Below are positions 1 through 64,000 of a DNA stretch of 64,000 nt, in pieces. Numbering within the stretch: position 1 is the stretch's first letter; each line of letters opens with the position of its first letter. Origin of the DNA: Sinomonas atrocyanea (lineage in GTDB: Bacteria; Actinomycetota; Actinomycetes; Actinomycetales; Micrococcaceae); the NCBI RefSeq assembly GCF_030811715.1, contig NZ_JAUSRH010000003.1, forward strand, positions 186,001-250,000, in the 5' to 3' direction. The notes under the pieces are model-generated. The model saw only the letters and a program-made list of their open reading frames with translations. It ran no database searches and was not told where the DNA came from. The position numbers and the translations under genes were made by a program.

Positions 1-867
1 TTCGCAGGCGGCACGGCGGTCCACATCAACGCCGGCGCCGCAGGCCTGGCCCTCGCGCTCATCCTCGGCCGCCGCAACGGCTTCGGCAAGGACCCCAACC
101 ACCGCCCCCACAACCTGCCGTTCGTCATGCTCGGCGCGGGCCTGCTGTGGTTCGGCTGGTTCGGCTTCAACGCCGGCTCGGCCCTGGGCGCCAACGGCGT
201 GGCCGCGTTCGCCTGGATCAACACGCTCGTCGCCCCGTGCGCCGCGGTCCTCGGCTGGCTCGTGGTCGAGAAGCTGCGCGACGGCCACGCAACCTCGCTC
301 GGCGCCGCCTCGGGCGCGGTGGCCGGGCTCGTTGCCATCACCCCGGCCTGCGCCGCGGTCTCACCGCTGTGGGCGATCGTCCTCGGCGTCCTCGCCGGCG
401 CGGTCTGCGCCCTGGCCGTGGGCCTGAAGTACCGCTTCGGCTACGACGACTCACTCGATGTGGTGGGCGTCCACCTCGTCGGCGGCATCATCGGCACGCT
501 CTTCATCGGCCTCGCTGCCAACCCCGGCGCGCCCTCGGGCGGCCAGGGCCTCTTCTACGGCGGCGGCTTCGAGCTCCTGGGCAAGCAGGCCCTCGGCGCC
601 GGCTCGGTCCTGGTGTACTCGTTCGCCCTCTCGCTCGCGATCGGCTGGATCATCAGCAAGACCATGGGCTTCCGGGTCTCGAGCGAGGCCGAGGAAGCCG
701 GTGTGGACATCGCCCTGCACGCCGAGACGGCGTACTCGGGCAACAGCATGGGCGGCTCGTCCGGGTCGGCGTTCCACCCGCTCGGGGCGAAGAACGAGGC
801 AGAGGTCGCGGCGTTCAACGCGGACGACCTGCTCACTGAGGCAGCACGGAAGAAGGTCCAGGCGTGA
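1..867 (+). CDS. amtB: Ammonium transporter AmtB, copy 1 (5' truncated by window edge)
   Basis: This is the C-terminal 288 residues of an Amt/MEP/Rh channel that moves ammonium across the cytoplasmic membrane. The frame is open from base 1, so the start lies outside the window. Alternating hydrophobic segments are visible, with the family signature GLLWFGWFGFNAGSA. Both pore histidines are present: the first in AVHINAG (eighth visible residue) and the second in DVVGVHLVGG. The cytoplasmic tail ends in VQA. The stop overlaps the start of the P-II gene (GTGA), so the two are translationally coupled. A second, very similar amtB-glnK pair follows about 300 bases downstream. Confidence 0.97.
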   Translation, partial: FAGGTAVHINAGAAGLALALILGRRNGFGKDPNHRPHNLPFVMLGAGLLWFGWFGFNAGSALGANGVAAFAWINTLVAPCAAVLGWLVVEKLRDGHATSLGAASGAVAGLVAITPACAAVSPLWAIVLGVLAGAVCALAVGLKYRFGYDDSLDVVGVHLVGGIIGTLFIGLAANPGAPSGGQGLFYGGGFELLGKQALGAGSVLVYSFALSLAIGWIISKTMGFRVSSEAEEAGVDIALHAETAYSGNSMGGSSGSAFHPLGAKNEAEVAAFNADDLLTEAARKKVQA

Positions 868-1202
868 AGCTCATCACCGCGATCGTCCGCCCCGAGAAGC
901 TCGACTCCATCCGCGAGGGGCTCGAGGCCTACGGGGTCCAGGGCCTCACGGTCAGCGCGGCCAGCGGGTACGGCCGACAGCGCGGGTACACCGAGGTGTA
1001 CCGCGGCGCCGAGTACAGCGTGGACCTGGTCCCCAAGGTGAGGATCGAGGTGCTCGCCACCGATGACCAGACCGACGACATCCTCGACGTGCTCATCACC
1101 ACCTCAAACACCGGCCGCGCGGGGGACGGCAAGGTGTGGACCGTGGACGTGCACGAGGCGATCCGCGTCCGGACGGGGGAGCGCGGGGCGGCGGCGATCT
1201 AG
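864..1202 (+). CDS. glnK: P-II nitrogen regulatory protein, copy 1
   Basis: This is a 112-residue P-II signalling protein, the family's usual length. It begins with MKLITAIVRPEKL and has a T-loop from about residue 37 to 55. Tyr51, the residue modified by uridylylation or adenylylation in this family, is present in YRGAEY. The C-terminal signature GDGKVWTVDV is intact. P-II trimers plug the Amt channel and sense 2-oxoglutarate and ATP/ADP. The GTG start overlaps the amtB stop by four bases. A strong hairpin follows, so this pair probably ends a transcript. No glnD modifying-enzyme gene follows. Confidence 0.97.
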   Translation: MKLITAIVRPEKLDSIREGLEAYGVQGLTVSAASGYGRQRGYTEVYRGAEYSVDLVPKVRIEVLATDDQTDDILDVLITTSNTGRAGDGKVWTVDVHEAIRVRTGERGAAAI

Positions 1203-1221
1203 GCGCCCCGAGCGCCGCGGA

Positions 1222-1261
1222 GGGCGGACGACGGCGGGAACCCACCCGCCGTCGTCCGCCC
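1222..1261 (+). terminator. Terminator after amtB1-glnK1
   Basis: A perfect 17-bp inverted repeat (arms 1222-1238 and 1245-1261) with a 6-base loop starts 19 bases after the glnK1 stop. There is no T-tract, which is common for high-GC actinobacterial terminators. The outer stem carries the sequence GACGACGGCG, shared with several other terminators in this window. Confidence 0.8.
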
Positions 1262-1332
1262 GCCTCGGGGACGCGGCGGCAGCAGGAGGCAGCGGGCGGC
1301 CGACCCGCAGGAGGGCCAAGGGGCGAGGGCGC

Positions 1333-1423
1333 GAAACACGCCGTTAACACGGCCGTGACGAACCCTTAACCCCGGGGGGATTCCTGTAACACGAGGGCAA
1401 CACGGACGGAGCGGACCGGTAAC
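1333..1423 (+). promoter_or_regulatory. GlnR-like repeats upstream of amtB2
   Basis: Five-base elements recur at an 11-base period: GAAAC (1333), TTAAC (1344), GTGAC (1355) and TTAAC (1366). A second group is GTAAC (1386), GCAAC (1397) and GTAAC (1419, two periods later). Actinobacterial GlnR sites are described as GTnAC and GAAAC half-sites separated by six bases, which gives the same 11-base period. The position, 100-190 bases ahead of an ammonium transporter, fits nitrogen control. Binding by GlnR is inferred. Confidence 0.6.
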
Positions 1424-1521
1424 ACCGCCACGGGATTCTTGTTCAGGTGGTCCCGCAGACCGTCGCCGGGGACGGCGGACGGGGGCCGAGAACCGTGAAC
1501 GTCCCTCGAAAGGCCTCACCC

Positions 1522-2949
1522 ATGAACGCTGGCGACACCGCCTGGGTCCTCGTCTCGGCAGCCCTCGTCCTCCTCATGTCACCCGGCCTCGCCATCTTCT
1601 ACGGGGGCATGACCCGGGTGAAGTCGATGCTCAACATGATGATGATGAGCTTCGGGGCCCTCGCCCTCGTCGGCGTCCTGTGGGTCCTGTTCGGCTACTC
1701 GATCGCCTTCGGCACGGACGCAGGGGACGGCCTGTTCGGCAACCCGTTCGAGGACTTCGGCCTCCACAACCTGCTCGCCACGGGCGGCTCGATGCCCCTC
1801 GTCGGCACGATCCCGGAGATCGTCTTCGTCGGCTTCCAGGGCGTCTTCGCCACCGTGACCGTGGCCCTCGTCTCGGGCGCGATCGCTGACCGGGCCAAGT
1901 TCGGATCCTGGATGGTCTTCGCCGGCGCCTTCGCTGTGCTCGTCTACTTCCCGGTGGCGCACTGGGTCTTCGACTCCAAGAAGGACGCGCACGGGACGTT
2001 CATCGGCGGCTGGCTCAACCACCTCGGCCTCATCGACTTCGCCGGCGGCACGGCGGTCGAGGTGCTCGCCGGTGCCGCGGGCCTGGCCCTGGCCCTCGTC
2101 CTCGGCAAGCGCGTCGGCTTCGGCAAGGACCCGGAGCACCGGCCCCACAACCTCCCGCTCGTCATGCTCGGCTGCGGCCTGCTCTGGTTCGGCTGGTTCG
2201 GCTTCAACGCCGGCTCCGCGCTGGCCGCGAACGGCGAGGCCGGCTTCGCCTGGATCAACACGCTCGTGGCCCCCTGCGCCGCGATCCTGTCCTGGCTCGT
2301 CGTCGAGAAGGTCCGCGACGGCCACGCGACCTCGTTCGGTGCCGCGTCCGGCGCGGTCGCCGGGCTCGTGGCCATCACGCCCTCCTGCGCCACGATCGAC
2401 CCGGTCTGGGCGATCGTCCTCGGCGCCCTCGCCGGCGCCGTGTGCGCCCTGGCCGTGGGCCTGAAGTACCGCTTCGGCTTCGACGACTCGCTCGACGTGG
2501 TCGGGGTGCACCTCGTCGGCGGCCTCGTCGGGACGCTCTTCATCGGCCTCGCCGCCGATCCGGCCGCTCCGGTGCCCGGCCGCGGCCTGTTCTACGGCGG
2601 CGGGCTGGCCCTGCTGGGCACCCAGGCCCTCGGCGCCGGGGCCGTGCTCGGCTACTCGTTCGGCGTGGCCCTCGCGCTGGGCCTGGCGATCAAGGCCGTG
2701 ATGGGCTTCCGCGTCGCGAGGGACGTCGAGGAGACCGGCGTGGACCTCGTCATCCATGCCGAGACCGCCTACTCGTCGCCGTCCGCCACGGGCGGCGGGT
2801 TCCACCCGCTCGGCGTCCGGCACACCGTCGAGGCCCTGCTCGAGCAGCACCTCGAGCGGCGCCTCGGCCAGGGCGCGGCGGACGGCGCGCACGCCCGGCG
2901 CGAGGAGGTGCTGGCCGGGGCATCGCCGGCCGGTACTGTGGGCTCGTGA
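1522..2949 (+). CDS. amtB: Ammonium transporter AmtB, copy 2, with Glu at the first pore-His position
   Basis: This is a 475-residue Amt/MEP channel. The ATG at 1522 is preferred over an upstream in-frame GTG because GAAAGG lies about nine bases upstream and the protein then begins with the usual first membrane segment (AWVLVSAALVLLMSPGLAIFYGG). The second pore histidine is His330 (VVGVHLVGG). The first is replaced by Glu180 in GTAVEVLAG, where copy 1 has His. The C-terminal tail is longer than in copy 1 (residues after FHPLG). The stop overlaps the following P-II start by four bases. Divergence at the pore suggests the two copies are not functionally identical. Confidence 0.97.
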   Translation: MNAGDTAWVLVSAALVLLMSPGLAIFYGGMTRVKSMLNMMMMSFGALALVGVLWVLFGYSIAFGTDAGDGLFGNPFEDFGLHNLLATGGSMPLVGTIPEIVFVGFQGVFATVTVALVSGAIADRAKFGSWMVFAGAFAVLVYFPVAHWVFDSKKDAHGTFIGGWLNHLGLIDFAGGTAVEVLAGAAGLALALVLGKRVGFGKDPEHRPHNLPLVMLGCGLLWFGWFGFNAGSALAANGEAGFAWINTLVAPCAAILSWLVVEKVRDGHATSFGAASGAVAGLVAITPSCATIDPVWAIVLGALAGAVCALAVGLKYRFGFDDSLDVVGVHLVGGLVGTLFIGLAADPAAPVPGRGLFYGGGLALLGTQALGAGAVLGYSFGVALALGLAIKAVMGFRVARDVEETGVDLVIHAETAYSSPSATGGGFHPLGVRHTVEALLEQHLERRLGQGAADGAHARREEVLAGASPAGTVGS

Positions 2950-3284
2950 AGCTCATCACCGCCATCGTCCGGCCCGAGAAGCTCGATTCCATCCGCGAGC
3001 ACCTCGAGGCCGAGGGAGTCCAGGGTCTGACCGTCAGCGCCGCGAGCGGCTACGGCCGCCAGCGCGGCTACGTCCAGGTGTACCGGGGCGCCGAGTACAG
3101 CGTGGACCTCATCCCCAAGGTCCGCGTGGAGGTGCTCGCGACCGACACGCACGCCGACGAGATCCTCGAGACGATCGTGGTCGCGGCCTCGACCGGCTCG
3201 CAGGGCGACGGCAAGGTCTGGGTCGTCGACGTCCAGGACGCCGTCCGGGTCCGCACGGGCGAACGCGGGGACTCCGCGATCTGA
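2946..3284 (+). CDS. glnK: P-II nitrogen regulatory protein, copy 2
   Basis: This is a 112-residue P-II protein nearly identical to copy 1, with Tyr51 in YRGAEY and an intact T-loop. The GTG start overlaps the amtB2 stop (GTGA), so it is coupled to the transporter it presumably regulates. In many actinobacteria the order is amtB-glnK-glnD-ffh. Here the next gene is a G6PD homologue on the opposite strand, only eight bases beyond the stop, then ffh. GlnD is therefore not in its usual place. Confidence 0.97.
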   Translation: MKLITAIVRPEKLDSIREHLEAEGVQGLTVSAASGYGRQRGYVQVYRGAEYSVDLIPKVRVEVLATDTHADEILETIVVAASTGSQGDGKVWVVDVQDAVRVRTGERGDSAI

Positions 3285-3292
3285 GCCGCAGC

Positions 3293-4738
3293 TCAGGACG
3301 CGCGGCCGTCCTCGCTCGCGCCGTCCTCGCCGGCGGCCGAGGTGGCCCAGGCGGCCGGGCCGCTGCTGCCCGCGGGGTAGGTGTCCATGGGGACATCACC
3401 GGCGGCCCACGCGTCCAGCACCGGCTCGACGATCCGCCAGCAGCTCTCGGCCGTGTCGGCGCGCACGGACAGGAGCGGATCGCCGTCGAGCACGCCGTCC
3501 AGCACCTCGCCGTAGGGGAGCAGGTCCGCCTCGCCGAGGTCCGCGTCGAGCGTCACGCGGTTCAGGGTCAGCACGTCCCCGGGGCCGTTGACGTCGACGT
3601 CGAGCTGGAGCACGTCGGGGCCGAACCCGATGCGGAGGCGGTTCGGCTCGTCCACGCCCCGGAAGCCCTCGGGCAGGTGCGGCACCGGACGGAAGGTCAC
3701 CACGGCCTCCTTGCGCCGCGCTCCGAGCGACTTGCCCGAGCGGAGGATGAACGGCACTCCGGCCCAGCGCCAGCTCGCGAGCATGACCGTGATCTCGGCC
3801 AGGGTCTCGGTGCCTCGGGACGGGTCGACCCCCGGCTCGGCCGTGTAGTCGGGCACGTCGCGGTCCGCGATGGTCCCGGCCGTGTACCGGGCGCGGCGCG
3901 TCGAGGCCGTGAACGGCTCGGGGACCCGGGCGGAGCGGAGCACGGCGCTGATGCGGTCCCGCACGTCGCGCTCGTCGAGGCGGGCCGGCGCATCCATCGC
4001 GAGGACGGCCAGGACCTGCAGCAGGTGGCTCTGGATCATGTCCCGCAGGGCGCCGGCGCGGTCGTAGTAGCCTGCCCGTCCTTCGAGGGTGAGGTCCTCG
4101 TCGAAGAAGATCTCCACCTTCTCGATGTGGTCCCGGTTCCAGACGGGCTCGAGGAAGTTGTTGGCGAAGCGCAGGCCGAGGATGTTCAGGACCGTGCCCT
4201 TGCCGAGGAAATGGTCCACCCGGTGGATCTGGCTCTCCGGGACCAGCCGGCGCAGCGTCTCGTTCAGCTCGGCGGCGGAGGCCTCCGAGGAGCCGAACGG
4301 CTTCTCGAGCACGAGTCGGGTTCCCTCGGGAAGGTCTCCCGGCTGCAGCAGCTCGCAGGCCTTCTGGCTCACGGCAGGGGGCAGGGCGAAGTAGACGGCG
4401 ACGGGCCCCGGGAGCGCGGTGACCTCGCGCGCGAGCTCCCCGGGCGCCGTGACGTCGAGCTGCACGTAGGCGGAGTCGCGGCGGATCCGCTCGAGCTCGG
4501 CGCGGCCCGTGTCGGTGGCGGCCGCAAGTGCCGCCTCGGTGGCATCGTGCACGCGGCGGCTCCACTCTTCGGCGCTCCAGTCCTCGGCGCCGGCGCCCAC
4601 CACGGTGAGCCCGGCGTGCCGGCCGGTGGCGAGGAGCCGGGCGAGCCCGGGGAAGAGGAGGCGGCCGGTCAGATCCCCGGAGGCACCGAGGATGAGCAGG
4701 CTGCGCACGGACGGGGCGGGTTCTCGAGGCGTCGTCAC
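3293..4738 (-). CDS. Glucose-6-phosphate dehydrogenase family protein (variant)
   Basis: This 481-residue protein of the G6PD family would oxidise glucose 6-phosphate to 6-phosphogluconolactone with NAD(P)+. The nucleotide-binding loop is GASGDLTG (18-25). The substrate motif reads RVDHFLGKG where the family normally has RIDHYLGKE, so the Glu after the substrate-binding Lys is lost. The GASGDLAK lysine is also absent. The catalytic-region His in DMIQSHLLQ is retained. It starts with GTG and its 3' end nearly abuts glnK2. It is probably a secondary G6PD or a relative with altered cofactor use. Enzyme class is likely, exact substrate less so. Confidence 0.85.
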   Translation of the reverse strand: MTTPREPAPSVRSLLILGASGDLTGRLLFPGLARLLATGRHAGLTVVGAGAEDWSAEEWSRRVHDATEAALAAATDTGRAELERIRRDSAYVQLDVTAPGELAREVTALPGPVAVYFALPPAVSQKACELLQPGDLPEGTRLVLEKPFGSSEASAAELNETLRRLVPESQIHRVDHFLGKGTVLNILGLRFANNFLEPVWNRDHIEKVEIFFDEDLTLEGRAGYYDRAGALRDMIQSHLLQVLAVLAMDAPARLDERDVRDRISAVLRSARVPEPFTASTRRARYTAGTIADRDVPDYTAEPGVDPSRGTETLAEITVMLASWRWAGVPFILRSGKSLGARRKEAVVTFRPVPHLPEGFRGVDEPNRLRIGFGPDVLQLDVDVNGPGDVLTLNRVTLDADLGEADLLPYGEVLDGVLDGDPLLSVRADTAESCWRIVEPVLDAWAAGDVPMDTYPAGSSGPAAWATSAAGEDGASEDGRAS

Positions 4739-4770
4739 GAGCCCAGCATGCCATTGCCCGGTCCGTTGGT

Positions 4771-4782
4771 ACCCTTAAGGGT
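4771..4782. promoter_or_regulatory. Palindrome in the G6PD-ffh divergent intergenic region
   Basis: ACCCTTAAGGGT is a perfect 12-bp palindrome located between two divergent genes, 33 bases from the G6PD start and 86 from the ffh start. TACCCT overlapping it on the plus strand fits the TAnnnT pattern of an actinobacterial -10 box for ffh. It may be an operator or simply a promoter element. This is inferred from position only. Confidence 0.35.
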
Positions 4783-4867
4783 GGCCAGATCCGCTCCCGG
4801 CGGGTCTGCCCGACCTCCTGACCCTTGCGTCAGATCCCTGGACCACGACTGAAAGCGACTCGGGCAC

Positions 4868-6457
4868 GTGTTCAACTCCCTCTCGGACCGTCTCACTGCG
4901 ACGTTCAAGAATCTCCGCGGCAAGGGCCGCCTGAGCGAGGCGGACGTCGACGCCACCGTCCGCGAGATCCGCCGCGCCCTCCTCGACGCGGACGTCGCCG
5001 TCCCGGTCGTGCGGGACTTCGCGGCGCGCATCCGCGAGCGCGCGCTCGGCGCCGAGGTCTCGGGCGCCCTCAACCCGAGCCAGCAGGTCGTCAAGATCGT
5101 CAACGAGGAGCTCCAGGCGATCCTCGGCGGCGAGACGCGCCGCCTCCGCCTGGCGAAGAACCCGCCGACCGTGATCATGCTCGCCGGCCTCCAGGGCGCC
5201 GGCAAGACCACCCTCGCGGGCAAGCTGGGCAAGTGGCTCAAGGGCCAGGGGCACTCGCCGATCCTGGTCGCCGCGGACCTCCAGCGTCCCAACGCCGTCA
5301 CCCAGCTCGAGGTCGTGGCCAAGCGCGCCGGCGTGGCGGTGTACGCGCCGCACCCCGGCATCCAGTCCGAGTTCGAGGCCCCCACCGGCGATCCGGTCGC
5401 CGTGGCCCGGGACGGCGTGGCCGAGGCCCGCGCGAAGCTGCACGACATCGTGATCGTGGACACCGCCGGCCGCCTGGGCCTGGACGCCGAGCTCATGCAG
5501 CAGGCCGCGGACATCCGCGCGGCGGTCAACCCGGACGAGGTCCTCTTCGTCATCGACGCGATGATCGGCCAGGACGCGGTCAACACGGCCAAGGCCTTCG
5601 AGGAGGGCGTCGACTTCACCGGCGTCGTGCTCTCGAAGCTCGACGGCGACGCCCGCGGCGGCGCGGCCCTGTCGGTCGCGTCCGTGACCGGCCGGCCCGT
5701 CATGTTCGCCTCCACGGGCGAGGGCCTGGACGACTTCGAGCTGTTCCACCCGGACCGCATGGCCTCGCGCATCCTGGACATGGGTGACGTCCTGACGCTC
5801 ATCGAGCAGGCCGAGAAGAGCTGGGACAAGGACGAGGCCGCCCGGATGGCGAAGAAGTTCGCCGACCAGGAGGACTTCACCCTCGAGGACTTCCTGTCCC
5901 AGATGCAGCAGATCCGCAAGATGGGCTCGATGAAGAAGATGCTCATGATGATGCCGGGCGCCGCCCAGTTCCGGCAGCAGCTCGAGCAGTTCGACGAGCG
6001 CGAGATCGACCGCGTCGAGGCCATCGTCCGCTCGATGACCCCGCACGAGCGCGTCGCTCCCAAGATCATCAACGGCTCCCGGCGCGCCCGCATCGCGCGG
6101 GGCTCCGGTGTGCATGTCTCCGAGGTCAACGGCCTGCTGGAGCGCTTCGGCCAGGCGCAGAAGATGATGCGCAAGATGGCCGCCGGCGGCGGCATCCCGG
6201 GGATGCCCGGCATGCCCGGCCCGGGCGGTTTCGGCGGCTCGAAGAAGGGCCCGGCCAAGGGCAAGAAGAAGGCGAAGTCGGGCAACCCGGCCAAGGCGGC
6301 GCAGGAGCGGCGCGAGGCCGAGGCCCGCCGCGCCGCCGCGGGCGCCTCGAAGGCGCTCAGCGGCCAGGGCTCCGCGTTCGGCGGCCAGTCGGGCGAGGAC
6401 TTCGACCCGTCCTCCCTGAACCTGCCGAAGGGCTTCGAGAAGTACCTGGGCAAGTAG
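4868..6457 (+). CDS. ffh: Signal recognition particle GTPase Ffh
   Basis: This is the 529-residue SRP54 GTPase that binds signal sequences on nascent membrane proteins and docks with FtsY at the membrane. The N-domain begins MFNSLSDRLTATFKNLRGKG from a GTG start. The G-domain has the P-loop GLQGAGKT (107-114), DTAGR (198-202) and a SKLDG motif. The methionine-rich M-domain follows (MQQIRKMGSMKKMLMMMPG) with a Gly/Pro/Met stretch and a basic tail typical of high-GC actinobacteria. A terminator hairpin follows. In many actinobacteria ffh lies next to amtB-glnK-glnD and rpsP, consistent with this neighbourhood. Confidence 0.98.
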   Translation: MFNSLSDRLTATFKNLRGKGRLSEADVDATVREIRRALLDADVAVPVVRDFAARIRERALGAEVSGALNPSQQVVKIVNEELQAILGGETRRLRLAKNPPTVIMLAGLQGAGKTTLAGKLGKWLKGQGHSPILVAADLQRPNAVTQLEVVAKRAGVAVYAPHPGIQSEFEAPTGDPVAVARDGVAEARAKLHDIVIVDTAGRLGLDAELMQQAADIRAAVNPDEVLFVIDAMIGQDAVNTAKAFEEGVDFTGVVLSKLDGDARGGAALSVASVTGRPVMFASTGEGLDDFELFHPDRMASRILDMGDVLTLIEQAEKSWDKDEAARMAKKFADQEDFTLEDFLSQMQQIRKMGSMKKMLMMMPGAAQFRQQLEQFDEREIDRVEAIVRSMTPHERVAPKIINGSRRARIARGSGVHVSEVNGLLERFGQAQKMMRKMAAGGGIPGMPGMPGPGGFGGSKKGPAKGKKKAKSGNPAKAAQERREAEARRAAAGASKALSGQGSAFGGQSGEDFDPSSLNLPKGFEKYLGK

Positions 6458-6510
6458 CCCCGAGCCTGTCTGCAGTCTCCGGGCTCCCGGGACTGCTGAC
6501 GCACGACGCC

Positions 6511-6543
6511 GAAGGGGCGCCTCCCGCTGGGAGGCGCCCCTTC
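6511..6543 (+). terminator. ffh terminator
   Basis: A perfect 15-bp stem (6511-6525 with 6529-6543) with a 3-base loop lies about 50 bases after the ffh stop. Flanking bases (ACGACGCC before, CGCCGTCGT after) could extend the stem imperfectly. Confidence 0.8.
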
Positions 6544-6572
6544 CGCCGTCGTCCGCCCGCCGACGTCACCCC

Positions 6573-6677
6573 GTGGGTGCGCGAGGTCGCCCCGTGGGTG
6601 CGCGAGGTCGCCCCGTGGGTGCGCGAGGTCGCCCCGTGGGTGCGCGAGGTCGCCCCGTGGGTGCGCGAGGTCGCCCC
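6573..6677. repeat. Five tandem copies of a 21-base unit
   Basis: Five exact head-to-tail copies of a 21-base unit beginning GTGGGTGCGCGAGG start at 6573, 6594, 6615, 6636 and 6657. Partial or degenerate copies flank them on both sides. The unit lies between the convergent ends of ffh and thiC. Because 21 is a multiple of three, every frame shows a repeating 7-residue peptide, but no start, ribosome site or family match supports translation. It resembles a variable-number tandem repeat. Confidence 0.9.
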
Positions 6678-6701
6678 GTGCGGTGCCTGTCCGAGGACGT
6701 C

Positions 6702-6727
6702 CCGGCGAGAAGTGCACTTCTCGCCGG
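6702..6727. repeat. Perfect 26-bp palindrome
   Basis: Bases 6702-6727 form a perfect 26-bp palindrome centred on GTGCAC (core GAGAAGTGCACTTCTC). The half AGTGCACNTCTCGCC recurs about 30 bases downstream, beginning near 6742, leading into the next hairpin. It does not look like a simple terminator, because there is no loop. It may be an intergenic repeat element or a protein site. Confidence 0.75.
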
Positions 6728-6749
6728 AAGGAGCGGCCAGCAGTGCACG

Positions 6750-6790
6750 TCTCGCCCTGAAGTCCACGGCTCGTGGACTTCAGGGCGAGA
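6750..6790. terminator. Bidirectional hairpin between ffh and thiC
   Basis: A perfect 19-bp stem (6750-6768 with 6772-6790) with loop GCT lies 59 bases beyond the thiC stop on the minus strand. It is the strongest candidate for the thiC terminator and could also back up the ffh terminator. Confidence 0.7.
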
Positions 6791-6849
6791 ACGGAACTTC
6801 CGGCCTTCGCGCCCTCCGGCGGGCTGCCGGGCCCGCTCTCCCGGCCGCC

Positions 6850-8697
<1,848 letters not shown>

Positions 8698-8726
8698 GTG
8701 GACGCGTTGGACCCTAGCACGGCCGC

Positions 8727-8732
8727 TAGGCT
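8727..8732 (+). promoter_or_regulatory. Putative -10 of the amidohydrolase gene (leaderless)
   Basis: TAGGCT matches the TAnnnT -10 pattern and ends six bases before the ATG at 8739. Transcription would start at or beside the A of the start codon, giving a leaderless mRNA. No ribosome binding site is visible. Confidence 0.5.
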
Positions 8733-8738
8733 TGCGGC

Positions 8739-9842
8739 ATGCATGACGTTGTCCACCTCGCCGGCCCCATCCTCGCCGGCCCCGCCGACGAGCACCCGGA
8801 GGCGTGGATCGCCGGCGGCCGGATCACCTACCGGCGCCCGGAGACGCCGGCGGCCGCGACGCTGCACGGGTGGGTCCTCCCGGGCCTCGTCGACGCACAC
8901 TGCCACGTGGGCCTCCTGCCCGACGGCGCGCCCGACGACGCCGCCGCGCTCGCCCACGCCCGCGCGGAGGCGGCTGCCGGCGTCCTCCTCGTCCGCGACT
9001 GCGGCAGCCCCACCGACACCCGCTGGCTGCAGACGCGCGACGACGTCCCGCGCCTGGTGCGCGCGGGCCGCCACCTCGCGCGGTCCCGCCGCTACCTGCG
9101 GGGCCTCGCGCTCGAGATAGAGCCCGAGGACCTCGTAGAGGCCGTCGTGGCGCAGGCACGGGCCGGCGACGGCTGGGTCAAGCTCGTCGCGGACTGGATC
9201 GATCGCGACGCCGGCGACCTGGCACCCACGTTCCCGCCCGCCGCGCTCCGCGAAGCCGTCGCCGCCGCGCACGCCGAGGGTGCCCGGGTCACGGCGCACA
9301 CGTTCGCGGAGGAGACCATCGACCACCTCCTCGACGCCGGGATCGACTGCCTCGAGCACGCGACCGGCCTGCAGGAGCGGCACCTGCCCCGTCTGGCAGA
9401 GGCCGGCGTCCCCATCGTCCCGACGCTGGTGAACATCGCGACGTTCCCCGACATCGCGGCCCGCGGCGAGGCGAAGTTCCCGCGCTACGCGGCGCACATG
9501 CGCGCCCTGTGGGAACGCCGGCACGAGCGCGTGGCAGCCGCCCACGCGGCCGGGGTGAGGATCTATGCGGGCACCGATGCCGGCACGGTGATCGCCCATG
9601 GCCGGATTGCGGACGAGGTCGCCGAGCTGGCCGCCGCGATCGGTCCCGTCGCGGCCGTCGACGCCGCGTGCTGGGCTGCGCGGGGATGGCTGGGCGCCGC
9701 CGGGCTCGCCGAGGGCGACCCTGCGGACCTCGTGGTCGTGGGAGAGGACCCCCGCGCCGACGTCGGCACGCTCGCGGCCCCGCTGCACGTGCTGCGGGAC
9801 GGGCAGCGGATCGCCGGCGCGGCCGAGGCGGCAGCGGTCTAG
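8739..9842 (+). CDS. Amidohydrolase family metal-dependent hydrolase
   Basis: This 367-residue protein of the imidazolonepropionase/dihydroorotase-like amidohydrolase superfamily has a TIM-barrel. Metal ligands are visible: HCH in GLVDAHCHVG near residue 50, a Lys in WVKLV, His in VTAHTF, His in CLEHATG and Asp in YAGTDAGT. The C-terminal composite domain (GDPADLVVVGEDPRADV) is typical. The substrate cannot be assigned. Divergence from thiC gives no strong hint. It may share a metabolic unit with the following dioxygenase gene, but the 78-base gap contains a separate promoter-like region. Confidence 0.85.
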   Translation: MHDVVHLAGPILAGPADEHPEAWIAGGRITYRRPETPAAATLHGWVLPGLVDAHCHVGLLPDGAPDDAAALAHARAEAAAGVLLVRDCGSPTDTRWLQTRDDVPRLVRAGRHLARSRRYLRGLALEIEPEDLVEAVVAQARAGDGWVKLVADWIDRDAGDLAPTFPPAALREAVAAAHAEGARVTAHTFAEETIDHLLDAGIDCLEHATGLQERHLPRLAEAGVPIVPTLVNIATFPDIAARGEAKFPRYAAHMRALWERRHERVAAAHAAGVRIYAGTDAGTVIAHGRIADEVAELAAAIGPVAAVDAACWAARGWLGAAGLAEGDPADLVVVGEDPRADVGTLAAPLHVLRDGQRIAGAAEAAAV

Positions 9843-9863
9843 CAGGGGAATACCCGGGCTTGA

Positions 9864-9875
9864 TTGAAGCTTCAA
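9864..9875. promoter_or_regulatory. Palindromic operator upstream of the VOC dioxygenase gene
   Basis: TTGAAGCTTCAA is a perfect 12-bp palindrome 46 bases ahead of the GTG at 9921. It lies in a locally AT-rich stretch unlike its surroundings. The TTGAA/TTCAA half-sites resemble MarR-family operators, which often control VOC-dioxygenase genes. The regulator is not in the window. Confidence 0.5.
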
Positions 9876-9920
9876 GTAATCGTACGCTTGATGCAGACCT
9901 CGACAGCCAAGGAGCCCACC

Positions 9921-10817
9921 GTGAGCACATCCGCCACCCCCACCCAGCCCGCCACCGGCGACCTGCTTCCCGCCGACCTCGCGATGGGCACCGTGATGCT
10001 CAAGGTCGGGGACATGAAGCTGATGCTCGACTACTACGAGCGCGCCCTGGGCCTCGTGCCGATCAGCGAGTCCCTCGGCGGCGTGTACCTGGGCCGCCAG
10101 GGCCTGCCGGTCATCCACCTCAGCCCCGCCGCCGGGCTGCAGATCCCCGGCCGCGGCGAGGCCGGCCTCTTCCACACCGCCATCCTGTTCGAGCGCCGCG
10201 AGGACCTCGCCGCGACCGTCGCCACCGCCGCCCAGTACGATCCTCGGCTCTTCGCCGGCAGCGCCGACCACCTCGTCTCCGAGGCGTTCTACTTCACCGA
10301 CCCCGAGGGCAACGGCGTCGAGCTCTACTTCGACAAGCCGCGCGAGACGTGGCAGTGGAACGCGGGCCAGGTGGTCATGGACTCGCTCCCGCTGCCCCCG
10401 CAGGCATTCCTCAACCAGAACCTGACCGAAGCGTCCCTCGAGGGGCAGCGGGAGGCGGAGGCCGGCGTCGGCCACGTCCACCTCCAGGTCGGCGACGTGG
10501 ACACGGCGCAGAAGTTCTACGTCGACACCCTCGGATTCGAGAAGACCTCCGGCTGGCACGGCCAGGCCCTGTTCGTCTCCGCCGGCCGGTACCACCACCA
10601 CATGGCGATGAACGTGTGGAACTCCCGCGGCGCCGGCCCACGCAAGGACACGCTGGGCCTCGGCGAGGTCCTCATCAAGGTCGGCACCCAGGATGACGTC
10701 CTCGCGGCCGCCGACCGCCTCAAGTCCGCCGGCATCGCCACCCGCCACACCGGGGCCGAGCTGCGCTTCGAGGACCCGTGGCGCAACCAGATCCGCATGG
10801 CGTCCGTGCACGCCTGA
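9921..10817 (+). CDS. VOC-family dioxygenase, catechol 2,3-dioxygenase-like (CatE type)
   Basis: This 298-residue protein has two vicinal-oxygen-chelate modules, about residues 20-150 and 170-297, as in CatE-type ring-cleavage enzymes. Module 1 contains FYFTDPEGNGVELYFDKP and module 2 has GVGHVHLQVGD plus HHHMAMNVW. His and Glu residues in these motifs are plausible Fe(II) ligands. The GTG at 9921 is chosen because AAGGAG lies eight bases upstream, whereas the frame opens earlier with no ribosome site. An AT-rich palindrome precedes the gene and suggests repression by a MarR-like protein sensing phenolics or quinones. The substrate is uncertain. Confidence 0.85.
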   Translation: MSTSATPTQPATGDLLPADLAMGTVMLKVGDMKLMLDYYERALGLVPISESLGGVYLGRQGLPVIHLSPAAGLQIPGRGEAGLFHTAILFERREDLAATVATAAQYDPRLFAGSADHLVSEAFYFTDPEGNGVELYFDKPRETWQWNAGQVVMDSLPLPPQAFLNQNLTEASLEGQREAEAGVGHVHLQVGDVDTAQKFYVDTLGFEKTSGWHGQALFVSAGRYHHHMAMNVWNSRGAGPRKDTLGLGEVLIKVGTQDDVLAAADRLKSAGIATRHTGAELRFEDPWRNQIRMASVHA

Positions 10818-10906
10818 CACTCCCTGCGCTACGCTCGGACAGTCCGCGGTCGCCGCGGGCGCCATGCAGGCCGAACCGCAGTCCAGCGCCCACAGAGGGG
10901 GAAGAA

Positions 10907-11362
10907 GTGTCCGCTCCCAGTCCCTTCGCCGAGATCTTCGTCTCCACGCACGCCGACGCGCTCGCCCGGGCTGCCCAGCTCGACGGCGGCGACGCCGAGG
11001 ACACCGGGGGCCTGAGGATCCCCGGCGTCTCCGACTACGAGATCGAGCAGCTCGGTTCGCTGGTCGGAACGGCCGTGCACGCCCCGGGCGCCGACTACGA
11101 GCTCACCATGGTGGACGTCTCCTCGGACAGCCTCCTCGCGGTGCCCTCCACGATGGTCCGCGCCCTCGCCGACCTCCTCGTCTACGAGTCCGAGGAGGAG
11201 GAGGGCAACGCCGTGGAGCGCGTGGCCGCCGCGTGGGTGGACCAGGAGGACCTCCCGTTCGACGCGCGTGAGGCGTACGACTACGTCGAGCAGCTCGCCA
11301 AGCTGGCCGCCGACGTCGACGACTCGAGCCGGCAGGAGCTCTTCGTCTGGGCCAGCTCCTGA
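10907..11362 (+). CDS. Conserved hypothetical acidic protein (151 aa)
   Basis: I do not recognise the family. The GTG at 10907 follows GAGGGGGAAGA. The product is 151 residues, strongly acidic, with no signal peptide or membrane segment. It has an alternating helical/strand pattern and an acidic patch YESEEEEGNAVE near the middle. The end is EELFVWASS-like, rich in aromatic and small residues. It stands alone between the dioxygenase and the rpsP operon. Codon usage matches its neighbours, so it appears to be a real gene. Confidence 0.75.
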   Translation: MSAPSPFAEIFVSTHADALARAAQLDGGDAEDTGGLRIPGVSDYEIEQLGSLVGTAVHAPGADYELTMVDVSSDSLLAVPSTMVRALADLLVYESEEEEGNAVERVAAAWVDQEDLPFDAREAYDYVEQLAKLAADVDDSSRQELFVWASS

Positions 11363-11421
11363 TCGTCCGGTCCGGTTCCTGACGCGCCGCGGCCCCGTGG
11401 CATGCGAAACGTCCCCGGATC

Positions 11422-11432
11422 TGGCACAATGG
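11422..11432 (+). promoter_or_regulatory. Putative rpsP operon promoter (-10 region)
   Basis: TGGCACAATGG occurs here, 136 bases ahead of rpsP. An identical 11-base string lies ahead of rplS (13790-13800). CACAAT is a plausible -10 hexamer. The shared string before two ribosomal protein genes suggests a common promoter type with long leaders. Confidence 0.55.
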
Positions 11433-11568
11433 TCAGGTACCAATCCGCGCGGCCCCCTCTCTCCGCGCGCGGTTGTGTCCATCGGAGCCCTGGCGAAGTA
11501 CGGCCCGCCCCACGGGAGCGGAAAAGTCCGGGCTCGCCTCATGTTCAGAAACAGGAGTGACCACAACC

Positions 11569-11976
11569 GTGGCCGTTAAGATTCGACTCAAGCGCTTCGG
11601 CAAGATGCGCGCCCCGTACTACCGCATCGTCGTCGCCGACTCGCGCACCAAGCGCGACGGCCGTGCGATCGAGGAGATCGGCAAGTACCACCCCACCGAG
11701 GAGCCCTCGTTCATCGAGGTCAACTCCGAGCGTGCCCAGTACTGGCTCGGTGTCGGCGCGCAGCCGACCGAGCAGGTCCAGGTGCTCCTCAAGATCACCG
11801 GTGACTGGCAGAAGTTCAAGGGCCTTCCGGGCGCCGAGGGCACCCTGAAGTACCCGAAGGGCAAGGAGCCGTTCGTGGCTCCCGAGAAGGGCTCCGTGAT
11901 CCTCCCCGAGGCCCCGAAGGCGGCCAAGGGAGCTGAGGAGTCCGCCGAGGCCCCCGCCGAGGCCGAGGCTGAGTAA
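11569..11976 (+). CDS. rpsP: 30S ribosomal protein S16
   Basis: This 135-residue S16 binds 16S rRNA early in 30S assembly. The core [26 protein letters not shown] is unmistakable. The GTG at 11569 with AGGAGTGA ten bases upstream is the start. The frame extends further upstream but without family similarity. The protein is longer than the roughly 80-100 residue norm because of a C-terminal Lys/Ala/Glu-rich tail, as is usual in actinobacteria. It heads the conserved rpsP-khpA-rimM-trmD-rplS cluster. Confidence 0.98.
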
Positions 11977-11977
11977 C

Positions 11978-12220
11978 TTGCTGGCCGAGGCACTCGAGCA
12001 CCTGGTCCGCGGCATCGTGGACAACCCCGATGACGTCGCGGTCCAGGCCAAGAGCGGCCGCCGCGGCGACGTCCTCGAGGTGCGCGTCCACGAGGACGAC
12101 CTCGGGCGCGTCATCGGGCGCCAGGGACGCACCGCGCGCGCACTGCGCACCGTGGTCGCGGCCCTCGCCGAGGGCGAGCCGGTCCGGGTCGACGTGGTCG
12201 ATACCGACCGCCGCCGCTGA
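11978..12220 (+). CDS. khpA: KH-domain RNA-binding protein KhpA
   Basis: This is an 80-residue single KH-domain protein (formerly YlqC). It begins MLAEALEHLVRGIVDNPDDV and has the RNA-binding loop GRVIGRQGRTARALR. It starts with TTG one base after the rpsP stop, so it relies on coupled translation. KhpA partners KhpB in other Gram-positives and affects cell division and sRNA-related regulation. Its position between rpsP and rimM is the conserved one. Confidence 0.95.
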   Translation: MLAEALEHLVRGIVDNPDDVAVQAKSGRRGDVLEVRVHEDDLGRVIGRQGRTARALRTVVAALAEGEPVRVDVVDTDRRR

Positions 12221-12233
12221 CACTGCCTCATCC

Positions 12234-12275
12234 AGCTCCGGCCCCTCCTCCCACCAGGGTGGAGGGGCCGGAGCT
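12234..12275 (+). terminator. Hairpin between khpA and rimM
   Basis: A perfect 15-bp stem (12234-12248 with 12261-12275) can stack a further CCC/GGG inside it. It lies 13 bases after khpA and inside a conserved operon, so it probably acts as a partial terminator or mRNA-stability element. That would leave rpsP-khpA expressed above rimM-trmD. Confidence 0.7.
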
Positions 12276-12357
12276 GTCTCCACCCACCCTCGCGGCGGGC
12301 AGCCGCGCACAGCACCCCGACGGGCCCACCCGGCCCACCACGCAGGAGGCCCATCCC

Positions 12358-12921
12358 ATGCAGGTCCAGGTCGCACGGATCGGCAAGCCGCACGGCATCC
12401 GCGGCGAGGTCACCGCCCAGGTCCTCACCGACGCCCCCGAGGAACGCTTCGTCCCCGGCGCCGAATTCATCGTCGAGCCCGCCTCGAGCGGTCCTCTGAC
12501 GCTCGAGGGCGCCCGCTGGAACAAGGACATCCTCCTGCTCTCCTTCGCGGAGGTGCCCGACCGCAACCGCGCCGAGCAGCTCCGCGGAGTCAAGCTCTAC
12601 CTCGAGACGGAGGACCTCGAGGACGACGACGAGGGCTGGTACGAGCACGAGCTCGTGGGCCTGGCCGTCCGCGTCGACGGCCGCGACGTCGGCACGGTCG
12701 CCGCGCTCCAGACCATGCCCGTGCAGGACCTCCTCGTCCTCGACACTCCCACGGGGGAAGTCCTCGTCCCGTTCGTCGAGGAGATCGTGCCCGAGGTCGA
12801 CGTCGAGGGCGGCTTCATCGTCCTCGTCCCGCCGCCCGGCCTCCTCGAGCTGAACCGTGAGACGGGCGACGCCGGGGCCTCCGGCGGCGGGTCCGAGCGG
12901 CAGCCGGGGTCGGAGGCGTAG
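12358..12921 (+). CDS. rimM: Ribosome maturation factor RimM
   Basis: This 187-residue RimM assists maturation of the 30S head by binding S19. The N-terminal barrel begins QVQVARIGKPHGIRGEV, and the PRC-barrel half includes LVGLAVRVDGRDVGTV and ends LVPPPGLLELN. The ATG at 12358 follows AGGAGG with eight-base spacing. The last roughly 20 residues are a low-complexity Gly/Ser/Glu tail. The stop abuts the trmD GTG with no gap, indicating coupling. Confidence 0.97.
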   Translation: MQVQVARIGKPHGIRGEVTAQVLTDAPEERFVPGAEFIVEPASSGPLTLEGARWNKDILLLSFAEVPDRNRAEQLRGVKLYLETEDLEDDDEGWYEHELVGLAVRVDGRDVGTVAALQTMPVQDLLVLDTPTGEVLVPFVEEIVPEVDVEGGFIVLVPPPGLLELNRETGDAGASGGGSERQPGSEA

Positions 12922-13755
12922 GTGCGCATCGACGTCGTCAGCATCTTCCCCGACTACCTTGCGCCCCTGCGCCTCTCACTCCTGGGCCGCGCCCAGGAGG
13001 ACGGGCTGCTGGAGCTGGCGGTCCATGACCTGCGCGACTTCACCTTCGACCGCCACCGGACGGTGGACGACACCCCCTACGGGGGCGGTGCCGGCATGGT
13101 CATGAAGGCCGAACCGTGGGCACTGGCCCTCGAGCACGTCCTCGCGGCGCAGGGCGCCGCCACGGGGGAGGCCGGGCACGACGCCGGCCCGGCCGCCCCG
13201 CGCCGCCCGGTGCTGATCGTGCCGTCCCCGGCCGGGGCAGTCTTCACCCAGGCCATGGCCTACGAGCTCTCCGAGGAGCCCACGCTCGCGTTCGCCTGCG
13301 GACGCTACGAGGGCATCGACGAGCGGGTCCTGGAATGGGCGGCCCAGCGCTTCGAGGTGCGCCCCGTGAGCCTGGGGGACTACGTGCTCAACGGGGGAGA
13401 GGTGGCCGTCATGGCCATGGTCGAGGCGATCGGGCGGCTCCTGCCCGGCGTCGTCGGCAACCCCGAGTCCCTGGTCGAGGAGTCCCACGCCGACGGGCTG
13501 CTCGAGTACCCGGTCTACACCAAGCCCTCGTCCTGGCGGGGCCACGGGGTCCCGGAGGTCCTGCTCTCCGGGAACCACGGCAAGGTCGCCTCCTGGCGCC
13601 TCGAGCAGCAGCTGCGCCGGACGGCGGCGCGGCGGCCCGAGCTCCTCGACGGCGCAGACGCCGCGCCCTACGGCAAGGCCGAGCGCGCCGTGCTGCGCGA
13701 ACTCGGCTACGAGGTGGCGGACGGACAGCTGCGCCGGGCCCCGCACGGAGCCTGA
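12922..13755 (+). CDS. trmD: tRNA (guanine-N1)-methyltransferase TrmD
   Basis: This 277-residue SPOUT methyltransferase makes m1G37 in tRNAs with a G at position 36, which prevents frameshifting. The trefoil-knot S-adenosylmethionine site is visible as [11 protein letters not shown] and [24 protein letters not shown]. The N-terminus [12 protein letters not shown] is typical. The GTG start is immediately adjacent to the rimM stop. A short insertion around residues 75-95 ([18 protein letters not shown]) is common in actinobacterial versions. Confidence 0.98.
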
Positions 13756-13789
13756 CGCCGCCGCCGACATGACGGCTCCGCCTCCCATG

Positions 13790-13800
13790 TGGCACAATGG
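13790..13800 (+). promoter_or_regulatory. Putative rplS promoter (-10 region)
   Basis: TGGCACAATGG is identical to the string ahead of rpsP. It lies 178 bases before the rplS ATG, giving a long leader. That leader contains a GC-rich hairpin at about 13864-13891 (CCGCCCTGCCG against CGGCGGGCGG, with one bulge) that might be a regulatory structure. Confidence 0.5.
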
Positions 13801-13978
13801 AGCGTTGTGTCTGCCGGGCATTGGACCTGCCACAGGGGGCCTGAGCCAACGGTGATGGACACGCCGCCCTGCCGGGCCCTTCGGCGGGCGGTCACGGTTT
13901 CCGGCCCGATCGCCCCAGCGCGGTGCGGGCCGCACACCAAAGCAGGTGACCTGTGGCATCTGCCAGGAGAAGATGACA

Positions 13979-14338
13979 ATGAACATCCTCGACTCCGTCG
14001 ATGCCGCCTCGCTGCGCTCCGACATCCCCGCGTTCGGGCCCGGTGACACCATCAAGGTCCACGTGAACATCATCGAGGGCAAGAACTCGCGCGTCCAGGT
14101 CTTCCAGGGCTTCGTCGTCGGCCGCCAGGGCCACGGCGTGCGCGAGACCTTCACGGTCCGCAAGGTCTCCTTCGGTGTCGGCGTCGAGCGCACGTTCCCC
14201 GTGCACTCCCCGATCATCGACAAGATCGAGCTCGTGACCCGTGGTGATGTGCGCCGCGCCAAGCTCTACTACATGCGCGAGCTTCGCGGCAAGGCTGCCA
14301 AGATCAAGGAGAAGCGCGACTTCAGCCGCACCAAGTAG
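13979..14338 (+). CDS. rplS: 50S ribosomal protein L19
   Basis: This 119-residue L19 lies at the 30S-50S interface. The sequence [23 protein letters not shown] and the block [19 protein letters not shown] are characteristic. The ATG at 13979 is preferred because AGGAG sits nine bases upstream; the ATG at 13973 is too close to it. It closes the rpsP-rplS ribosomal cluster. It has its own promoter-like box and long leader, so it may be transcribed separately. Confidence 0.98.
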
Positions 14339-14374
14339 CCCCGAGCTGCTCGAAGCGTGCTGAACGCCACCTCC

Positions 14375-15040
14375 ATGGCACGATCCGAACGCCAGTCCCG
14401 GCTGCGGGGCTGGCGTTCGGTCGTTCTGGCTGTCGTGCTCGCCGTCGTCGTCTGGGCCGCCCTCCGCTCGTTCGTCTTCGACGTGTTCTACATCCCCTCC
14501 GAGTCCATGCAGCCGCTGCTGGACCCGGGGGACCGGATCGGCGTCGTCCGGGCCGGCGTCGATCCCGCTCCGATCCGCCGCGGCGATGTCGTCGTGTTCG
14601 ACGGACGGGGCTCCTTCGCGCCCCTGACCTCGGGCCGCGGATGGGTGGGCGACCTCGTCCAGGGCGCGGCAGAGTGGCTCGGGATCGTGCCCACCGAGAC
14701 CGTGTACGTCAAGCGCGTCGTCGGCGTCGGCGGGGACCATGTCCGCTGCTGCACCGCGAGTGGGAAAATCGAGGTGAACGGCCAGCCCCTCGACGAGCCG
14801 TACCTATTCCCGGGCGACGCGCCCAGCGAGCAGCGGTTCGATGTCGTCGTGCCGGCCGGGCGGCTGTGGCTCCTGGGCGACCATCGCTCAGCGTCAGCCG
14901 ATTCCCGTGCGCTGCTCGGCGCGCCCGGCGGCGGCCTGGTCCGTGCGGACAAGGTGATCGGCCGACCGGTGGCGATCCTGTGGCCACTTGATAGATTGGG
15001 CGGGTTCACCGCCTCCCCGACCATGAAGGACACCCAGTGA
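14375..15040 (+). CDS. lepB: Signal peptidase I, first copy
   Basis: This S26 signal peptidase has one N-terminal membrane anchor (SVVLAVVLAVVVWAALRSFVF). The catalytic Ser44 is in YIPSESM and Lys113 in VKRVVGVGGDH. The third conserved box reads LLGDHRSASADSR, less canonical than the GDNR of the second copy. I chose the ATG at 14375; an in-frame GTG at 14357 is possible and neither has a good ribosome site. A hairpin covers codons 4-16. The stop overlaps the start of the second lepB. Tandem signal peptidases after rplS are seen in several actinobacteria. Confidence 0.93.
   Translation: MARSERQSRLRGWRSVVLAVVLAVVVWAALRSFVFDVFYIPSESMQPLLDPGDRIGVVRAGVDPAPIRRGDVVVFDGRGSFAPLTSGRGWVGDLVQGAAEWLGIVPTETVYVKRVVGVGGDHVRCCTASGKIEVNGQPLDEPYLFPGDAPSEQRFDVVVPAGRLWLLGDHRSASADSRALLGAPGGGLVRADKVIGRPVAILWPLDRLGGFTASPTMKDTQ
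14385..14420 (+). terminator. Terminator-like hairpin inside the start of lepB1
   Basis: CCGAACGCCAG (14385-14395) pairs with CTGGCGTTCGG (14410-14420). The stem continues through a T-G pair and CCC/GGG to about 15 bp with a 6-base loop. It begins 47 bases after the rplS stop, the usual place for an rplS terminator, yet it lies inside lepB1 coding sequence. Confidence 0.6.
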
Positions 15041-15792
15041 TGCGCAGCCGAGATGCCGGGGCCGACGCCGCAGGAGCGGGGCCGGAAGCGCCGGGTGCCG
15101 GCGAGGGCGGCGACGGGGGTCACCGGCGCGGCGGCCTCATGGCCTGGATCCGCGAGATCGCCATCATCCTCGGCGTCGCCATCGTGCTGTCCTTCCTCAT
15201 CAAGACGTTCCTCTTCAAGGCGTTCTACATCCCGTCCGAATCGATGGTGCCCACCCTCGAGGAGAACGACCGGATCTTCGTGAACCTGTTCGTGCCGCGC
15301 AACTTCGCGCTGCAGCGCGGCGAGGTCGTCGTCTTCAAGGACACGAAGGGCTGGCTCCCCGAGGTGCCCCAGCCGGCGCCGAACCCCGTCCAGGAAGGGC
15401 TCGAGTTCGTCGGCCTGCTGCCGGACACCTCCCAGCAGCACCTCATCAAGCGCGTCATCGGGCTGCCCGGGGACCACGTGGTCTGCTGTGACGCGTCGCA
15501 GCACATCACCGTCAACGGCGCGGCCCTCAGCGAGCCCTACGTCAATCCCGCCGAGACCCCGCACGTCGTGCCCTTCGACGTCACCGTACCGGCCGGCAGC
15601 ATCTGGGTGATGGGCGACAACAGGAACCATTCCTCGGACTCGCGCTACCACAATTCGGTCCAGCCCGGCGCGGGCTTCGTCTCCATCGGCGATGTCGAAG
15701 GCCAGGCCGCCGTCATCGCGTGGCCGCTGAACCGCATCCGATCCCTCGACAGCTACCCGGACACGTTCAAGGACGTGCCCGCACCGAAATGA
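15040..15792 (+). CDS. lepB: Signal peptidase I, second copy
   Basis: This roughly 250-residue S26 signal peptidase has a Gly/Ala-rich cytoplasmic N-terminus, then a membrane anchor (IAIILGVAIVLSFLIKTFLF). Ser68 in YIPSESM is the nucleophile and Lys137 in LIKRVIGLPGDHV the general base. The classical MGDNRNHSSDSR box is intact. It therefore looks like the fully canonical member of the pair. The ATG overlaps the upstream stop (TGATG) and follows AAGGA at nine bases; a GTG one codon earlier is an alternative. Confidence 0.96.
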   Translation: MRSRDAGADAAGAGPEAPGAGEGGDGGHRRGGLMAWIREIAIILGVAIVLSFLIKTFLFKAFYIPSESMVPTLEENDRIFVNLFVPRNFALQRGEVVVFKDTKGWLPEVPQPAPNPVQEGLEFVGLLPDTSQQHLIKRVIGLPGDHVVCCDASQHITVNGAALSEPYVNPAETPHVVPFDVTVPAGSIWVMGDNRNHSSDSRYHNSVQPGAGFVSIGDVEGQAAVIAWPLNRIRSLDSYPDTFKDVPAPK

Positions 15793-16586
15793 GCACGAGC
15801 ACGGCCACGGGTGCGCGGTCCTCGCGGCCGCGCCGCACCACGGCACCCAGTCTGCGGTTCGTGAACCGGCTGGCGGGCGCCTACGGGCCTCTCATCGCCG
15901 GCTGCGACGAGGTGGGCCGAGGGGCGCTGGCAGGGCCCGTCACGGTGGGGATCGTGGTGGTCGATGCGCGGCGGGTCGTGACCCGCACGGTGCTGCGCGA
16001 CAGCAAGCTCCTGACCCCGGAACGCCGGGTTGAGCTGGTCCCGATGATCCAGACGTGGGGCGTCGGCGCCGCCGTAGGGCACTCGAGCGCGGAGGAGATC
16101 GACGAGGTGGGCATCATGGAGGCGCTGCGGCGCGCCGGTCGCCGCGCCCTGGCCGAGATCGCCGCCCGAGGGGTCGTACCGGACGCGGTGCACCTCGACG
16201 GCAACTACGACTGGCTCTCCCGCGGCGGCCAGGGCTCGCTCTTCGACGAGCCCGAGGCCGGCCCCGTGCTCCCGGTGCAGACCACGATCAAGGCCGACCT
16301 CGCGTGCCAGGCCGTGGCGGCTGCCAGCATCATCGCCAAGGTGGCCCGGGACGGGCTCATGGTCGAATACGGGACTGAGGACCCGCGCTTCGGCTGGGCC
16401 GTGAACAAGGGCTACGCCACGCCCGAGCACAGGGCGGCGCTCCTCGAGCACGGACCGACCGTGCTCCACCGGCGCTCGTGGCGCCTGGGGACGGCGGATG
16501 CGGACACCGAGGACGAGATCGAGGCCGCCGCGCAGGAGCGCGCCGCGGCGGAGGAAGATCTCGACGGGAGGAAGATAGGACTATGA
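15789..16586 (+). CDS. rnhB: Ribonuclease HII
   Basis: This 265-residue RNase HII removes ribonucleotides and RNA primers from DNA:RNA hybrids. The catalytic Asp40-Glu41 pair lies in AGCDEVGRGALAGPV, further acidic residues are in VHLDGNYDW, and the SIIAKVARD block is present. About 30 basic residues precede the core. The C-terminal tail is acidic and ends DGRKIGL. The ATG overlaps the lepB2 stop (ATGA), and the stop overlaps the DUF2469 start in the same way, giving a tightly coupled operon. Confidence 0.97.
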   Translation: MSTSTATGARSSRPRRTTAPSLRFVNRLAGAYGPLIAGCDEVGRGALAGPVTVGIVVVDARRVVTRTVLRDSKLLTPERRVELVPMIQTWGVGAAVGHSSAEEIDEVGIMEALRRAGRRALAEIAARGVVPDAVHLDGNYDWLSRGGQGSLFDEPEAGPVLPVQTTIKADLACQAVAAASIIAKVARDGLMVEYGTEDPRFGWAVNKGYATPEHRAALLEHGPTVLHRRSWRLGTADADTEDEIEAAAQERAAAEEDLDGRKIGL

Positions 16587-16906
16587 GCGCCGAAGACCTT
16601 GAGAACTACGAGACCGACATGGAGCTCCAGCTGTACCGCGAATACCGGGATGTCATCTCGCTGTTCAGCTACGTGGTGGAGACGGAACGACGGTTCTACC
16701 TCGCCAACCACGTGGACCTGCAGGCCCGTTCGGCCGACGGCGAGGTCTACTTCGACCTGACCCTCCAGGATGCCTGGGTCTGGGACGTGTACCGCAGCGC
16801 GCGCTTCGTCAAGAGCGTCAGGGTCATCACCTTCAAGGACGTCAACGTCGAAGAGCTGCCCAAGGTCGAGGACCTGGGCCTGCCGAAGGGCGGTCTGGGG
16901 GCCTAG
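16583..16906 (+). CDS. DUF2469 family protein
   Basis: This is a 107-residue member of DUF2469, a family confined to actinobacteria and found next to rnhB. The sequence MSAEDLENYETDMELQLYREYRDV and the block FVKSVRVITFKDVNVEEL match the family throughout. No function is established. The ATG overlaps the rnhB stop by four bases. It ends the lepB-rnhB transcription unit; the conserved competence-type promoter starts eight bases after its stop. Confidence 0.93.
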   Translation: MSAEDLENYETDMELQLYREYRDVISLFSYVVETERRFYLANHVDLQARSADGEVYFDLTLQDAWVWDVYRSARFVKSVRVITFKDVNVEELPKVEDLGLPKGGLGA

Positions 16907-16913
16907 CAGGGCG

Positions 16914-17004
16914 CCACTTCTCCTCCACAGCTGACCCGTTGGGCGGGTTGCCCACATACGCTTCCCGCTCGACGCCGCAGGGCCCGCCGCGGCGAGAGTC
17001 TGGT
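16914..17004 (+). promoter_or_regulatory. Three-block conserved promoter of yraN-comM-dprA-xerC
   Basis: Three blocks are present: CCACTTCTCCTCCACAG (16914-16930), 21 bases, CCACATA (16952-16958), 34 bases, then CGAGAGTCTGGT (16993-17004). The first two blocks and both spacers recur exactly upstream of ssb (52172-52262), where the third block differs at two of twelve positions. The third block ends three bases before the yraN ATG. TTGCCCACA (overlapping block 2) is one base from the actinobacterial DnaA box TTGTCCACA, so a DnaA role is possible. The genes served suggest a competence regulon. Confidence 0.75.
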
Positions 17005-17007
17005 CCC

Positions 17008-17364
17008 ATGAGAGCCAAGGACAGACTCGGTCAGCGCGGGGAACGCCTCGCGGAGGAGTACCTGCGGACGGCTGGTGCGGCCATCCTGGACCGCAATTGG
17101 CGGTGCCGGGACGGGGAGCTGGACATCGTCGCCGCCGACGGCGGGATCCTCGTGGCGGTGGAAGTGAAGGCGCGCCGCTCGTGGGACTGCGGGCACCCGT
17201 TCGAGGCGGTGGATGCCGCCAAGCTGGGCCGGCTCGTGCGTCTGCTCGCAGCATGGGCCGAGGGGCACGGCGTCCGGGCGCGGGCCAGGCGCGTGGATGT
17301 CATCGCCGTCACGGGGCCGGACGGCGGGGCGGCCCAGATTGAGCACCTGAGGGGCGTGGCCTGA
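17008..17364 (+). CDS. yraN: YraN/UPF0102 family nuclease-fold protein
   Basis: This 118-residue protein has the Holliday-junction-resolvase-like fold of UPF0102. It shows the family core LGQRGERLAEEYL, the acidic GELDIVA and the VEVKAR motif. Its biochemical role is not established. It is nearly always next to comM and dprA, as here. The ATG at 17008 lies three bases after the conserved promoter block and has no ribosome binding site, so the message may be leaderless or nearly so. The stop overlaps the comM ATG. Confidence 0.93.
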   Translation: MRAKDRLGQRGERLAEEYLRTAGAAILDRNWRCRDGELDIVAADGGILVAVEVKARRSWDCGHPFEAVDAAKLGRLVRLLAAWAEGHGVRARARRVDVIAVTGPDGGAAQIEHLRGVA

Positions 17365-18914
17365 TGGGCGGCGTCGGACGCGCCCTCGGCGTCGCCCTCG
17401 TGGGCCTGAACGGCTACCTCGTGGAGGTCGAGGCCGACATCGGGCAGACGCTTCCCAGCTTCGTCCTCCTCGGCCTGCCGGACTCAGCGCTGAGCGAGGC
17501 CCGCGAGCGGATCCGGAGCGCCGCCAAGAACAGCGGCCTGCCCCTGAGCCGGCGCAAGCTCACCGTGAACCTGATCCCGGCCTCGCTGCCCAAGCGTGGC
17601 ACCGGCTTCGACCTCGCCATCGCCGTGGCCTCGCTCGCGGCCGCGGGGGACCTGCGGCCGCCGGCGGGCGTGGTCTTCCTCGCCGAGCTTGGCCTGGACG
17701 GCAGGCTCCGGCCCGTGCGCGGCGTGCTCCCGGCGGTCATGGCGGCCGTGCAGGGAGGCCGCCCCGACGTTGTGGTCGCCGGAGCGAATGCCCGTGAGGC
17801 ATCGCTCGTTCCCGGGGCCCGGGTGCACGCCTACGAGTCGCTCGGGCAGCTCGCACTCGACCTCGGCGCCGACCCGGAGGCAGTGTCGGTGCCCACACGC
17901 GAGGACGGCGGGACAGGACAGGACGAGGGGGACGGGCGGCCCGCACGCCGCCCGCTCGCCGTCCCTGACCTGAGGGACGTCTCTGGACAGTCCGAGGCGC
18001 GCACAGCGGTCGAGGTGGCAGCGGCCGGCGGGCACCACATCATGCTCGTGGGCCCGCCCGGGGCCGGCAAGACGATGCTCGCCGAGCGCCTGCCAGGCGT
18101 CCTGCCCGACCTCGACGACGAGGCGGCGATGGAGGTGACCGCGATCCACTCGCTCTCTGGCGAGCCCGGAACGAACGAGCTCATCCGCCGCCCGCCGTTC
18201 GAGAGCCCACATCACACCGCGAGCGCTCCGGCGATCATCGGAGGAGGCTCGGGCATTCCCCGCCCCGGGGCGGCCTCCCGCGCGCACCGGGGCGTCCTCT
18301 TCCTCGACGAGGCGCCTGAGTACGAGCGCCGAGTGCTCGACTCCCTCCGCCAGCCCCTCGAGAGCGGCGAACTCGTGATCCACCGCGCCGCCGGCGCCGC
18401 GGCCTACCCTGCGCGCTTCCAGCTCGTCATCGCGGCCAACCCGTGCCCCTGCGGAAAGGGGACGGGCAAGGCGCTCGAGTGCACCTGCACGGCGCAGGCC
18501 AAGCGGCGCTACTTCGGGCGCCTCTCCGGCCCGCTGCTGGACAGGGTGGACATCCAGCTGCGCGTGAACAAGGTCTCGGCCGTCGACTTCGGGCAGGTGC
18601 CGGCGGGGGAGTCGACGGCGGACGTCGCTCCGCGCATCCTCGCTGCCCGGCACCGGCAGGCAGAGCGGCTGCAGCAGTACGGCCTCGAGACCAATGCGCA
18701 GGTACCCGGGCGCCTCCTGCGGGGCCAGCTCCGCCTCGACCCGGGTTCCACCGCGCTGCTGGACCGTGCGATGGTGGCGAACACGCTCACCGCCAGGGGG
18801 TTCGACCGGGTCCTCCGGCTCGCCTGGTCCATCGCGGACCTGGCCGGACTCGATCGGCCCGGAGGTGACGAGGTGGGGCAGGCGCTCCTCCTGAGGCAGG
18901 CGGTGGCGGCATGA
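17364..18914 (+). CDS. comM: ComM/YifB Mg-chelatase-like AAA+ helicase
   Basis: This 516-residue protein has an N-terminal Lon-like ChlI domain, the AAA+ Walker A GPPGAGKT (230-237), Walker B with GVLFLDEAPE, and a C-terminal Mg-chelatase domain with a Cys cluster (NPCPCGKG...CTCT). In Gram-negative bacteria ComM is a branch-migration helicase that extends integration of transforming DNA. Its N-terminus GRALGVALVGLNGYLVEVEAD is typical. It overlaps yraN upstream and dprA downstream by a few bases, so the three are translated together. Confidence 0.96.
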   Translation: MGGVGRALGVALVGLNGYLVEVEADIGQTLPSFVLLGLPDSALSEARERIRSAAKNSGLPLSRRKLTVNLIPASLPKRGTGFDLAIAVASLAAAGDLRPPAGVVFLAELGLDGRLRPVRGVLPAVMAAVQGGRPDVVVAGANAREASLVPGARVHAYESLGQLALDLGADPEAVSVPTREDGGTGQDEGDGRPARRPLAVPDLRDVSGQSEARTAVEVAAAGGHHIMLVGPPGAGKTMLAERLPGVLPDLDDEAAMEVTAIHSLSGEPGTNELIRRPPFESPHHTASAPAIIGGGSGIPRPGAASRAHRGVLFLDEAPEYERRVLDSLRQPLESGELVIHRAAGAAAYPARFQLVIAANPCPCGKGTGKALECTCTAQAKRRYFGRLSGPLLDRVDIQLRVNKVSAVDFGQVPAGESTADVAPRILAARHRQAERLQQYGLETNAQVPGRLLRGQLRLDPGSTALLDRAMVANTLTARGFDRVLRLAWSIADLAGLDRPGGDEVGQALLLRQAVAA

Positions 18915-20173
18915 GGGCCGAGCAGCAGCCCCGCGGCGGATGGGTCCTTGGCGGGGAGGGGAAGGGGACGGACGCGGTTCGTATCGCACGGGCGGCCCTG
19001 TCCCGGCTCTTCGAGCCCCTCGATCCCGTGGGGATACTGCTCGTGGAGGCGTTCGGCCCCGAGGAGGCCCTCAGGATCGCCTCCGGTCGGGCATCCGCCG
19101 AGGACGTGGCCGCCCTCCGGACGGCCCTCGAAGGCTCGGCTCGCCCGGATCGCGGCGGACCGTCCGGCGCGGGCCCGGCCGCGGCCAGAGTCGGGGCGCT
19201 CGCCAGTGCCCTCGAGCGGTGGGCCCCGCGGGTGCCACACCTCGCGCCTGAGCGGGACCTCGAGGCGATGGCACGGCTCGGCGGCAGGCTGGTGGTGCCC
19301 GAGGACGCCGAATGGCCCGCCGGGCTCCTCGGACTCGGTGCGGAGGGCCCGCTGTGCCTGTGGGTGCGGGGCGATGAGCCCCTGCCGGCAGCCGAGCGCA
19401 GCGTGGCGATCGTCGGATCACGGGACGCCACGGGCTACGGGATCTCGGTCGCGGGCGAGCTGGCCCGCGGAGTGGCGGACCTGGGGCTGACGGTGGTCAG
19501 CGGCGGGGCCTACGGCATCGATGGGCAGGCGCACCGGGCCGCGCTGTCCTCCTCCGCGGCTGCCGTCCCCACCGTCGCCGTGATGGCTGGAGGAGTGGAC
19601 CGCTACTACCCCTCGGGCAACGAGGAACTGCTCCGGGAGGTCGCCCGGCGCGGCCATCTCGTCTCCGAGCTGCCCCCCGGCGCCTCGCCCTCCAAGCATC
19701 GCTTCCTCAAGCGGAACCGCCTCATCGCGGCGATGTCCGCCCTCACCGTGGTGGTCGAGGCCCGATGGCGCTCAGGGGCCCTCAGCACGGCCCGCAGGGC
19801 CGTGGACCTCGGCCGGCACGTCGCGGCGGTCCCCGGCTCGGTGTACAGCGCGAATTCGGCTGGATGCCATCGGCTCCTGCGGGACGGCGCCGCCTGCGTC
19901 ACGGACGCCAAGGAGGCCTACGAATTGGTGGCGCCATCGGGGGAGGGGCTTGTCGACGATCCGGGCTCCCCTGTGCGGGCCCACGACGGGCTCTCCCTCG
20001 TCGACCTCATGGTGCTCGAGGCGCTCCCCGTGCGGCGGGGCGCGGAGGTCGAGAGCCTCGCGGTGGTCGCCGGCCTGAGCGAGGCCGAGATCCGGGCGGG
20101 CCTCGGCAGGCTCTCCCTCGTGGGCCTGTGCGAGCGGTCCGAGGGCGGCTGGCGGCGCAGCAGGCAGGCGTGA
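18911..20173 (+). CDS. dprA: DNA-processing protein DprA
   Basis: This 420-residue protein binds incoming single-stranded DNA and loads RecA during natural transformation. The Rossmann-like core is clear: [43 protein letters not shown] and [17 protein letters not shown]-terminal winged-helix region ([13 protein letters not shown] to the end) resembles the DML1-like domain. The N-terminal roughly 120 residues form the SAM-like extension. The ATG overlaps the comM stop (ATGA). It is the strongest marker that the operon serves DNA uptake or recombination. Confidence 0.97.
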
Positions 20174-20279
20174 GGGCCGCGATCCGTCCCCAGGGCCATG
20201 TGCTGTGCGTGTCGGGCTTGCCGCCGCACGGGTGGCCGCGAAAGATGGAGGAGGCCGAAGGCCGGGACGAGGAGGCTGG

Positions 20280-21203
20280 ATGGACACCGGTGCAGTGCCC
20301 GAGGGGCTGGACGGCCCCCTGCGCTCGTTCCTGCGCTATCTCGCCTTGGAGCGGGGGCGATCCGTCCACACCGTGCGCGCCTACGAATCGGACCTCACCT
20401 CGATGCTCGCCTCCGCCGCCGATGACGGCGCCGTGGACCTGCGGGCCGTCGACCTGGCGATGCTGCGCCGCTGGCTCGGGCGCCAGAGCGAGGCTGGACT
20501 CGCGAGGTCCACCCTGGCCCGGCGGTCGGCGGCTGCGCGGTCGTTCCTCGCGTGGGCGGCCAGGGAAGGCCACCTTGACGCCGACCCGTCGATCCGGCTC
20601 GCTGCACCCAAGCGGCAGACGCACCTGCCCGAAGTACTGCACCGGGACCAGGCCGAGCGGCTGCTTGACGGCGCCTCTGCGGCAGCCGGGGGCGGCGACC
20701 CGATGGCGGTCCGAGACCTGGCGCTCGTCGAGCTCCTGTACGCGACCGGAGTGCGGATCGGCGAACTCGTGGCCCTCGACGTCGACGACGTGGACTTCGG
20801 CCGCCGGACCGTCCGTGTGCTCGGCAAGGGCAACAAGGAGAGGACGGTCCCCTTCGGCGTCCCCGCCGCGGACGCCCTCACCCGCTGGCTCGGTGCCCGG
20901 GCGGCGCTGACGACGAGCTCCAGCGGTGCCGCGCTCTTCCTCGGCGCCCGCGGCGGCCGGCTCGGGCAGCGCCAGGCGCGTGCCGTCGTCGACCGTGCCC
21001 TGCGGGCGCTGGGTGACACCTCGGCCAGCGGTCCGCACGCCCTCCGCCACACCGCCGCGACGCACCTCCTCGACGGCGGCGCCGACCTCCGCAGTGTCCA
21101 AGAGCTCCTCGGGCACGCGAGCCTGGCCACCACCCAGCTGTACACCCACGTCTCCGTCGAGAGGCTGCGGGCGAGCTACCTGGCGTCGCACCCGCGCGCG
21201 TAG
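20280..21203 (+). CDS. xerC: Tyrosine recombinase XerC
   Basis: This 307-residue site-specific recombinase resolves chromosome dimers at dif. The catalytic set is complete: Arg159 in TGVRIGEL, His253-x-x-Arg256 in GPHALRHT, His279 in LLGHASL and the nucleophile Tyr288 in TQLYTH. The SAM-like core-binding domain occupies the first roughly 100 residues. The ATG at 20280 is chosen because GAGGAGG sits just upstream. The gap from dprA is about 106 bases, so it may be transcribed with that operon or from its own promoter. Confidence 0.95.
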
Positions 21204-21427
21204 TCGACGGCCACATTGACCCACAGCCGAGGGCCACATTGGCGGGGCGTACTGGAATCTGGCAGATTCGTCCGGCAGAATGGTCGCGAAGCCCCAGTCG
21301 GAGCAAGTTCCGTACCTCGCAGACGTGGGGCACCTCCGCCCGGAGGGACAACTCAATAGCCACGTATCGCTGGATCCGCCAGCTGACGGTCGTAGGGGAA
21401 GACGTACCGACAGCGATGGAGGATGGA

Positions 21428-21931
21428 ATGTCTGCAGTGATGACCCGTGGTCTGCTGTTCGTGCACTCGGCACCGAGCGCGCTGTGCCCGCACGTCGAGT
21501 GGGCCATCAGCTCGGTGGTGGACAAGCGGACGGACCTCGACTGGACGGCGCAGCCTGCCGCTCCGGGAATGTTCCGCGCCGAGCTGTCGTGGGTCGGCAA
21601 GCCGGGGACGGGGGCCCACCTCGCCTCGGCCCTGCGCGGCTGGGCCCACCTCCGCTACGAGGTCACCGAGGAGCCTAGCCCCAGCGTCGACGGCGGCCGT
21701 TGGTCGCACACCCCGGAGCTCGGCATCTTCCATGCCATGACCGACGTCCACGGCAACATCGTCATCTCCGAAGACCGGATCCGGTACGCCTACGAGTCCG
21801 CAGGCGGGGACGCCGCAGCCGTGTACCACGAGCTCTCGCTCGCGCTCGGCGAGGCCTGGGACGAGGAACTCGAGCCGTTCCGCCATGCCGCCGAGGGCGC
21901 GCCGGTCCGCTGGCTCCACCAGGTCGGCTGA
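21428..21931 (+). CDS. DUF3145 family protein
   Basis: This 167-residue DUF3145 protein belongs to a family conserved across actinobacteria with no known function. It starts MSAVMTRGLLFVHSAPSALC and contains PHVEWAISSVV and ELGIFHAMTDVHGNIVISEDR. The ATG at 21428 follows GGAGGATG. It has no signal peptide or membrane segment. It lies alone between xerC and the fab operon, convergent with fabF, with a shared terminator. The 224-base gap upstream holds two copies of GGCCACATTG, 23 bases apart, whose role is unclear. Confidence 0.9.
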   Translation: MSAVMTRGLLFVHSAPSALCPHVEWAISSVVDKRTDLDWTAQPAAPGMFRAELSWVGKPGTGAHLASALRGWAHLRYEVTEEPSPSVDGGRWSHTPELGIFHAMTDVHGNIVISEDRIRYAYESAGGDAAAVYHELSLALGEAWDEELEPFRHAAEGAPVRWLHQVG

Positions 21932-21974
21932 GCGCCCGGCTCCGCCCGCTGCCCACTGTCTGCGTCTGTCTGAG

Positions 21975-22019
21975 ACGGAAGGGAGGGGCCAGTCGTCAGA
22001 CTGGCCCCTCCCCTTCCGT
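21975..22019. terminator. Bidirectional terminator between DUF3145 and fabF
   Basis: A roughly 19-bp stem (21975-21993 with 22000-22019, one bulged G) with a short loop lies 43 bases after the DUF3145 stop and 24 bases beyond the fabF stop on the minus strand. It probably serves both convergent genes. Confidence 0.8.
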
Positions 22020-22042
22020 GCGTCCCGGGCGGTGCGCCCGCG

Positions 22043-23278
22043 TCAGTGGTTGCGGATCACCACGACCGCGTTGTGGCCGCCGAAGCCGAAGGAGTTGCTG
22101 AGGGCGACGATGTCCCCCTGCGGGAGGTCCCGTGCTGTGGTAACCACATTCAGCGGGATCTCTGGATCCTGGTGGTCCAGGTTGATCGTGACGGGAGCGC
22201 GTCGCTCCTGCACGGCGAGGACGGTGAGCACGGCCTCGACCGCGCCCGAGGCGCCGAGGAGGTGGCCCATCTGCGACTTCGTCGCGGAGACGGCCACGTT
22301 GTCCACGTGGCTGCCGAGTGCGGCCTTGAGCGCGGTGTACTCGGGCTTGTCGCCCACCGGCGTCGAGGTCGCGTGGGCGTTGACGTGCACGACGTCCTCC
22401 GGCTGGACGCGCGCATCGAACATCGCGGCCTTCAGGGCCCGGGTGGCGCCGAGGCCCTCCGGATCCGGAGCCGTGATGTGGTACGCGTCGGCCGTGACGG
22501 ACGTGCCCGCGAGCTCGGCGTAGATGCGGGCGCCGCGCGCCAGGGCGTGCTCCTCCGCCTCGAGCACGAGCGCGCCGGCGCCCTCGCCCATGACGAACCC
22601 GTCGCGGTCGAGGTCGTAGGGGCGCGAGGCGTGCTCGGGGTCGTCGTTGCGCTTGGAGAGCGCCTGCATCGCCGCGAAGGAGGCGAGCGGCATCGGGTGG
22701 ATCGCGGCCTCCGCGCCGCCGACCATCACCACGTCCGCCTTGCCGGCCCGGATGAGCTCCTGGCCCACGGCCATGGCCTCGGTCCCGGAGGCGCAGGCAG
22801 AGACGGGCGTGTGGGCGCCGGCGCGCGCGCCGAGGTCGAGGCTGACTGCCGCGGCCACGCCGTTGGGCATCAGCATCGGCACGGTCATCGGCAGGACCCG
22901 CCGGGGGCCCTTCTCCTTGAGAGTGTCCCAGCCGTTGAGCAGGGTCCAGACGCCGCCGATCCCGGTGGCGAACGCGACCGCGAGGCGATCGTGGTCGATC
23001 TCCTCGATGCCGGAGTCCCGCCAGGCCTCGCGAGCGGCGATCACGCCGTACTGGGTGGACGGGTCCATCCGCTTCATCTCGACGCGGCTGAGCACCTCGT
23101 CGGCGGGCGTGGAGAGCTTGGCGGCGATCTTGACCGGCAGCTCGTACTGCTCGACCCAGTCATCGGTGAGCCTGCGGACGCCGGAGACCCCCTTGAGGGC
23201 GTTCTGCCACAGGGTCGGGACGTCGCCGCCGATGGGCGTCGTGGCACCAAGGCCGGTCACAACAACTTTGCGCGCCAT
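22043..23278 (-). CDS. fabF: 3-oxoacyl-[ACP] synthase II FabF
   Basis: This 411-residue condensing enzyme elongates acyl-ACP with malonyl-ACP. The nucleophile Cys162 is in VSACASGTEA, and the two catalytic His lie in NAHATSTPVGD and MGHLLGASGAVEA. The C-terminal NSFGFGGHNAVVV is typical. It is the last gene of the fabD-fabH-acpP-fabF set. A strong hairpin in the 100-base gap after acpP may reduce its transcription relative to acpP. Confidence 0.98.
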   Translation of the reverse strand: MARKVVVTGLGATTPIGGDVPTLWQNALKGVSGVRRLTDDWVEQYELPVKIAAKLSTPADEVLSRVEMKRMDPSTQYGVIAAREAWRDSGIEEIDHDRLAVAFATGIGGVWTLLNGWDTLKEKGPRRVLPMTVPMLMPNGVAAAVSLDLGARAGAHTPVSACASGTEAMAVGQELIRAGKADVVMVGGAEAAIHPMPLASFAAMQALSKRNDDPEHASRPYDLDRDGFVMGEGAGALVLEAEEHALARGARIYAELAGTSVTADAYHITAPDPEGLGATRALKAAMFDARVQPEDVVHVNAHATSTPVGDKPEYTALKAALGSHVDNVAVSATKSQMGHLLGASGAVEAVLTVLAVQERRAPVTINLDHQDPEIPLNVVTTARDLPQGDIVALSNSFGFGGHNAVVVIRNH

Positions 23279-23336
23279 GCTTCGCTACTTTCGGGGTGCG
23301 GGAGGAGGCCAGAGTGCTCTGGTCTCGTCAACAGGA

Positions 23337-23363
23337 GGCGGCCGGCGCGGGGCGCCGGCCGCC
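23337..23363 (-). terminator. Attenuator-like hairpin between acpP and fabF
   Basis: GGCGGCCGGCGC (23337-23348) pairs perfectly with 23352-23363 across a 3-base loop, 15 bases after the acpP stop. A second small palindrome, CCAGAGTGCTCTGG, lies at 23309-23322. Inside an operon this fits partial termination that leaves acpP, needed in large excess, above fabF. Confidence 0.65.
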
Positions 23364-23378
23364 GGGGGCGCGAGGCCC

Positions 23379-23624
23379 TTAGGCCTGGGCCTTGGCGATG
23401 AAGTCGACGGCGTCGCCAACCGTCGTGAGGTTCTTGACCTCCTCGTCGGGGATGCGCACGCCGAACTTCTCCTCGGCGTTGACCACGATGGTCATCATCG
23501 AGATCGAGTCGATGTCGAGGTCGTCGGTGAACGACTTGTCGAGCTGGACGGCGTCAGTGGCGAGCCCCGTCTCCTCGTTGACGATCTCGGCCAGACCGGC
23601 GAGGATCTCTTCGTTGGTTGCCAT
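23379..23624 (-). CDS. acpP: Acyl carrier protein
   Basis: This 81-residue ACP carries growing acyl chains on phosphopantetheine attached to Ser40 in DLDIDSIS. It is strongly acidic, as expected. AAAGGAG lies seven bases before the ATG. It is flanked by fabH and fabF in the standard actinobacterial order. Its end (FIAKAQA) and length are normal. Confidence 0.98.
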   Translation of the reverse strand: MATNEEILAGLAEIVNEETGLATDAVQLDKSFTDDLDIDSISMMTIVVNAEEKFGVRIPDEEVKNLTTVGDAVDFIAKAQA

Positions 23625-23726
23625 GTCGGCTCCTTTTCTCGGTTCCCGGCGGTCCGCCGGATCAGGGTTCCAGCCGCAGTGCGCGGCCTGGTCTCAGCAC
23701 GGCCCGTGTGGGGCCGCACCGCGGTC

Positions 23727-24788
23727 TCAGGGGAGGACGATGACTTGGGCGCCGAAGACGAGGCCCGCGCCGAAGCCGATCTGGAGTGCCAGCTTGCCGT
23801 GGAGGTCGGGATGCTCCTCGAGCAGCCGCACTGTGGCGAGCGGGATCGAGGCCGCGGAGGTGTTCCCGGACTCGGCAATGTCGCGGCCCACGATCACCGT
23901 CTCGGGCAGTTTGAGCTGCTTGACCATCTCGTCGATGATGCGCATGTTCGCCTGGTGCGGGATGAACGCGGCGAGGTCCTCCGGCTCGATCCCGGCGGCG
24001 TCGAGCGCCCTCCGGGCCACCTTCGCCATCTCCCACACGGCCCAGCGGAAGACGCTCTGGCCGTCCTGGCGCAGGGTCGGCCAGATCTTCGCCTCGGTGC
24101 CCAGCACGGCCGCCGCATTGTCCGCACCGTTGTGCTCGGCCTCGTCGGAGAGGTCGCGGACGTCCAGGAGCGAGTGGGTCATGCCGATCACATTCCACTT
24201 GCTGCCGTCCGAGCCCCACACGGAGGGTCCGATGCCGGGGGTATCGGAGGGACCGATCACCACGGCGCCCGCGCCGTCGCCGAGCAGGAAGGAGATGCTG
24301 CGCTCGGTGTTGTCGATGAAGTCGCTGAGCTTCTCGGCGCCGACGACGAGCACGTAGTCGGCCGCACCGGACCGCACGAGCGCGTCGCCCTGGGCGATGC
24401 CGTAGCAGTAGCCGGCGCAGGCGGCGGAGATGTCGTAGGCCGGGGCCGGCGTGGCGCCGAGGCGATCCGCGAGGGCAGCGGCCGCGGACGGGGTCGCGTA
24501 CGGGTGGGACACGGTCGAGATGATGACGGCGCCGAGCTGGCTCGCGTTGATGCCGGCCGAGGCGAGGGCCTCGCGGGAGGCGCCCTCCGCCATGTCGAGG
24601 ACGCTGACGTCCTCGGGGGCGCGGCGGCGGGTCACGATGCCGGTGCGCTGCCGGATCCACTCGTCGGAGGAGTCGATCCACTGGCAGACGTCGTCATTGG
24701 TGACAACGACCGAGGGGCGGTAGCCGCCGATCCCGAGGATGCGCGAGTGCGCGTGCGTCTCGGCCTGCTTGAGGGTAGGGGTGCTCAC
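23727..24788 (-). CDS. fabH: 3-oxoacyl-[ACP] synthase III FabH
   Basis: This 353-residue initiating condensing enzyme joins acyl-CoA primers to malonyl-ACP; in this group it usually prefers branched primers. The nucleophile Cys124 is in YDISAACAGYCYG, and the His and Asn of the triad lie in AFIPHQANMRI and SGNTSAAS. The GTG at 24788 overlaps the fabD stop (GTGA); the open frame further upstream lies inside fabD and is not coding here. The N-terminus has a short extension before the first strand. Confidence 0.97.
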   Translation of the reverse strand: MSTPTLKQAETHAHSRILGIGGYRPSVVVTNDDVCQWIDSSDEWIRQRTGIVTRRRAPEDVSVLDMAEGASREALASAGINASQLGAVIISTVSHPYATPSAAAALADRLGATPAPAYDISAACAGYCYGIAQGDALVRSGAADYVLVVGAEKLSDFIDNTERSISFLLGDGAGAVVIGPSDTPGIGPSVWGSDGSKWNVIGMTHSLLDVRDLSDEAEHNGADNAAAVLGTEAKIWPTLRQDGQSVFRWAVWEMAKVARRALDAAGIEPEDLAAFIPHQANMRIIDEMVKQLKLPETVIVGRDIAESGNTSAASIPLATVRLLEEHPDLHGKLALQIGFGAGLVFGAQVIVLP

Positions 24789-25726
24789 ACCGTCTCCTTG
24801 TCGCTGCTGGCGTCGGCGGCGAAGAGCTCGAGGGCTGCGTCGACGTCGGAGGGGCCCTTCACGGCCACAGTCTTGATGCCGGGCATACCGCGCTTCGCGA
24901 GGCCCACGAGCGTGCCTGCGGGGGCGAGTTCGATCACGCCCGTGACGCCGCGCGCGGCGAGCGTCTCCATGCACAGGTCCCAGCGGACCGGGCGGGAGAC
25001 CTGCGCGATGAGGCTCTCGAGTGCGGCCGCGCCGGAGGTGACCTCCGCGCCATCGTAATTCGAGAGCAGGGGAACGGCCGGGTCGCTCACGGCCAGTTCC
25101 GGACGGAGGGCCTCGAGGTCCGCCACGGCCGAGGCCATGTACTGCGTGTGGAAGGCCCCGGCGACCTTGAGCGGGATGACCCGGGCCTTGGCCGGCGGGT
25201 TGTCCGCCAGCTGCTTGAGGGCCTCGAACGTGCCCGCGGCGACGATCTGGCCGCCCCCGTTGACGTTGGCCGGCTCGGCGCCCGCGGCGGTGATGGCCGC
25301 GAGGACCTCGTCGCGGTCCCCGCCCACGACGGCGCTCATGCCGGTGGGGGTGACGGCGGCAGCCTTGGCCATGCCCCGGGCGCGGACGCCGACGAAGCGC
25401 ATGGCGTCCTCGGCGCTGAGCACGCCGGCCAGGGCGGACGCGGTGATCTCGCCGACCGAGTGGCCGGCGAGCACGACCGGGAGGTCAGAGAGCTCGGCGT
25501 CGAACATCGCCTCCGCCGCGACGATGCCGGCGGCCACGATGAGCGGCTGGGCCACCGCGGTGTCCTTGATCGTCTCCTCGTCCGAGGTCGTCCCGTGCGC
25601 CACGAGGTCGAGGCCCACCACCTCGCCGAGGGCCCCGAGGCGGTCGGCAACGGAGGGCAGCTCGAGCCAGGGGGCCAGGAATCCGGGCGTCTGGGAGCCC
25701 TGTCCAGGGCAGACAATTGCTAGCAC
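24785..25726 (-). CDS. fabD: Malonyl-CoA:ACP transacylase FabD
   Basis: This 313-residue enzyme transfers malonyl from CoA to ACP. It begins MLAIVCPGQGSQTPG, with Ser90 in LAGHSVGE as the nucleophile and a His in VAGAFHTQYM. The GTG at 25726 is preceded by GGAAAG at nine bases; the frame extends about 400 bases upstream but without fabD similarity. It is first of the fab genes and lies 109 bases downstream of fasR. A FasR-like box sits 67-87 bases before its start. Confidence 0.97.
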   Translation of the reverse strand: MLAIVCPGQGSQTPGFLAPWLELPSVADRLGALGEVVGLDLVAHGTTSDEETIKDTAVAQPLIVAAGIVAAEAMFDAELSDLPVVLAGHSVGEITASALAGVLSAEDAMRFVGVRARGMAKAAAVTPTGMSAVVGGDRDEVLAAITAAGAEPANVNGGGQIVAAGTFEALKQLADNPPAKARVIPLKVAGAFHTQYMASAVADLEALRPELAVSDPAVPLLSNYDGAEVTSGAAALESLIAQVSRPVRWDLCMETLAARGVTGVIELAPAGTLVGLAKRGMPGIKTVAVKGPSDVDAALELFAADASSDKETV

Positions 25727-25792
25727 GTAACCAAGCTTTCCAAATCGGGGATGCTCTGAGTGGGGAGAGCGCGCACGAAGCTCCTCCATGCG

Positions 25793-25813
25793 GTTTGTGG
25801 GAAGTCTACAACG
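25793..25813 (-). promoter_or_regulatory. FasR-like box upstream of fabD
   Basis: In gene orientation the site reads TTGTAG-ACTTC-CCACAA with flanking CG and AC. A closely matching 21-base site (18 of 21 identical) lies upstream of fasR itself (27110-27130). The outer hexamers form an inverted repeat. FasR of Streptomyces activates the fabD operon, so it is the natural candidate for binding. Confidence 0.6.
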
Positions 25814-25835
25814 TGCCCTCGGCGGCGCCGCCTCC

Positions 25836-27074
25836 TCAGGACCGCTGCGGATGCCGTTCGGCGGCCGGTTTGGGGGCGGCGGCGAGGCGTCCGACGACGA
25901 GCGCTGTCTGCAGCACGAACGCCTCGCGGGGCAGGAGCGGGTCCCACCCGGTGACGTCGCAGACGCGGCGCAGCCTGTAGCGGACGGTGTTGGCGTGGAC
26001 GAAGAGCTCCCGGGCCGTCGCCTCGAGCGAGTGGCCCAGCTCGAAGTAGGCGCTGAGCGTCTCGACCAGTCCATTCGAGGCCGCCACGAGCGGGCGGTAG
26101 ATCTTCTGCACCAGGGCGCGGCGGGCGGCGTCATCGCCTGCCGCCACCCGCTCCGGAAGCAGGTCGTCCGCCGAGACGGGGCGGGGGGCGTTGGGCCAGG
26201 CGCGGGCGGCCGAGAGGCCCGCGAAGGCGGCCTGCGCCGAGGTGCTCGCCTCGGGCAGGGTGGCAGCCTCCGGTCCGTACACCACGGGGCCGGGGGCGAA
26301 GAGCTCGGCGAGGCGCGCCATGGCGGTCGCCGGCTCCTGCAGGCCGCCGAGGATGAGGATCAGGCGGTCGCCCTGGATGCCGACCAGCGCGTCCTGGGCG
26401 TGGCGGCCCGCGATCCGCCGCAGCTCGCCCACATAGGTCGGGCTGGGCTCGAGCGGGGAGGACCCGACCATGACGGTGAAGCGCTCCTGCGCCTTCCACC
26501 CGAGCGCGGCGATCCGCGACCGCAGGGCATCGGTGTTCTCCCCACGCAGGATCGCGTCGACGATGAGCGCCTCGAGCCGGGTGTCCCACGAGCCTCGGGT
26601 CTCGGCGGCCCGCGCGTAGACGTCCGCCGCGGCGAACGCGACCTCGCGGGAGTAGCGCAGCACGGCCTCCCGCAGCGCCGGCTGGTCCTCCTCGGGGGCA
26701 AGGTGCGGTACCTGGTCCTCGACCGTCTCGACGACGATGCGGATCAGCTGGAGGGCCTTCTGGAGGCTGATGGAGCGCGTGAGCTCCGTCGGGGCCGTGC
26801 CGAACACGTCGGAGAGGATCCAGGTGGGCAGGGTGGGGCGCTCGTACCACGTGACGAACGCCGCGATCCCGTTCTGGGCGACGAGCCCGAGGGCGGACCG
26901 CTCATCCGCGCTCAGCCGGGAGTACCACGGCAGGGACCGCTCGAGCTCGCGCATCGTGCTCGTGGACAGCTGCCCCACGTTGGCCCGCAGCTTCTTGACC
27001 GTCTCGGCCTTCGCCGGCGAGATGGTCAGCTTCCCGTTCGGCGGGGTGGCGGGGGAGTGCTGCGGCTGGGGCAT
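25836..27074 (-). CDS. fasR: PucR-family transcriptional regulator of fatty acid synthesis (FasR-like)
   Basis: This 412-residue protein has a C-terminal PucR helix-turn-helix (SLEATARELFVHANTVRYRLRRV) and a central GGDEF-like/CdaR-type region. It sits directly upstream of fabD on the same strand, the position of Streptomyces FasR, an activator of the fab operon. The N-terminal part (LERSLPWYSRLSADERSALGLVAQNGI) resembles that subgroup. A box similar to the one before fabD lies 36-56 bases upstream of its ATG and suggests autoregulation. It has no membrane segment. Confidence 0.88.
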   Translation of the reverse strand: MPQPQHSPATPPNGKLTISPAKAETVKKLRANVGQLSTSTMRELERSLPWYSRLSADERSALGLVAQNGIAAFVTWYERPTLPTWILSDVFGTAPTELTRSISLQKALQLIRIVVETVEDQVPHLAPEEDQPALREAVLRYSREVAFAAADVYARAAETRGSWDTRLEALIVDAILRGENTDALRSRIAALGWKAQERFTVMVGSSPLEPSPTYVGELRRIAGRHAQDALVGIQGDRLILILGGLQEPATAMARLAELFAPGPVVYGPEAATLPEASTSAQAAFAGLSAARAWPNAPRPVSADDLLPERVAAGDDAARRALVQKIYRPLVAASNGLVETLSAYFELGHSLEATARELFVHANTVRYRLRRVCDVTGWDPLLPREAFVLQTALVVGRLAAAPKPAAERHPQRS

Positions 27075-27109
27075 GTGAAGAGCATAGCGAGCACTCAGGT
27101 GGGGACCAG

Positions 27110-27130
27110 TTTTGTGTGAAGGCTACAAGG
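27110..27130 (-). promoter_or_regulatory. FasR-like box upstream of fasR
   Basis: In gene orientation this reads TTGTAG-CCTTC-ACACAA with two flanking bases at each end, matching the fabD box at 18 of 21 positions. It is centred about 46 bases before the fasR ATG, where an autoregulatory site or promoter element would lie. Confidence 0.55.
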
Positions 27131-27200
27131 GTCCGTGCGCCGTGCCACAGCCATGGAGCGGCCCGGCGTCACGCACCCCCCCGAGGGCACCCGGCCACGC

Positions 27201-27242
27201 ACGACGGCGGCCCTCCCCATGGGTGGGGAGGGCCGCCGTCGT
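27201..27242 (-). terminator. aceE terminator
   Basis: A perfect 18-bp stem (27201-27218 with 27225-27242) with a 6-base loop lies 46 bases beyond the aceE stop on the minus strand and before the fasR promoter region. The outer stem is ACGACGGCGG, shared with other terminators here. Confidence 0.85.
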
Positions 27243-27288
27243 CGGTGGTCGCCTGCAGGCGGCCTGTGCGCGCCGGGAGCGCCGCGGG

Positions 27289-30030
27289 CTAGCTCTCGCC
27301 GCCGGCGTTGCCCGTGGTGCCGGCGTTCACGTCGAGCAGGCGGTACCGCTCGAACGCCTGGCGCGGGGCGTCGGCGTCGACCTCGCCGCGGCGGGCGAGC
27401 ATCTGCAGGGCCCGCACCACGACGGAGTGCGCGTCGATGTGGAAGTACCGCCGCGCGGCCGCCCGGGTGTCGGCGAAGCCGAAGTCGTCCGCGCCGAGGG
27501 TCGCGAACTCGTTCGGGAGGAACTGGCGGATCTGGTCCGGCACGGCCTTCATGTAGTCCGTGACGGCCACGATCGGTCCAGTCGCCCCGGCGAGCTGCTG
27601 GGTGACGAACGGGACGCGGGGCTCGTTCTCCGGGTGGAGGAAGGTCTCCTCCTCGGCGGCGAGACCGTCGCGGCGCAGCTCGCTCCAGCTCGTCACGCTC
27701 CACACATCGGCGGAGACGCCCCACTCGTCGGCCAGGATCTGCTGGGCCTCGAGGGCCCAGGGCACGGAGACCCCGGAAGCGAGGAGCTGCGTGCGCGGCC
27801 CGTCGATCTTCGCCGGGGCGAGCAGGTAGATGCCCTTGAGGAGGCCCTCGACGTCGAGCTCGTCGGGCTCGGCCGGCTGGACGATCGGCTCGTTGTAGAC
27901 CGTGAGGTAGTACATGACGTTCGGCTGCGGGTGCTTCCCGCCGTACATGCGCTCGAGGCCGGCCTTGACGATGTGGCCGATCTCGTACCCGTAGGCCGGG
28001 TCGTAGGTCACGACCGCGGGGTTGGTCGAGGCGAGCAGGGGGGAGTGCCCGTCGGCGTGCTGGGTCCCCTCGCCCGTGAGCGTGGTGCGGCCGGCGGTGG
28101 CGCCGATGATGAACCCGCGCGCCATCTGGTCCGCCGCTGCCCAGATCCCATCGCCGGTGCGCTGGAAGCCGAACATCGAGTAGAAGACGTAGACCGGCAC
28201 GAGTGTCTCGCCGTGCGTGGCGTAGGACGTCCCCGCCGCGGTGAACGCGGCGATCGAGCCGGCCTCGTTGATCCCGGCGTGCAGGATCTGGCCCTCGGGC
28301 GCCTCCTTGTAGGCCAGGACGAGGTCGCGGTCCACCGAGAGGTAGTTCTGCCCCTTGGGGTTGTAGATCTTCGCGGTGGGGAAGAACGCGTCCATGCCGA
28401 ACGTGCGGGCCTCGTCCGGGACGATCGGCACGATGCGCTTGCCGAACTCCTTGTCCCGCATCAGGTCCTTGAGCAGCCGGACGAACGCCATCGTCGTTGC
28501 CGCCTGCTGCTTGCCCGAGCCGCGCTTGGCGACCTCGAACGACTTCTCGGCCGGCAGCGCGATGCCCTCGTGGGGGTCGCGACGCTCCGGCAGGAAGCCG
28601 CCCAGGGCCTTGCGCCGCTCCATCATGTACTGGATCTCCGGCGAGTCCTGGCCGGGGTGGTAGTAGGGCGGCTCGTACGGGTTGGCCTCGAGCTGCTCGT
28701 CCGAGATCGGGATGCGCAGGTGGTCGCGGAAGTCCTTGAGGTCTCCCAGCGTCATCTTCTTCATCTGGTGGGTCGCGTTGCGGCCCTCGAAGTGCGGGCC
28801 CAGGCCATAGCCCTTGACGGTCATGGCGAGCACGACGCTCGGCTTGCCCTTGAACTCGGTGGCCGCCTTGTAGGCCGCGTAGACCTTCCAATAGTCGTGG
28901 CCGCCGCGCTTGAGGTTCCAGATCTGCTCGTCGGTGTAGTCGGCGACGAGCTCCTTGGTCTCCGGGGTCTTGCCGAAGAAGTGGTCCCGGACGAATCCGC
29001 CGGACTCCGCCTTGTACGTCTGGTAGTCGCCGTCGAGCGTCTCGTTCATGATCTTGACGAGCTGGTTGTTGTCGTCGCGGGCGAGCAGCGAGTCCCACTC
29101 GCGGCCCCAGATGACCTTGATGACGTTCCAGCCGGCGCCGCGGAAGAAGGCCTCGAGCTCCTGGATGATCTTGCCGTTGCCGCGCACGGGCCCGTCGAGG
29201 CGCTGGAGGTTGCAGTTGACCACGAACGTGAGGTTGTCCAGGTTCTCGTTCGCGGCGAGCTGGAGCAGGCCGCGGGACTCGGGCTCGTCCATCTCCCCGT
29301 CGCCGAGGAACGCCCACACGTGCTGGTCCGAGGTGTCCTTGATCCCGCGGTTGTGGAGGTACCGGTTGGTCTGCGCCTGGTAGATGGCGTTCATGGGGCC
29401 GATGCCCATGGACACGGTGGGGAACTCCCAGAACTCCGGCATCATGCGCGGGTGCGGGTAGGAGGAGAGGGCGTGGCCCTCCTTGGACTTCTCCTGGCGG
29501 AACCCGTCGAGGTCCTCCTCGGTGAGGCGGCCCTCCATGAAGGCCCGGGCGTACATGCCGGGGGAGGCGTGGCCCTGGAAGAAGACCTGGTCGCCGCCGC
29601 CGGGGTGGTCCTTGCCGCGGAAGAAGTGGTTGAAGCCGACCTCGTACAGGGTGGCGGCGCCGGCGTAGGTGGAGATGTGGCCGCCGACCCCGATGCCGGG
29701 GCGCTGGGCCCGGTGGACCATGATCGCGGCGTTCCAGCGCATGTACGCGCGGTAGCGGCGCTCGAACTCCTCGTTGCCCGGGTACTCGGGCTCCTGGTCG
29801 GCCGGGATGGTGTTCACAAAGTCCGTGGTGGTGACCATCGGGACTCCGACACTGCGCGAACCGGCCCGCTGCAGGAGGCTGCGCATGATGTACTGCGCGC
29901 GCTCGGTGCCGTGTTCCTCGATCAGGGAGTCGAGCGACTCAACCCATTCGGCGGTCTCTTCGGGATCGCGGTCCGGCAGCTGATTCGTCAGGCCGCTGAG
30001 GATGTGCGAGGTTTCCTCTCCTACAGACAC
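27289..30030 (-). CDS. aceE: Pyruvate dehydrogenase E1 component (homodimeric AceE)
   Basis: This 913-residue thiamine-diphosphate enzyme decarboxylates pyruvate and acetylates the lipoyl E2. The TPP-binding stretch runs from [12 protein letters not shown] to [14 protein letters not shown], and the active-site block [12 protein letters not shown] is intact. Length matches AceE. The GTG at 30030 ([10 protein letters not shown]) follows AGAGG at seven bases; the open frame upstream lacks similarity. Acetyl-CoA supply next to the fab genes is the usual actinobacterial order. The E2 and E3 genes are not in the window. Confidence 0.97.
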
Positions 30031-30517
30031 GTCCAAACCTCTCTTCGAGCCCGTAGGGCCGGAGCTGGTGGCAGCCGGATGCGGGCAGTCTCGTCGCGGT
30101 GCCCTGTGCGTGCAGGGCCGTTGGTACTGTGAGCGCCGCGCGTCCTGAGGGGTCTGCCGGGCGCCGGGCACTCAGATGCCACTCTAGCCGCGCGCGGGAA
30201 GGGACCGTTAGCCGGAGCCGGCGCCGCCCGGTCATCTTCGCGCGGGGACCGGCCCGCGCACCGCCGGGGCCGACCCGCGCGAGTGCTTCCGGCGACTTGT
30301 CCCGGGGAGGTCCAGCGGGCGCCGAACCCGCCCTGAACGGCCGCAATGGGGCCCCGCGGGGCGCGCCTGCCCGCGGCCCGTGCTTGAAGCTGGCGGCCAA
30401 ACGTAGTTGGCTTATAGCTACGGCAGGGCTGTGTGCTGCGCCGCATCCTGCGGATGCGGCCCGCGCGGCCTGCCGGGACAGTGCCGAAGTGCACAGCAGA
30501 GACGAGGAGGAGACGAC
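30031..30517. other. Divergent intergenic region aceE / DUF3052
   Basis: These 487 bases hold no credible gene. A TAGAGT on the minus strand (30181-30186) fits an aceE -10. TTATAGC near 30412 in an AT-rich pocket fits the DUF3052 promoter region. A 9-bp hairpin (30440-30448 with 30452-30460, loop TGC) lies in the DUF3052 leader. None of these is strong alone. Confidence 0.4.
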
Positions 30518-30934
30518 GTGGGCGAGACCGACACCGCCGCGGGCAGCAATGTGGCGGCGCGATTGGGTTTCAAGGACGGTGACCTGATCCAGGAGTTCGG
30601 CTACGACGAGGACGTGGACTTCGGTCTGCGCGAGGCGATCGAGGAGCAGGTCGGCTCCGACCTCCTCGACGAGGAGGACCACGACGTCGTCGACGGCGTG
30701 ATCATCTGGTGGCGCGAGGACGACGGCGACCTCGTCGACATGCTCATGGACGCGCAGACCACCCTCAACGAGGCGGGCGTCGTCTGGCTCCTGACGCCCA
30801 AGCAGGGCCGTGACGGACACGTCCGCCCGATGGAGGTCCAGGAGTCGGCACCGACAGCCGGCCTGCACTCCACCTCGTCGGTGGGCGTCTCGAAGGACTG
30901 GAGCGCCACGCGCCTCGTGCGGAAGAAGCAGTGA
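30518..30934 (+). CDS. DUF3052 family protein
   Basis: This 138-residue protein belongs to DUF3052, an actinobacterial family of unknown function commonly encoded beside aceE and a peroxiredoxin. It contains LGFKDGDLIQEFGYDEDVD, DVVDGVIIWWREDDGDLVDML and a C-terminal SVGVSKDWSATRLVRKK. GAGGAGGAG precedes the GTG at 30518. It is acidic and soluble. The stop overlaps the peroxiredoxin start by four bases. Confidence 0.92.
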   Translation: MGETDTAAGSNVAARLGFKDGDLIQEFGYDEDVDFGLREAIEEQVGSDLLDEEDHDVVDGVIIWWREDDGDLVDMLMDAQTTLNEAGVVWLLTPKQGRDGHVRPMEVQESAPTAGLHSTSSVGVSKDWSATRLVRKKQ

Positions 30935-31422
30935 CCGCCGCACCGGCCGGCGCGCCCGCGGTGGGGGAGGCCGCGCCCGATTTCGAGCTGCCCAACCAGT
31001 ACGGCGAGCCTGTCCGGCTCTCATCGTTCCGGGGCAGGCCCGTCGTCGTGATCTTCTTCCCGTTCGCGTTCTCGGGGATCTGCACGGGCGAGCTCTGCGA
31101 GGTGCGCGACGGCTGGGATGCCTTCGCCAAGGTCGACTGCGAGGTGCTCGCGATCTCCGTCGACAGCAAGTTCGCCCAGCGGGCGTACGCCGCGTCCGAG
31201 GGCTACGAGTTCTCGCTCCTTGCCGACTTCTGGCCGCACGGCGAGGTGGCGCAGCGCTACGGCGTCTTCGACGACCGGGACGGCATGGCGCTGCGGGGCA
31301 CCTTCATCCTCGATGCCGAGGGCGTGGTGCGCTACCGCGTCATCAATCCCCGCGGCCAGGCCCGCGACATCGAGGAGTACCGCCGGGCGCTCGCCCAGAT
31401 CACGGAGTCCACGGTCTCCTAG
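30931..31422 (+). CDS. Peroxiredoxin, AhpE type
   Basis: This 163-residue thiol peroxidase reduces hydroperoxides. The peroxidatic Cys51 lies in FSGICTGELC; a second Cys (Cys56) five residues on may be a resolving cysteine, which the one-Cys AhpE of Mycobacterium lacks. The thioredoxin-fold start APDFELPNQYGEPVRLSSFRG is standard. The GTG overlaps the DUF3052 stop (GTGA). A tRNA gene follows about 100 bases later. Confidence 0.95.
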   Translation: MTAAPAGAPAVGEAAPDFELPNQYGEPVRLSSFRGRPVVVIFFPFAFSGICTGELCEVRDGWDAFAKVDCEVLAISVDSKFAQRAYAASEGYEFSLLADFWPHGEVAQRYGVFDDRDGMALRGTFILDAEGVVRYRVINPRGQARDIEEYRRALAQITESTVS

Positions 31423-31477
31423 GTCTGCCGGCCGCCGTGCAGTCGGGCCGCAGTTCGCGGCCGCCCGGCCTCTGGGG

Positions 31478-31483
31478 TACTGT
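31478..31483 (+). promoter_or_regulatory. Putative tRNA-Val promoter -10
   Basis: TACTGT fits TAnnnT and lies 35 bases ahead of the mature tRNA-Val 5' end, leaving a short leader for RNase P to remove. It overlaps a small GGGGT/ACCCC inverted repeat. Confidence 0.45.
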
Positions 31484-31518
31484 TGAACCCCGTCGGGCCG
31501 CCTCGCGGCCGGCATCGA

Positions 31519-31591
31519 GGGTCTTTAGCTCAGCTGGTAGAGCGCCACGCTTACACCGTGGATGTCATCGGTTCGATCCCGGTAGGACCCA
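31519..31591 (+). tRNA. tRNA-Val (anticodon TAC)
   Basis: This 73-base cloverleaf has acceptor GGGTCTT/AGGACCC (one T-G pair) and a D-arm beginning AGCTCAGCTGG. The anticodon stem CCACG/CGTGG holds the loop CTTACAC, and the T-arm includes GGTTCGATCCC. Discriminator is A; CCA is not encoded. Confidence 0.97.
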
Positions 31592-31715
31592 CCCTTCAGG
31601 CGCATCGCCTGCACCTCACCAGAACCCGCAGCCCTGCTCGGGGCTCCCGCGCGCCCGCCGCCCCAGCGGCCGGGCGGACGGCGGCGGCCCGCAGGGATGC
31701 GTCCGGACATGGAAC

Positions 31716-31762
31716 GAGCCTCCCGCCGCGGCCATTGGGGGGGTTGCCGCGACGGGAGGCTC
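31716..31762 (+). terminator. Hairpin downstream of tRNA-Val
   Basis: GAGCCTCCCG (31716-31725) pairs with 31753-31762. After one mismatch the stem continues for five more pairs, with a 15-base loop. It lies 125 bases after the tRNA, so it could terminate a longer transcript. Confidence 0.5.
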
Positions 31763-32004
31763 TGCAGACGAATATAAGGCGAAACCCGGGCGAATTCAAA
31801 ACAGATGAGCAGAGTTCCGTCCCGGGAGCTTCGAGGCCTGCCGGCGCCAGACCTGTCCGGACCTCGGGGGCCGCAACTCGGCGGCATCTTCGGCAATCGC
31901 TTGCCAAAAGTGAGGCGCACCGAAATACGATGTCAAACGGAAGCCAGGGCCCGGTGCCTCAACTAGCCTTGGTCCTTGAGACCCCACGAAGAGACGGAGA
32001 GTAC
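31763..32004 (+). other. Region upstream of gnd
   Basis: There is no gene here. The stretch is locally less GC-rich (GAATATAAGG, GAATTCAAAACAG), as expected for regulatory DNA. TTGCCA (31901) and TACGAT (31926) could be -35 and -10 boxes of gnd, though the 19-base spacing is long. No clear operator was found. Confidence 0.35.
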
Positions 32005-33444
32005 ATGTCTGCACAGATCGGCGTCACCGGCCTTGCGGTGATGGGCGCCAACCTCGCCCGCAACCTCGCCCGCAACGGGTTCACCGTCGCGCTGCACAAC
32101 CGGTCGGTCGAGAAGACGGACACCCTCCTGGCCAAGCACGGCGACGAGGGCGAGTTCGTGCGCACCGAGACGCTCCAGGAACTCGTGGACGCCCTCGAGA
32201 AGCCCCGCCGCGTGCTCATCATGGTCAAGGCCGGCGCGCCCGTGGACGCGGTCGTCGACCAGCTCGTGCCGCTCCTCGAGGAGGGGGACATCGTCATCGA
32301 CGGCGGCAACTCCCACTATCAGGACACGCGCCGGCGGGAGGCCGCCCTCGCCGAGAAGGGGCTCCACTTCGTGGGCGTCGGAGTCTCCGGCGGGGAGGAG
32401 GGCGCGCTCAACGGCCCGTCCATCATGCCCGGCGGGTCCAAGGAGTCCTACGACGCGCTCGGCCCCCTCCTCGAGAAGATCTCCGCGAAGGCCGACGACG
32501 GCGCCCCCTGCTGCGCGTGGATCGGCACCGATGGCGCTGGCCACTTCGTGAAGATGGTGCACAACGGCATCGAGTACGCGGACATGCAGGTCATCGGCGA
32601 GGCGTACAGCCTCCTCCGCGGCGCCGCCGGAATCGAGCCCGCCGAGCAGGCTGCCATCTTCGAGGAGTGGAACAAGGGCGATCTGTCCTCCTTCCTCATC
32701 GAGATCACCGCGCAGGTGCTCGGACACGTCGACGCGAAGACGGGCAAGCCGTTCGTGGACGTGGTCGTGGACGCCGCGGGCCAGAAGGGGACGGGCCGCT
32801 GGACCGTCCAGTCCGCGCTCGACCTCGGTTCCCCGGTCTCGGGGATCGCCGAGTCCGTCTTCGCCCGCGGGATCTCCTCGCAGGCGGCCCAGAGGGAGAT
32901 CGCCCAGACGACCCTCGCCGGCCACGAGGCCGAGGTCGCGCTCCCGGAGGGCTTCGTCGAGGACGTCCGCGAGGCCCTCTACGCGTCCAAGCTCGTCTCC
33001 TACGCGCAGGGCCTCGACATGCTCACGAGCGCCGCGAAGGAGTACGGCTGGGACCTCAAGCTCGACGAGATCGCCTCGCTGTGGCGGGCCGGGTGCATCA
33101 TCCGCGCCGACCTGCTCAAGGTCATCATGGAGGCCTACAAGGGCGATCAGGCGCCGGCGAACCTCCTGTTCGCCCCGGCCTTCGTCGAGTCGGTCGGGAA
33201 GGCCGTCCCGGCCTGGCGCCGCGTCGTGGCGACGGCCGTCCAGCTCGGCATCCCGGTCCCCGTGTTCTCGTCCTCGCTCGCCTACTACGACGCCCTGCGG
33301 GCCAAGCGCCTCCCCGCCGCCGTGATCCAGGGCCAGCGCGACCTCTTCGGTGCGCACACGTACCGGCGCGTCGACGTCGAGGGCACCTTCCACACCCTCT
33401 GGGGCGAGGACCGTTCCGAGATTTCGGCGGTCGACACCCACTGA
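32005..33444 (+). CDS. gnd: 6-phosphogluconate dehydrogenase (decarboxylating)
   Basis: This 479-residue NADP-dependent enzyme converts 6-phosphogluconate to ribulose 5-phosphate in the oxidative pentose phosphate pathway. It has the N-terminal loop GVTGLAVMGANLARN, the substrate signatures GGNSHY and GVGVSGGEEGALNGPSIMPGG, and the catalytic Lys in GAGHFVKMVHNGIEY. The long form (about 470-480) is intact. GGAGAG precedes the ATG. Together with the G6PD-like gene at 3-4.7 kb and rpiB at 62.5 kb the window holds several pentose phosphate genes, though not clustered. Confidence 0.98.
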   Translation: MSAQIGVTGLAVMGANLARNLARNGFTVALHNRSVEKTDTLLAKHGDEGEFVRTETLQELVDALEKPRRVLIMVKAGAPVDAVVDQLVPLLEEGDIVIDGGNSHYQDTRRREAALAEKGLHFVGVGVSGGEEGALNGPSIMPGGSKESYDALGPLLEKISAKADDGAPCCAWIGTDGAGHFVKMVHNGIEYADMQVIGEAYSLLRGAAGIEPAEQAAIFEEWNKGDLSSFLIEITAQVLGHVDAKTGKPFVDVVVDAAGQKGTGRWTVQSALDLGSPVSGIAESVFARGISSQAAQREIAQTTLAGHEAEVALPEGFVEDVREALYASKLVSYAQGLDMLTSAAKEYGWDLKLDEIASLWRAGCIIRADLLKVIMEAYKGDQAPANLLFAPAFVESVGKAVPAWRRVVATAVQLGIPVPVFSSSLAYYDALRAKRLPAAVIQGQRDLFGAHTYRRVDVEGTFHTLWGEDRSEISAVDTH

Positions 33445-33483
33445 CGGCACGCCCCCCGCTGATCGGGGAGCCACCTGCGGCAT

Positions 33484-33527
33484 CACGACGGCGCCGCTCA
33501 CCGCACGAGGTGAGCGGCGCCGTCGTG
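33484..33527. terminator. Bidirectional terminator between gnd and the phosphatase
   Basis: A perfect 19-bp stem (33484-33502 with 33509-33527) with a 6-base loop lies 39 bases after gnd and 28 bases beyond the stop of the convergent phosphatase gene. The stem contains CACGACGGCGCCGCTC, shared in part with other terminators. Confidence 0.85.
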
Positions 33528-33555
33528 CGCGGGACAATGGGGCGGCGCGGCGGCG

Positions 33556-35169
33556 TCAGCCCTGCTGGCCGGGAGCGTGCGGCGGCCGCCCCGCATCGGA
33601 GCGGGGGCGGCGCAGCGTGAAGGTCTCGAAGGCCTCGAGGCCCCCGCCCACCCCGGTGACGTTGTAGTAGGTGACCGTCATCGTGGTGTCCCCGCCGGGC
33701 TTCCCGGGGTCGACCTCGAACGCGCCGAAGCCGTAGGAGTTCGCGGCGTCCCGCACGGCGGACCAGGCCGCCGGCTCGTGCACGTAGACGGGGACCCGGT
33801 GGTGCGTCGTCGGATCCGGCTGGTCCGAGACCGAGACGATGACCCGGCACTCGGGCGGGGTGAACAGGAGCTGGTTCGACGGAGCTGAGGTCCCCCCGCC
33901 GCCCAGGATCATGTGCACCGTGCCCTTGGTTGTGTCGATGGTCCGCGTGTCGGTGGCGGCCGGCACCGGGGTCATCGTCTGGTTCGCCTCGTGCCCGCGG
34001 ATCGGGTGCGAGCGCTCGTAGTGGTGCTCGTGCCCGCACACCACGAGGTCGACGCCGTACTTGTCGAACAGCGGCACCCACTCCTGCCGGACGCCGAGGT
34101 CGGCGCCGTTGAAGTTGTTGGCGGTGCTGATCGCCACCTGGTGCATGCACACGACGATCCAGTCAACGTCACGGTCCGCGCGGGCCGCAGCGAGCTCCTT
34201 CTCGAGCCAGGCCTTCTGCGCACCGGCCGAGTAGCCGCGCACGTAGGAGTTGCCGCCGTCCTGGTAGCACACGTCGTCGTTCGCGACCGAGATGACCCGC
34301 ACCGCGCCGACCGTGAAGCTGTACCACAGCCCGCGCGTCACGTCCGTCTGCCCCGAGGCTTCGGGAACCTGGAAGTACGTCTGGTAGGCCGCGTAGCCGA
34401 TGGGACCGTTGCCGAGCTCGTTCTCGTGGTTGCCGGCCGAGGGCATCCACGGCCGGTTTCGGGCGCTACGGGAGTTGTTGGCCCAGAAGTCCCACCACGT
34501 GCGGATCCGGTCCGTGGCGAGGTTCGCGTAGCAGAGGTCTCCGTTGAAGAGGTGGAACATGGGCTGGACCCGCTCGACGCCGCCGGTCGTGTCGCCGGCG
34601 GCCGGGGAGCCGAGGTTGTCGTTGGTCCATGAGGTGCCCAGCTTCTTGCCGAGGGTGGGGGTGCCTTGGTCGCCGAAGCTCGTGAAGGTCACGCGGGCGC
34701 GGCCGCGCGGCCCGGTGGTGAAGGTGCCGAACTGCGGCGCGGCTCCGTCGTGGACCGCCGCGTAGAGGTAGCCGGTCGACGCGGCGAGCCCCGTCAGGAC
34801 CGCGTGGTGGGCGTACACGGTCCGGCCGGACTTCGCGTCCACGTAGCTGCGGGTCGTCGCTCCGACCGCCTGGGTGAACGTGCCGTGCCCGTCGCCCAGG
34901 ACCACCCGCGGGTCGCGGGCCGGCTGTAGCGTGTGCCACGAGACGACCATCTCGCGCGAGGCGTCCGAGCCGAACTGGAGGTGCAGGCCGTCGACCGTCG
35001 GGACGGCGGCCGGCTCGGACGCGGAGAGCGAGCCGGGGAGGTCCTTGTCCGACGCCGGGGCGGCCTGGGCCGGCGATGCGAAGCCGGCAGCCCCGGCGGC
35101 GGCGGCGAGGCCGGCGCCCACGAGCAGGCGCCGGCGGGTGACGGGGGAATTCTCAGGGGGGTTCGTCAT
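33556..35169 (-). CDS. Tat-exported metallophosphoesterase (purple acid phosphatase-like)
   Basis: This 537-residue secreted phosphatase has an N-terminal twin-arginine signal (TRRRLLVGAG, then an Ala-rich core ending PAQA). A fibronectin-like purple acid phosphatase N-domain (about 60-150) precedes the calcineurin-like domain. Metal motifs visible are SFGDQG, FNGDLCYAN, PSAGNHENELG, CMHQ and GHEHHYERSHP. Tat export fits a folded metal enzyme acting outside the membrane. It is probably used for phosphate scavenging. No pho box was evident and it stands alone, convergent with gnd. Confidence 0.92.
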   Translation of the reverse strand: MTNPPENSPVTRRRLLVGAGLAAAAGAAGFASPAQAAPASDKDLPGSLSASEPAAVPTVDGLHLQFGSDASREMVVSWHTLQPARDPRVVLGDGHGTFTQAVGATTRSYVDAKSGRTVYAHHAVLTGLAASTGYLYAAVHDGAAPQFGTFTTGPRGRARVTFTSFGDQGTPTLGKKLGTSWTNDNLGSPAAGDTTGGVERVQPMFHLFNGDLCYANLATDRIRTWWDFWANNSRSARNRPWMPSAGNHENELGNGPIGYAAYQTYFQVPEASGQTDVTRGLWYSFTVGAVRVISVANDDVCYQDGGNSYVRGYSAGAQKAWLEKELAAARADRDVDWIVVCMHQVAISTANNFNGADLGVRQEWVPLFDKYGVDLVVCGHEHHYERSHPIRGHEANQTMTPVPAATDTRTIDTTKGTVHMILGGGGTSAPSNQLLFTPPECRVIVSVSDQPDPTTHHRVPVYVHEPAAWSAVRDAANSYGFGAFEVDPGKPGGDTTMTVTYYNVTGVGGGLEAFETFTLRRPRSDAGRPPHAPGQQG

Positions 35170-35255
35170 GCGCCGAGCATGGCGCGCGCGGGTGCGGACT
35201 GGGCCAACCGCGCCTTAACGCGCGGTGGCCGTCCGGAGACGTTCGGGGGCGTCCG

Positions 35256-35305
35256 CGCACGACGACGGCGCCGCACCCCGCGCGGGGGAGCGGCGCCGTC
35301 GTGCG
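35256..35305 (-). terminator. cysE terminator
   Basis: GACGGCGCCGC (35264-35274) pairs with 35290-35300. The stem extends outward through CGCAC/GTGCG with a bulged GAC. Inside the loop CCCCGCGCGGGG can pair again. It lies 38 bases past the cysE stop on the minus strand. Confidence 0.75.
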
Positions 35306-35342
35306 TGGTTGCGGCCTGCTCGCTCGGCAGCCCGGACGCGGG

Positions 35343-35930
35343 CTAGATGTAGTAGTACTCCGCCGGGTCCACGGCAGGCTTCGTCTCCTTCGCCGCGTCC
35401 CGGTGGCGCCAGGTCGCGGGCACGCCCGTGACGATCGAGTTGGGCGGCGCGTCCTTGACCACCACCGCGTTGGCGCCCACGGCGCTCCCGGCCCCGATGG
35501 TGATCGGCCCGAGGACCTTCGCGCCCGCGCCGATGGTCACGCCGTCCCCTATGTTGGGGTGCCGCTTGACCTTCGCGAGCGACCGCCCGCCCAGGGTGAC
35601 CCCGTGGTACAGGAAGACGTCGTCGCCGATCTCGGCGGTCTCCCCGATCACCACACCCATCCCGTGGTCGATGAAGAACCTGCGCCCGATCGTCGCGCCG
35701 GGGTGGATCTCGATGCCGGTGAGGAAACGGCCGGCCTGGGAGATCAGGCGCGCCGGGAAGCGGAGTTCCTCGCGCTGCCACATCGCGTGGGTGAGGCGGT
35801 GGATCCAGATGGCGTGCAGCCCGGAGTACGCGAGGAAGTTCTCGACGTTGCCGCGGGCGGCAGGGTCGTGCGCCGCCGCGGACTGAAGGTCCTCCTTCAG
35901 CCGCGCCACCGTGCGTTTGATCAGAGACAC
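35343..35930 (-). CDS. cysE: Serine O-acetyltransferase
   Basis: This 195-residue left-handed beta-helix acetyltransferase makes O-acetylserine from serine and acetyl-CoA. The hexapeptide repeats include [26 protein letters not shown] and [18 protein letters not shown]. It is the short (EpsC-like) form. The C-terminus ends in Ile (EYYYI); in the cysteine synthase complex the terminal Ile of CysE inserts into the CysK active site, so binding is expected. It lies directly downstream of cysK on the same strand. Confidence 0.97.
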
Positions 35931-35964
35931 AGGTTTCCTTCTGCCGAGCCCGGAGCCCGGGCCC

Positions 35965-36900
35965 CTAGCCGCGGATGTCGTCGTACAGGACAGTGGAGAT
36001 GTAGCGCTCGCCGAAGTCGCACACGACGGCGACGATCAGCTTGCCCTTGTTCTCCGGACGCTTGGCGAGCTCGAGCGCACCCCAGACGATCGCGCCGGAG
36101 GAGATTCCGCCGAGGATGCCCTCCTGCGCGGCGAGCGCCCGGGCCACCTCGACGGAGTCCTCGAGGGTCGCGTCGAGCACCTCATCGTACACATTCGTGT
36201 CGAGGATCTCGGGCACGAAGTTCGCGCCCAGGCCCTGGATCTTGTGCGGGCCGGCCGGGCCGCCATTGAGGATGGCGGAGTCCTTCGGCTCGACGGCCAC
36301 GACCTGCACACCCGGCTTGCGCTCCTTGAGCACCTGGCCGACGCCGGTGATGGTGCCGCCGGTGCCGATGCCGCTGACGAAGATGTCCACGCCGCCGTCG
36401 GTGTCGTTCCAGACCTCCTCGGCCGTGGTGGCCCGGTGGACCTCCGGGTTGGCCGGGTTCGCGAACTGCTGGGCCCAGATCGAGTTCTCGGTGTTGGCGA
36501 CGATCTCCTGGGCCTTCTCGACGGCGCCGCGCATGCCGTCCGAGCCCGGGGTGAGCACGATCTCGGCGCCGTACGCGCGCAGGAGCACGCGGCGCTCGGT
36601 GGACATCGTCTCGGGCATCGTGAGGATCACCTTGTAGCCGCGGGCGGCGCCCACCATGGCCAGGGCGATGCCCGTGTTGCCGGAGGTGCCCTCCACGATC
36701 GTCCCGCCCGGCTTGAGCGCGCCCGCCTTCTCGGCAGCATCGATGATGGCCACGCCGATGCGGTCCTTGACACTGTTGGCCGGGTTGTAGAACTCGAGCT
36801 TGACCGCGACCTGGGCCTCCAGGCCTTCCGTGAGCCGGTTGAGCCGGACCAGGGGGGTGTTGCCGACCAGCTGCGTGACGTCGTCGTAGATGCGTGCCAT
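35965..36900 (-). CDS. cysK: O-acetylserine sulfhydrylase (cysteine synthase A)
   Basis: This 311-residue PLP enzyme forms cysteine from O-acetylserine and sulfide. The PLP lysine is Lys45 in [11 protein letters not shown]. The substrate loop EGTSGNTGI and the phosphate-binding [10 protein letters not shown] are intact. It is followed by cysE after 34 bases, so the two make up a cysteine synthesis operon. The ATG is preceded by a weak purine stretch. Confidence 0.98.
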
Positions 36901-36987
36901 GAGTCCTTAGCTTTCTGGAAATGGGCGTGACAGTCAGACCGTAGGGGCCGGCTGCGGCTTCAGCCTAGCCAGCGCGCCGAAGCGCGA

Positions 36988-37512
36988 CTAGGAGGTCAGC
37001 CACCGCGAGTAATATTTTCTGGCCTTGGCGAGCTTGGGATTGATGATCACGCTGCAGTAGCCCGCGTCCGGGTTCTTCGCGTAGTAGTCCTGGTGGAAGT
37101 CCTCGGCGGGGTAGAACGTGCTCGCCCGGCTCACCTCGGTCACGATCGGGGCGTTCCACAGCGGCTGGTTGCGCTCGATCGCCCGCTCGAACAGGTCCTT
37201 CTCCTCGTCTGTCAGGTAGAACATCGACGAGCGGTACTGGGTGCCGACGTCGTAGCCCTGCCGGTTGGGCGTGGTCGGATCGTGCAGGACGAAGAACAGG
37301 TCCAGCACGGTCTCCTCTGGGATGACTTCCTCGTCGAACGTGACCGCGACGACCTCGGCGTGGCCCGTCATCCCTGAGCACACGCTGTAGTAGTCGGGGT
37401 CGGGGAAGTGGCCGCCGGTGTAGCCCGAGACCACGGAGGAGACGCCGCGGGTCTTCTGGTAGACCGCGTCGAGGCACCAGAAGCAGCCGCCGCCCAGAAT
37501 GAAAGTCTTCAT
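36988..37512 (-). CDS. msrA: Peptide methionine sulfoxide reductase MsrA
   Basis: This 174-residue enzyme repairs methionine-S-sulfoxide. Catalytic Cys10 is in GGGCFWC, and a resolving Cys lies near residue 46 (YSVCSGMTGHAEVV). DPTTPNRQGYDVGTQYRS and QDYYAKNP are family blocks. The ATG at 37512 starts directly on MKTFILGGGCFWC; the long open frame upstream is spurious. It diverges from the Nif3-like gene; 54 bases separate the starts. An 85-base gap separates it from cysK. Confidence 0.97.
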   Translation of the reverse strand: MKTFILGGGCFWCLDAVYQKTRGVSSVVSGYTGGHFPDPDYYSVCSGMTGHAEVVAVTFDEEVIPEETVLDLFFVLHDPTTPNRQGYDVGTQYRSSMFYLTDEEKDLFERAIERNQPLWNAPIVTEVSRASTFYPAEDFHQDYYAKNPDAGYCSVIINPKLAKARKYYSRWLTS

Positions 37513-37518
37513 GCTGCC

Positions 37519-37524
37519 TACAAT
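37519..37524 (+). promoter_or_regulatory. Putative -10 of the Nif3-like gene
   Basis: TACAAT is one base from the TATAAT consensus and lies in the divergent msrA/Nif3 gap, 42 bases before the GTG at 37567. That leaves room for a transcription start and the AGAGGA ribosome site. Confidence 0.5.
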
Positions 37525-37566
37525 GTCCGCAGCCCGCGGAAGATTCCCGAGAGAGGACCTCGCCTC

Positions 37567-38517
37567 GTGACAGAGCAGAATGGCCCCGCCCCGCTGGAGG
37601 ACGTGTCCACCCGCCCCAGCGCCGAGACCGGCGGCGACGAGGCCCCGGAGGGCACTCCCGGCGCCGCGCCAGCAGAGGGGGTGACGCTCGCCGACGTGCT
37701 CCTGGCCATCGAGGAGCTCTGGCCCGAGTCGCTCGCCGAGGGCTGGGACGCAGTCGGCCTCGTGACGGGGCGCCCCTCCCAGCCGGTGCGCAGGATCCTG
37801 TTCTGCGTCGACCCGGTCCTGGAGGTCATCGAGGAGGCCGCTGCCTGGGAGGCCGACCTCGTCGTGGCCCACCACCCGCTGCTGCTGCGCGGGGTCACGA
37901 GCGTCGCCGCGAACACCCCCAAGGGCCGCGCCGTGCACCGCCTCATCGAGTCGGGCACCGCGCTCGTGAGCGTCCACACGAACGGGGACTCCGCCGTGGG
38001 CGGCGTCTCCGACGTGCTCGCGGACGCGCTGGGGCTCGACGACGTCGCCCCGCTGACGAAGGCCGCCAACGGGCTGCCAGAGGAGGGGATCGGGCGCGTG
38101 GGAGACCTCGCCGAGATCACGAGCCTGGGCGACCTCGCCGGACGGCTCTTCGGCATCCTGCCGGCGGTGGCCGGCGGTGTCCGCGTCTCCGGCGACCGCG
38201 ACGGGCTCGTGCGCCGCGTCGCGGTCTGCGGCGGCGCGGGGGACAGCATGTTCGACGCCGTCCGGGCGGCCGAGGCCGACGTCTACATCACCGCGGACCT
38301 GCGCCACCACCCCGCCTCCGAAGCGCGGGAGGCGTCCCCGGACGGGCGCCCCTACCTCATCGACGTCAGCCACTTCGCGAGCGAATGGCTGTGGCTCCCC
38401 GCCGCCGCGTCCGCGCTCGACAACGTCCTCACCGACCAGGGCCACAGCCTTGACATCAGGGTCTCGACGATCAACACCGATCCCTGGGACTTCATCCTCA
38501 CCCCGGGCGAGGGATAG
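37567..38517 (+). CDS. Nif3-like dinuclear metal-centre protein
   Basis: This 316-residue member of the NIF3/YbgI/GTP cyclohydrolase 1 type 2-like family forms toroidal hexamers with a two-metal site. Metal motifs include VVAHHPLLLRGV, HTNGDSA and the C-terminal SHFASEW. About 40 residues of low-complexity sequence precede the core. GAGAGGA lies before the GTG. Function is not firmly known. It is followed at 61 bases by a coiled-coil zinc-ribbon protein, a pairing common in actinobacteria. Confidence 0.92.
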   Translation: MTEQNGPAPLEDVSTRPSAETGGDEAPEGTPGAAPAEGVTLADVLLAIEELWPESLAEGWDAVGLVTGRPSQPVRRILFCVDPVLEVIEEAAAWEADLVVAHHPLLLRGVTSVAANTPKGRAVHRLIESGTALVSVHTNGDSAVGGVSDVLADALGLDDVAPLTKAANGLPEEGIGRVGDLAEITSLGDLAGRLFGILPAVAGGVRVSGDRDGLVRRVAVCGGAGDSMFDAVRAAEADVYITADLRHHPASEAREASPDGRPYLIDVSHFASEWLWLPAAASALDNVLTDQGHSLDIRVSTINTDPWDFILTPGEG

Positions 38518-38578
38518 AGTCGCAGCCACCGGCCGCCTCCGCCCAGCTCCCCCGGGCAGCGGCCCCTAAGGAGGAACG

Positions 38579-39313
38579 ATGCCCAAGGCCCCGGCCGCCG
38601 AACAGCTCAAGCTCCTCGGGCTGCAGGCCCTCGACGCGCGGCTGCGCTCCCTCGACGTGCGCCGCCGGAGCCTGCAGACGGACCCCCGGCTCGGCCCCGC
38701 GAAGGCGGCGCTCGAGCAGGCTTCCGCGGCGGTGCAGGACGCCGACCGGGCCGTGGCCGAGGCAGAGGCGGAGCTCGCCGGGATCGAGGCGAAGGTCTCC
38801 GAGGCCTCCACCCGGATCGCGCGGGACGAGGACCGCCTCTACGCGGGCGGACTGTCGAAGGACCTCGAGGCGCTCCAGAAGGACATCGCGGGCCTCCGCG
38901 CGCGCCAGAGCGACCTCGAGGACGCCGAGCTCGAGGTCCTCGAGAGGCTCGACGGGCTGCGCTCGGCGCAGGGCACGGCGGCCGAGGCCCTCGGCGATGC
39001 CCGCGGCGCGGGCGAGGAGCTCCGCGCAGAGCTCGACGCGGCGCTCGCGGAGATCGCCGCAGAGCGCGCCGCGGCGGCCGAGGAGCGGGCCGCGTACGTG
39101 CAGGGCATCGAGCCCGGGCTCGTGGGGATCTACGAGAAGACGCTGGCCAAGCGGGGAGTGGGCGCCGCGCGCCTCTTCCACGGCACCTCCGAGGGCTCCG
39201 GCATGGCGCTCAGCCCCGGGGACCTCGCCTCGATCCGGAACGCCGCCGAGGACGAGGTGGTGTTCTGCCCGGACTCCGGCTGCATCCTGGTCCGCTCGCC
39301 CGAGTGGGCCTGA
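38579..39313 (+). CDS. Coiled-coil protein with degenerate C-terminal zinc ribbon
   Basis: This 244-residue protein has a long Ala/Glu/Arg-rich coiled-coil (about 10-180) and a short C-terminal region (LSPGDLASIRNAAEDEVVFCPDSGCILVRS) corresponding to the C4-type zinc ribbon of the CT398-like family. The first CxxC knuckle of the family is replaced by HGTSEGSG, and the second has four residues between its Cys. Zinc binding is therefore doubtful. AAGGAGG precedes the ATG. It follows the Nif3-like gene as in relatives. Confidence 0.88.
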   Translation: MPKAPAAEQLKLLGLQALDARLRSLDVRRRSLQTDPRLGPAKAALEQASAAVQDADRAVAEAEAELAGIEAKVSEASTRIARDEDRLYAGGLSKDLEALQKDIAGLRARQSDLEDAELEVLERLDGLRSAQGTAAEALGDARGAGEELRAELDAALAEIAAERAAAAEERAAYVQGIEPGLVGIYEKTLAKRGVGAARLFHGTSEGSGMALSPGDLASIRNAAEDEVVFCPDSGCILVRSPEWA

Positions 39314-39329
39314 GCGACGGTTCCTGCCC

Positions 39330-40097
39330 TCAGTCCCTGAGCACGAGTACGAGGGAGTGCGGACGGCGCGCCGTGCCCGGGACGAGTTCCGCCTCCCACT
39401 TCTCGCGCGCGACGGCGAGCAGGGCCTCGGGCGTCGACGGCGCCTTGCCTCGCCGCGTGAGCAGGTGCCGGACCAGGTCTCCCCGGTGGTGCTTCGCGAA
39501 ATGGCTCACGACGCTGCGCTTCCCGTCCCGCTCCCTGACCACGTCCACCGTGACGGTCGCGGCCGGCGGGGGAGCATAGGCTGCGGCGTACGTGCTCGAG
39601 CGGCAGTCCACGACGAGCTCTCCGGCCGCGCGGTCCGCGAGGGCCTCGGCGAGGAGCGGCTTCCAGTACCCGGCGAGCCGCCCGAGCGCGGGCAGCGAGG
39701 CCGACATCGAGAGCCGGTACGCCGGGACCCTGTCCGCGAAGCCCACCGCGCCCCACAGGGCGGAGACGACCACGACCCACTCGTCGGCCCGGCGGCGCTG
39801 CGCCGGGGTCAGGCCCGCGTAGCCGAGGGCCTCGTACAGCACCCCCGAGTACACGGCGTGGGCCGGAGCCGCCGGTTCGGTCGCGAGCCGCCGGTTCCGC
39901 TCGACGTCGTGCGCGAGCGACGCCCCGACTCCGAGGACCGCGAGGGCATCCTCCCGCCCGCTCACCTCGGCGAGCGCCTCCATCGCCTCCTTGCGCGCCA
40001 CCTCGAGCTGAGGGAAGCTCAGCGAGCCGAGGTCGACAGCGGGGCCGGAGGACGCGGGCGTCTTTCCCTCGGAGGGCGGAAGCAGGATGAGCACCAC
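39330..40097 (-). CDS. yaaA: Peroxide stress protein YaaA
   Basis: This 255-residue YaaA/DUF328 protein lowers free iron and DNA damage during peroxide stress in E. coli. It starts VVLILLPPSEGKT and has the block VVSALWGAVGFADRVPAYRLSMS, plus the C-terminal SHFAKHHRGDLVRHLL. A helix-hairpin-helix-like DNA-binding role has been reported for the family. Two adjacent GTG codons can start it. It converges with the zinc-ribbon gene, 16 bases away. Confidence 0.93.
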   Translation of the reverse strand: MVLILLPPSEGKTPASSGPAVDLGSLSFPQLEVARKEAMEALAEVSGREDALAVLGVGASLAHDVERNRRLATEPAAPAHAVYSGVLYEALGYAGLTPAQRRRADEWVVVVSALWGAVGFADRVPAYRLSMSASLPALGRLAGYWKPLLAEALADRAAGELVVDCRSSTYAAAYAPPPAATVTVDVVRERDGKRSVVSHFAKHHRGDLVRHLLTRRGKAPSTPEALLAVAREKWEAELVPGTARRPHSLVLVLRD

Positions 40098-40145
40098 GGC
40101 ATCGTACCCGGCGGGCGCGGCACGCGCAGCCGGCCCTCGGCCCTA

Positions 40146-40151
40146 TAGACT
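40146..40151 (+). promoter_or_regulatory. Putative rnpB promoter -10
   Basis: TAGACT matches TAnnnT and ends eight bases before the predicted 5' end of RNase P RNA at 40160, the right distance for a start site there. Confidence 0.6.
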
Positions 40152-40159
40152 GGGAGCTC

Positions 40160-40564
40160 GAGGACAGGTCGGCCGGGCGACCGCGGGGCTCTCTGGTGCA
40201 TGCCAGGGCGCCGCGAGGAAAGTCCGGGCTCCGCAGGGCAGGGTGGTGGGTAACGCCCACTCGGGGAAACCCGCAGGCCAGTGCCACAGAGAACAGACCG
40301 CCGCGGACAGGCGCCTGGCGCCGCGCCCGCGGTAAGGGTGAAACGGCGGTGTAAGAGACCACCAGCTCCCCGGGTGACCGGGGAGGCTCGGTAAACCCCA
40401 CCCGGAGCAAGGCCAGACAGGGCGCGTTCGAGGGCTGCCCGCCCGAGCGCCCGGGTAGGCCGCTCGAGGCCGCCGGCAACGGCGGTCCTAGATGGATGGT
40501 CGCCTCCCGCATCGGGGCAACCCGGCGCGGAGACAGAACCCGGCTCACAGGCCGGCCTGTCCTC
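40160..40564 (+). ncRNA. rnpB: RNase P RNA (bacterial class A)
   Basis: This roughly 405-base catalytic RNA has the conserved core GAGGAAAGTCCGGGCTCC near the 5' end and AGACAGAACCCGGCTCA near the 3' end. Its ends (GAGGACAGG and CCTGTCCTC) pair to form P1. The GGGTGAAACGGCGGTGTAAGAG block and the GGTAAACCCC segment are typical. It lies between yaaA and gapB, transcribed rightward. Ends are estimated from the P1 pairing. Confidence 0.97.
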
Positions 40565-40594
40565 ACTTCGCGGCGGCGGGCAGAACCGAGAGCC

Positions 40595-40610
40595 TGTGAG
40601 TGACTTCACA
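40595..40610. promoter_or_regulatory. CRP/GlxR-type operator upstream of gapB
   Basis: TGTGAGTGACTTCACA is an exact TGTGA-N6-TCACA, the consensus of E. coli CRP and its actinobacterial counterpart GlxR. The flanking C and G extend the palindrome. It is centred about 42-47 bases before the TACACT -10 at 40644, a normal activating position. It also lies 31 bases past the end of rnpB. Confidence 0.7.
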
Positions 40611-40643
40611 GCCCTCCCGGTCCCGCCCCTGAGCCTCCGCACG

Positions 40644-40649
40644 TACACT
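40644..40649 (+). promoter_or_regulatory. Putative gapB promoter -10
   Basis: TACACT fits TAnnnT. The leader to the GTG at 40789 would be about 130 bases and contains an inverted repeat ATGCCCGCCG/CGGCGGGCAT (40711-40720 and 40741-40750). Confidence 0.5.
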
Positions 40650-40788
40650 GGAAATGAACGTAGAAGTTCTCCACGGGCCGGGCTCTGCGATCGCAGGACC
40701 GGCTCTTTTCATGCCCGCCGACCAAACCCCTGGACATCCACGGCGGGCATCGCACGACGGCGTGCGAGAAGCAGAGAAAGGCACCTGT

Positions 40789-42270
40789 GTGAGCACAACG
40801 ACGGAAACCGCACTCGGCACATGGATCGGGCGCGAGGCCGCCGCGGAGGAGATGATCCCGGTCATCGGCCGGCTCTACCGGCAGAACAACGTGGTGACCT
40901 CGGTCCACGGCCGCAGCCTCATCAACCAGTCCGTGGTCGGACTGCTCAAGGCCCACCGCTGGGCGCGCCAGATCGACAGCGAGGAGCTTGCCCTCGAGGA
41001 GACGCTCCCGATCCTCAGGGCCCTCGACACGCTCGAGCTCGGTGCGGCCTCGATCGACATCGCACGCCTGAACGAGGCGTTCCGCGCCGAGGGGCAGGCC
41101 CTGGCGCTCGAGGACTTCCTGCGCGCCGAACTCTCCGAGATCGTGGGCAAGCACGGCGCCGACCCGCGCACGGGCACCGATGTGGTGCTCTACGGCTTCG
41201 GCCGCATCGGCCGCCTCGTCGCGCGCATCCTCATCGAGCACGCCGGCGGCGGCGCCGGCCTTCGCCTGCGCGCCATCGTGGTCCGCAAGGGCTCCGACAA
41301 GGACCTCGTCAAGCGCGCGAGCCTGCTGCGGCGCGACTCCGTGCACGGCGCCTTCGAGGGCACCATCACGGTCGACGAGGAGAACAGCACGATCCTCGCC
41401 AACGGCACCCTGATCCGGGTCATCTACTCGGACAGCCCCGCCACCGTCGACTACACGCAGTACGGCATCAACGATGCGATCGTGGTCGACAACACCGGCA
41501 AGTGGCGCGACGCGGAGGGCCTGGCCCAGCACCTGCAGAGCAAGGGCGTGGCCCGCGTGCTCCTGACCGCCCCGGGCAAGGGCGACCTGCCGAACATCGT
41601 GCACGGGATCAACCACACCTCGATCTCCGCCGACGACAGGATCGTCACGGCCGCCTCGTGCACGACCAACGCGATCACGCCGGTCCTGAAGGCCATCAAC
41701 GACAAGTACGGGGTGGTCCACGGCCACGTCGAGACCGTGCACTCCTTCACGAACGACCAGAACCTCATCGACAACTTCCACAAGGGCGACCGCCGCGGCC
41801 GTGCCGCCGGGCTCAACATGGTGATCACCGAGACCGGTGCGGCCAAGGCCGTGGCGAAGGCCCTGCCCGAGCTGGCCGGCAAGCTCACCGGCAACGCGAT
41901 CCGCGTCCCCACCCCGGACGTTTCGATGGCGGTGCTCAACCTCAGCCTCGAGAACGAGACCACCAAGGACGAGGTGAACGCGTACCTCCGTGAGATGTCG
42001 CTGCACTCCGACCTGCGCAAGCAGATCGACTACATCGACTCGCCCGAGGTCGTCTCGAGCGACTTCGTGGGCTCCCGCCGCGCCGGGATCGTCGACGGCC
42101 TCGCCACGATCTCGACCGGGAAGAACCTCGTGCTGTACGTCTGGTACGACAACGAGTTCGGCTACAGCTCGCAGGTGGTCCGCGTCCTCGAGGACATGGC
42201 CGGCGACCACGCCCCGTCGTTCCCCGTGCAGACCGCCGCCGACGAGTACACCCTGGCAACATCTCGGTAG
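40789..42270 (+). CDS. gapB: Long-form glyceraldehyde-3-phosphate dehydrogenase (GapB type)
   Basis: This 493-residue GAPDH interconverts glyceraldehyde 3-phosphate and 1,3-bisphosphoglycerate. The Rossmann loop YGFGRIGR begins near residue 135, because an unusual roughly 130-residue N-terminal domain precedes it. Catalytic Cys291 is in ASCTTNA; HSFTNDQN and WYDNEFGYS are intact. The long form matches Corynebacterium GapB, which works in the gluconeogenic direction with NADP(H). The GTG at 40789 follows GAAAGG. A perfect CRP/GlxR site lies upstream, consistent with carbon control. Confidence 0.94.
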   Translation: MSTTTETALGTWIGREAAAEEMIPVIGRLYRQNNVVTSVHGRSLINQSVVGLLKAHRWARQIDSEELALEETLPILRALDTLELGAASIDIARLNEAFRAEGQALALEDFLRAELSEIVGKHGADPRTGTDVVLYGFGRIGRLVARILIEHAGGGAGLRLRAIVVRKGSDKDLVKRASLLRRDSVHGAFEGTITVDEENSTILANGTLIRVIYSDSPATVDYTQYGINDAIVVDNTGKWRDAEGLAQHLQSKGVARVLLTAPGKGDLPNIVHGINHTSISADDRIVTAASCTTNAITPVLKAINDKYGVVHGHVETVHSFTNDQNLIDNFHKGDRRGRAAGLNMVITETGAAKAVAKALPELAGKLTGNAIRVPTPDVSMAVLNLSLENETTKDEVNAYLREMSLHSDLRKQIDYIDSPEVVSSDFVGSRRAGIVDGLATISTGKNLVLYVWYDNEFGYSSQVVRVLEDMAGDHAPSFPVQTAADEYTLATSR

Positions 42271-42322
42271 CAATCGGCGGGGATGCTGGATTCGGCGTGT
42301 GTCCCGGGGGCAAGATGCCCCT

Positions 42323-42523
42323 ATGGATGCAACAGAGCATGAGAGCACGCTCGAGCACGCGCTCGACGTGGCCAAGGCCAACGCCAAGCAGGCAAAGCTG
42401 CTCGTGGACCACGCGAAGGCGGCCCTCGCGCACGGGGACGTGACCCCCGAGCGCGTCGCCCAGCTGGAGGAGCTCCAGCGGGCGGCGGACGAGGACCTCC
42501 AGCGGGTGATCCGAGAGCAGTAG
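42323..42523 (+). CDS. Small acidic coiled-coil protein (66 aa)
   Basis: I do not recognise this 66-residue protein. It starts MDATEHESTLEHALDVAKAN and is entirely helical and charged (heptad-like Leu/Ala spacing), with no Cys or membrane segment. It follows gapB by 52 bases and ends 21 bases before a strong terminator, which supports a real reading frame. No clear ribosome binding site precedes the ATG. It might be a stress-linked small helical protein, but nothing shows this. Confidence 0.6.
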   Translation: MDATEHESTLEHALDVAKANAKQAKLLVDHAKAALAHGDVTPERVAQLEELQRAADEDLQRVIREQ

Positions 42524-42544
42524 GACCGCCCCGACCCGATGCAT

Positions 42545-42580
42545 GAAGGGCGCCGCACCCAGCTGGGTGCGGCGCCCTTC
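42545..42580. terminator. Bidirectional terminator before def
   Basis: A 16-17-bp perfect stem (42545-42561 with 42564-42580) closes on AGCT. It lies 22 bases after the small coiled-coil gene and 34 bases past the def stop on the other strand. Confidence 0.85.
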
Positions 42581-42613
42581 GCGTCCGTCAGACGGCCCTT
42601 GGGGGGCCGCGCC

Positions 42614-43219
42614 TCAGATGTGCTCGTGCACGTCGTGGTCGTGGTCATCGTGGCCGAACGGGTCCGGATCCACTCCGGGCATCCAGGTCAGGCCCGGCAC
42701 GCCCCACCCGTGCTTCCGCGCGGCCCGCCGGGCCTTCTTCGCGTACCGGTCGATCAGGCGGTCGACGTAGAGCTTGCCGTCGAGGTGGTCGTACTCGTGC
42801 TGCATGACCCTGCCGAACCAGCCCGTCGCGACGAACTCGAGCGGTTGCCCCTCGCCGTCGAACCCCTCGACCTTGACCCAGTCGGCGCGCTGCAGCGGGT
42901 AGCCCTCTCCCGGGAACGAGAGGCAGCCTTCCTCGTCCTCCTCGGGGTCCGGTGCTGCGCCCGGAACCTTGGAGAGCGTCAGGCGCGGGTTGACGATCGC
43001 ACCGCGGGGCGGAACCCCGTCGTCATTGGTGAACTTGTACACGAACACCCGAAGCCCGACCCCGATCTGCGGAGCGGCCAGGCCCACGCCGTGGGCGGCC
43101 TCGTTCGTCTCGTGCATGTCCTCGATCAGGGCGCGCAGGGCGTCGTCGAACTCCGTGACCTCGGAGGCGCGGCGGTGGAGCACAGGCTCCCCCCAGATGG
43201 TGATGGGACGGACGGCCAC
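42614..43219 (-). CDS. def: Peptide deformylase with His-rich C-terminal tail
   Basis: This 201-residue metalloenzyme removes the N-formyl group from nascent proteins. Motif 1 is GVGLAAPQIG (44-53), motif 2 EEGCLSFPG with metal ligand Cys99, and motif 3 QHEYDHLDG with His141 and His145. The GTG at 43219 follows AGGAG at nine bases. The last eleven residues are HDDHDHDVHEH followed by Ile, a likely metal-binding tail not needed for catalysis. tRNA-His lies upstream on the same strand. Confidence 0.96.
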   Translation of the reverse strand: MAVRPITIWGEPVLHRRASEVTEFDDALRALIEDMHETNEAAHGVGLAAPQIGVGLRVFVYKFTNDDGVPPRGAIVNPRLTLSKVPGAAPDPEEDEEGCLSFPGEGYPLQRADWVKVEGFDGEGQPLEFVATGWFGRVMQHEYDHLDGKLYVDRLIDRYAKKARRAARKHGWGVPGLTWMPGVDPDPFGHDDHDHDVHEHI

Positions 43220-43345
43220 GGAGCGGCTCCTGTTCTGTGCCGGGGGCATTCGCCCGCACGGATCGTCGGGACGGCGGGGACAACGACGAGGCCGCCGGGG
43301 ACAATCCCGGCGGCCTCGTGGTAGCCGGAGACCCGGCCTCTTCGG

Positions 43346-43419
43346 GGTGAGTAACGGGGCTCGAACCCGCGACCTTCTGGACCACAACCAGACGCTCTGC
43401 CAACTGAGCTATACCCACC
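43346..43419 (-). tRNA. tRNA-His (anticodon GTG)
   Basis: This 74-base cloverleaf includes the extra G at position -1 and has acceptor GTGGGTA/TACTCAC. The anticodon loop is TTGTGGT within CTGG/CCAG, the T-arm is GCGGGTTCGAGCCCCG, and the discriminator is C as required for tRNA-His. CCA is not encoded. A TAGACT (43486-43491) upstream fits its -10. Confidence 0.97.
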
Positions 43420-43534
43420 GCGCACGCTGTCCGGGAAAGGGCCGAGCTGGCTCAGCCGTCCTTCCCCGTGAAAGCAACGAGAAATAGTCTACCTGCTCCG
43501 CGGCGGTGCTCATGACCAAAAAGGCCGGTCTGGC

Positions 43535-44188
43535 CTAACTTTTTTCCGCTGCCTCCGGGCTCGCGGGCGCCTCGGCCCCGGTCGCCCCCGAGGAGATCCG
43601 CTCCGCGGCCTCCCGGGCCGCCGCGGAGTCGGGGCCCGGCGCGGGGACGAACACCGTTTCCCGGTAGTAGCGCAGCTCGTCGATGGAATCGCGGATGTCG
43701 CCCAGGGCGCGATGGTTGCCGGTCTTGGGCGGGGACTGGAAGTAGGCCCGCGGGTACCAGCGCCGGGCCAGCTCCTTGATGGTCGAGACGTCGATGACCC
43801 GGTAGTGCAGGTACTCGATCACCTCAGGCATGTCCCGGGCCAGGAAGATCCGGTCGGTCCCCACCGAGTTGCCGCCGAGCTGGGCCTTGTTCGGCTCCTT
43901 GACCCAGGTGCGGATGTAGGCCATGACCTCCGCCTGGGCGGCCTCCATCGTCATGCCCCGGGGCAGCTCGTCGAGGAGCTTCGATTCGGTGTGCATGGCG
44001 CGGACGAAGTCCCCCATGCCGGCCAGGGCCTCGTCGGAGGGCTTGATGACGACGTCGACTCCGTCGCCGAGGACGTTGAGCTCTGAATCCGTGACGAGGA
44101 CGGCCACCTCGATGAGGGCGTCGGCAACCGGGTCGAGGCCGGTCATCTCGCAGTCGATCCAGACGATGTGTTCGTTGCTGATGGGCAC
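43535..44188 (-). CDS. orn: Oligoribonuclease
   Basis: This 217-residue DEDDh 3'-5' exoribonuclease degrades RNA oligonucleotides of 2-5 bases, including pGpG. The first acidic pair is in VWIDCEMTGLD. The GNSVGTDRIFLARDMPE block and the NHRALGDIRDSI motif complete the site. The tail beyond about residue 185 is a variable Ala/Glu/Ser-rich extension common in actinobacteria. It diverges from the mannosyltransferase gene. Confidence 0.97.
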   Translation of the reverse strand: MPISNEHIVWIDCEMTGLDPVADALIEVAVLVTDSELNVLGDGVDVVIKPSDEALAGMGDFVRAMHTESKLLDELPRGMTMEAAQAEVMAYIRTWVKEPNKAQLGGNSVGTDRIFLARDMPEVIEYLHYRVIDVSTIKELARRWYPRAYFQSPPKTGNHRALGDIRDSIDELRYYRETVFVPAPGPDSAAAREAAERISSGATGAEAPASPEAAEKS

Positions 44189-44256
44189 CCGCCCAGACTA
44201 CCGCCAGCCGGGGCCCGTCTCCGGTTCCCGCCAGTCTCCGCGAGGGGGGCCGATGC

Positions 44257-44262
44257 TAGAAT
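44257..44262 (+). promoter_or_regulatory. Putative promoter of the first mannosyltransferase gene
   Basis: TAGAAT preceded by TGC gives an extended -10 (TGCTAGAAT). It lies 33 bases before the ATG at 44296, leaving room for the GAAGGGG ribosome site. Confidence 0.55.
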
Positions 44263-44295
44263 GAGCCTCTCCCGCACCGACCGAAGGGGTGACCC

Positions 44296-45855
44296 ATGTC
44301 CTCACAGCGCCCTGCTCTGCCCGGGAGGATTCTCGAGCGGCTGGGATCCCTGTGGACGTCGGTTCCTCCGGCGGGCGTGAACCAGCCCCCGCACTGGGCG
44401 CTCGGCCAGGGATTCGTCGGCTCCCTCCTGATCGTGGTCGGCTCCTTCGGCGTCGGATGGCTCGCGGACGCCTCCCAGTTCAACCGCACGGCGCTCTTCA
44501 TCACGCTGCGGACCGAGACGTGGGGCGTCACCGCCTGCATCATCGCGCTCGTGATCGGGGCCATGCTCCTCACCCGCTCCTGGCTGAGGCTCGGGCAGCG
44601 GCTGCGCCACTGGGGGCCCGGGACGATCCGCCCCACGGTCGCGGCCGTCCTGCTCTGGGGGCTGCCGCTCATGGCCGCCGTCCCCATCTACTCGCGGGAT
44701 GTTTACGCGTATGTGGGACAGGGCAGGCTCATGGCGGCCGGCCTGAACCCCTACGACACCGGCATCTCGAGCCTGAACAACTGGCTCGAACTGGGCACGG
44801 ACCCGTCCTGGGCCTCGACCCGCACCCCGTACGGGCCCTACTTCCTCTGGTTCGAACGCTGGATCGTGCAGCTCACCGGGGGCCAGCCGGACCTCTCCGT
44901 CCTGCTCTTCCGCGTCCTCGCGCTCGGCGGGGTCGCGCTGTGCGCGTACTACGGCTACCGCCTCGCCGAGCTCCACGGAGTGGACGGCGCGCGCGCCGTG
45001 TGGCTGACGGTGGCCAACCCGCTCTTCCTGATCTCCTGCATCGCGAGCGCCCACAACGAGGCGCTCATGATCGGCTTCGCCGTCGCCGGCGTCTACTACG
45101 CCGCGCGCGGCAACTGGCTCGCAGGGATCGCCCTCACGACCCTCTCCATCGGCGTCAAGCCGATCACCGCGGTGGTCCTGCCGTTCATCGGCCTCCTCTG
45201 GGCCGGCCCCCACGCCTCGTGGCCGCGCAAGTTCCTCTGCTGGGCCGGGACGGGGCTCATCTGCCTCGGCATGTTCGCCGTGAGCTCGCTCGTCTACGGC
45301 CTCGGATTCGGCTGGGTCAACGCCATCGTCGACCCGACGCCCGGGTTCATCGCCTACACGCCGTCGGGGTTCACGAGCAACATCGTGGCTGCCGTGCTCG
45401 GCGCAATGGGCCTCGACGGCGGACACGCCGCAGAGGTCTACCGCGGCGTGCTGAAATGGGCGGGGATCGCCCTGGCCGTCTGGCTCATCTTCCGCGGCGA
45501 CGACCGGCAGGCGGTGCGCCGGCTGGGCCTGGCCTTCATGGCGATCGTGGTGCTCGGCCCGATCATCCAGCCGTGGTACGTCCTGTGGTTCTTCCCGTTC
45601 GTCGCAGTGACCGGGATCCGCGACGACTGGCAGGTCAAACTCTGGTACCTGACCGTGGTGTTCTTCGTGGTGTTCGGCGCCCAGGACCAGCTGCACGTGT
45701 TCGGGTTCGTGAACATCCCGCTCCCGCCCGATGCCCTCGCCGGGCTCGTGGCGCTGGCGTTCGTCGCCTACCTCGTGCTGCTCGATCCGAAGACCCGGCG
45801 CATCGTGTTCGAGCGTCCGCGTGAGCGGGGCAGCAGCCGGATCAGCCCGTTCTGA
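44296..45855 (+). CDS. MptB-like alpha-1,6-mannosyltransferase, copy 1
   Basis: This 519-residue GT-C integral membrane enzyme has about 12-13 hydrophobic segments. The signature loop is IYSRDVYAYVGQGRLMAAGLNPYDTG near residue 135, matching MptB-type polyprenol-phosphomannose-dependent mannosyltransferases that build the mannan core of lipomannan. TPYGPYFLW is a second conserved loop. GAAGGGG precedes the ATG. A close homologue (47475-49001) and a DUF2029 GT-C lie next to it. The glycan made in this organism is inferred. Confidence 0.88.
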   Translation: MSSQRPALPGRILERLGSLWTSVPPAGVNQPPHWALGQGFVGSLLIVVGSFGVGWLADASQFNRTALFITLRTETWGVTACIIALVIGAMLLTRSWLRLGQRLRHWGPGTIRPTVAAVLLWGLPLMAAVPIYSRDVYAYVGQGRLMAAGLNPYDTGISSLNNWLELGTDPSWASTRTPYGPYFLWFERWIVQLTGGQPDLSVLLFRVLALGGVALCAYYGYRLAELHGVDGARAVWLTVANPLFLISCIASAHNEALMIGFAVAGVYYAARGNWLAGIALTTLSIGVKPITAVVLPFIGLLWAGPHASWPRKFLCWAGTGLICLGMFAVSSLVYGLGFGWVNAIVDPTPGFIAYTPSGFTSNIVAAVLGAMGLDGGHAAEVYRGVLKWAGIALAVWLIFRGDDRQAVRRLGLAFMAIVVLGPIIQPWYVLWFFPFVAVTGIRDDWQVKLWYLTVVFFVVFGAQDQLHVFGFVNIPLPPDALAGLVALAFVAYLVLLDPKTRRIVFERPRERGSSRISPF

Positions 45856-45931
45856 CCGCCCGGCGGCGGGGCATGGCCCCGCCGCCGGGCGGCCGACGCC
45901 GACTGGGGCTTCGCGGCATCGGCCGCCGGTG

Positions 45932-47314
45932 CTATGCGGCGTCGGCCTCGCGCCCGTCGCGCGGGAGCGCCGCAGGCGCGCCACGCCGTCCGAGCCGGAC
46001 CAGGCGGATCGCGGACCACACGAAGAGGACCACGAGCAGCACATTCCGCACGGTGAGGACGAGGGCCATGAGCGGGTTGTTGTGGCTGAGCGCATCGTAG
46101 AACAGCGGGTAGATGAAGTAGGTCGCGACCGCGATCCCGAGCAGGAGCCGCGCGGGCACCCGCCATGCGGCCCGGTCCTGCGCGATCCCGAGGGCGACCA
46201 CCGGACCGAGCCAGACCATGAACTGCGGCGAGCCGACCTTGTTGAAGACGATGAACGCGCTCACCATGGCGAGCGCCCCGGCGAGCAGGAGCTCTGAGCG
46301 GTCCTCGTGCCCGCGCTTCTTCCCCTCGTGCAGGGCCCAGAAGATGGTCCCGGCGATGGCCGCGGCCACCACGACGAACAGCGGCTGCATGAGCGCCGAC
46401 GCCACCGTCGACCCGGGCCCGTCCACCTGCATCGAGTTGATCTCGGTGTTCATGTACATGTGGGCGCCGCCGAGTCCGAGCACCGACATCCACAGCCACG
46501 GCGTCGTGAACGTGGCCTCGAGCTGCATTCCGCGCGAGCCCTGGGTGGTGAGGAAGTCGAGCAGGTGGCCGAGCACGCCGAGGGCCGCGGCGGCCGCGAC
46601 GACGGCGGCGGTGACGAGCGCCGCGCCCACCATCACCTTCCAGCGGTCCCTGACCACGGCGAAGAGCGGCAGCAGGGCGGCGGCGGGCCAGATCTTCATC
46701 CAGGTGGCGAAGGCGAGGATGGCCGAGGCGGCGAACGGGCTCGCGACGCCGAGGCTCAGGCCCATGAGCACAATCGGCGCGGTCACGCCGTCGACCCGGG
46801 CGAAGCCCAGCAGGCCCATGAGCGTGATGAACACGAGCCACCACCAGCCCGCGCGCACGCCTTCGACCTTCCTGCCCCAGCCGCTGAGGATCCCGAGGGC
46901 GGCGCCGTTGAGCAGCGAGGTGAGCACCACCCACAGGATGAGGAAGGGGCCCGGGCCGGCCAGTCCGGAGATCCAGATCGGGAGGAGCCCGACCATCGGG
47001 TACACCCAGGGCGAGGGCTGCACGTTCTGGGGGAAGCCCTCGGCGGCCCAGGCACGGTAGATATTCGTGTCGCTGAAGGCCTGCCCCTGGAAGACGAAGA
47101 TGGAGAGGTAGGCGAGGTACCCGAGGTGGACGGCGAGGTAGCCGGTCAGCAGGCCGGCGGGGGAGAGGAGCCACGCGGTGAGGCGGCGGGGCTGGGCGGT
47201 GCGGCTCTCGTCCGCGGGCTGGCTCTTGTCCGCGGGGCGGGCAGGCTGAATGGAAATGGCTGTTCTCCTCGCTACGGGCCGGCGGGCCGCACGGGGGCTC
47301 GCGACCGCCCGCAA
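45932..47314 (-). CDS. DUF2029/GT87-like GT-C mannosyltransferase; start codon uncertain
   Basis: This 460-residue polytopic membrane protein of the GT-C type has a luminal acidic loop AFSDTNIYRAWAAEG typical of DUF2029/GT87 enzymes using polyprenyl-phosphomannose, and about ten hydrophobic segments. The coordinates use the only conventional start (TTG at 47314), but that codon overlaps a TAGACT -10 box. A GAGGAG (47265-47270) lies seven bases before an in-frame ATT at 47257, with no ATG/GTG/TTG between. Translation may therefore begin at ATT, giving 441 residues. It diverges from the second MptB-like gene. Confidence 0.82.
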   Translation of the reverse strand: MRAVASPRAARRPVARRTAISIQPARPADKSQPADESRTAQPRRLTAWLLSPAGLLTGYLAVHLGYLAYLSIFVFQGQAFSDTNIYRAWAAEGFPQNVQPSPWVYPMVGLLPIWISGLAGPGPFLILWVVLTSLLNGAALGILSGWGRKVEGVRAGWWWLVFITLMGLLGFARVDGVTAPIVLMGLSLGVASPFAASAILAFATWMKIWPAAALLPLFAVVRDRWKVMVGAALVTAAVVAAAAALGVLGHLLDFLTTQGSRGMQLEATFTTPWLWMSVLGLGGAHMYMNTEINSMQVDGPGSTVASALMQPLFVVVAAAIAGTIFWALHEGKKRGHEDRSELLLAGALAMVSAFIVFNKVGSPQFMVWLGPVVALGIAQDRAAWRVPARLLLGIAVATYFIYPLFYDALSHNNPLMALVLTVRNVLLVVLFVWSAIRLVRLGRRGAPAALPRDGREADAA

Positions 47315-47419
47315 GTCTACCAGCGGGCCCCGCCACCACCGGGGCGGCGACGGCCGGCTGATAGCATCGGGAGGACGTCATGCCGACGGGGAAGGCGCCC
47401 AGCGGGGCGCCTCCGTCCG

Positions 47420-47463
47420 GCGCTTGAGAGACAGCGCTTTTCGAGCCAGCGCTTCCGAGACAG
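47420..47463. repeat. Three degenerate GCGCTT-led repeats
   Basis: Three units of 14-15 bases start at 47420, 47434 and 47449. Each begins GCGCTT and contains GAG or CGAG and an ACA/CCA/ACAG end. They lie in the leader of the second MptB-like gene, after a GGCGCCC/GGGCGCC hairpin. Confidence 0.5.
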
Positions 47464-47474
47464 TAGGGACCTTG

Positions 47475-51958
<4,484 letters not shown>

Positions 51959-51970
51959 GCCGGAGACAGC

Positions 51971-52004
51971 ACGGCACCCCCGGTGCTCGGACCGGGGGTG
52001 CCGT
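51971..52004 (+). terminator. lacZ terminator
   Basis: A perfect 14-bp stem (51971-51984 with 51991-52004) and 6-base loop lie 12 bases after the lacZ stop. The hairpin also sits 46 bases downstream of the convergent tRNA-Arg. Confidence 0.85.
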
Positions 52005-52050
52005 CGATCTCGCGCAGGATCCTGCGGCGAGGGCCCGGGGACATCACGAG

Positions 52051-52123
52051 CGCCCCAGGAGGGAATCGAACCCCCGACCAAGAGATTAGAAGGCTCCTGC
52101 TCTATCCTCTGAGCTACTGGGGC
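52051..52123 (-). tRNA. tRNA-Arg (anticodon TCT)
   Basis: This 73-base cloverleaf has acceptor GCCCCAG/CTGGGGC, a D-arm with AGCTCAGAGGATAGAGC, the anticodon loop CTTCTAA and a T-arm with GGTTCGATTCCC. Position 31-39 of the anticodon stem is a C-T mismatch. Discriminator is G; CCA is not encoded. TAGACT just upstream on the minus strand fits its -10. Confidence 0.95.
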
Positions 52124-52171
52124 GGGCCTGTGAAAGTCTATCCCGGGCCGCCCGGCGCTGTCGCACGTCGT

Positions 52172-52262
52172 CCACTTCTCCTCCACAGCCCAGGCGGCCC
52201 GCGCGCCGTCCACATAGGGGCCACGGGCGCTTCTGCCCGGGCCGCCCCGCCGACAGGCTGGT
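52172..52262 (+). promoter_or_regulatory. Three-block conserved promoter of ssb
   Basis: CCACTTCTCCTCCACAG (52172-52188), 21 bases, CCACATA (52210-52216), 34 bases, then CGACAGGCTGGT (52251-52262). This is the same architecture, with identical spacers, as ahead of yraN-comM-dprA. The intervening bases are mostly not conserved, which argues against recent duplication and for selection on the blocks. Confidence 0.75.
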
Positions 52263-52269
52263 GGCGAGC

Positions 52270-52299
52270 CCTCCAGTCCGGAGGGCCTCGGACTGGAGG
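52270..52299 (+). promoter_or_regulatory. Hairpin burying the ssb ribosome binding site
   Basis: CCTCCAGTCCG (52270-52280) pairs perfectly with CGGACTGGAGG (52289-52299) across an 8-base loop. The GGAGG of the right arm (52295-52299) is the ssb Shine-Dalgarno sequence, seven bases before the ATG at 52307. Translation should be low unless the hairpin is opened. Confidence 0.7.
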
Positions 52300-52306
52300 T
52301 CTTGAG

Positions 52307-52921
52307 ATGAACGACACGATCACCCTGCGCGGCTGGGTCGGCACCGAGCCCACGGTGGGACTCACGCGGCACAACACGCCCTACTGCCGGTTCCGGATGT
52401 CGGTGAACGACAGGCGGTTCGACCGCGAACGCCAGTCGTGGGTCGACAACCATACGAGCTGGTACAACATCCAGTGCTATGGGCCGATGGCGGAGAACGT
52501 CGCGGACAGCGTCCGCAAGGGCCACCGGCTGATCGTCATGGGACGGCTGCAGATCAGGAACTTCGAAAGGGCCGACGGGACGCCCGGCACGGAGGCGGAC
52601 ATCATCGCCGCGTCCGTGGGACACGACCTCGCCCTCGGCATGGGCCGGTGGAACCGGCGCAGGGACGAACCGGCGCCGCTTGCGCCCACAGCCGAGGCGG
52701 TGGACGGCGTCGGCGTCGTCGACCCGGTCACGGGGGAGGTCGGGCCCGAGGGGCAGCCCGAGGATCCCTTCCTCGGCGCGCCACCGGACTTCGGCGAGGA
52801 TGGCGGGTTCCCCGGCGGGCACGAGGAGGCGGCGGCCTGCACGGGAGGGGATCCGGACGGCGAGCGCGGGGGCGAGGGGAGCGCGGACGCTGGCTCCGGG
52901 GAGCGCCTCATGTCCGCGTGA
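52307..52921 (+). CDS. ssb: Single-stranded DNA-binding protein paralogue lacking the acidic tip
   Basis: This 204-residue SSB has an OB fold in the first roughly 110 residues (MNDTITLRGWVGTEPTVGL, then WYNIQCYGPMAENVADSVRKGHRLIVMGRL). The tail is acidic and Gly/Pro-rich but ends GERLMSA, without the DDDIPF-type tip that recruits repair partners. A replicative SSB is normally encoded with rpsF/rpsR; this one stands alone, which marks it as a secondary SSB. The promoter matches that of the dprA operon, and its ribosome site is in a hairpin. A competence SsbB-like role is inferred. Confidence 0.92.
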   Translation: MNDTITLRGWVGTEPTVGLTRHNTPYCRFRMSVNDRRFDRERQSWVDNHTSWYNIQCYGPMAENVADSVRKGHRLIVMGRLQIRNFERADGTPGTEADIIAASVGHDLALGMGRWNRRRDEPAPLAPTAEAVDGVGVVDPVTGEVGPEGQPEDPFLGAPPDFGEDGGFPGGHEEAAACTGGDPDGERGGEGSADAGSGERLMSA

Positions 52922-53012
52922 GCAGTCGGGTGCGGGCAGGGGAGCCCGGACGGCTGGCCGGAAGGGCTCCCCGTGGTCGGTGCCCGGATGTGTGATCGCC
53001 CGCGCGAAGCAC

Positions 53013-53018
53013 TAGATT
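53013..53018 (+). promoter_or_regulatory. Putative ettA promoter -10 (leaderless)
   Basis: TAGATT fits TAnnnT and lies seven bases before the ettA ATG at 53026. The transcript would start at or next to the start codon. TGTGAT at 52991-52996 is a possible -35 with 16-base spacing. Confidence 0.55.
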
Positions 53019-53025
53019 TAAGGCC

Positions 53026-54708
53026 ATGGCGGAATTCATCTACACCATGACCAAGGCCCGCAAAGCCGTGGGGGACAAGGTCATCCTCGACGACGTGAGC
53101 ATGTCGTTCTTCCCCGGAGCCAAGATCGGCGTCGTGGGGCCGAACGGTGCGGGCAAGTCGACCATCCTCAAGATCATGGCGGGCCTCGACACCCCGTCCA
53201 ACGGCGAGGCCCGGCTCTCCCCGGGCTACAGCGTCGGCATCCTCCTCCAGGAGCCCCCGCTGAACGAGGACAAGACGGTCCTCGGGAACGTGCAGGAGGG
53301 CGTCGGCGAGATCTACGGCAAGATCCAGCGCTTCAACCAGATCTCCGAGGAGATGGCGAACCCCGACGCGGACTACGATGCGCTGCTCGAGGAGATGGGC
53401 AAGCTCCAGGAGGCCATCGACGCCGCGGACGCCTGGGACCTCGATTCCCAGCTTGAGCAGGCCATGGACGCGCTGCGGTGCCCGCCGCCGGATGCCGACG
53501 TGAAGGTCCTCTCGGGCGGGGAGCGCAGGCGCGTTGCCCTGTGCAAGCTCCTGCTGCAGAAGCCGGACCTCCTGCTGCTGGACGAGCCGACCAACCACCT
53601 CGATGCCGAGAGCGTCCTCTGGCTCGAGCAGCACCTCTCGGACTACCCCGGCGCAGTCCTCGCGGTGACCCACGACCGCTACTTCCTCGACCACGTCGCC
53701 CAGTGGATCTGCGAGGTCGACCGCGGCCGGCTCTACCCCTACGAGGGCAACTACTCGACCTACCTCGAGAAGAAGCGCGCCCGCCTCGAGGTCCAGGGCA
53801 AGAAGGACGCGAAGCTCGCCAAGCGCCTCTCCGAGGAACTCGAGTGGGTCCGGTCGAACGCGAAGGGGCGGCAGACGAAGTCCAAGGCCCGCCTCGCCCG
53901 CTACGAGGAGATGGCCGCGGAGGCCGAGCGCACCCGCAAGCTCGACTTCGAGGAGATCCAGATTCCGCCAGGCCCCCGCCTCGGCCAGCTGGTCATCGAG
54001 GCGAAGGGCCTCAAGAAGGGCTTCGGCGACCGCGTCCTCATCGACGGCCTGTCCTTCTCCCTTCCACGCAACGGCATCGTCGGCGTGATCGGGCCCAACG
54101 GCGTCGGCAAGACCACGCTCTTCAAGACGCTCGTCGGCCTCGAGCCCCTCGACGGCGGCGAGCTGAAGATCGGCGACTCGGTCAAGATCTCCTACGTCGA
54201 CCAGGGCCGCGGCGGCATCGACCCCAACAAGACCCTGTGGGAGGTCGTCTCGGACGGCCTCGACCACATCCAGGTCGGCCAGGTCGAGATGCCCTCGCGC
54301 GCCTACGTCTCGGCGTTCGGGTTCAAGGGCCCCGACCAGCAGAAGAAGGCGGGCGTGCTCTCCGGCGGTGAGCGCAACCGCCTCAACCTCGCTCTGACGC
54401 TCAAGCAGGGCGGAAACCTCCTCCTGCTCGACGAGCCCACGAACGACCTCGACGTCGAGACGCTCTCGAGCCTCGAGAACGCCCTGCTCGAGTTCCCCGG
54501 CTGCGCCGTCGTGGTCTCCCACGACCGGTGGTTCCTCGACCGCGTTGCGACGCACATCCTCGCGTACGAGGGCACGGACGAGGACGAGTCGAACTGGTAC
54601 TGGTTCGAGGGCAACTTCGAGTCCTACGAGCAGAACAAGGTGGAGCGCCTCGGCCCCGACGCGGCCAAGCCGCACCGGGTCACCCACCGCAAGCTCACCC
54701 GCGACTGA
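53026..54708 (+). CDS. ettA: Energy-dependent translational throttle protein EttA (ABC-F)
   Basis: This 560-residue ABC-F ATPase binds the ribosomal E site and gates the first elongation step according to ATP/ADP. It has two ABC domains: Walker A GPNGAGKS near 40, with signature LSGGERRRVAL and LLLDEPTNHLDAES; and Walker A GPNGVGKT, with signature LSGGERNRLNLAL and LLLDEPTNDLDVET. The arm and the P-site tRNA interaction linker lie between them (KRLSEELEWVRSNAKGRQTKSKARL). Length and start match EttA. Its promoter suggests a leaderless message. Confidence 0.97.
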   Translation: MAEFIYTMTKARKAVGDKVILDDVSMSFFPGAKIGVVGPNGAGKSTILKIMAGLDTPSNGEARLSPGYSVGILLQEPPLNEDKTVLGNVQEGVGEIYGKIQRFNQISEEMANPDADYDALLEEMGKLQEAIDAADAWDLDSQLEQAMDALRCPPPDADVKVLSGGERRRVALCKLLLQKPDLLLLDEPTNHLDAESVLWLEQHLSDYPGAVLAVTHDRYFLDHVAQWICEVDRGRLYPYEGNYSTYLEKKRARLEVQGKKDAKLAKRLSEELEWVRSNAKGRQTKSKARLARYEEMAAEAERTRKLDFEEIQIPPGPRLGQLVIEAKGLKKGFGDRVLIDGLSFSLPRNGIVGVIGPNGVGKTTLFKTLVGLEPLDGGELKIGDSVKISYVDQGRGGIDPNKTLWEVVSDGLDHIQVGQVEMPSRAYVSAFGFKGPDQQKKAGVLSGGERNRLNLALTLKQGGNLLLLDEPTNDLDVETLSSLENALLEFPGCAVVVSHDRWFLDRVATHILAYEGTDEDESNWYWFEGNFESYEQNKVERLGPDAAKPHRVTHRKLTRD

Positions 54709-54724
54709 CGGCAGGGGACACACG

Positions 54725-54765
54725 GACGAGGGGAGGGCGGCCACGGAGGCCGGCCTCCCCTCGTC
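54725..54765. terminator. Bidirectional terminator between ettA and tesB
   Basis: An 18-bp stem with one mismatch (54725-54742 with 54748-54765) and a 5-base loop lies 16 bases after ettA and eight bases past the tesB stop on the other strand. Confidence 0.8.
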
Positions 54766-54772
54766 TGCGTTC

Positions 54773-55675
54773 CTAGGCGGGGCCCTCCAGATAGGGCAGG
54801 CGGACCATGCCCTCCTGCGCGACGCTGGCGACATGGACCCCGTGGCGGTTGAACACCTTGCCCGCGCCCAGCCCGCGGGCGCCCTGGGCGCTGGGCGACT
54901 CCTGGACGTACAGCAGCCACTCGTCCACCCGCACCGGCCGGTGCCACCACATGGCATGGTCGAGGCTCGCCACGCTCATCCCCGGGGTGATCCAGGAAAG
55001 GCCGTGGCGCCGTAGGACGGGCTCCAGCAGGGTGTAGTCGCTCGCGAACGCGAGCGCGGCGCGGTGGAGCATGTCGTCGTCGGGCATCGGCTCGATGGTC
55101 TTCATCCAGACGGCATTCCGGGCGACCTGCGGGCCAGACGTGGAGATGTAGATCGCCGGGTCGACGTGGCGGACGTCGAACGGGCGGTCGAACGCCCAGT
55201 ACTGGGCCACCGGATGGTCGATCTCCCCCAGGAGGTCGGCGGTGCTGGGCAGGGACTCCGGGTCGGGGATCCCCTCCGGCATGGCCGACTGGTGCTCGAC
55301 GCCCTCCGACTCCTCCTGGAACGAGGCGATCATCGACAGGATCGGGTTCCCGTCCTGGTAGGCGTGCACCTGCCGCGCGGAGAAGGAGCGGCCGTCCCGC
55401 AGCCGCTCGACGCCGAAGGTGATGGACTTGTCCGCGTCGCCCGGGCGCAGGAAGTAGGCGTGCATGGAATGGACGGGGCGGTCGCCCGTGACCGTGCGGG
55501 AGGCGGCGACGAGGCTCTGCGCGAGGACCTGTCCGCCGAAGACCCGGTGGCGCGGCTGCCGCTCGCTCGGGCCGACGAACACGTCCTTGTCGGTGCGGGC
55601 ACCTCCCAGATCGTCGAGGTCGAGGAGGGTCAGCAGGGTTCCGGTGGGCCCGGAACGGCGCGCGGGTGACGTCAT
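54773..55675 (-). CDS. tesB: Acyl-CoA thioesterase II
   Basis: This 300-residue double-hotdog thioesterase hydrolyses medium- and long-chain acyl-CoA. It has the N-terminal RVFGGQVLAQSLVAASRTV and SMHAYFLRPGD, and in the second hotdog ASLDHAMWWHRPVRVDEWLLY with the conserved Asp. Length matches TesB. The ATG at 55675 starts MTSPARRSG. It diverges from a second, single-hotdog thioesterase 82 bases away, so two acyl-CoA hydrolases share a promoter region. Confidence 0.95.
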   Translation of the reverse strand: MTSPARRSGPTGTLLTLLDLDDLGGARTDKDVFVGPSERQPRHRVFGGQVLAQSLVAASRTVTGDRPVHSMHAYFLRPGDADKSITFGVERLRDGRSFSARQVHAYQDGNPILSMIASFQEESEGVEHQSAMPEGIPDPESLPSTADLLGEIDHPVAQYWAFDRPFDVRHVDPAIYISTSGPQVARNAVWMKTIEPMPDDDMLHRAALAFASDYTLLEPVLRRHGLSWITPGMSVASLDHAMWWHRPVRVDEWLLYVQESPSAQGARGLGAGKVFNRHGVHVASVAQEGMVRLPYLEGPA

Positions 55676-55757
55676 GGCACGACATTAGACGCACGGGCCA
55701 GCCCGCTGCCAGCCGGCCGGGACGAGGCGCCTCCTCGGCGGGTGCGAAGATGGGTCC

Positions 55758-56258
55758 ATGCCCTCCGCCTACCGGTTTCCCCTCCAGCTGCGCTTCGGCG
55801 ACGTCGACTCCTACGGCCACGTGAACAACGTGCGGTTCCTCCAGTTCCTCGAGGACGCGCGCGTCCACTGGCTCCGCGAGCCGCTCAGGAGCGCGCACCG
55901 CGAGGACCACGGGGCCCGGACCCTCGCGGACCTGGTGACTCCGGAGAACTTCACCCTGGTGGGGCGCCACGAGATCGAATACCTCGCACCGCTCATGTAC
56001 CGTCGCGAGCCGGTGGCAGTGGACCTCTGGGTGACGCGCGTCGGCGGGTCGAGCTTCGACCTGGGCTACACCGTGATCGACCCCGAGGACGGGGCCGTGT
56101 GCGCCAACTGCTCGACGTCGATGGTGCTCGTGAGCCGTGCGACGGGCCGCCCCGTGCGTTTGCCCGAGGCGATGCGCGAAGAATTCGCCCACTTCGCCGG
56201 CCCGGACGTGCCGTTCCGCCGCCGTCCGCCGCTTCCGGCCGAGACGGGGCGGCCGTGA
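55758..56258 (+). CDS. Single-hotdog acyl-CoA thioesterase (4HBT family)
   Basis: This 166-residue YbgC/4-hydroxybenzoyl-CoA-thioesterase-like protein has the active-site motif LRFGDVDSYGHVNNVRFLQFLEDAR, with Asp at position 15 or 17 as catalytic candidate, and a second block VGRHEIEYLAPLMYRREPV. The physiological acyl-CoA is unknown. The stop overlaps the start of the next gene (GTGA), implying linked expression with a protein of unknown function. It is divergent from tesB. Confidence 0.92.
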   Translation: MPSAYRFPLQLRFGDVDSYGHVNNVRFLQFLEDARVHWLREPLRSAHREDHGARTLADLVTPENFTLVGRHEIEYLAPLMYRREPVAVDLWVTRVGGSSFDLGYTVIDPEDGAVCANCSTSMVLVSRATGRPVRLPEAMREEFAHFAGPDVPFRRRPPLPAETGRP

Positions 56259-56929
56259 GGACCTCGGATCTGGACACGGTGCTGGACTTGGGCGATCCGC
56301 GCGCGGTCGCGGATCTGCGGGTCTTCCTCTCCCGGGCGCGGGCCATCGAGGACGGTGCGGTGCGGCTCCAGGCAGTGGGCAGTGTGATGGCAGCCTACGT
56401 GCTGGTCATGGGGCCCCGGGCGCTCGGCGAGCCGGTGCCGACGGTCATCGGGCTCCGGACGGCTGGCCTGGCACGGCCCGCCCAGGCTGATGTGACCGTC
56501 TCGATGGCCTCGGTGTTCGACCGACTCGCGCGCCTTGGCGGATCGGGGACCGAGCTCGAGCTCCCACCCGCCCAGATGCGGGCGCCGTGGGCGGCCGTGA
56601 GCCCGCCGCGTGGACCGTGGGCCCCGGAGGGTGCGGTCGACGCCGAAGCCGTGCGGGCCGCAGCGACCGCGGGCATCTCGGAGGTCGCCGCGATCGTGCC
56701 GGACCAGCCGGGCGCCGCTGTGGTGCAGGGCGTGCGTGCCGCGGTGTGGGGCCGCGACCTCGGGCCGTGCCCGGTCCTCCCTGCCGGAGCCGCCTTCGCC
56801 GCCCACATGCTCGGCTTCATCACCCCAGGGGAGGACCTGCAGCGGTTCTCCTGCGGTCCGTGGTCGCGCCTGTCCTCGAGCCGGGGCCACGTGCTGTGCC
56901 GGCGCCCGGCGGTCCTGCCGGGCACCTAG
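56255..56929 (+). CDS. Conserved hypothetical protein (224 aa) coupled to a thioesterase
   Basis: I do not recognise the family. The GTG at 56255 overlaps the thioesterase stop. The 224-residue product is Ala/Arg-rich and soluble-looking. It has a helical N-terminal third (VADLRVFLSRARAIEDGAVRLQAVGSVMAAYV) and a C-terminal ITPGEDLQRFSCGPWSRLSSSRGHVL. Weak hydrophobicity and no metal or nucleotide motif are seen. Homologues likely accompany this thioesterase in relatives; I cannot confirm this. Confidence 0.75.
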   Translation: MRTSDLDTVLDLGDPRAVADLRVFLSRARAIEDGAVRLQAVGSVMAAYVLVMGPRALGEPVPTVIGLRTAGLARPAQADVTVSMASVFDRLARLGGSGTELELPPAQMRAPWAAVSPPRGPWAPEGAVDAEAVRAAATAGISEVAAIVPDQPGAAVVQGVRAAVWGRDLGPCPVLPAGAAFAAHMLGFITPGEDLQRFSCGPWSRLSSSRGHVLCRRPAVLPGT

Positions 56930-56972
56930 CCTCCGGTCACCCGCCGCCCCCCGTGCGGCCGGAGGGGGCCGC

Positions 56973-57419
56973 TCAGTCGTCGAACGTGTTCACCAGCGAG
57001 TGCGCGGCGCGCTCGAGGTAGTCCCACAGCGTGGCCTCGTACACGGGCGCAAGCTGGAGCGCGTCCACGCCCGCCCGCATGTGGTGGAGCCAGCGGTCGC
57101 GCGCCTCGGGGTTGACCTTGAACGGCACGTGGCGCATGCGCAGACGCGGGTGCCCGCGCTCGGCGCTGTAGGTGCCCGGCCCGCCCCAGTACTGCTCGAG
57201 GAACATGGTCAGGCGGCGCCGGGCCGGGCCGAGGTCCTCCTCCGGATACATGGGGCGCAGCAGCGGATCGTCGGCCACGCCCTCGTAGAAGGTGTCGACG
57301 AGCTTGACGAACGTCTCGTGGCCGCCCACCAAGTCGTAGAACGAGGCGCCCGCGCCGGAGCCGCGCAGCAGGTCCTGCTGGTCTCCGCGCGGGGCGCCGG
57401 GTGTCGTCATCTCACTCAT
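56973..57419 (-). CDS. Group II truncated haemoglobin (GlbO type)
   Basis: This 148-residue 2/2 haemoglobin contains FYDLVGGHETFVKLVDTFYEGV, PMYPEEDLGPARRRLTMFLEQYWGGP and the proximal-His region RGHPRLRMRHVPF. These place it with the group II trHbs of actinobacteria, implicated in oxygen and peroxide chemistry. Upstream of the core about 25 residues are unconserved. The ATG at 57419 lies inside the end of the mscS gene (8-base overlap), with GGAGGG upstream. Confidence 0.95.
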   Translation of the reverse strand: MSEMTTPGAPRGDQQDLLRGSGAGASFYDLVGGHETFVKLVDTFYEGVADDPLLRPMYPEEDLGPARRRLTMFLEQYWGGPGTYSAERGHPRLRMRHVPFKVNPEARDRWLHHMRAGVDALQLAPVYEATLWDYLERAAHSLVNTFDD

Positions 57420-58272
57420 GGGACCGCTGCCCTCCGTTGCCGTACTGTTCGCCCGCTGCCTGGCCGAGCGCGCCCTTGCCTGCGCGCGAGGGATCCGCCT
57501 CGCCCACGGTGCTCGCCTCCGCCGCGCGGTCCGTGGGGACCGGGGCGGCGGTATCAGCCGTGGGCGGGAGGTAGGTGCCCTGGGAACGGTTGCCCAGGCG
57601 CAGGATCTCCCCGTTGCGCAGGTACCAGATGGTGCCGTCCTCGGCCCGCACCCGCGTGATGCGCAGGCCCACCGATTCGACCGTTCCTGCCACCTCTCCC
57701 GCACCCGTCTCGATGAAGTCCCCGATCCCGTACTGGTCCTCGAGGGTGATGAAGATGCCGGCGAGGAAGTCGCGGATGAGCTGCTGGGCGCCGAAGCCGA
57801 TCGCGACGCCGAGGATGCCGACGCTCGTCAGGACCGGCGCGAGGTCGACGCCGAGCGCGCGGAGGACATACATGCCGACGACCGTCGTGATGACCACGGC
57901 GACCACCGAATTCAGGAGGGAGCCGATCGTCTGCGCGCGCTGTGCCCTCCGCTCCGAATCGAGCGCCCGCAGCGCCGGTGCCGCCCACCGGAAGATGCGC
58001 CGCTGTGTCAGGGTCCTGCCGGCGAGGATGCGCTTGACGATCTGGCGGATCAGGAACGTCGCGACGAGCCAGACGACGAGCCCGATGCCGACCGCGATCG
58101 CGATCTGGAGGAGCGTCTGGTTGAACGTGGTCACCGCGCTGTCGAGCTGGGCCGCGGTGATGGGCACGGGGCTCGGGCTGTCGGTGGTCGGGGAGGGGGT
58201 GGGCGCCGGGGAAGGGGTCGACGCCGTGCGGGGCGTGAGGGCGAGCGGGATCGCGGACAGGCCGGGGTGCAC
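57412..58272 (-). CDS. MscS-family mechanosensitive ion channel
   Basis: This 286-residue channel has a Ser/Thr/Pro-rich external N-terminus (about 15-38). Three hydrophobic segments follow; the pore-lining TM3 is LTSVGILGVAIGFGAQQLIRDFLAGIF, with the Gly/Ala packing pattern of MscS. The beta domain reads GIGDFIETGAGEVAGTVESVGLRITRVRAEDGTIWYLRNGEI. The C-terminal vestibule is short. It opens under hypo-osmotic tension. The stop overlaps the globin gene start by eight bases. Confidence 0.94.
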   Translation of the reverse strand: MHPGLSAIPLALTPRTASTPSPAPTPSPTTDSPSPVPITAAQLDSAVTTFNQTLLQIAIAVGIGLVVWLVATFLIRQIVKRILAGRTLTQRRIFRWAAPALRALDSERRAQRAQTIGSLLNSVVAVVITTVVGMYVLRALGVDLAPVLTSVGILGVAIGFGAQQLIRDFLAGIFITLEDQYGIGDFIETGAGEVAGTVESVGLRITRVRAEDGTIWYLRNGEILRLGNRSQGTYLPPTADTAAPVPTDRAAEASTVGEADPSRAGKGALGQAAGEQYGNGGQRSHE

Positions 58273-58331
58273 TGTCGGGGGCCTCCTTGTCTGGGGGATG
58301 GTGGCCCTTCCACCTTAACGACCCGCGGGCG

Positions 58332-58796
58332 TCAGGGTGCTGTCGGCTCGTGCCGGACGGGGAAGTTCACAGAGCGCGCAATGAAGCACGTCTCGTGAGC
58401 ATCGTCGTGCAGCCTGTCGGCCAGCGCGCGCTGGGACTCGTCCGCCAGCTCGACGCGCGGCCGCAGCGTCACCTCGGCGAACTCCCCGGACGCGCCGTGG
58501 ACCTTCAGGGTCCCGGTCGCGGCGTCGGAGTAGCCGGTCACGACGACGCCGGCCCGCGCAGCCTCGAACAGGTAGCTGAGCATGTGGCACTGGGCCAGCG
58601 CGGCCAGCAGCAGCTGTTCCGGGTTGTACCGGTCGGCCGTGCCGCGGAACGCCGGGTCGGCGGTGCCGGGAAGGACGGGCAGGCCCGGCAGCGCGACGTC
58701 GTGCTCCCGGCCGAAGTCGCGCACGCCGGACGTGCCGGTGCCCCGGTTGCCCGTCCATGTCACTGAGACGCTGTAGTGGTGCTCTCCGATGGCCAT
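58332..58796 (-). CDS. OsmC family peroxiredoxin
   Basis: This 154-residue OsmC/Ohr-type protein starts MAIGEHHYSVSVTWTGNRG and has the catalytic region YNPEQLLLAALAQCHMLSYL with its conserved Cys. The second Cys lies in HDDAHETCFIARSVNFPV. The family reduces organic hydroperoxides. The ATG at 58796 is favoured by similarity. It follows pepN by ten bases on the same strand, so the two may be cotranscribed. The 59-base gap to mscS holds no clear signal. Confidence 0.93.
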   Translation of the reverse strand: MAIGEHHYSVSVTWTGNRGTGTSGVRDFGREHDVALPGLPVLPGTADPAFRGTADRYNPEQLLLAALAQCHMLSYLFEAARAGVVVTGYSDAATGTLKVHGASGEFAEVTLRPRVELADESQRALADRLHDDAHETCFIARSVNFPVRHEPTAP

Positions 58797-58806
58797 GGGA
58801 GGCAGG

Positions 58807-61362
58807 CTACCGGTCGGCGGCCTGGGCGCGCAGCGCCCGCGCCACCCCATCGCGGTTCTCGAGCGTCATGCGGCGCAGGGCGCCCTGGTCCGCTCCGAGC
58901 GAGGCGAGGAACTCATCGGTGCGCTCGAGCATCGCCTGGGTCGTCTGGCGGGCGGGATAGAGCCCGACCACCACCTGCTGGGCCAGGGCGTGGGTGCGCT
59001 CGGCGACGATGCGCGGCACCGCCTCGAAGTACTTCTCGGCGAACGGGGCGAGCAGCGCCGCGTCGTGGACGCGGGCGAAGCCGTTGATGGCGGCCTGCTG
59101 CATGGCGTTGGAGAGCGTGCCCTTGACGACGATCGCCTCCCACGCCTCGGCCTTCGCCTCCGCGGTCGGGAGCGCGGCCGTGGCGAGCGCCGCGGCGCAC
59201 TGGCCCGTCGAGGTCGTGTCCCGGGCGAGCTCGTCGTCGATCCGGGCCCGGTCGATCCGGCCGCCGCAGGCGAGCGAGGCCACGAGTTCCCAGCGGAGGT
59301 CCTGGTCCACCTCGAGGCCGGGGACCACCTCGGATCCTTCGAGGATGCCCGCCACCGCGTCCAGATGGGCCTCGGACGAGGCGAGGGCCGAGAACGCCTT
59401 CACGAACTGCAGCTGGGAGTCCGAGCCCGGCGCGGCCTCGTGCACGAGCGACCACAGGCGCTCCGCCGCGCTGCGCTTTGCTTCCGGCTGCGCGGCGGGG
59501 GCCACGTAGTAGTCGAGCGTGGTGGCGAGCTGGCGGAGGAGCGTCTGCACGACGGACGCGTCCGACTCGGCGCCGATGTTGCCCAGGACGAGGTCCACGT
59601 ACGAGCGGGCCGGGGCCTCGCCGTCGCGCGCAGCGTCCCAGGCCGAGCCCCAGACGAGGGCGCGGGGAAGGCTCTCGGCGATGTCCTTCAGGCACGAGGT
59701 CGCGGTCGCCAGCGAGACCGGGTCGAGGCGCACCTTCGCGTACGCGAGGTCGTCATCGTTCAGCAGGACGAGGGCCGGGCGGGAGTGCCCCGCGAGGTCG
59801 GGCACCTCGGTGAGCTCCCCGTCGACGTCGAGCTCCGCGCGGTGCGTGCGCACGAGCGTCCCGGCTCCGTCGCGGTCGTAGAAGCCGATCGCGAGGCGGT
59901 GGGGGCGGATCTGGGGGTAGTCGGGGACAGCACTCTGGCGGACGGCGAAGCGGAGGATGCGGCCGTCGTCGTCCGTCTCGATCTCGGGGGAGAGGGTGTT
60001 GACGCCGGCCGTCTCGAGCCAGGCCCGGCCCCACGCGGTCAGGTCGCGGCCGCTCGCGGCCTCGAGCTCGGCCATGAGGTCCGCGAGGACGGTGTTGCCC
60101 CAGGCGTGCTTGGCGAAGTACCGGCGGACGCCCTCCATGAAGTGGTCCTGCCCCACCCACGCCACGAGCTGCTTGAGCACGGAGGCGCCCTTGGCGTAGG
60201 TGATGCCGTCGAAGTTGACCTCGACGTCCGCCAGGTCGTTGATGTCCGCGAAGATCGGGTGGGTCGTGGGGAGCTGGTCCTGGCGGTAGGCCCAAGACTT
60301 CTCGACGGAGGCGAAGGTGGTCCACGCGTGGCGGAAGTCGGTGCCCTCGGCGGCCGCGAGGTGGGACATGAACTCGGCGAAGGACTCGTTGAGCCAGAGG
60401 TCGTCCCACCAGCGCATCGTCACGAGGTCGCCGAACCACATGTGCGCGAGCTCGTGCAGCACCGTGATCGCGCGCCGTTCGACGGTGGCCTGCGTCGGCT
60501 TCGAGCGGAACACGTAGCTCTCGAGGATCGTCACGGCACCGGCGTTCTCCATGGCGCCCGCGTTGAACTCTGGGACGAAGAGCTGGTCGTACTTCTCGAA
60601 CGGGTACTCGCACCCGAACTCGCGCTCGTAGAACGCGCAGCCCTCCTTGGTCAGGGCGAAGATGTTCTCGGCGTCGAGGTACTGCATGAGCGACTTCCGC
60701 GCGAAGATCCCCAGCGGGATGGTCCGCCCCTCGGCGTTGACGAGCTCGTCGGCCACCTTCTGGTACGGGCCGGCAATGAGCGCCGTGATGTAGCTCGAGA
60801 TCCGCGGGGTCGGGGCGAAGTCCCACATCGAGCGGGCCTCCTGCCCGGGCACGCGAACGGGTTCTGGAGTGGGCGAATTGGACACGACCTCCCAGTGCGA
60901 CGGCGCCGTGACCGTGAAGCGGAAGGACGCCTTGAGGTCGGGCTGCTCGAAGACCGCGAACATGCGGCGCGAGTCCGGGACCTCGAACTGCGTGTAGAGG
61001 TAGGCCTCGCCGTCCACCGGATCGACGAAGCGGTGGAGGCCCTCGCCGGTGTTCATGTAGGGGGCGTCGGCGTCGACCACGAGGACGTTCTCGGCTGCGA
61101 GCGACGGCAGCTGGATGCGGACGCCGTCGCTCACCTCCGCCACGTCGAGGGCGACCCCGTTGAGCGTCACCGAGCGCACGGTGTCGGTGATGGCGTCGAT
61201 GAACGACGACGCGCCCTCGGCAGCGCTGAAGCGCACCGTGGTCCGGGAGCCGAAGACCTTCTCTCCGCGGGTGAGGTCGAGCTCGACGTGGTAGTCCTCG
61301 ACGTGCCGGATGCACTCAGCCCTCTCGACGGCTTCCGAGCGGGTGAGGTTCGTCCCTGGCAT
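58807..61362 (-). CDS. pepN: Aminopeptidase N (M1 family)
   Basis: This 851-residue zinc aminopeptidase cleaves N-terminal residues from peptides. The exopeptidase motif GAMEN is at 269-273, the zinc site HELAH at 303-307 with Glu326 in LWLNESFAEF, and a large C-terminal ERAP1-like helical domain follows. The ATG at 61362 (MPGTNLTRSEAVERAE) matches family starts, with GGAGGG closely upstream; an ATG at 61377 is an alternative. The protein lacks a signal peptide. Confidence 0.96.
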   Translation of the reverse strand: MPGTNLTRSEAVERAECIRHVEDYHVELDLTRGEKVFGSRTTVRFSAAEGASSFIDAITDTVRSVTLNGVALDVAEVSDGVRIQLPSLAAENVLVVDADAPYMNTGEGLHRFVDPVDGEAYLYTQFEVPDSRRMFAVFEQPDLKASFRFTVTAPSHWEVVSNSPTPEPVRVPGQEARSMWDFAPTPRISSYITALIAGPYQKVADELVNAEGRTIPLGIFARKSLMQYLDAENIFALTKEGCAFYEREFGCEYPFEKYDQLFVPEFNAGAMENAGAVTILESYVFRSKPTQATVERRAITVLHELAHMWFGDLVTMRWWDDLWLNESFAEFMSHLAAAEGTDFRHAWTTFASVEKSWAYRQDQLPTTHPIFADINDLADVEVNFDGITYAKGASVLKQLVAWVGQDHFMEGVRRYFAKHAWGNTVLADLMAELEAASGRDLTAWGRAWLETAGVNTLSPEIETDDDGRILRFAVRQSAVPDYPQIRPHRLAIGFYDRDGAGTLVRTHRAELDVDGELTEVPDLAGHSRPALVLLNDDDLAYAKVRLDPVSLATATSCLKDIAESLPRALVWGSAWDAARDGEAPARSYVDLVLGNIGAESDASVVQTLLRQLATTLDYYVAPAAQPEAKRSAAERLWSLVHEAAPGSDSQLQFVKAFSALASSEAHLDAVAGILEGSEVVPGLEVDQDLRWELVASLACGGRIDRARIDDELARDTTSTGQCAAALATAALPTAEAKAEAWEAIVVKGTLSNAMQQAAINGFARVHDAALLAPFAEKYFEAVPRIVAERTHALAQQVVVGLYPARQTTQAMLERTDEFLASLGADQGALRRMTLENRDGVARALRAQAADR

Positions 61363-61504
61363 GTGCCCTCCAAGCATGTGCGCAACGATGGCCCGCGTGG
61401 TGCGGGTCACTTTTGAAATTATTGTTTCATGGTGCGCCGCCGCATGCCAGCACCTTCCCCCACGGTCCGGCCGTCGGAGCCTCCGGCCGTCGGAGCGTGT
61501 GCAG

Positions 61505-61510
61505 TAGCGT
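61505..61510 (+). promoter_or_regulatory. Putative -10 of the DUF1648-like gene (leaderless)
   Basis: TAGCGT fits TAnnnT and ends six bases before the ATG at 61517. No ribosome binding site is visible, so the transcript is probably leaderless. Confidence 0.5.
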
Positions 61511-61516
61511 TGGACC

Positions 61517-62476
61517 ATGGCGGGAACTGGGGAGCCGAGGTGGGACCGGAAGGCGCTCCGCTTCGCCATCGGCTACCCCGTGCTGCTCGCACTGGGCTTC
61601 GCGCTCGCCTCGCTCTCCTTCCGCGGCAGGGTCCCCGACCCCGTCGCCTGGCAGTGGGATGCGGGCGGAGGCCGCGCGTTCATCCCCTTCGCCGCCTACC
61701 TCACCGGCGGCGCGGTGCTGGTGGCTGCCGTGGGAGCGCTGCTGTGCGTGCAGGCAGCACTCCTGACGCGTCCGCCGATCTCCCGCCGGATCTTCATGGC
61801 CGGCGGCGTCGGGATGTCGATGTTCCTCACGACGGTGCTCGCCGCCGGTCTCATCGGGCAGGACGGCATACCGGCCCGGGCCTCCCATCCCGATCCGATC
61901 GTGCTCGCCATGGGCTCGGGGGCCACCGTCGCGTTCGCGGTCGTCATGCTGCTGTCCTTCAAGCCCGAGGAGCAGTGGAGCCCGAGGGACGAGGCTGCGC
62001 TGCTCGACGAACTCGAGCCCGAGCGCGCCGCCTCGACCTTCACCTACTGGGCCCACGCGCGCTCCTCCGTGTTCGTCATGCTCAGCATCATCGGCGTCTC
62101 GGTCTCCCTCCTGCTGCTCGTCCTCTCCTGGTGGATCTCGCTCGCGCTCACCGCGGCGGCAGTCCTGACGGCCGCCTCCCTCGTGGCGCGGGTGCGGGTC
62201 AGCCCGGAGTCCGTGGAGGTCTTCCTCGCGGGGGTCGTCCCGGTGCTCCGGTTCGCGCCGGAGCGCGTGCTGCGGGCCGGGTTCGAGACGGTGCGTGCCC
62301 GGGACTTCGGGGGATGGGGGTACCGCCGCCGTGGGCAGTCGCGCTCCCTCCTTGTGGCCAGCGGGGAGGCCGTCACGGTGGTCCTCGACGACGGACGCCG
62401 GGCCACGTTCTCGGGCCGGGACGGCGATACCGCCCGCCGCGTCGTGGACGTGCTGCGGGCCGCCTCGGGCGCGTAG
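61517..62476 (+). CDS. Multi-pass membrane protein with DUF1648-like N-terminus
   Basis: This 319-residue protein has about six hydrophobic segments. Its start (LALASLSFRG-like helix, then RVPDPVAWQWDAGGGR) resembles DUF1648, a domain of membrane proteins near antimicrobial or transport genes. The C-terminal roughly 110 residues are soluble (VRVSPESVEVFLAGVVPVLRFAPERV) and resemble a PH-like fold. No function can be assigned. It is divergent from pepN and followed after 90 bases by rpiB. Confidence 0.8.
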   Translation: MAGTGEPRWDRKALRFAIGYPVLLALGFALASLSFRGRVPDPVAWQWDAGGGRAFIPFAAYLTGGAVLVAAVGALLCVQAALLTRPPISRRIFMAGGVGMSMFLTTVLAAGLIGQDGIPARASHPDPIVLAMGSGATVAFAVVMLLSFKPEEQWSPRDEAALLDELEPERAASTFTYWAHARSSVFVMLSIIGVSVSLLLLVLSWWISLALTAAAVLTAASLVARVRVSPESVEVFLAGVVPVLRFAPERVLRAGFETVRARDFGGWGYRRRGQSRSLLVASGEAVTVVLDDGRRATFSGRDGDTARRVVDVLRAASGA

Positions 62477-62566
62477 GCTTGACCTCGCCCCGCAAGGCCC
62501 CGGAAGGCGCCGGAGACGGCCATCGCGCCAGCGACCGGGGCCACCGAATCCGAGGAGAGGAATCCC

Positions 62567-63049
62567 GTGCCGAAGCCGCGCGTCCACATTGCCACCGACC
62601 ATGCCGGCATGGAGCTTTCCGCCCATCTGGTCTCGCACCTGCGCGGCCGGGGCTTCGAGGTCGTGGACCATGGGCCCGCGGAGTACGATCCCCTCGACGA
62701 CTACCCCGCCTTCTGCATCAAGGCCGCGCTCGCCGTCGTCGCCGACCAGGAGGCCGGCACGCCGGCGCTGGGAATCGTCCTGGGCGGCTCGGGCAACGGC
62801 GAGCAGATCGCGGCCAACAAGGTCAGGGGGATCCGCGCGGCCCTGGCGTGGAACCTCGACACCGCCCGCCTCGCCCGCGAACACAACGACGCCAACGTCG
62901 TCGCGGTCGGCGGCCGCCAGCACAGCGTGGACGAGGCGACCACCCTCATCGAGGCGTTCCTCGCCGAGCCGTTCAGCCGGGACGAGCGCCACGTCCGGCG
63001 CATCGGCAAGATCGCCGCCTACGAGGCCTCCGGCGAGATCGTCGAGTAG
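62567..63049 (+). CDS. rpiB: Ribose-5-phosphate isomerase B
   Basis: This 160-residue RpiB/LacAB sugar isomerase interconverts ribose 5-phosphate and ribulose 5-phosphate. It has RVHIATDHAGMELSAHL, the anion-hole GGSGNGEQIAANKVRGIRAA and NDANVVAVGGRQ. The actinobacterial subgroup lacks the active-site Cys of E. coli RpiB and uses an acidic residue instead; no Cys is seen in the GGSGNGEQ loop. GAGGAGAGG precedes the GTG. The nei gene follows after 18 bases, probably in the same transcript. Confidence 0.95.
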   Translation: MPKPRVHIATDHAGMELSAHLVSHLRGRGFEVVDHGPAEYDPLDDYPAFCIKAALAVVADQEAGTPALGIVLGGSGNGEQIAANKVRGIRAALAWNLDTARLAREHNDANVVAVGGRQHSVDEATTLIEAFLAEPFSRDERHVRRIGKIAAYEASGEIVE

Positions 63050-63067
63050 TCCGCAGGCGCCGCGACC

Positions 63068-64000
63068 GTGCCCGAGGGACACTCCATCCACCGCCTCGCG
63101 CGCCAGTTCGGCGACGTCTTCGTCGGCGAACGCCTTGCCGTCTCGAGCCCGCAGGGACGCTTCGCGCCCGGGGCGGCGCTCCTCGACGGGCGCGTCCTGG
63201 AGGGAGCAGCGGCCCACGGCAAGCAGCTGTTCCTCCGGTTCGGGGGAGGCCTGGTGCTGCGCGTGCACCTGGGGCTGTACGGGGCGTGGGAGTTCGGCGG
63301 CGACGCGACCTTCCGGGGCGCCTCGAGCATCGGGGCGCCGCGGCGGGTGGGGGAGCGCGAGGTGAAGGACGACGCCGCGCGGCAGCTCGGTGCCGAACCT
63401 CCCCCTCCGCGCGGGGCCGTCAGGGCGCGCCTCGTGTCGGCCCACGGCTGGGCCGACCTGCGCGGCGCGAGCGCGTGCGTGGTCGAGACGGAGGACGAGG
63501 CCAGGGCGGTCCGCGCCCGGCTCGGCCCCGACCCCCTGGCCCGTCACGCGGCGGAGGAGGAGCAGACGTCGGACGACGCAGCGGAGTTCGCCCGGCGGAT
63601 CACGCGGCGCCGCACTCCTGTCGCGCGGCTGCTCATGGACCAGGAGGTCGTCGCCGGAATCGGGAACGTCTACCGCGCCGAGCTGCTCTTCCGCGCGCGG
63701 CTCGATCCATTCACTCCCGGCACGGCACTCGGGGCAGAGCGCGCGCTCGCCCTCTGGGCGGACGCCGCCGCGGCGATGGCCGAGGGAGTGCGCCACGGGA
63801 GGATCGTCACCACCGACCCGCGGCTCTGGCCGGCAGGGTCGGGGAAGCTCCCAGGGCCTGAAGACGCCCATTATGTGTACCGGCGTCAGGGGCGCCCGTG
63901 CCGTGTGTGCGGCACTGCCGTGCTGATGGCCGAGGAGGCCGGCCGCAAGCTGTACTGGTGCCCCGTCTGCCAGGCGCCGGACGGCACACGCGGCGCAATT
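63068..64000 (+). CDS. nei: Endonuclease VIII / formamidopyrimidine-DNA glycosylase family (3' truncated by window edge)
   Basis: The visible 311 residues form a DNA glycosylase/AP lyase of the Fpg/Nei family. Catalytic Pro2 and Glu3 lie in MPEGHSIHRL, Lys52 in HGKQLFL, and the helix-two-turn-helix VVAGIGNVYRAELLF follows. The C-terminal zinc finger CRVCGT...YWCPVC is present. MPEGHSIHRLARQF and SSPQGRF resemble actinobacterial Nei2. The frame is still open at the last base. It excises oxidised pyrimidines. The GTG lies 18 bases after rpiB. Confidence 0.95.
   Translation, partial: MPEGHSIHRLARQFGDVFVGERLAVSSPQGRFAPGAALLDGRVLEGAAAHGKQLFLRFGGGLVLRVHLGLYGAWEFGGDATFRGASSIGAPRRVGEREVKDDAARQLGAEPPPPRGAVRARLVSAHGWADLRGASACVVETEDEARAVRARLGPDPLARHAAEEEQTSDDAAEFARRITRRRTPVARLLMDQEVVAGIGNVYRAELLFRARLDPFTPGTALGAERALALWADAAAAMAEGVRHGRIVTTDPRLWPAGSGKLPGPEDAHYVYRRQGRPCRVCGTAVLMAEEAGRKLYWCPVCQAPDGTRGAI

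Follow-up and report, generated by a model that had tools for sequence, protein, structure and literature searches.

A two-part box ahead of DNA-uptake, Tad-pilus and DNA-processing genes in Sinomonas and its order, a probable promoter element of a natural-competence regulon

The two boxes and the genes behind them

The stretch of Sinomonas atrocyanea DNA analysed here (64,000 nucleotides, hereafter the window) holds two loci encoding DNA-processing proteins, each preceded by a copy of the same promoter box. In the initial annotation this box was described as three sequence blocks; the gene names assigned at that stage (UPF0102/YraN, ComM, DprA, a tyrosine recombinase and SSB) all held. The features are as follows.

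16914-16930, + strand: 5' half-site of the yraN-comM-dprA box, CCACTTCTCCTCCACAG (window search, genus logo and order-wide consensus nnCTnnTCCTCCACAG)
16944-16957, + strand: 3' half-site of the yraN-comM-dprA box, CGGGTTGCCCACAT (logo and model R1)
16996-17001, + strand: predicted -10 hexamer GAGTCT (xAnnnT) within block 3, 38-43 nt past CCACAT, the place of TAGCGT in the best sites
17008-17364, + strand: yraN (UPF0102), start codon 50 nt past CCACAT, predicted to be leaderless
17364-18914, + strand: comM (Mg-chelatase family), second gene of the operon
18911-20173, + strand: dprA
20277-21203, + strand: xerC-like tyrosine recombinase gene, putative operon member
52172-52188, + strand: 5' half-site of the ssb box (window search)
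52202-52215, + strand: 3' half-site of the ssb box, CGCGCCGTCCACAT (logo and model R1)
52254-52259, + strand: predicted -10 hexamer CAGGCT of the ssb promoter, 38-43 nt past CCACAT
52307-52921, + strand: ssb, secondary single-strand binding protein, start 91 nt past CCACAT

Given this distance of its start codon, ssb has a leader. A tRNA-Arg gene (anticodon TCT) is located at 52050-52123 on the - strand, 48 bp ahead of the ssb box. In the yraN-comM-dprA box, the 3' core begins 27 bp after the first TCCACA.

Blocks 1 and 2 (CCACTTCTCCTCCACAG-N21-CCACATA, 24 fixed bases) were found on the + strand at 16914-16958 and 52172-52216, bearing out the earlier claim of two copies. No other place in the window matched, even with three mismatches, and 100 shuffles gave no match. 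In the own genome (4.23 Mb, G000), slightly relaxed blocks 1 and 2 were likewise present at these two places only. Model R1 was built from 52 genus sites, six of them from the own genome, in which all places beyond these six are untrained. It scored the window copies at 55.7 and 54.1 bits, both being among its training sites, and the next place in the window at 12.8 bits. Block 3 lies at 16993-17004 and 52251-52262. Searched alone with at most one mismatch, it gave four matches in the window where 1.97 were expected, a number equalled in 15 of 100 shuffles and thus not significant.

Genus-wide layout and predicted members

A looser pattern, CTCCACAG-N19-23-CCACAT, gave 75 matches across 15 genomes belonging to the genus and none as the reversed control. 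Six of the matches come from the own genome; G010 is the one genome of the 15 without any. Across 58 genomes the pattern gave 91 matches compared with four for the reversed pattern. That the near-strict form fits two places only might suggest two unrelated promoters resembling each other by chance or through a recent duplication. This explanation is exceedingly improbable in view of the lack of shuffle matches and of the genus- and order-wide series of boxes with unrelated spacers, and chance itself was ruled out by the 75 matches against none in the genus together with the empty shuffles.

A logo and distance counts were derived from 53 of the genus sites. The logo reads aYTnsTC-CTCCACAG-N10-GGCGyGTYGTCCACATAGG, followed by about 37 unconserved bases and an AnnnT-type element (TAGCGT at best). 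The layout reads as two half-sites on the same strand, ...TCCACAG and ...YGTCCACAT, 26-29 bp apart, followed by a -10; by eye, both half-sites fit cnYSTYSTCCACA. The -10 is mostly situated 37-39 nt past the end of the box, and a -35 is almost unconserved. TAGCGT itself is missing from both window copies, which have GAGTCT and CAGGCT instead. From CTCCACAG to CCACAT the length was 34 bases in 16 sites, 35 in 35 and 36 in two. The spacers of the window copies are indeed equal in length, as had been claimed, but this is partly coincidence since the 53 sites span just these three lengths. An ATG starts at +49 to +51 after CCACAT in 36 of the 53 sites, and five other windows of 10 nt hold between zero and five. 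Judged from these distances, most boxed promoters would be leaderless, with the ATG usually about 50 nt past CCACAT. Since the AnnnT element occupies the place of the -10 and the ATG lies 49-51 nt past CCACAT, block 3 corresponds to the ordinary -10 and start region, and the proposal of a third, separate element was abandoned. In G008, one operon carries two boxes, ahead of yraN and of comM (L434).

In the model searches, 43-150 candidates were scored per genome. Ranking of the own genome with R1 placed at the top tadZ (an Ssd/CpaE homologue by NCBIfam, with tadA and tadB behind it by reading), yraN-comM-dprA, comEA-comEC, cpaB (SAF/RcpC) and ssb. These were followed by an AbiEi/DUF559-like gene, rpsF then an ssb, an M23 peptidase gene, and a WXG-like gene then a WXG/hydrolase-like gene. 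Next came a DUF559-type gene, an LGT-family gene, DUF4192, recA, the gene of a 343-residue protein and four more AbiEi/DUF559-type genes. comF was found at rank 21, and both recA and comF are weaker matches. Of the 19 places with E < 0.01, 18 lie in the correct orientation ahead of a gene of the recurring set, three loci (L034, L116 and L119) being assigned on weak or absent Pfam matches plus likeness to the other AbiEi/DUF559 types. No gene of the recurring set was found downstream of L117 (E < 0.01) and L121 (rank 20) in this genome. One cis element is thus found ahead of DNA-uptake, pilus and DNA-processing genes, and the anticipated matches before comEA/comEC, comF, tad/pil-like genes and recA were all recovered in the own genome.

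It had further been expected that the element would precede little else. This was followed with 61 further R1 matches in 11 genomes of the genus, chosen by genome among the matches listed and before their genes were known. The same families were found downstream of 55 of them. For 22 of the 61 the best match was a classical gene (tadZ, yraN/comM, ssb, rpsF or comF), as expected. For 33 it was a member of another recurring family (DUF559 types, DUF4192, M23, WXG-like, RNase H and others), which does not fit that part of the expectation. This latter count measures recurrence rather than function: part of the reference set had itself been taken from boxed loci in other species, so that the comparison is partly circular. 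The remaining six comprise four Phd/YefM-type antitoxin genes, one serine recombinase and one place without a clear gene. The boxed Phd/YefM-type genes occur in four genomes of the genus (L411, L439, L451 and L455), and two are followed by a PIN-domain frame. The serine recombinase (L454, G006:C60:42800-45450) starts just past the start of a boxed ssb gene, and an element seems to have integrated at this locus of G006.

Among the members outside the classical set, several AbiEi_4/DUF559-type proteins are boxed per genome (in the own genome L034, L111, L116, L118, L119 and L120, besides other loci of the genus), and in other genera DUF222-HNH genes are boxed. A tie between such nuclease-like, multicopy families and transformation is possible; judged by title, a literature search on DUF559 and competence retrieved no paper linking the two. 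The 343-residue protein (L115, G000:C2:417941) has no Pfam or NCBIfam match, and a box precedes its gene in four or more genomes of the genus.

Members such as recA, ssb, rpsF, RNase H, M23 peptidase and Phd/YefM-type genes would also be in line with a general regulon for DNA damage or envelope stress in which com genes are incidental members. We consider this very unlikely, as the best-scoring members in the own genome are tadZ, yraN-comM-dprA, comEA-comEC, cpaB and ssb. The RecA-NDp/PafBC damage promoter has the motif TTGTCRGTG-N8-TAnnnT. By reading, this motif is absent from both window promoters and present ahead of recA, beside a weak box. At the recA promoter (L114, G000:C2:512019-512112), the weak box and TGTCGGTGGGCATCGGTAGCGT, which we take to match the RecA-NDp/PafBC damage promoter, both end in the same -10, and possibly two inputs act on one start.

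Distribution in the order and the phylum

Of 58 relatives, 55 have ComEA, and the upstream regions of 54 of these 55 genomes were scanned (G038 was left out) with a score combining a TCCACA pair 26-29 bp apart and a -10, using single-base shuffles as control. In the order, 39 of the 54 regions passed p < 0.02 against shuffled sequence and 28 scored above all 540 shuffles, whereas 15 remained below the criterion; a fixed slice was taken per locus, so that a long 5' part can hide a promoter. Within the genus all 15 regions passed, and outside it 24 of 39, where about one was expected. The layout was also present at cpaB, for which a score of at least 24.2 was used without shuffles: 24 of 30 loci reached it, 15 of 15 in the genus and nine of 15 outside. 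Six loci scored lower, and in one of these (G032) a match of model R2 is located just upstream of cpaB. Among the named loci, 41 of 80 were scanned with a cut-off of p < 0.02 and nine passed. These include loci of Micrococcus terreus, M. lylae, Pseudactinotalea terrae, a Zhihengliuella, an Actinomyces and two Arthrobacter, as well as one of Kocuria polaris in which the match lies at an implausible place. Two of five loci of Micrococcus, which belongs to the family of the window, passed (M. terreus and M. lylae, before comEA), and none of the named loci of Citricoccus, Nesterenkonia, Rothia, Glutamicibacter and Paeniglutamicibacter did so at p < 0.02. The element is thus conserved at orthologous promoters, at comEA in 39 of 54 genomes, at 24 of 30 cpaB loci and at nine of 41 named loci.

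With R1, the best E-values were 1e-8 or better in the genus and ranged from 2.6e-5 to 0.19 in 14 genomes of other families. A second model, R2, was built from 45 promoters across the order. At E ≤ 0.01 it matched in 77 of 100 genomes of the family, representing 31 of 32 genera, some of these genomes having supplied training sites. The genes behind its matches include comEA, comF, yraN-comM, tadZ-tadA, DUF4192 and M23, and also DUF222-HNH, radC and WXG100. Of 49 downstream rows (five being repeats), tblastn placed 32. The other 17 consist of eight WXG100-like genes from seven genomes (two checked with Pfam), one RadC, three assigned by eye and five unexplained.

The boxed WXG100 (ESAT-6-like) genes lie in seven genomes of other genera (L489, L491, L503, L461, L466, L476 and L483), two being Pfam-checked and the rest recognised by eye. 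In the genus of the window, the WXG-like and WXG/hydrolase-like genes stand in their place. Competence may be linked to type VII secretion. The RadC case (L465, G211) is a boxed gene with a RadC (UPF0758) N-terminal domain; radC belongs to competence regulons elsewhere.

For the phylum sample, comEA was present in 104 of 119 genomes and 40 upstream regions from outside the order were scanned. The layout was detected in none of these 40 (lowest p 0.028). By eye, two of the 40 (G094 and G150) have TCCACA-type sites with another spacing near comEA.

Candidate activators and comparison with known systems

In the genus and the order, a two-part box lies at a near-fixed distance ahead of the -10 of DNA-uptake, Tad-pilus and DNA-processing genes. 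The window element is very probably a promoter element of a natural-competence regulon. A dedicated regulator or sigma factor had been postulated for it. In an alternative-sigma regulon of the cin-box type the element would occupy the -35/-10 core, which is not what was found here: the box stops upstream of it, mostly 37-39 nt short of a TAGCGT-like -10. A new sigma factor is accordingly disfavoured, the box lying upstream of a normal -10 and resembling an upstream activator site. For a dedicated regulator the case is somewhat better than even: the activator would be a dedicated, previously undescribed protein.

As the box lies mostly 37-39 nt from the -10, too far for contacts with the sigma core, and a conserved -35 is almost lacking, the promoters resemble activator-dependent housekeeping promoters. 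A sequence-specific activator would bind both half-sites, and their arrangement on the same strand leads us to expect a protein that binds head to tail. If the A of the leaderless ATG is taken as +1, the TCCACA cores would lie at about -84 to -79 and -57 to -52. Once bound, the activator would recruit ordinary RNA polymerase to -10 promoters that have almost no conserved -35, and transcription would then begin at or near the start codon. It is proposed that, owing to the near-absence of a -35, expression of the boxed genes remains low as long as the activator is inactive. That the binder would activate and not repress is deduced solely from the lack of a -35 and from the location of the box upstream. 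Places with the 3' half alone (several DUF559-type genes, comF and DUF4192) would be weaker members.

The actinobacterial DnaA box has the core YYRTCCACA followed by G, and in the relaxed box TTWTNCACA the N is position 5. The half-sites could accordingly be DnaA boxes, with DnaA itself as the binder and the replication initiator switching the competence genes, a reading that we regard as possible but doubtful. The TCCACA core is common to the box and the oriC boxes of the genus, and at E ≤ 0.001 the genome contains a single match to DnaA domain IV. Outside the genus, YYR precedes the TCCACA of the 3' half in 22 of 34 boxed promoters (p 1.6e-12 against 1/8), and G follows the core in 22 of 34; with six left-out passing rows restored, the numbers are 24 and 26 of 40. 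In the 5' half, six of 13 core mismatches are at position 5, the N of the relaxed box. However, 28 of 30 comEA and cpaB promoters of the genus have T directly after the 3' half, but only one of 26 oriC boxes read in four genomes does (p 2e-12, a value that is too small because the species are related), oriC boxes being readable in five of 15 regions tried. Of the 34 promoters outside the genus, 17 have C at position 3 of the 5' half; the conserved flanks extend beyond the length of a DnaA box, and no same-strand pair of TTGTCCACA within 30 bp was found in the genome. Furthermore, DnaA is universal, yet the layout was not detected in the 40 comEA promoters elsewhere in the phylum. Compared with DnaA-box promoters, the box thus shares the YYRTCCACA core and same-strand sites and differs in the T after the core in the genus, the near-fixed distance to the -10 and the extended flanks. 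That DnaA acts as direct master activator of competence in the order, which through tandem half-sites of DnaA-box type would tie uptake, the Tad pilus, recombination proteins, WXG100 secretion-type proteins and DUF559/DUF222 nuclease-like proteins to replication initiation, seems slightly more doubtful still.

A different binder is suggested by genetics in Micrococcus luteus. According to the accessible part of the study, mutants with altered comEA/EC expression carry mutations in Mlut_14660, and R64W in this gene alone restored the phenotype of its parental mutant (PMC8467076). The orthologue in the own genome, a small HTH_17 (excisionase-type) protein (G000:C10:75871-76092), is encoded divergently from a SAF/CpaB-like gene, and relatives were found in 53 of 58 genomes. 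They are also present in genomes without a detected box. In 10 of the 15 genus genomes the orthologue's own divergent promoter has TTATCCACA; by eye, however, the repeats that vary less there are TCAAA/GCCAAA. As these repeats differ from the box, the protein was lowered as direct binder, a role that we now consider unlikely. The region between the HTH_17 gene and this second SAF/CpaB-like gene (L254 and L272, G000:C10:75871-76300) holds TTATCCACAG as well as repeats of the TCAAA type, which are seen again in other genomes of the genus.

Competence regulons as a kind are well known, and the box element and some unusual members would be what is new here. In Bacillus subtilis, ComK acts at one activator site (the AT-rich K-box, AAAA-N5-TTTT) common to late com genes, dprA, ssb and recA. 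The present system is alike in having one activator site for such genes and differs in the TCCACA tandem, the mostly leaderless promoters and the Tad-pilus genes; by reading, no AAAA-N5-TTTT K-box was found in either window promoter. In streptococci, the alternative sigma factor SigX reads a short element, the cin-box, common to nearly all com genes. Here a short element is shared as well, but it lies upstream of an ordinary -10. The streptococcal regulon is also mentioned in the study of Mlut_14660 (PMC8467076). The CRP-S sites of Haemophilus and Vibrio, which depend on Sxy (TfoX), are upstream CRP-type palindromes ahead of uptake and processing genes and, in Vibrio, also of a secretion system. 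An upstream activator site and uptake and processing genes are common to both systems, while the present box is a direct repeat.

In natural competence of M. luteus, the accessible text reports that ComK homologues are absent and that transformation needs tad (Flp pilus) genes and ComEC (PMC4322843). ComEA/EC uptake and Flp pili are shared with the system described here, and a boxed comEA was read in M. terreus and M. lylae. In the accessible portions of four studies of M. luteus competence (PMC8467076, PMC12849477, PMC4322843 and PMC6667448), no cis element or regulon is described. One of these, published in 2026, states in its accessible part that the competence regulon "is currently unknown" and that upstream signals and the cascade are still to be identified (PMC12849477). 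Titles and abstract openings in the literature reported no such competence box, and a search for a comEA competence motif in Micrococcales retrieved no paper.

As the box is readable from sequence, it allows candidate members of the regulon to be named across many genera in a single step, and it provides a bait for isolating the regulator. It marks DUF559/AbiEi, DUF222-HNH, DUF4192, WXG-type and M23 proteins as candidates for a role in competence. If the interpretation is true, it suggests that natural transformation is more widespread in the order than one well-studied genus shows.
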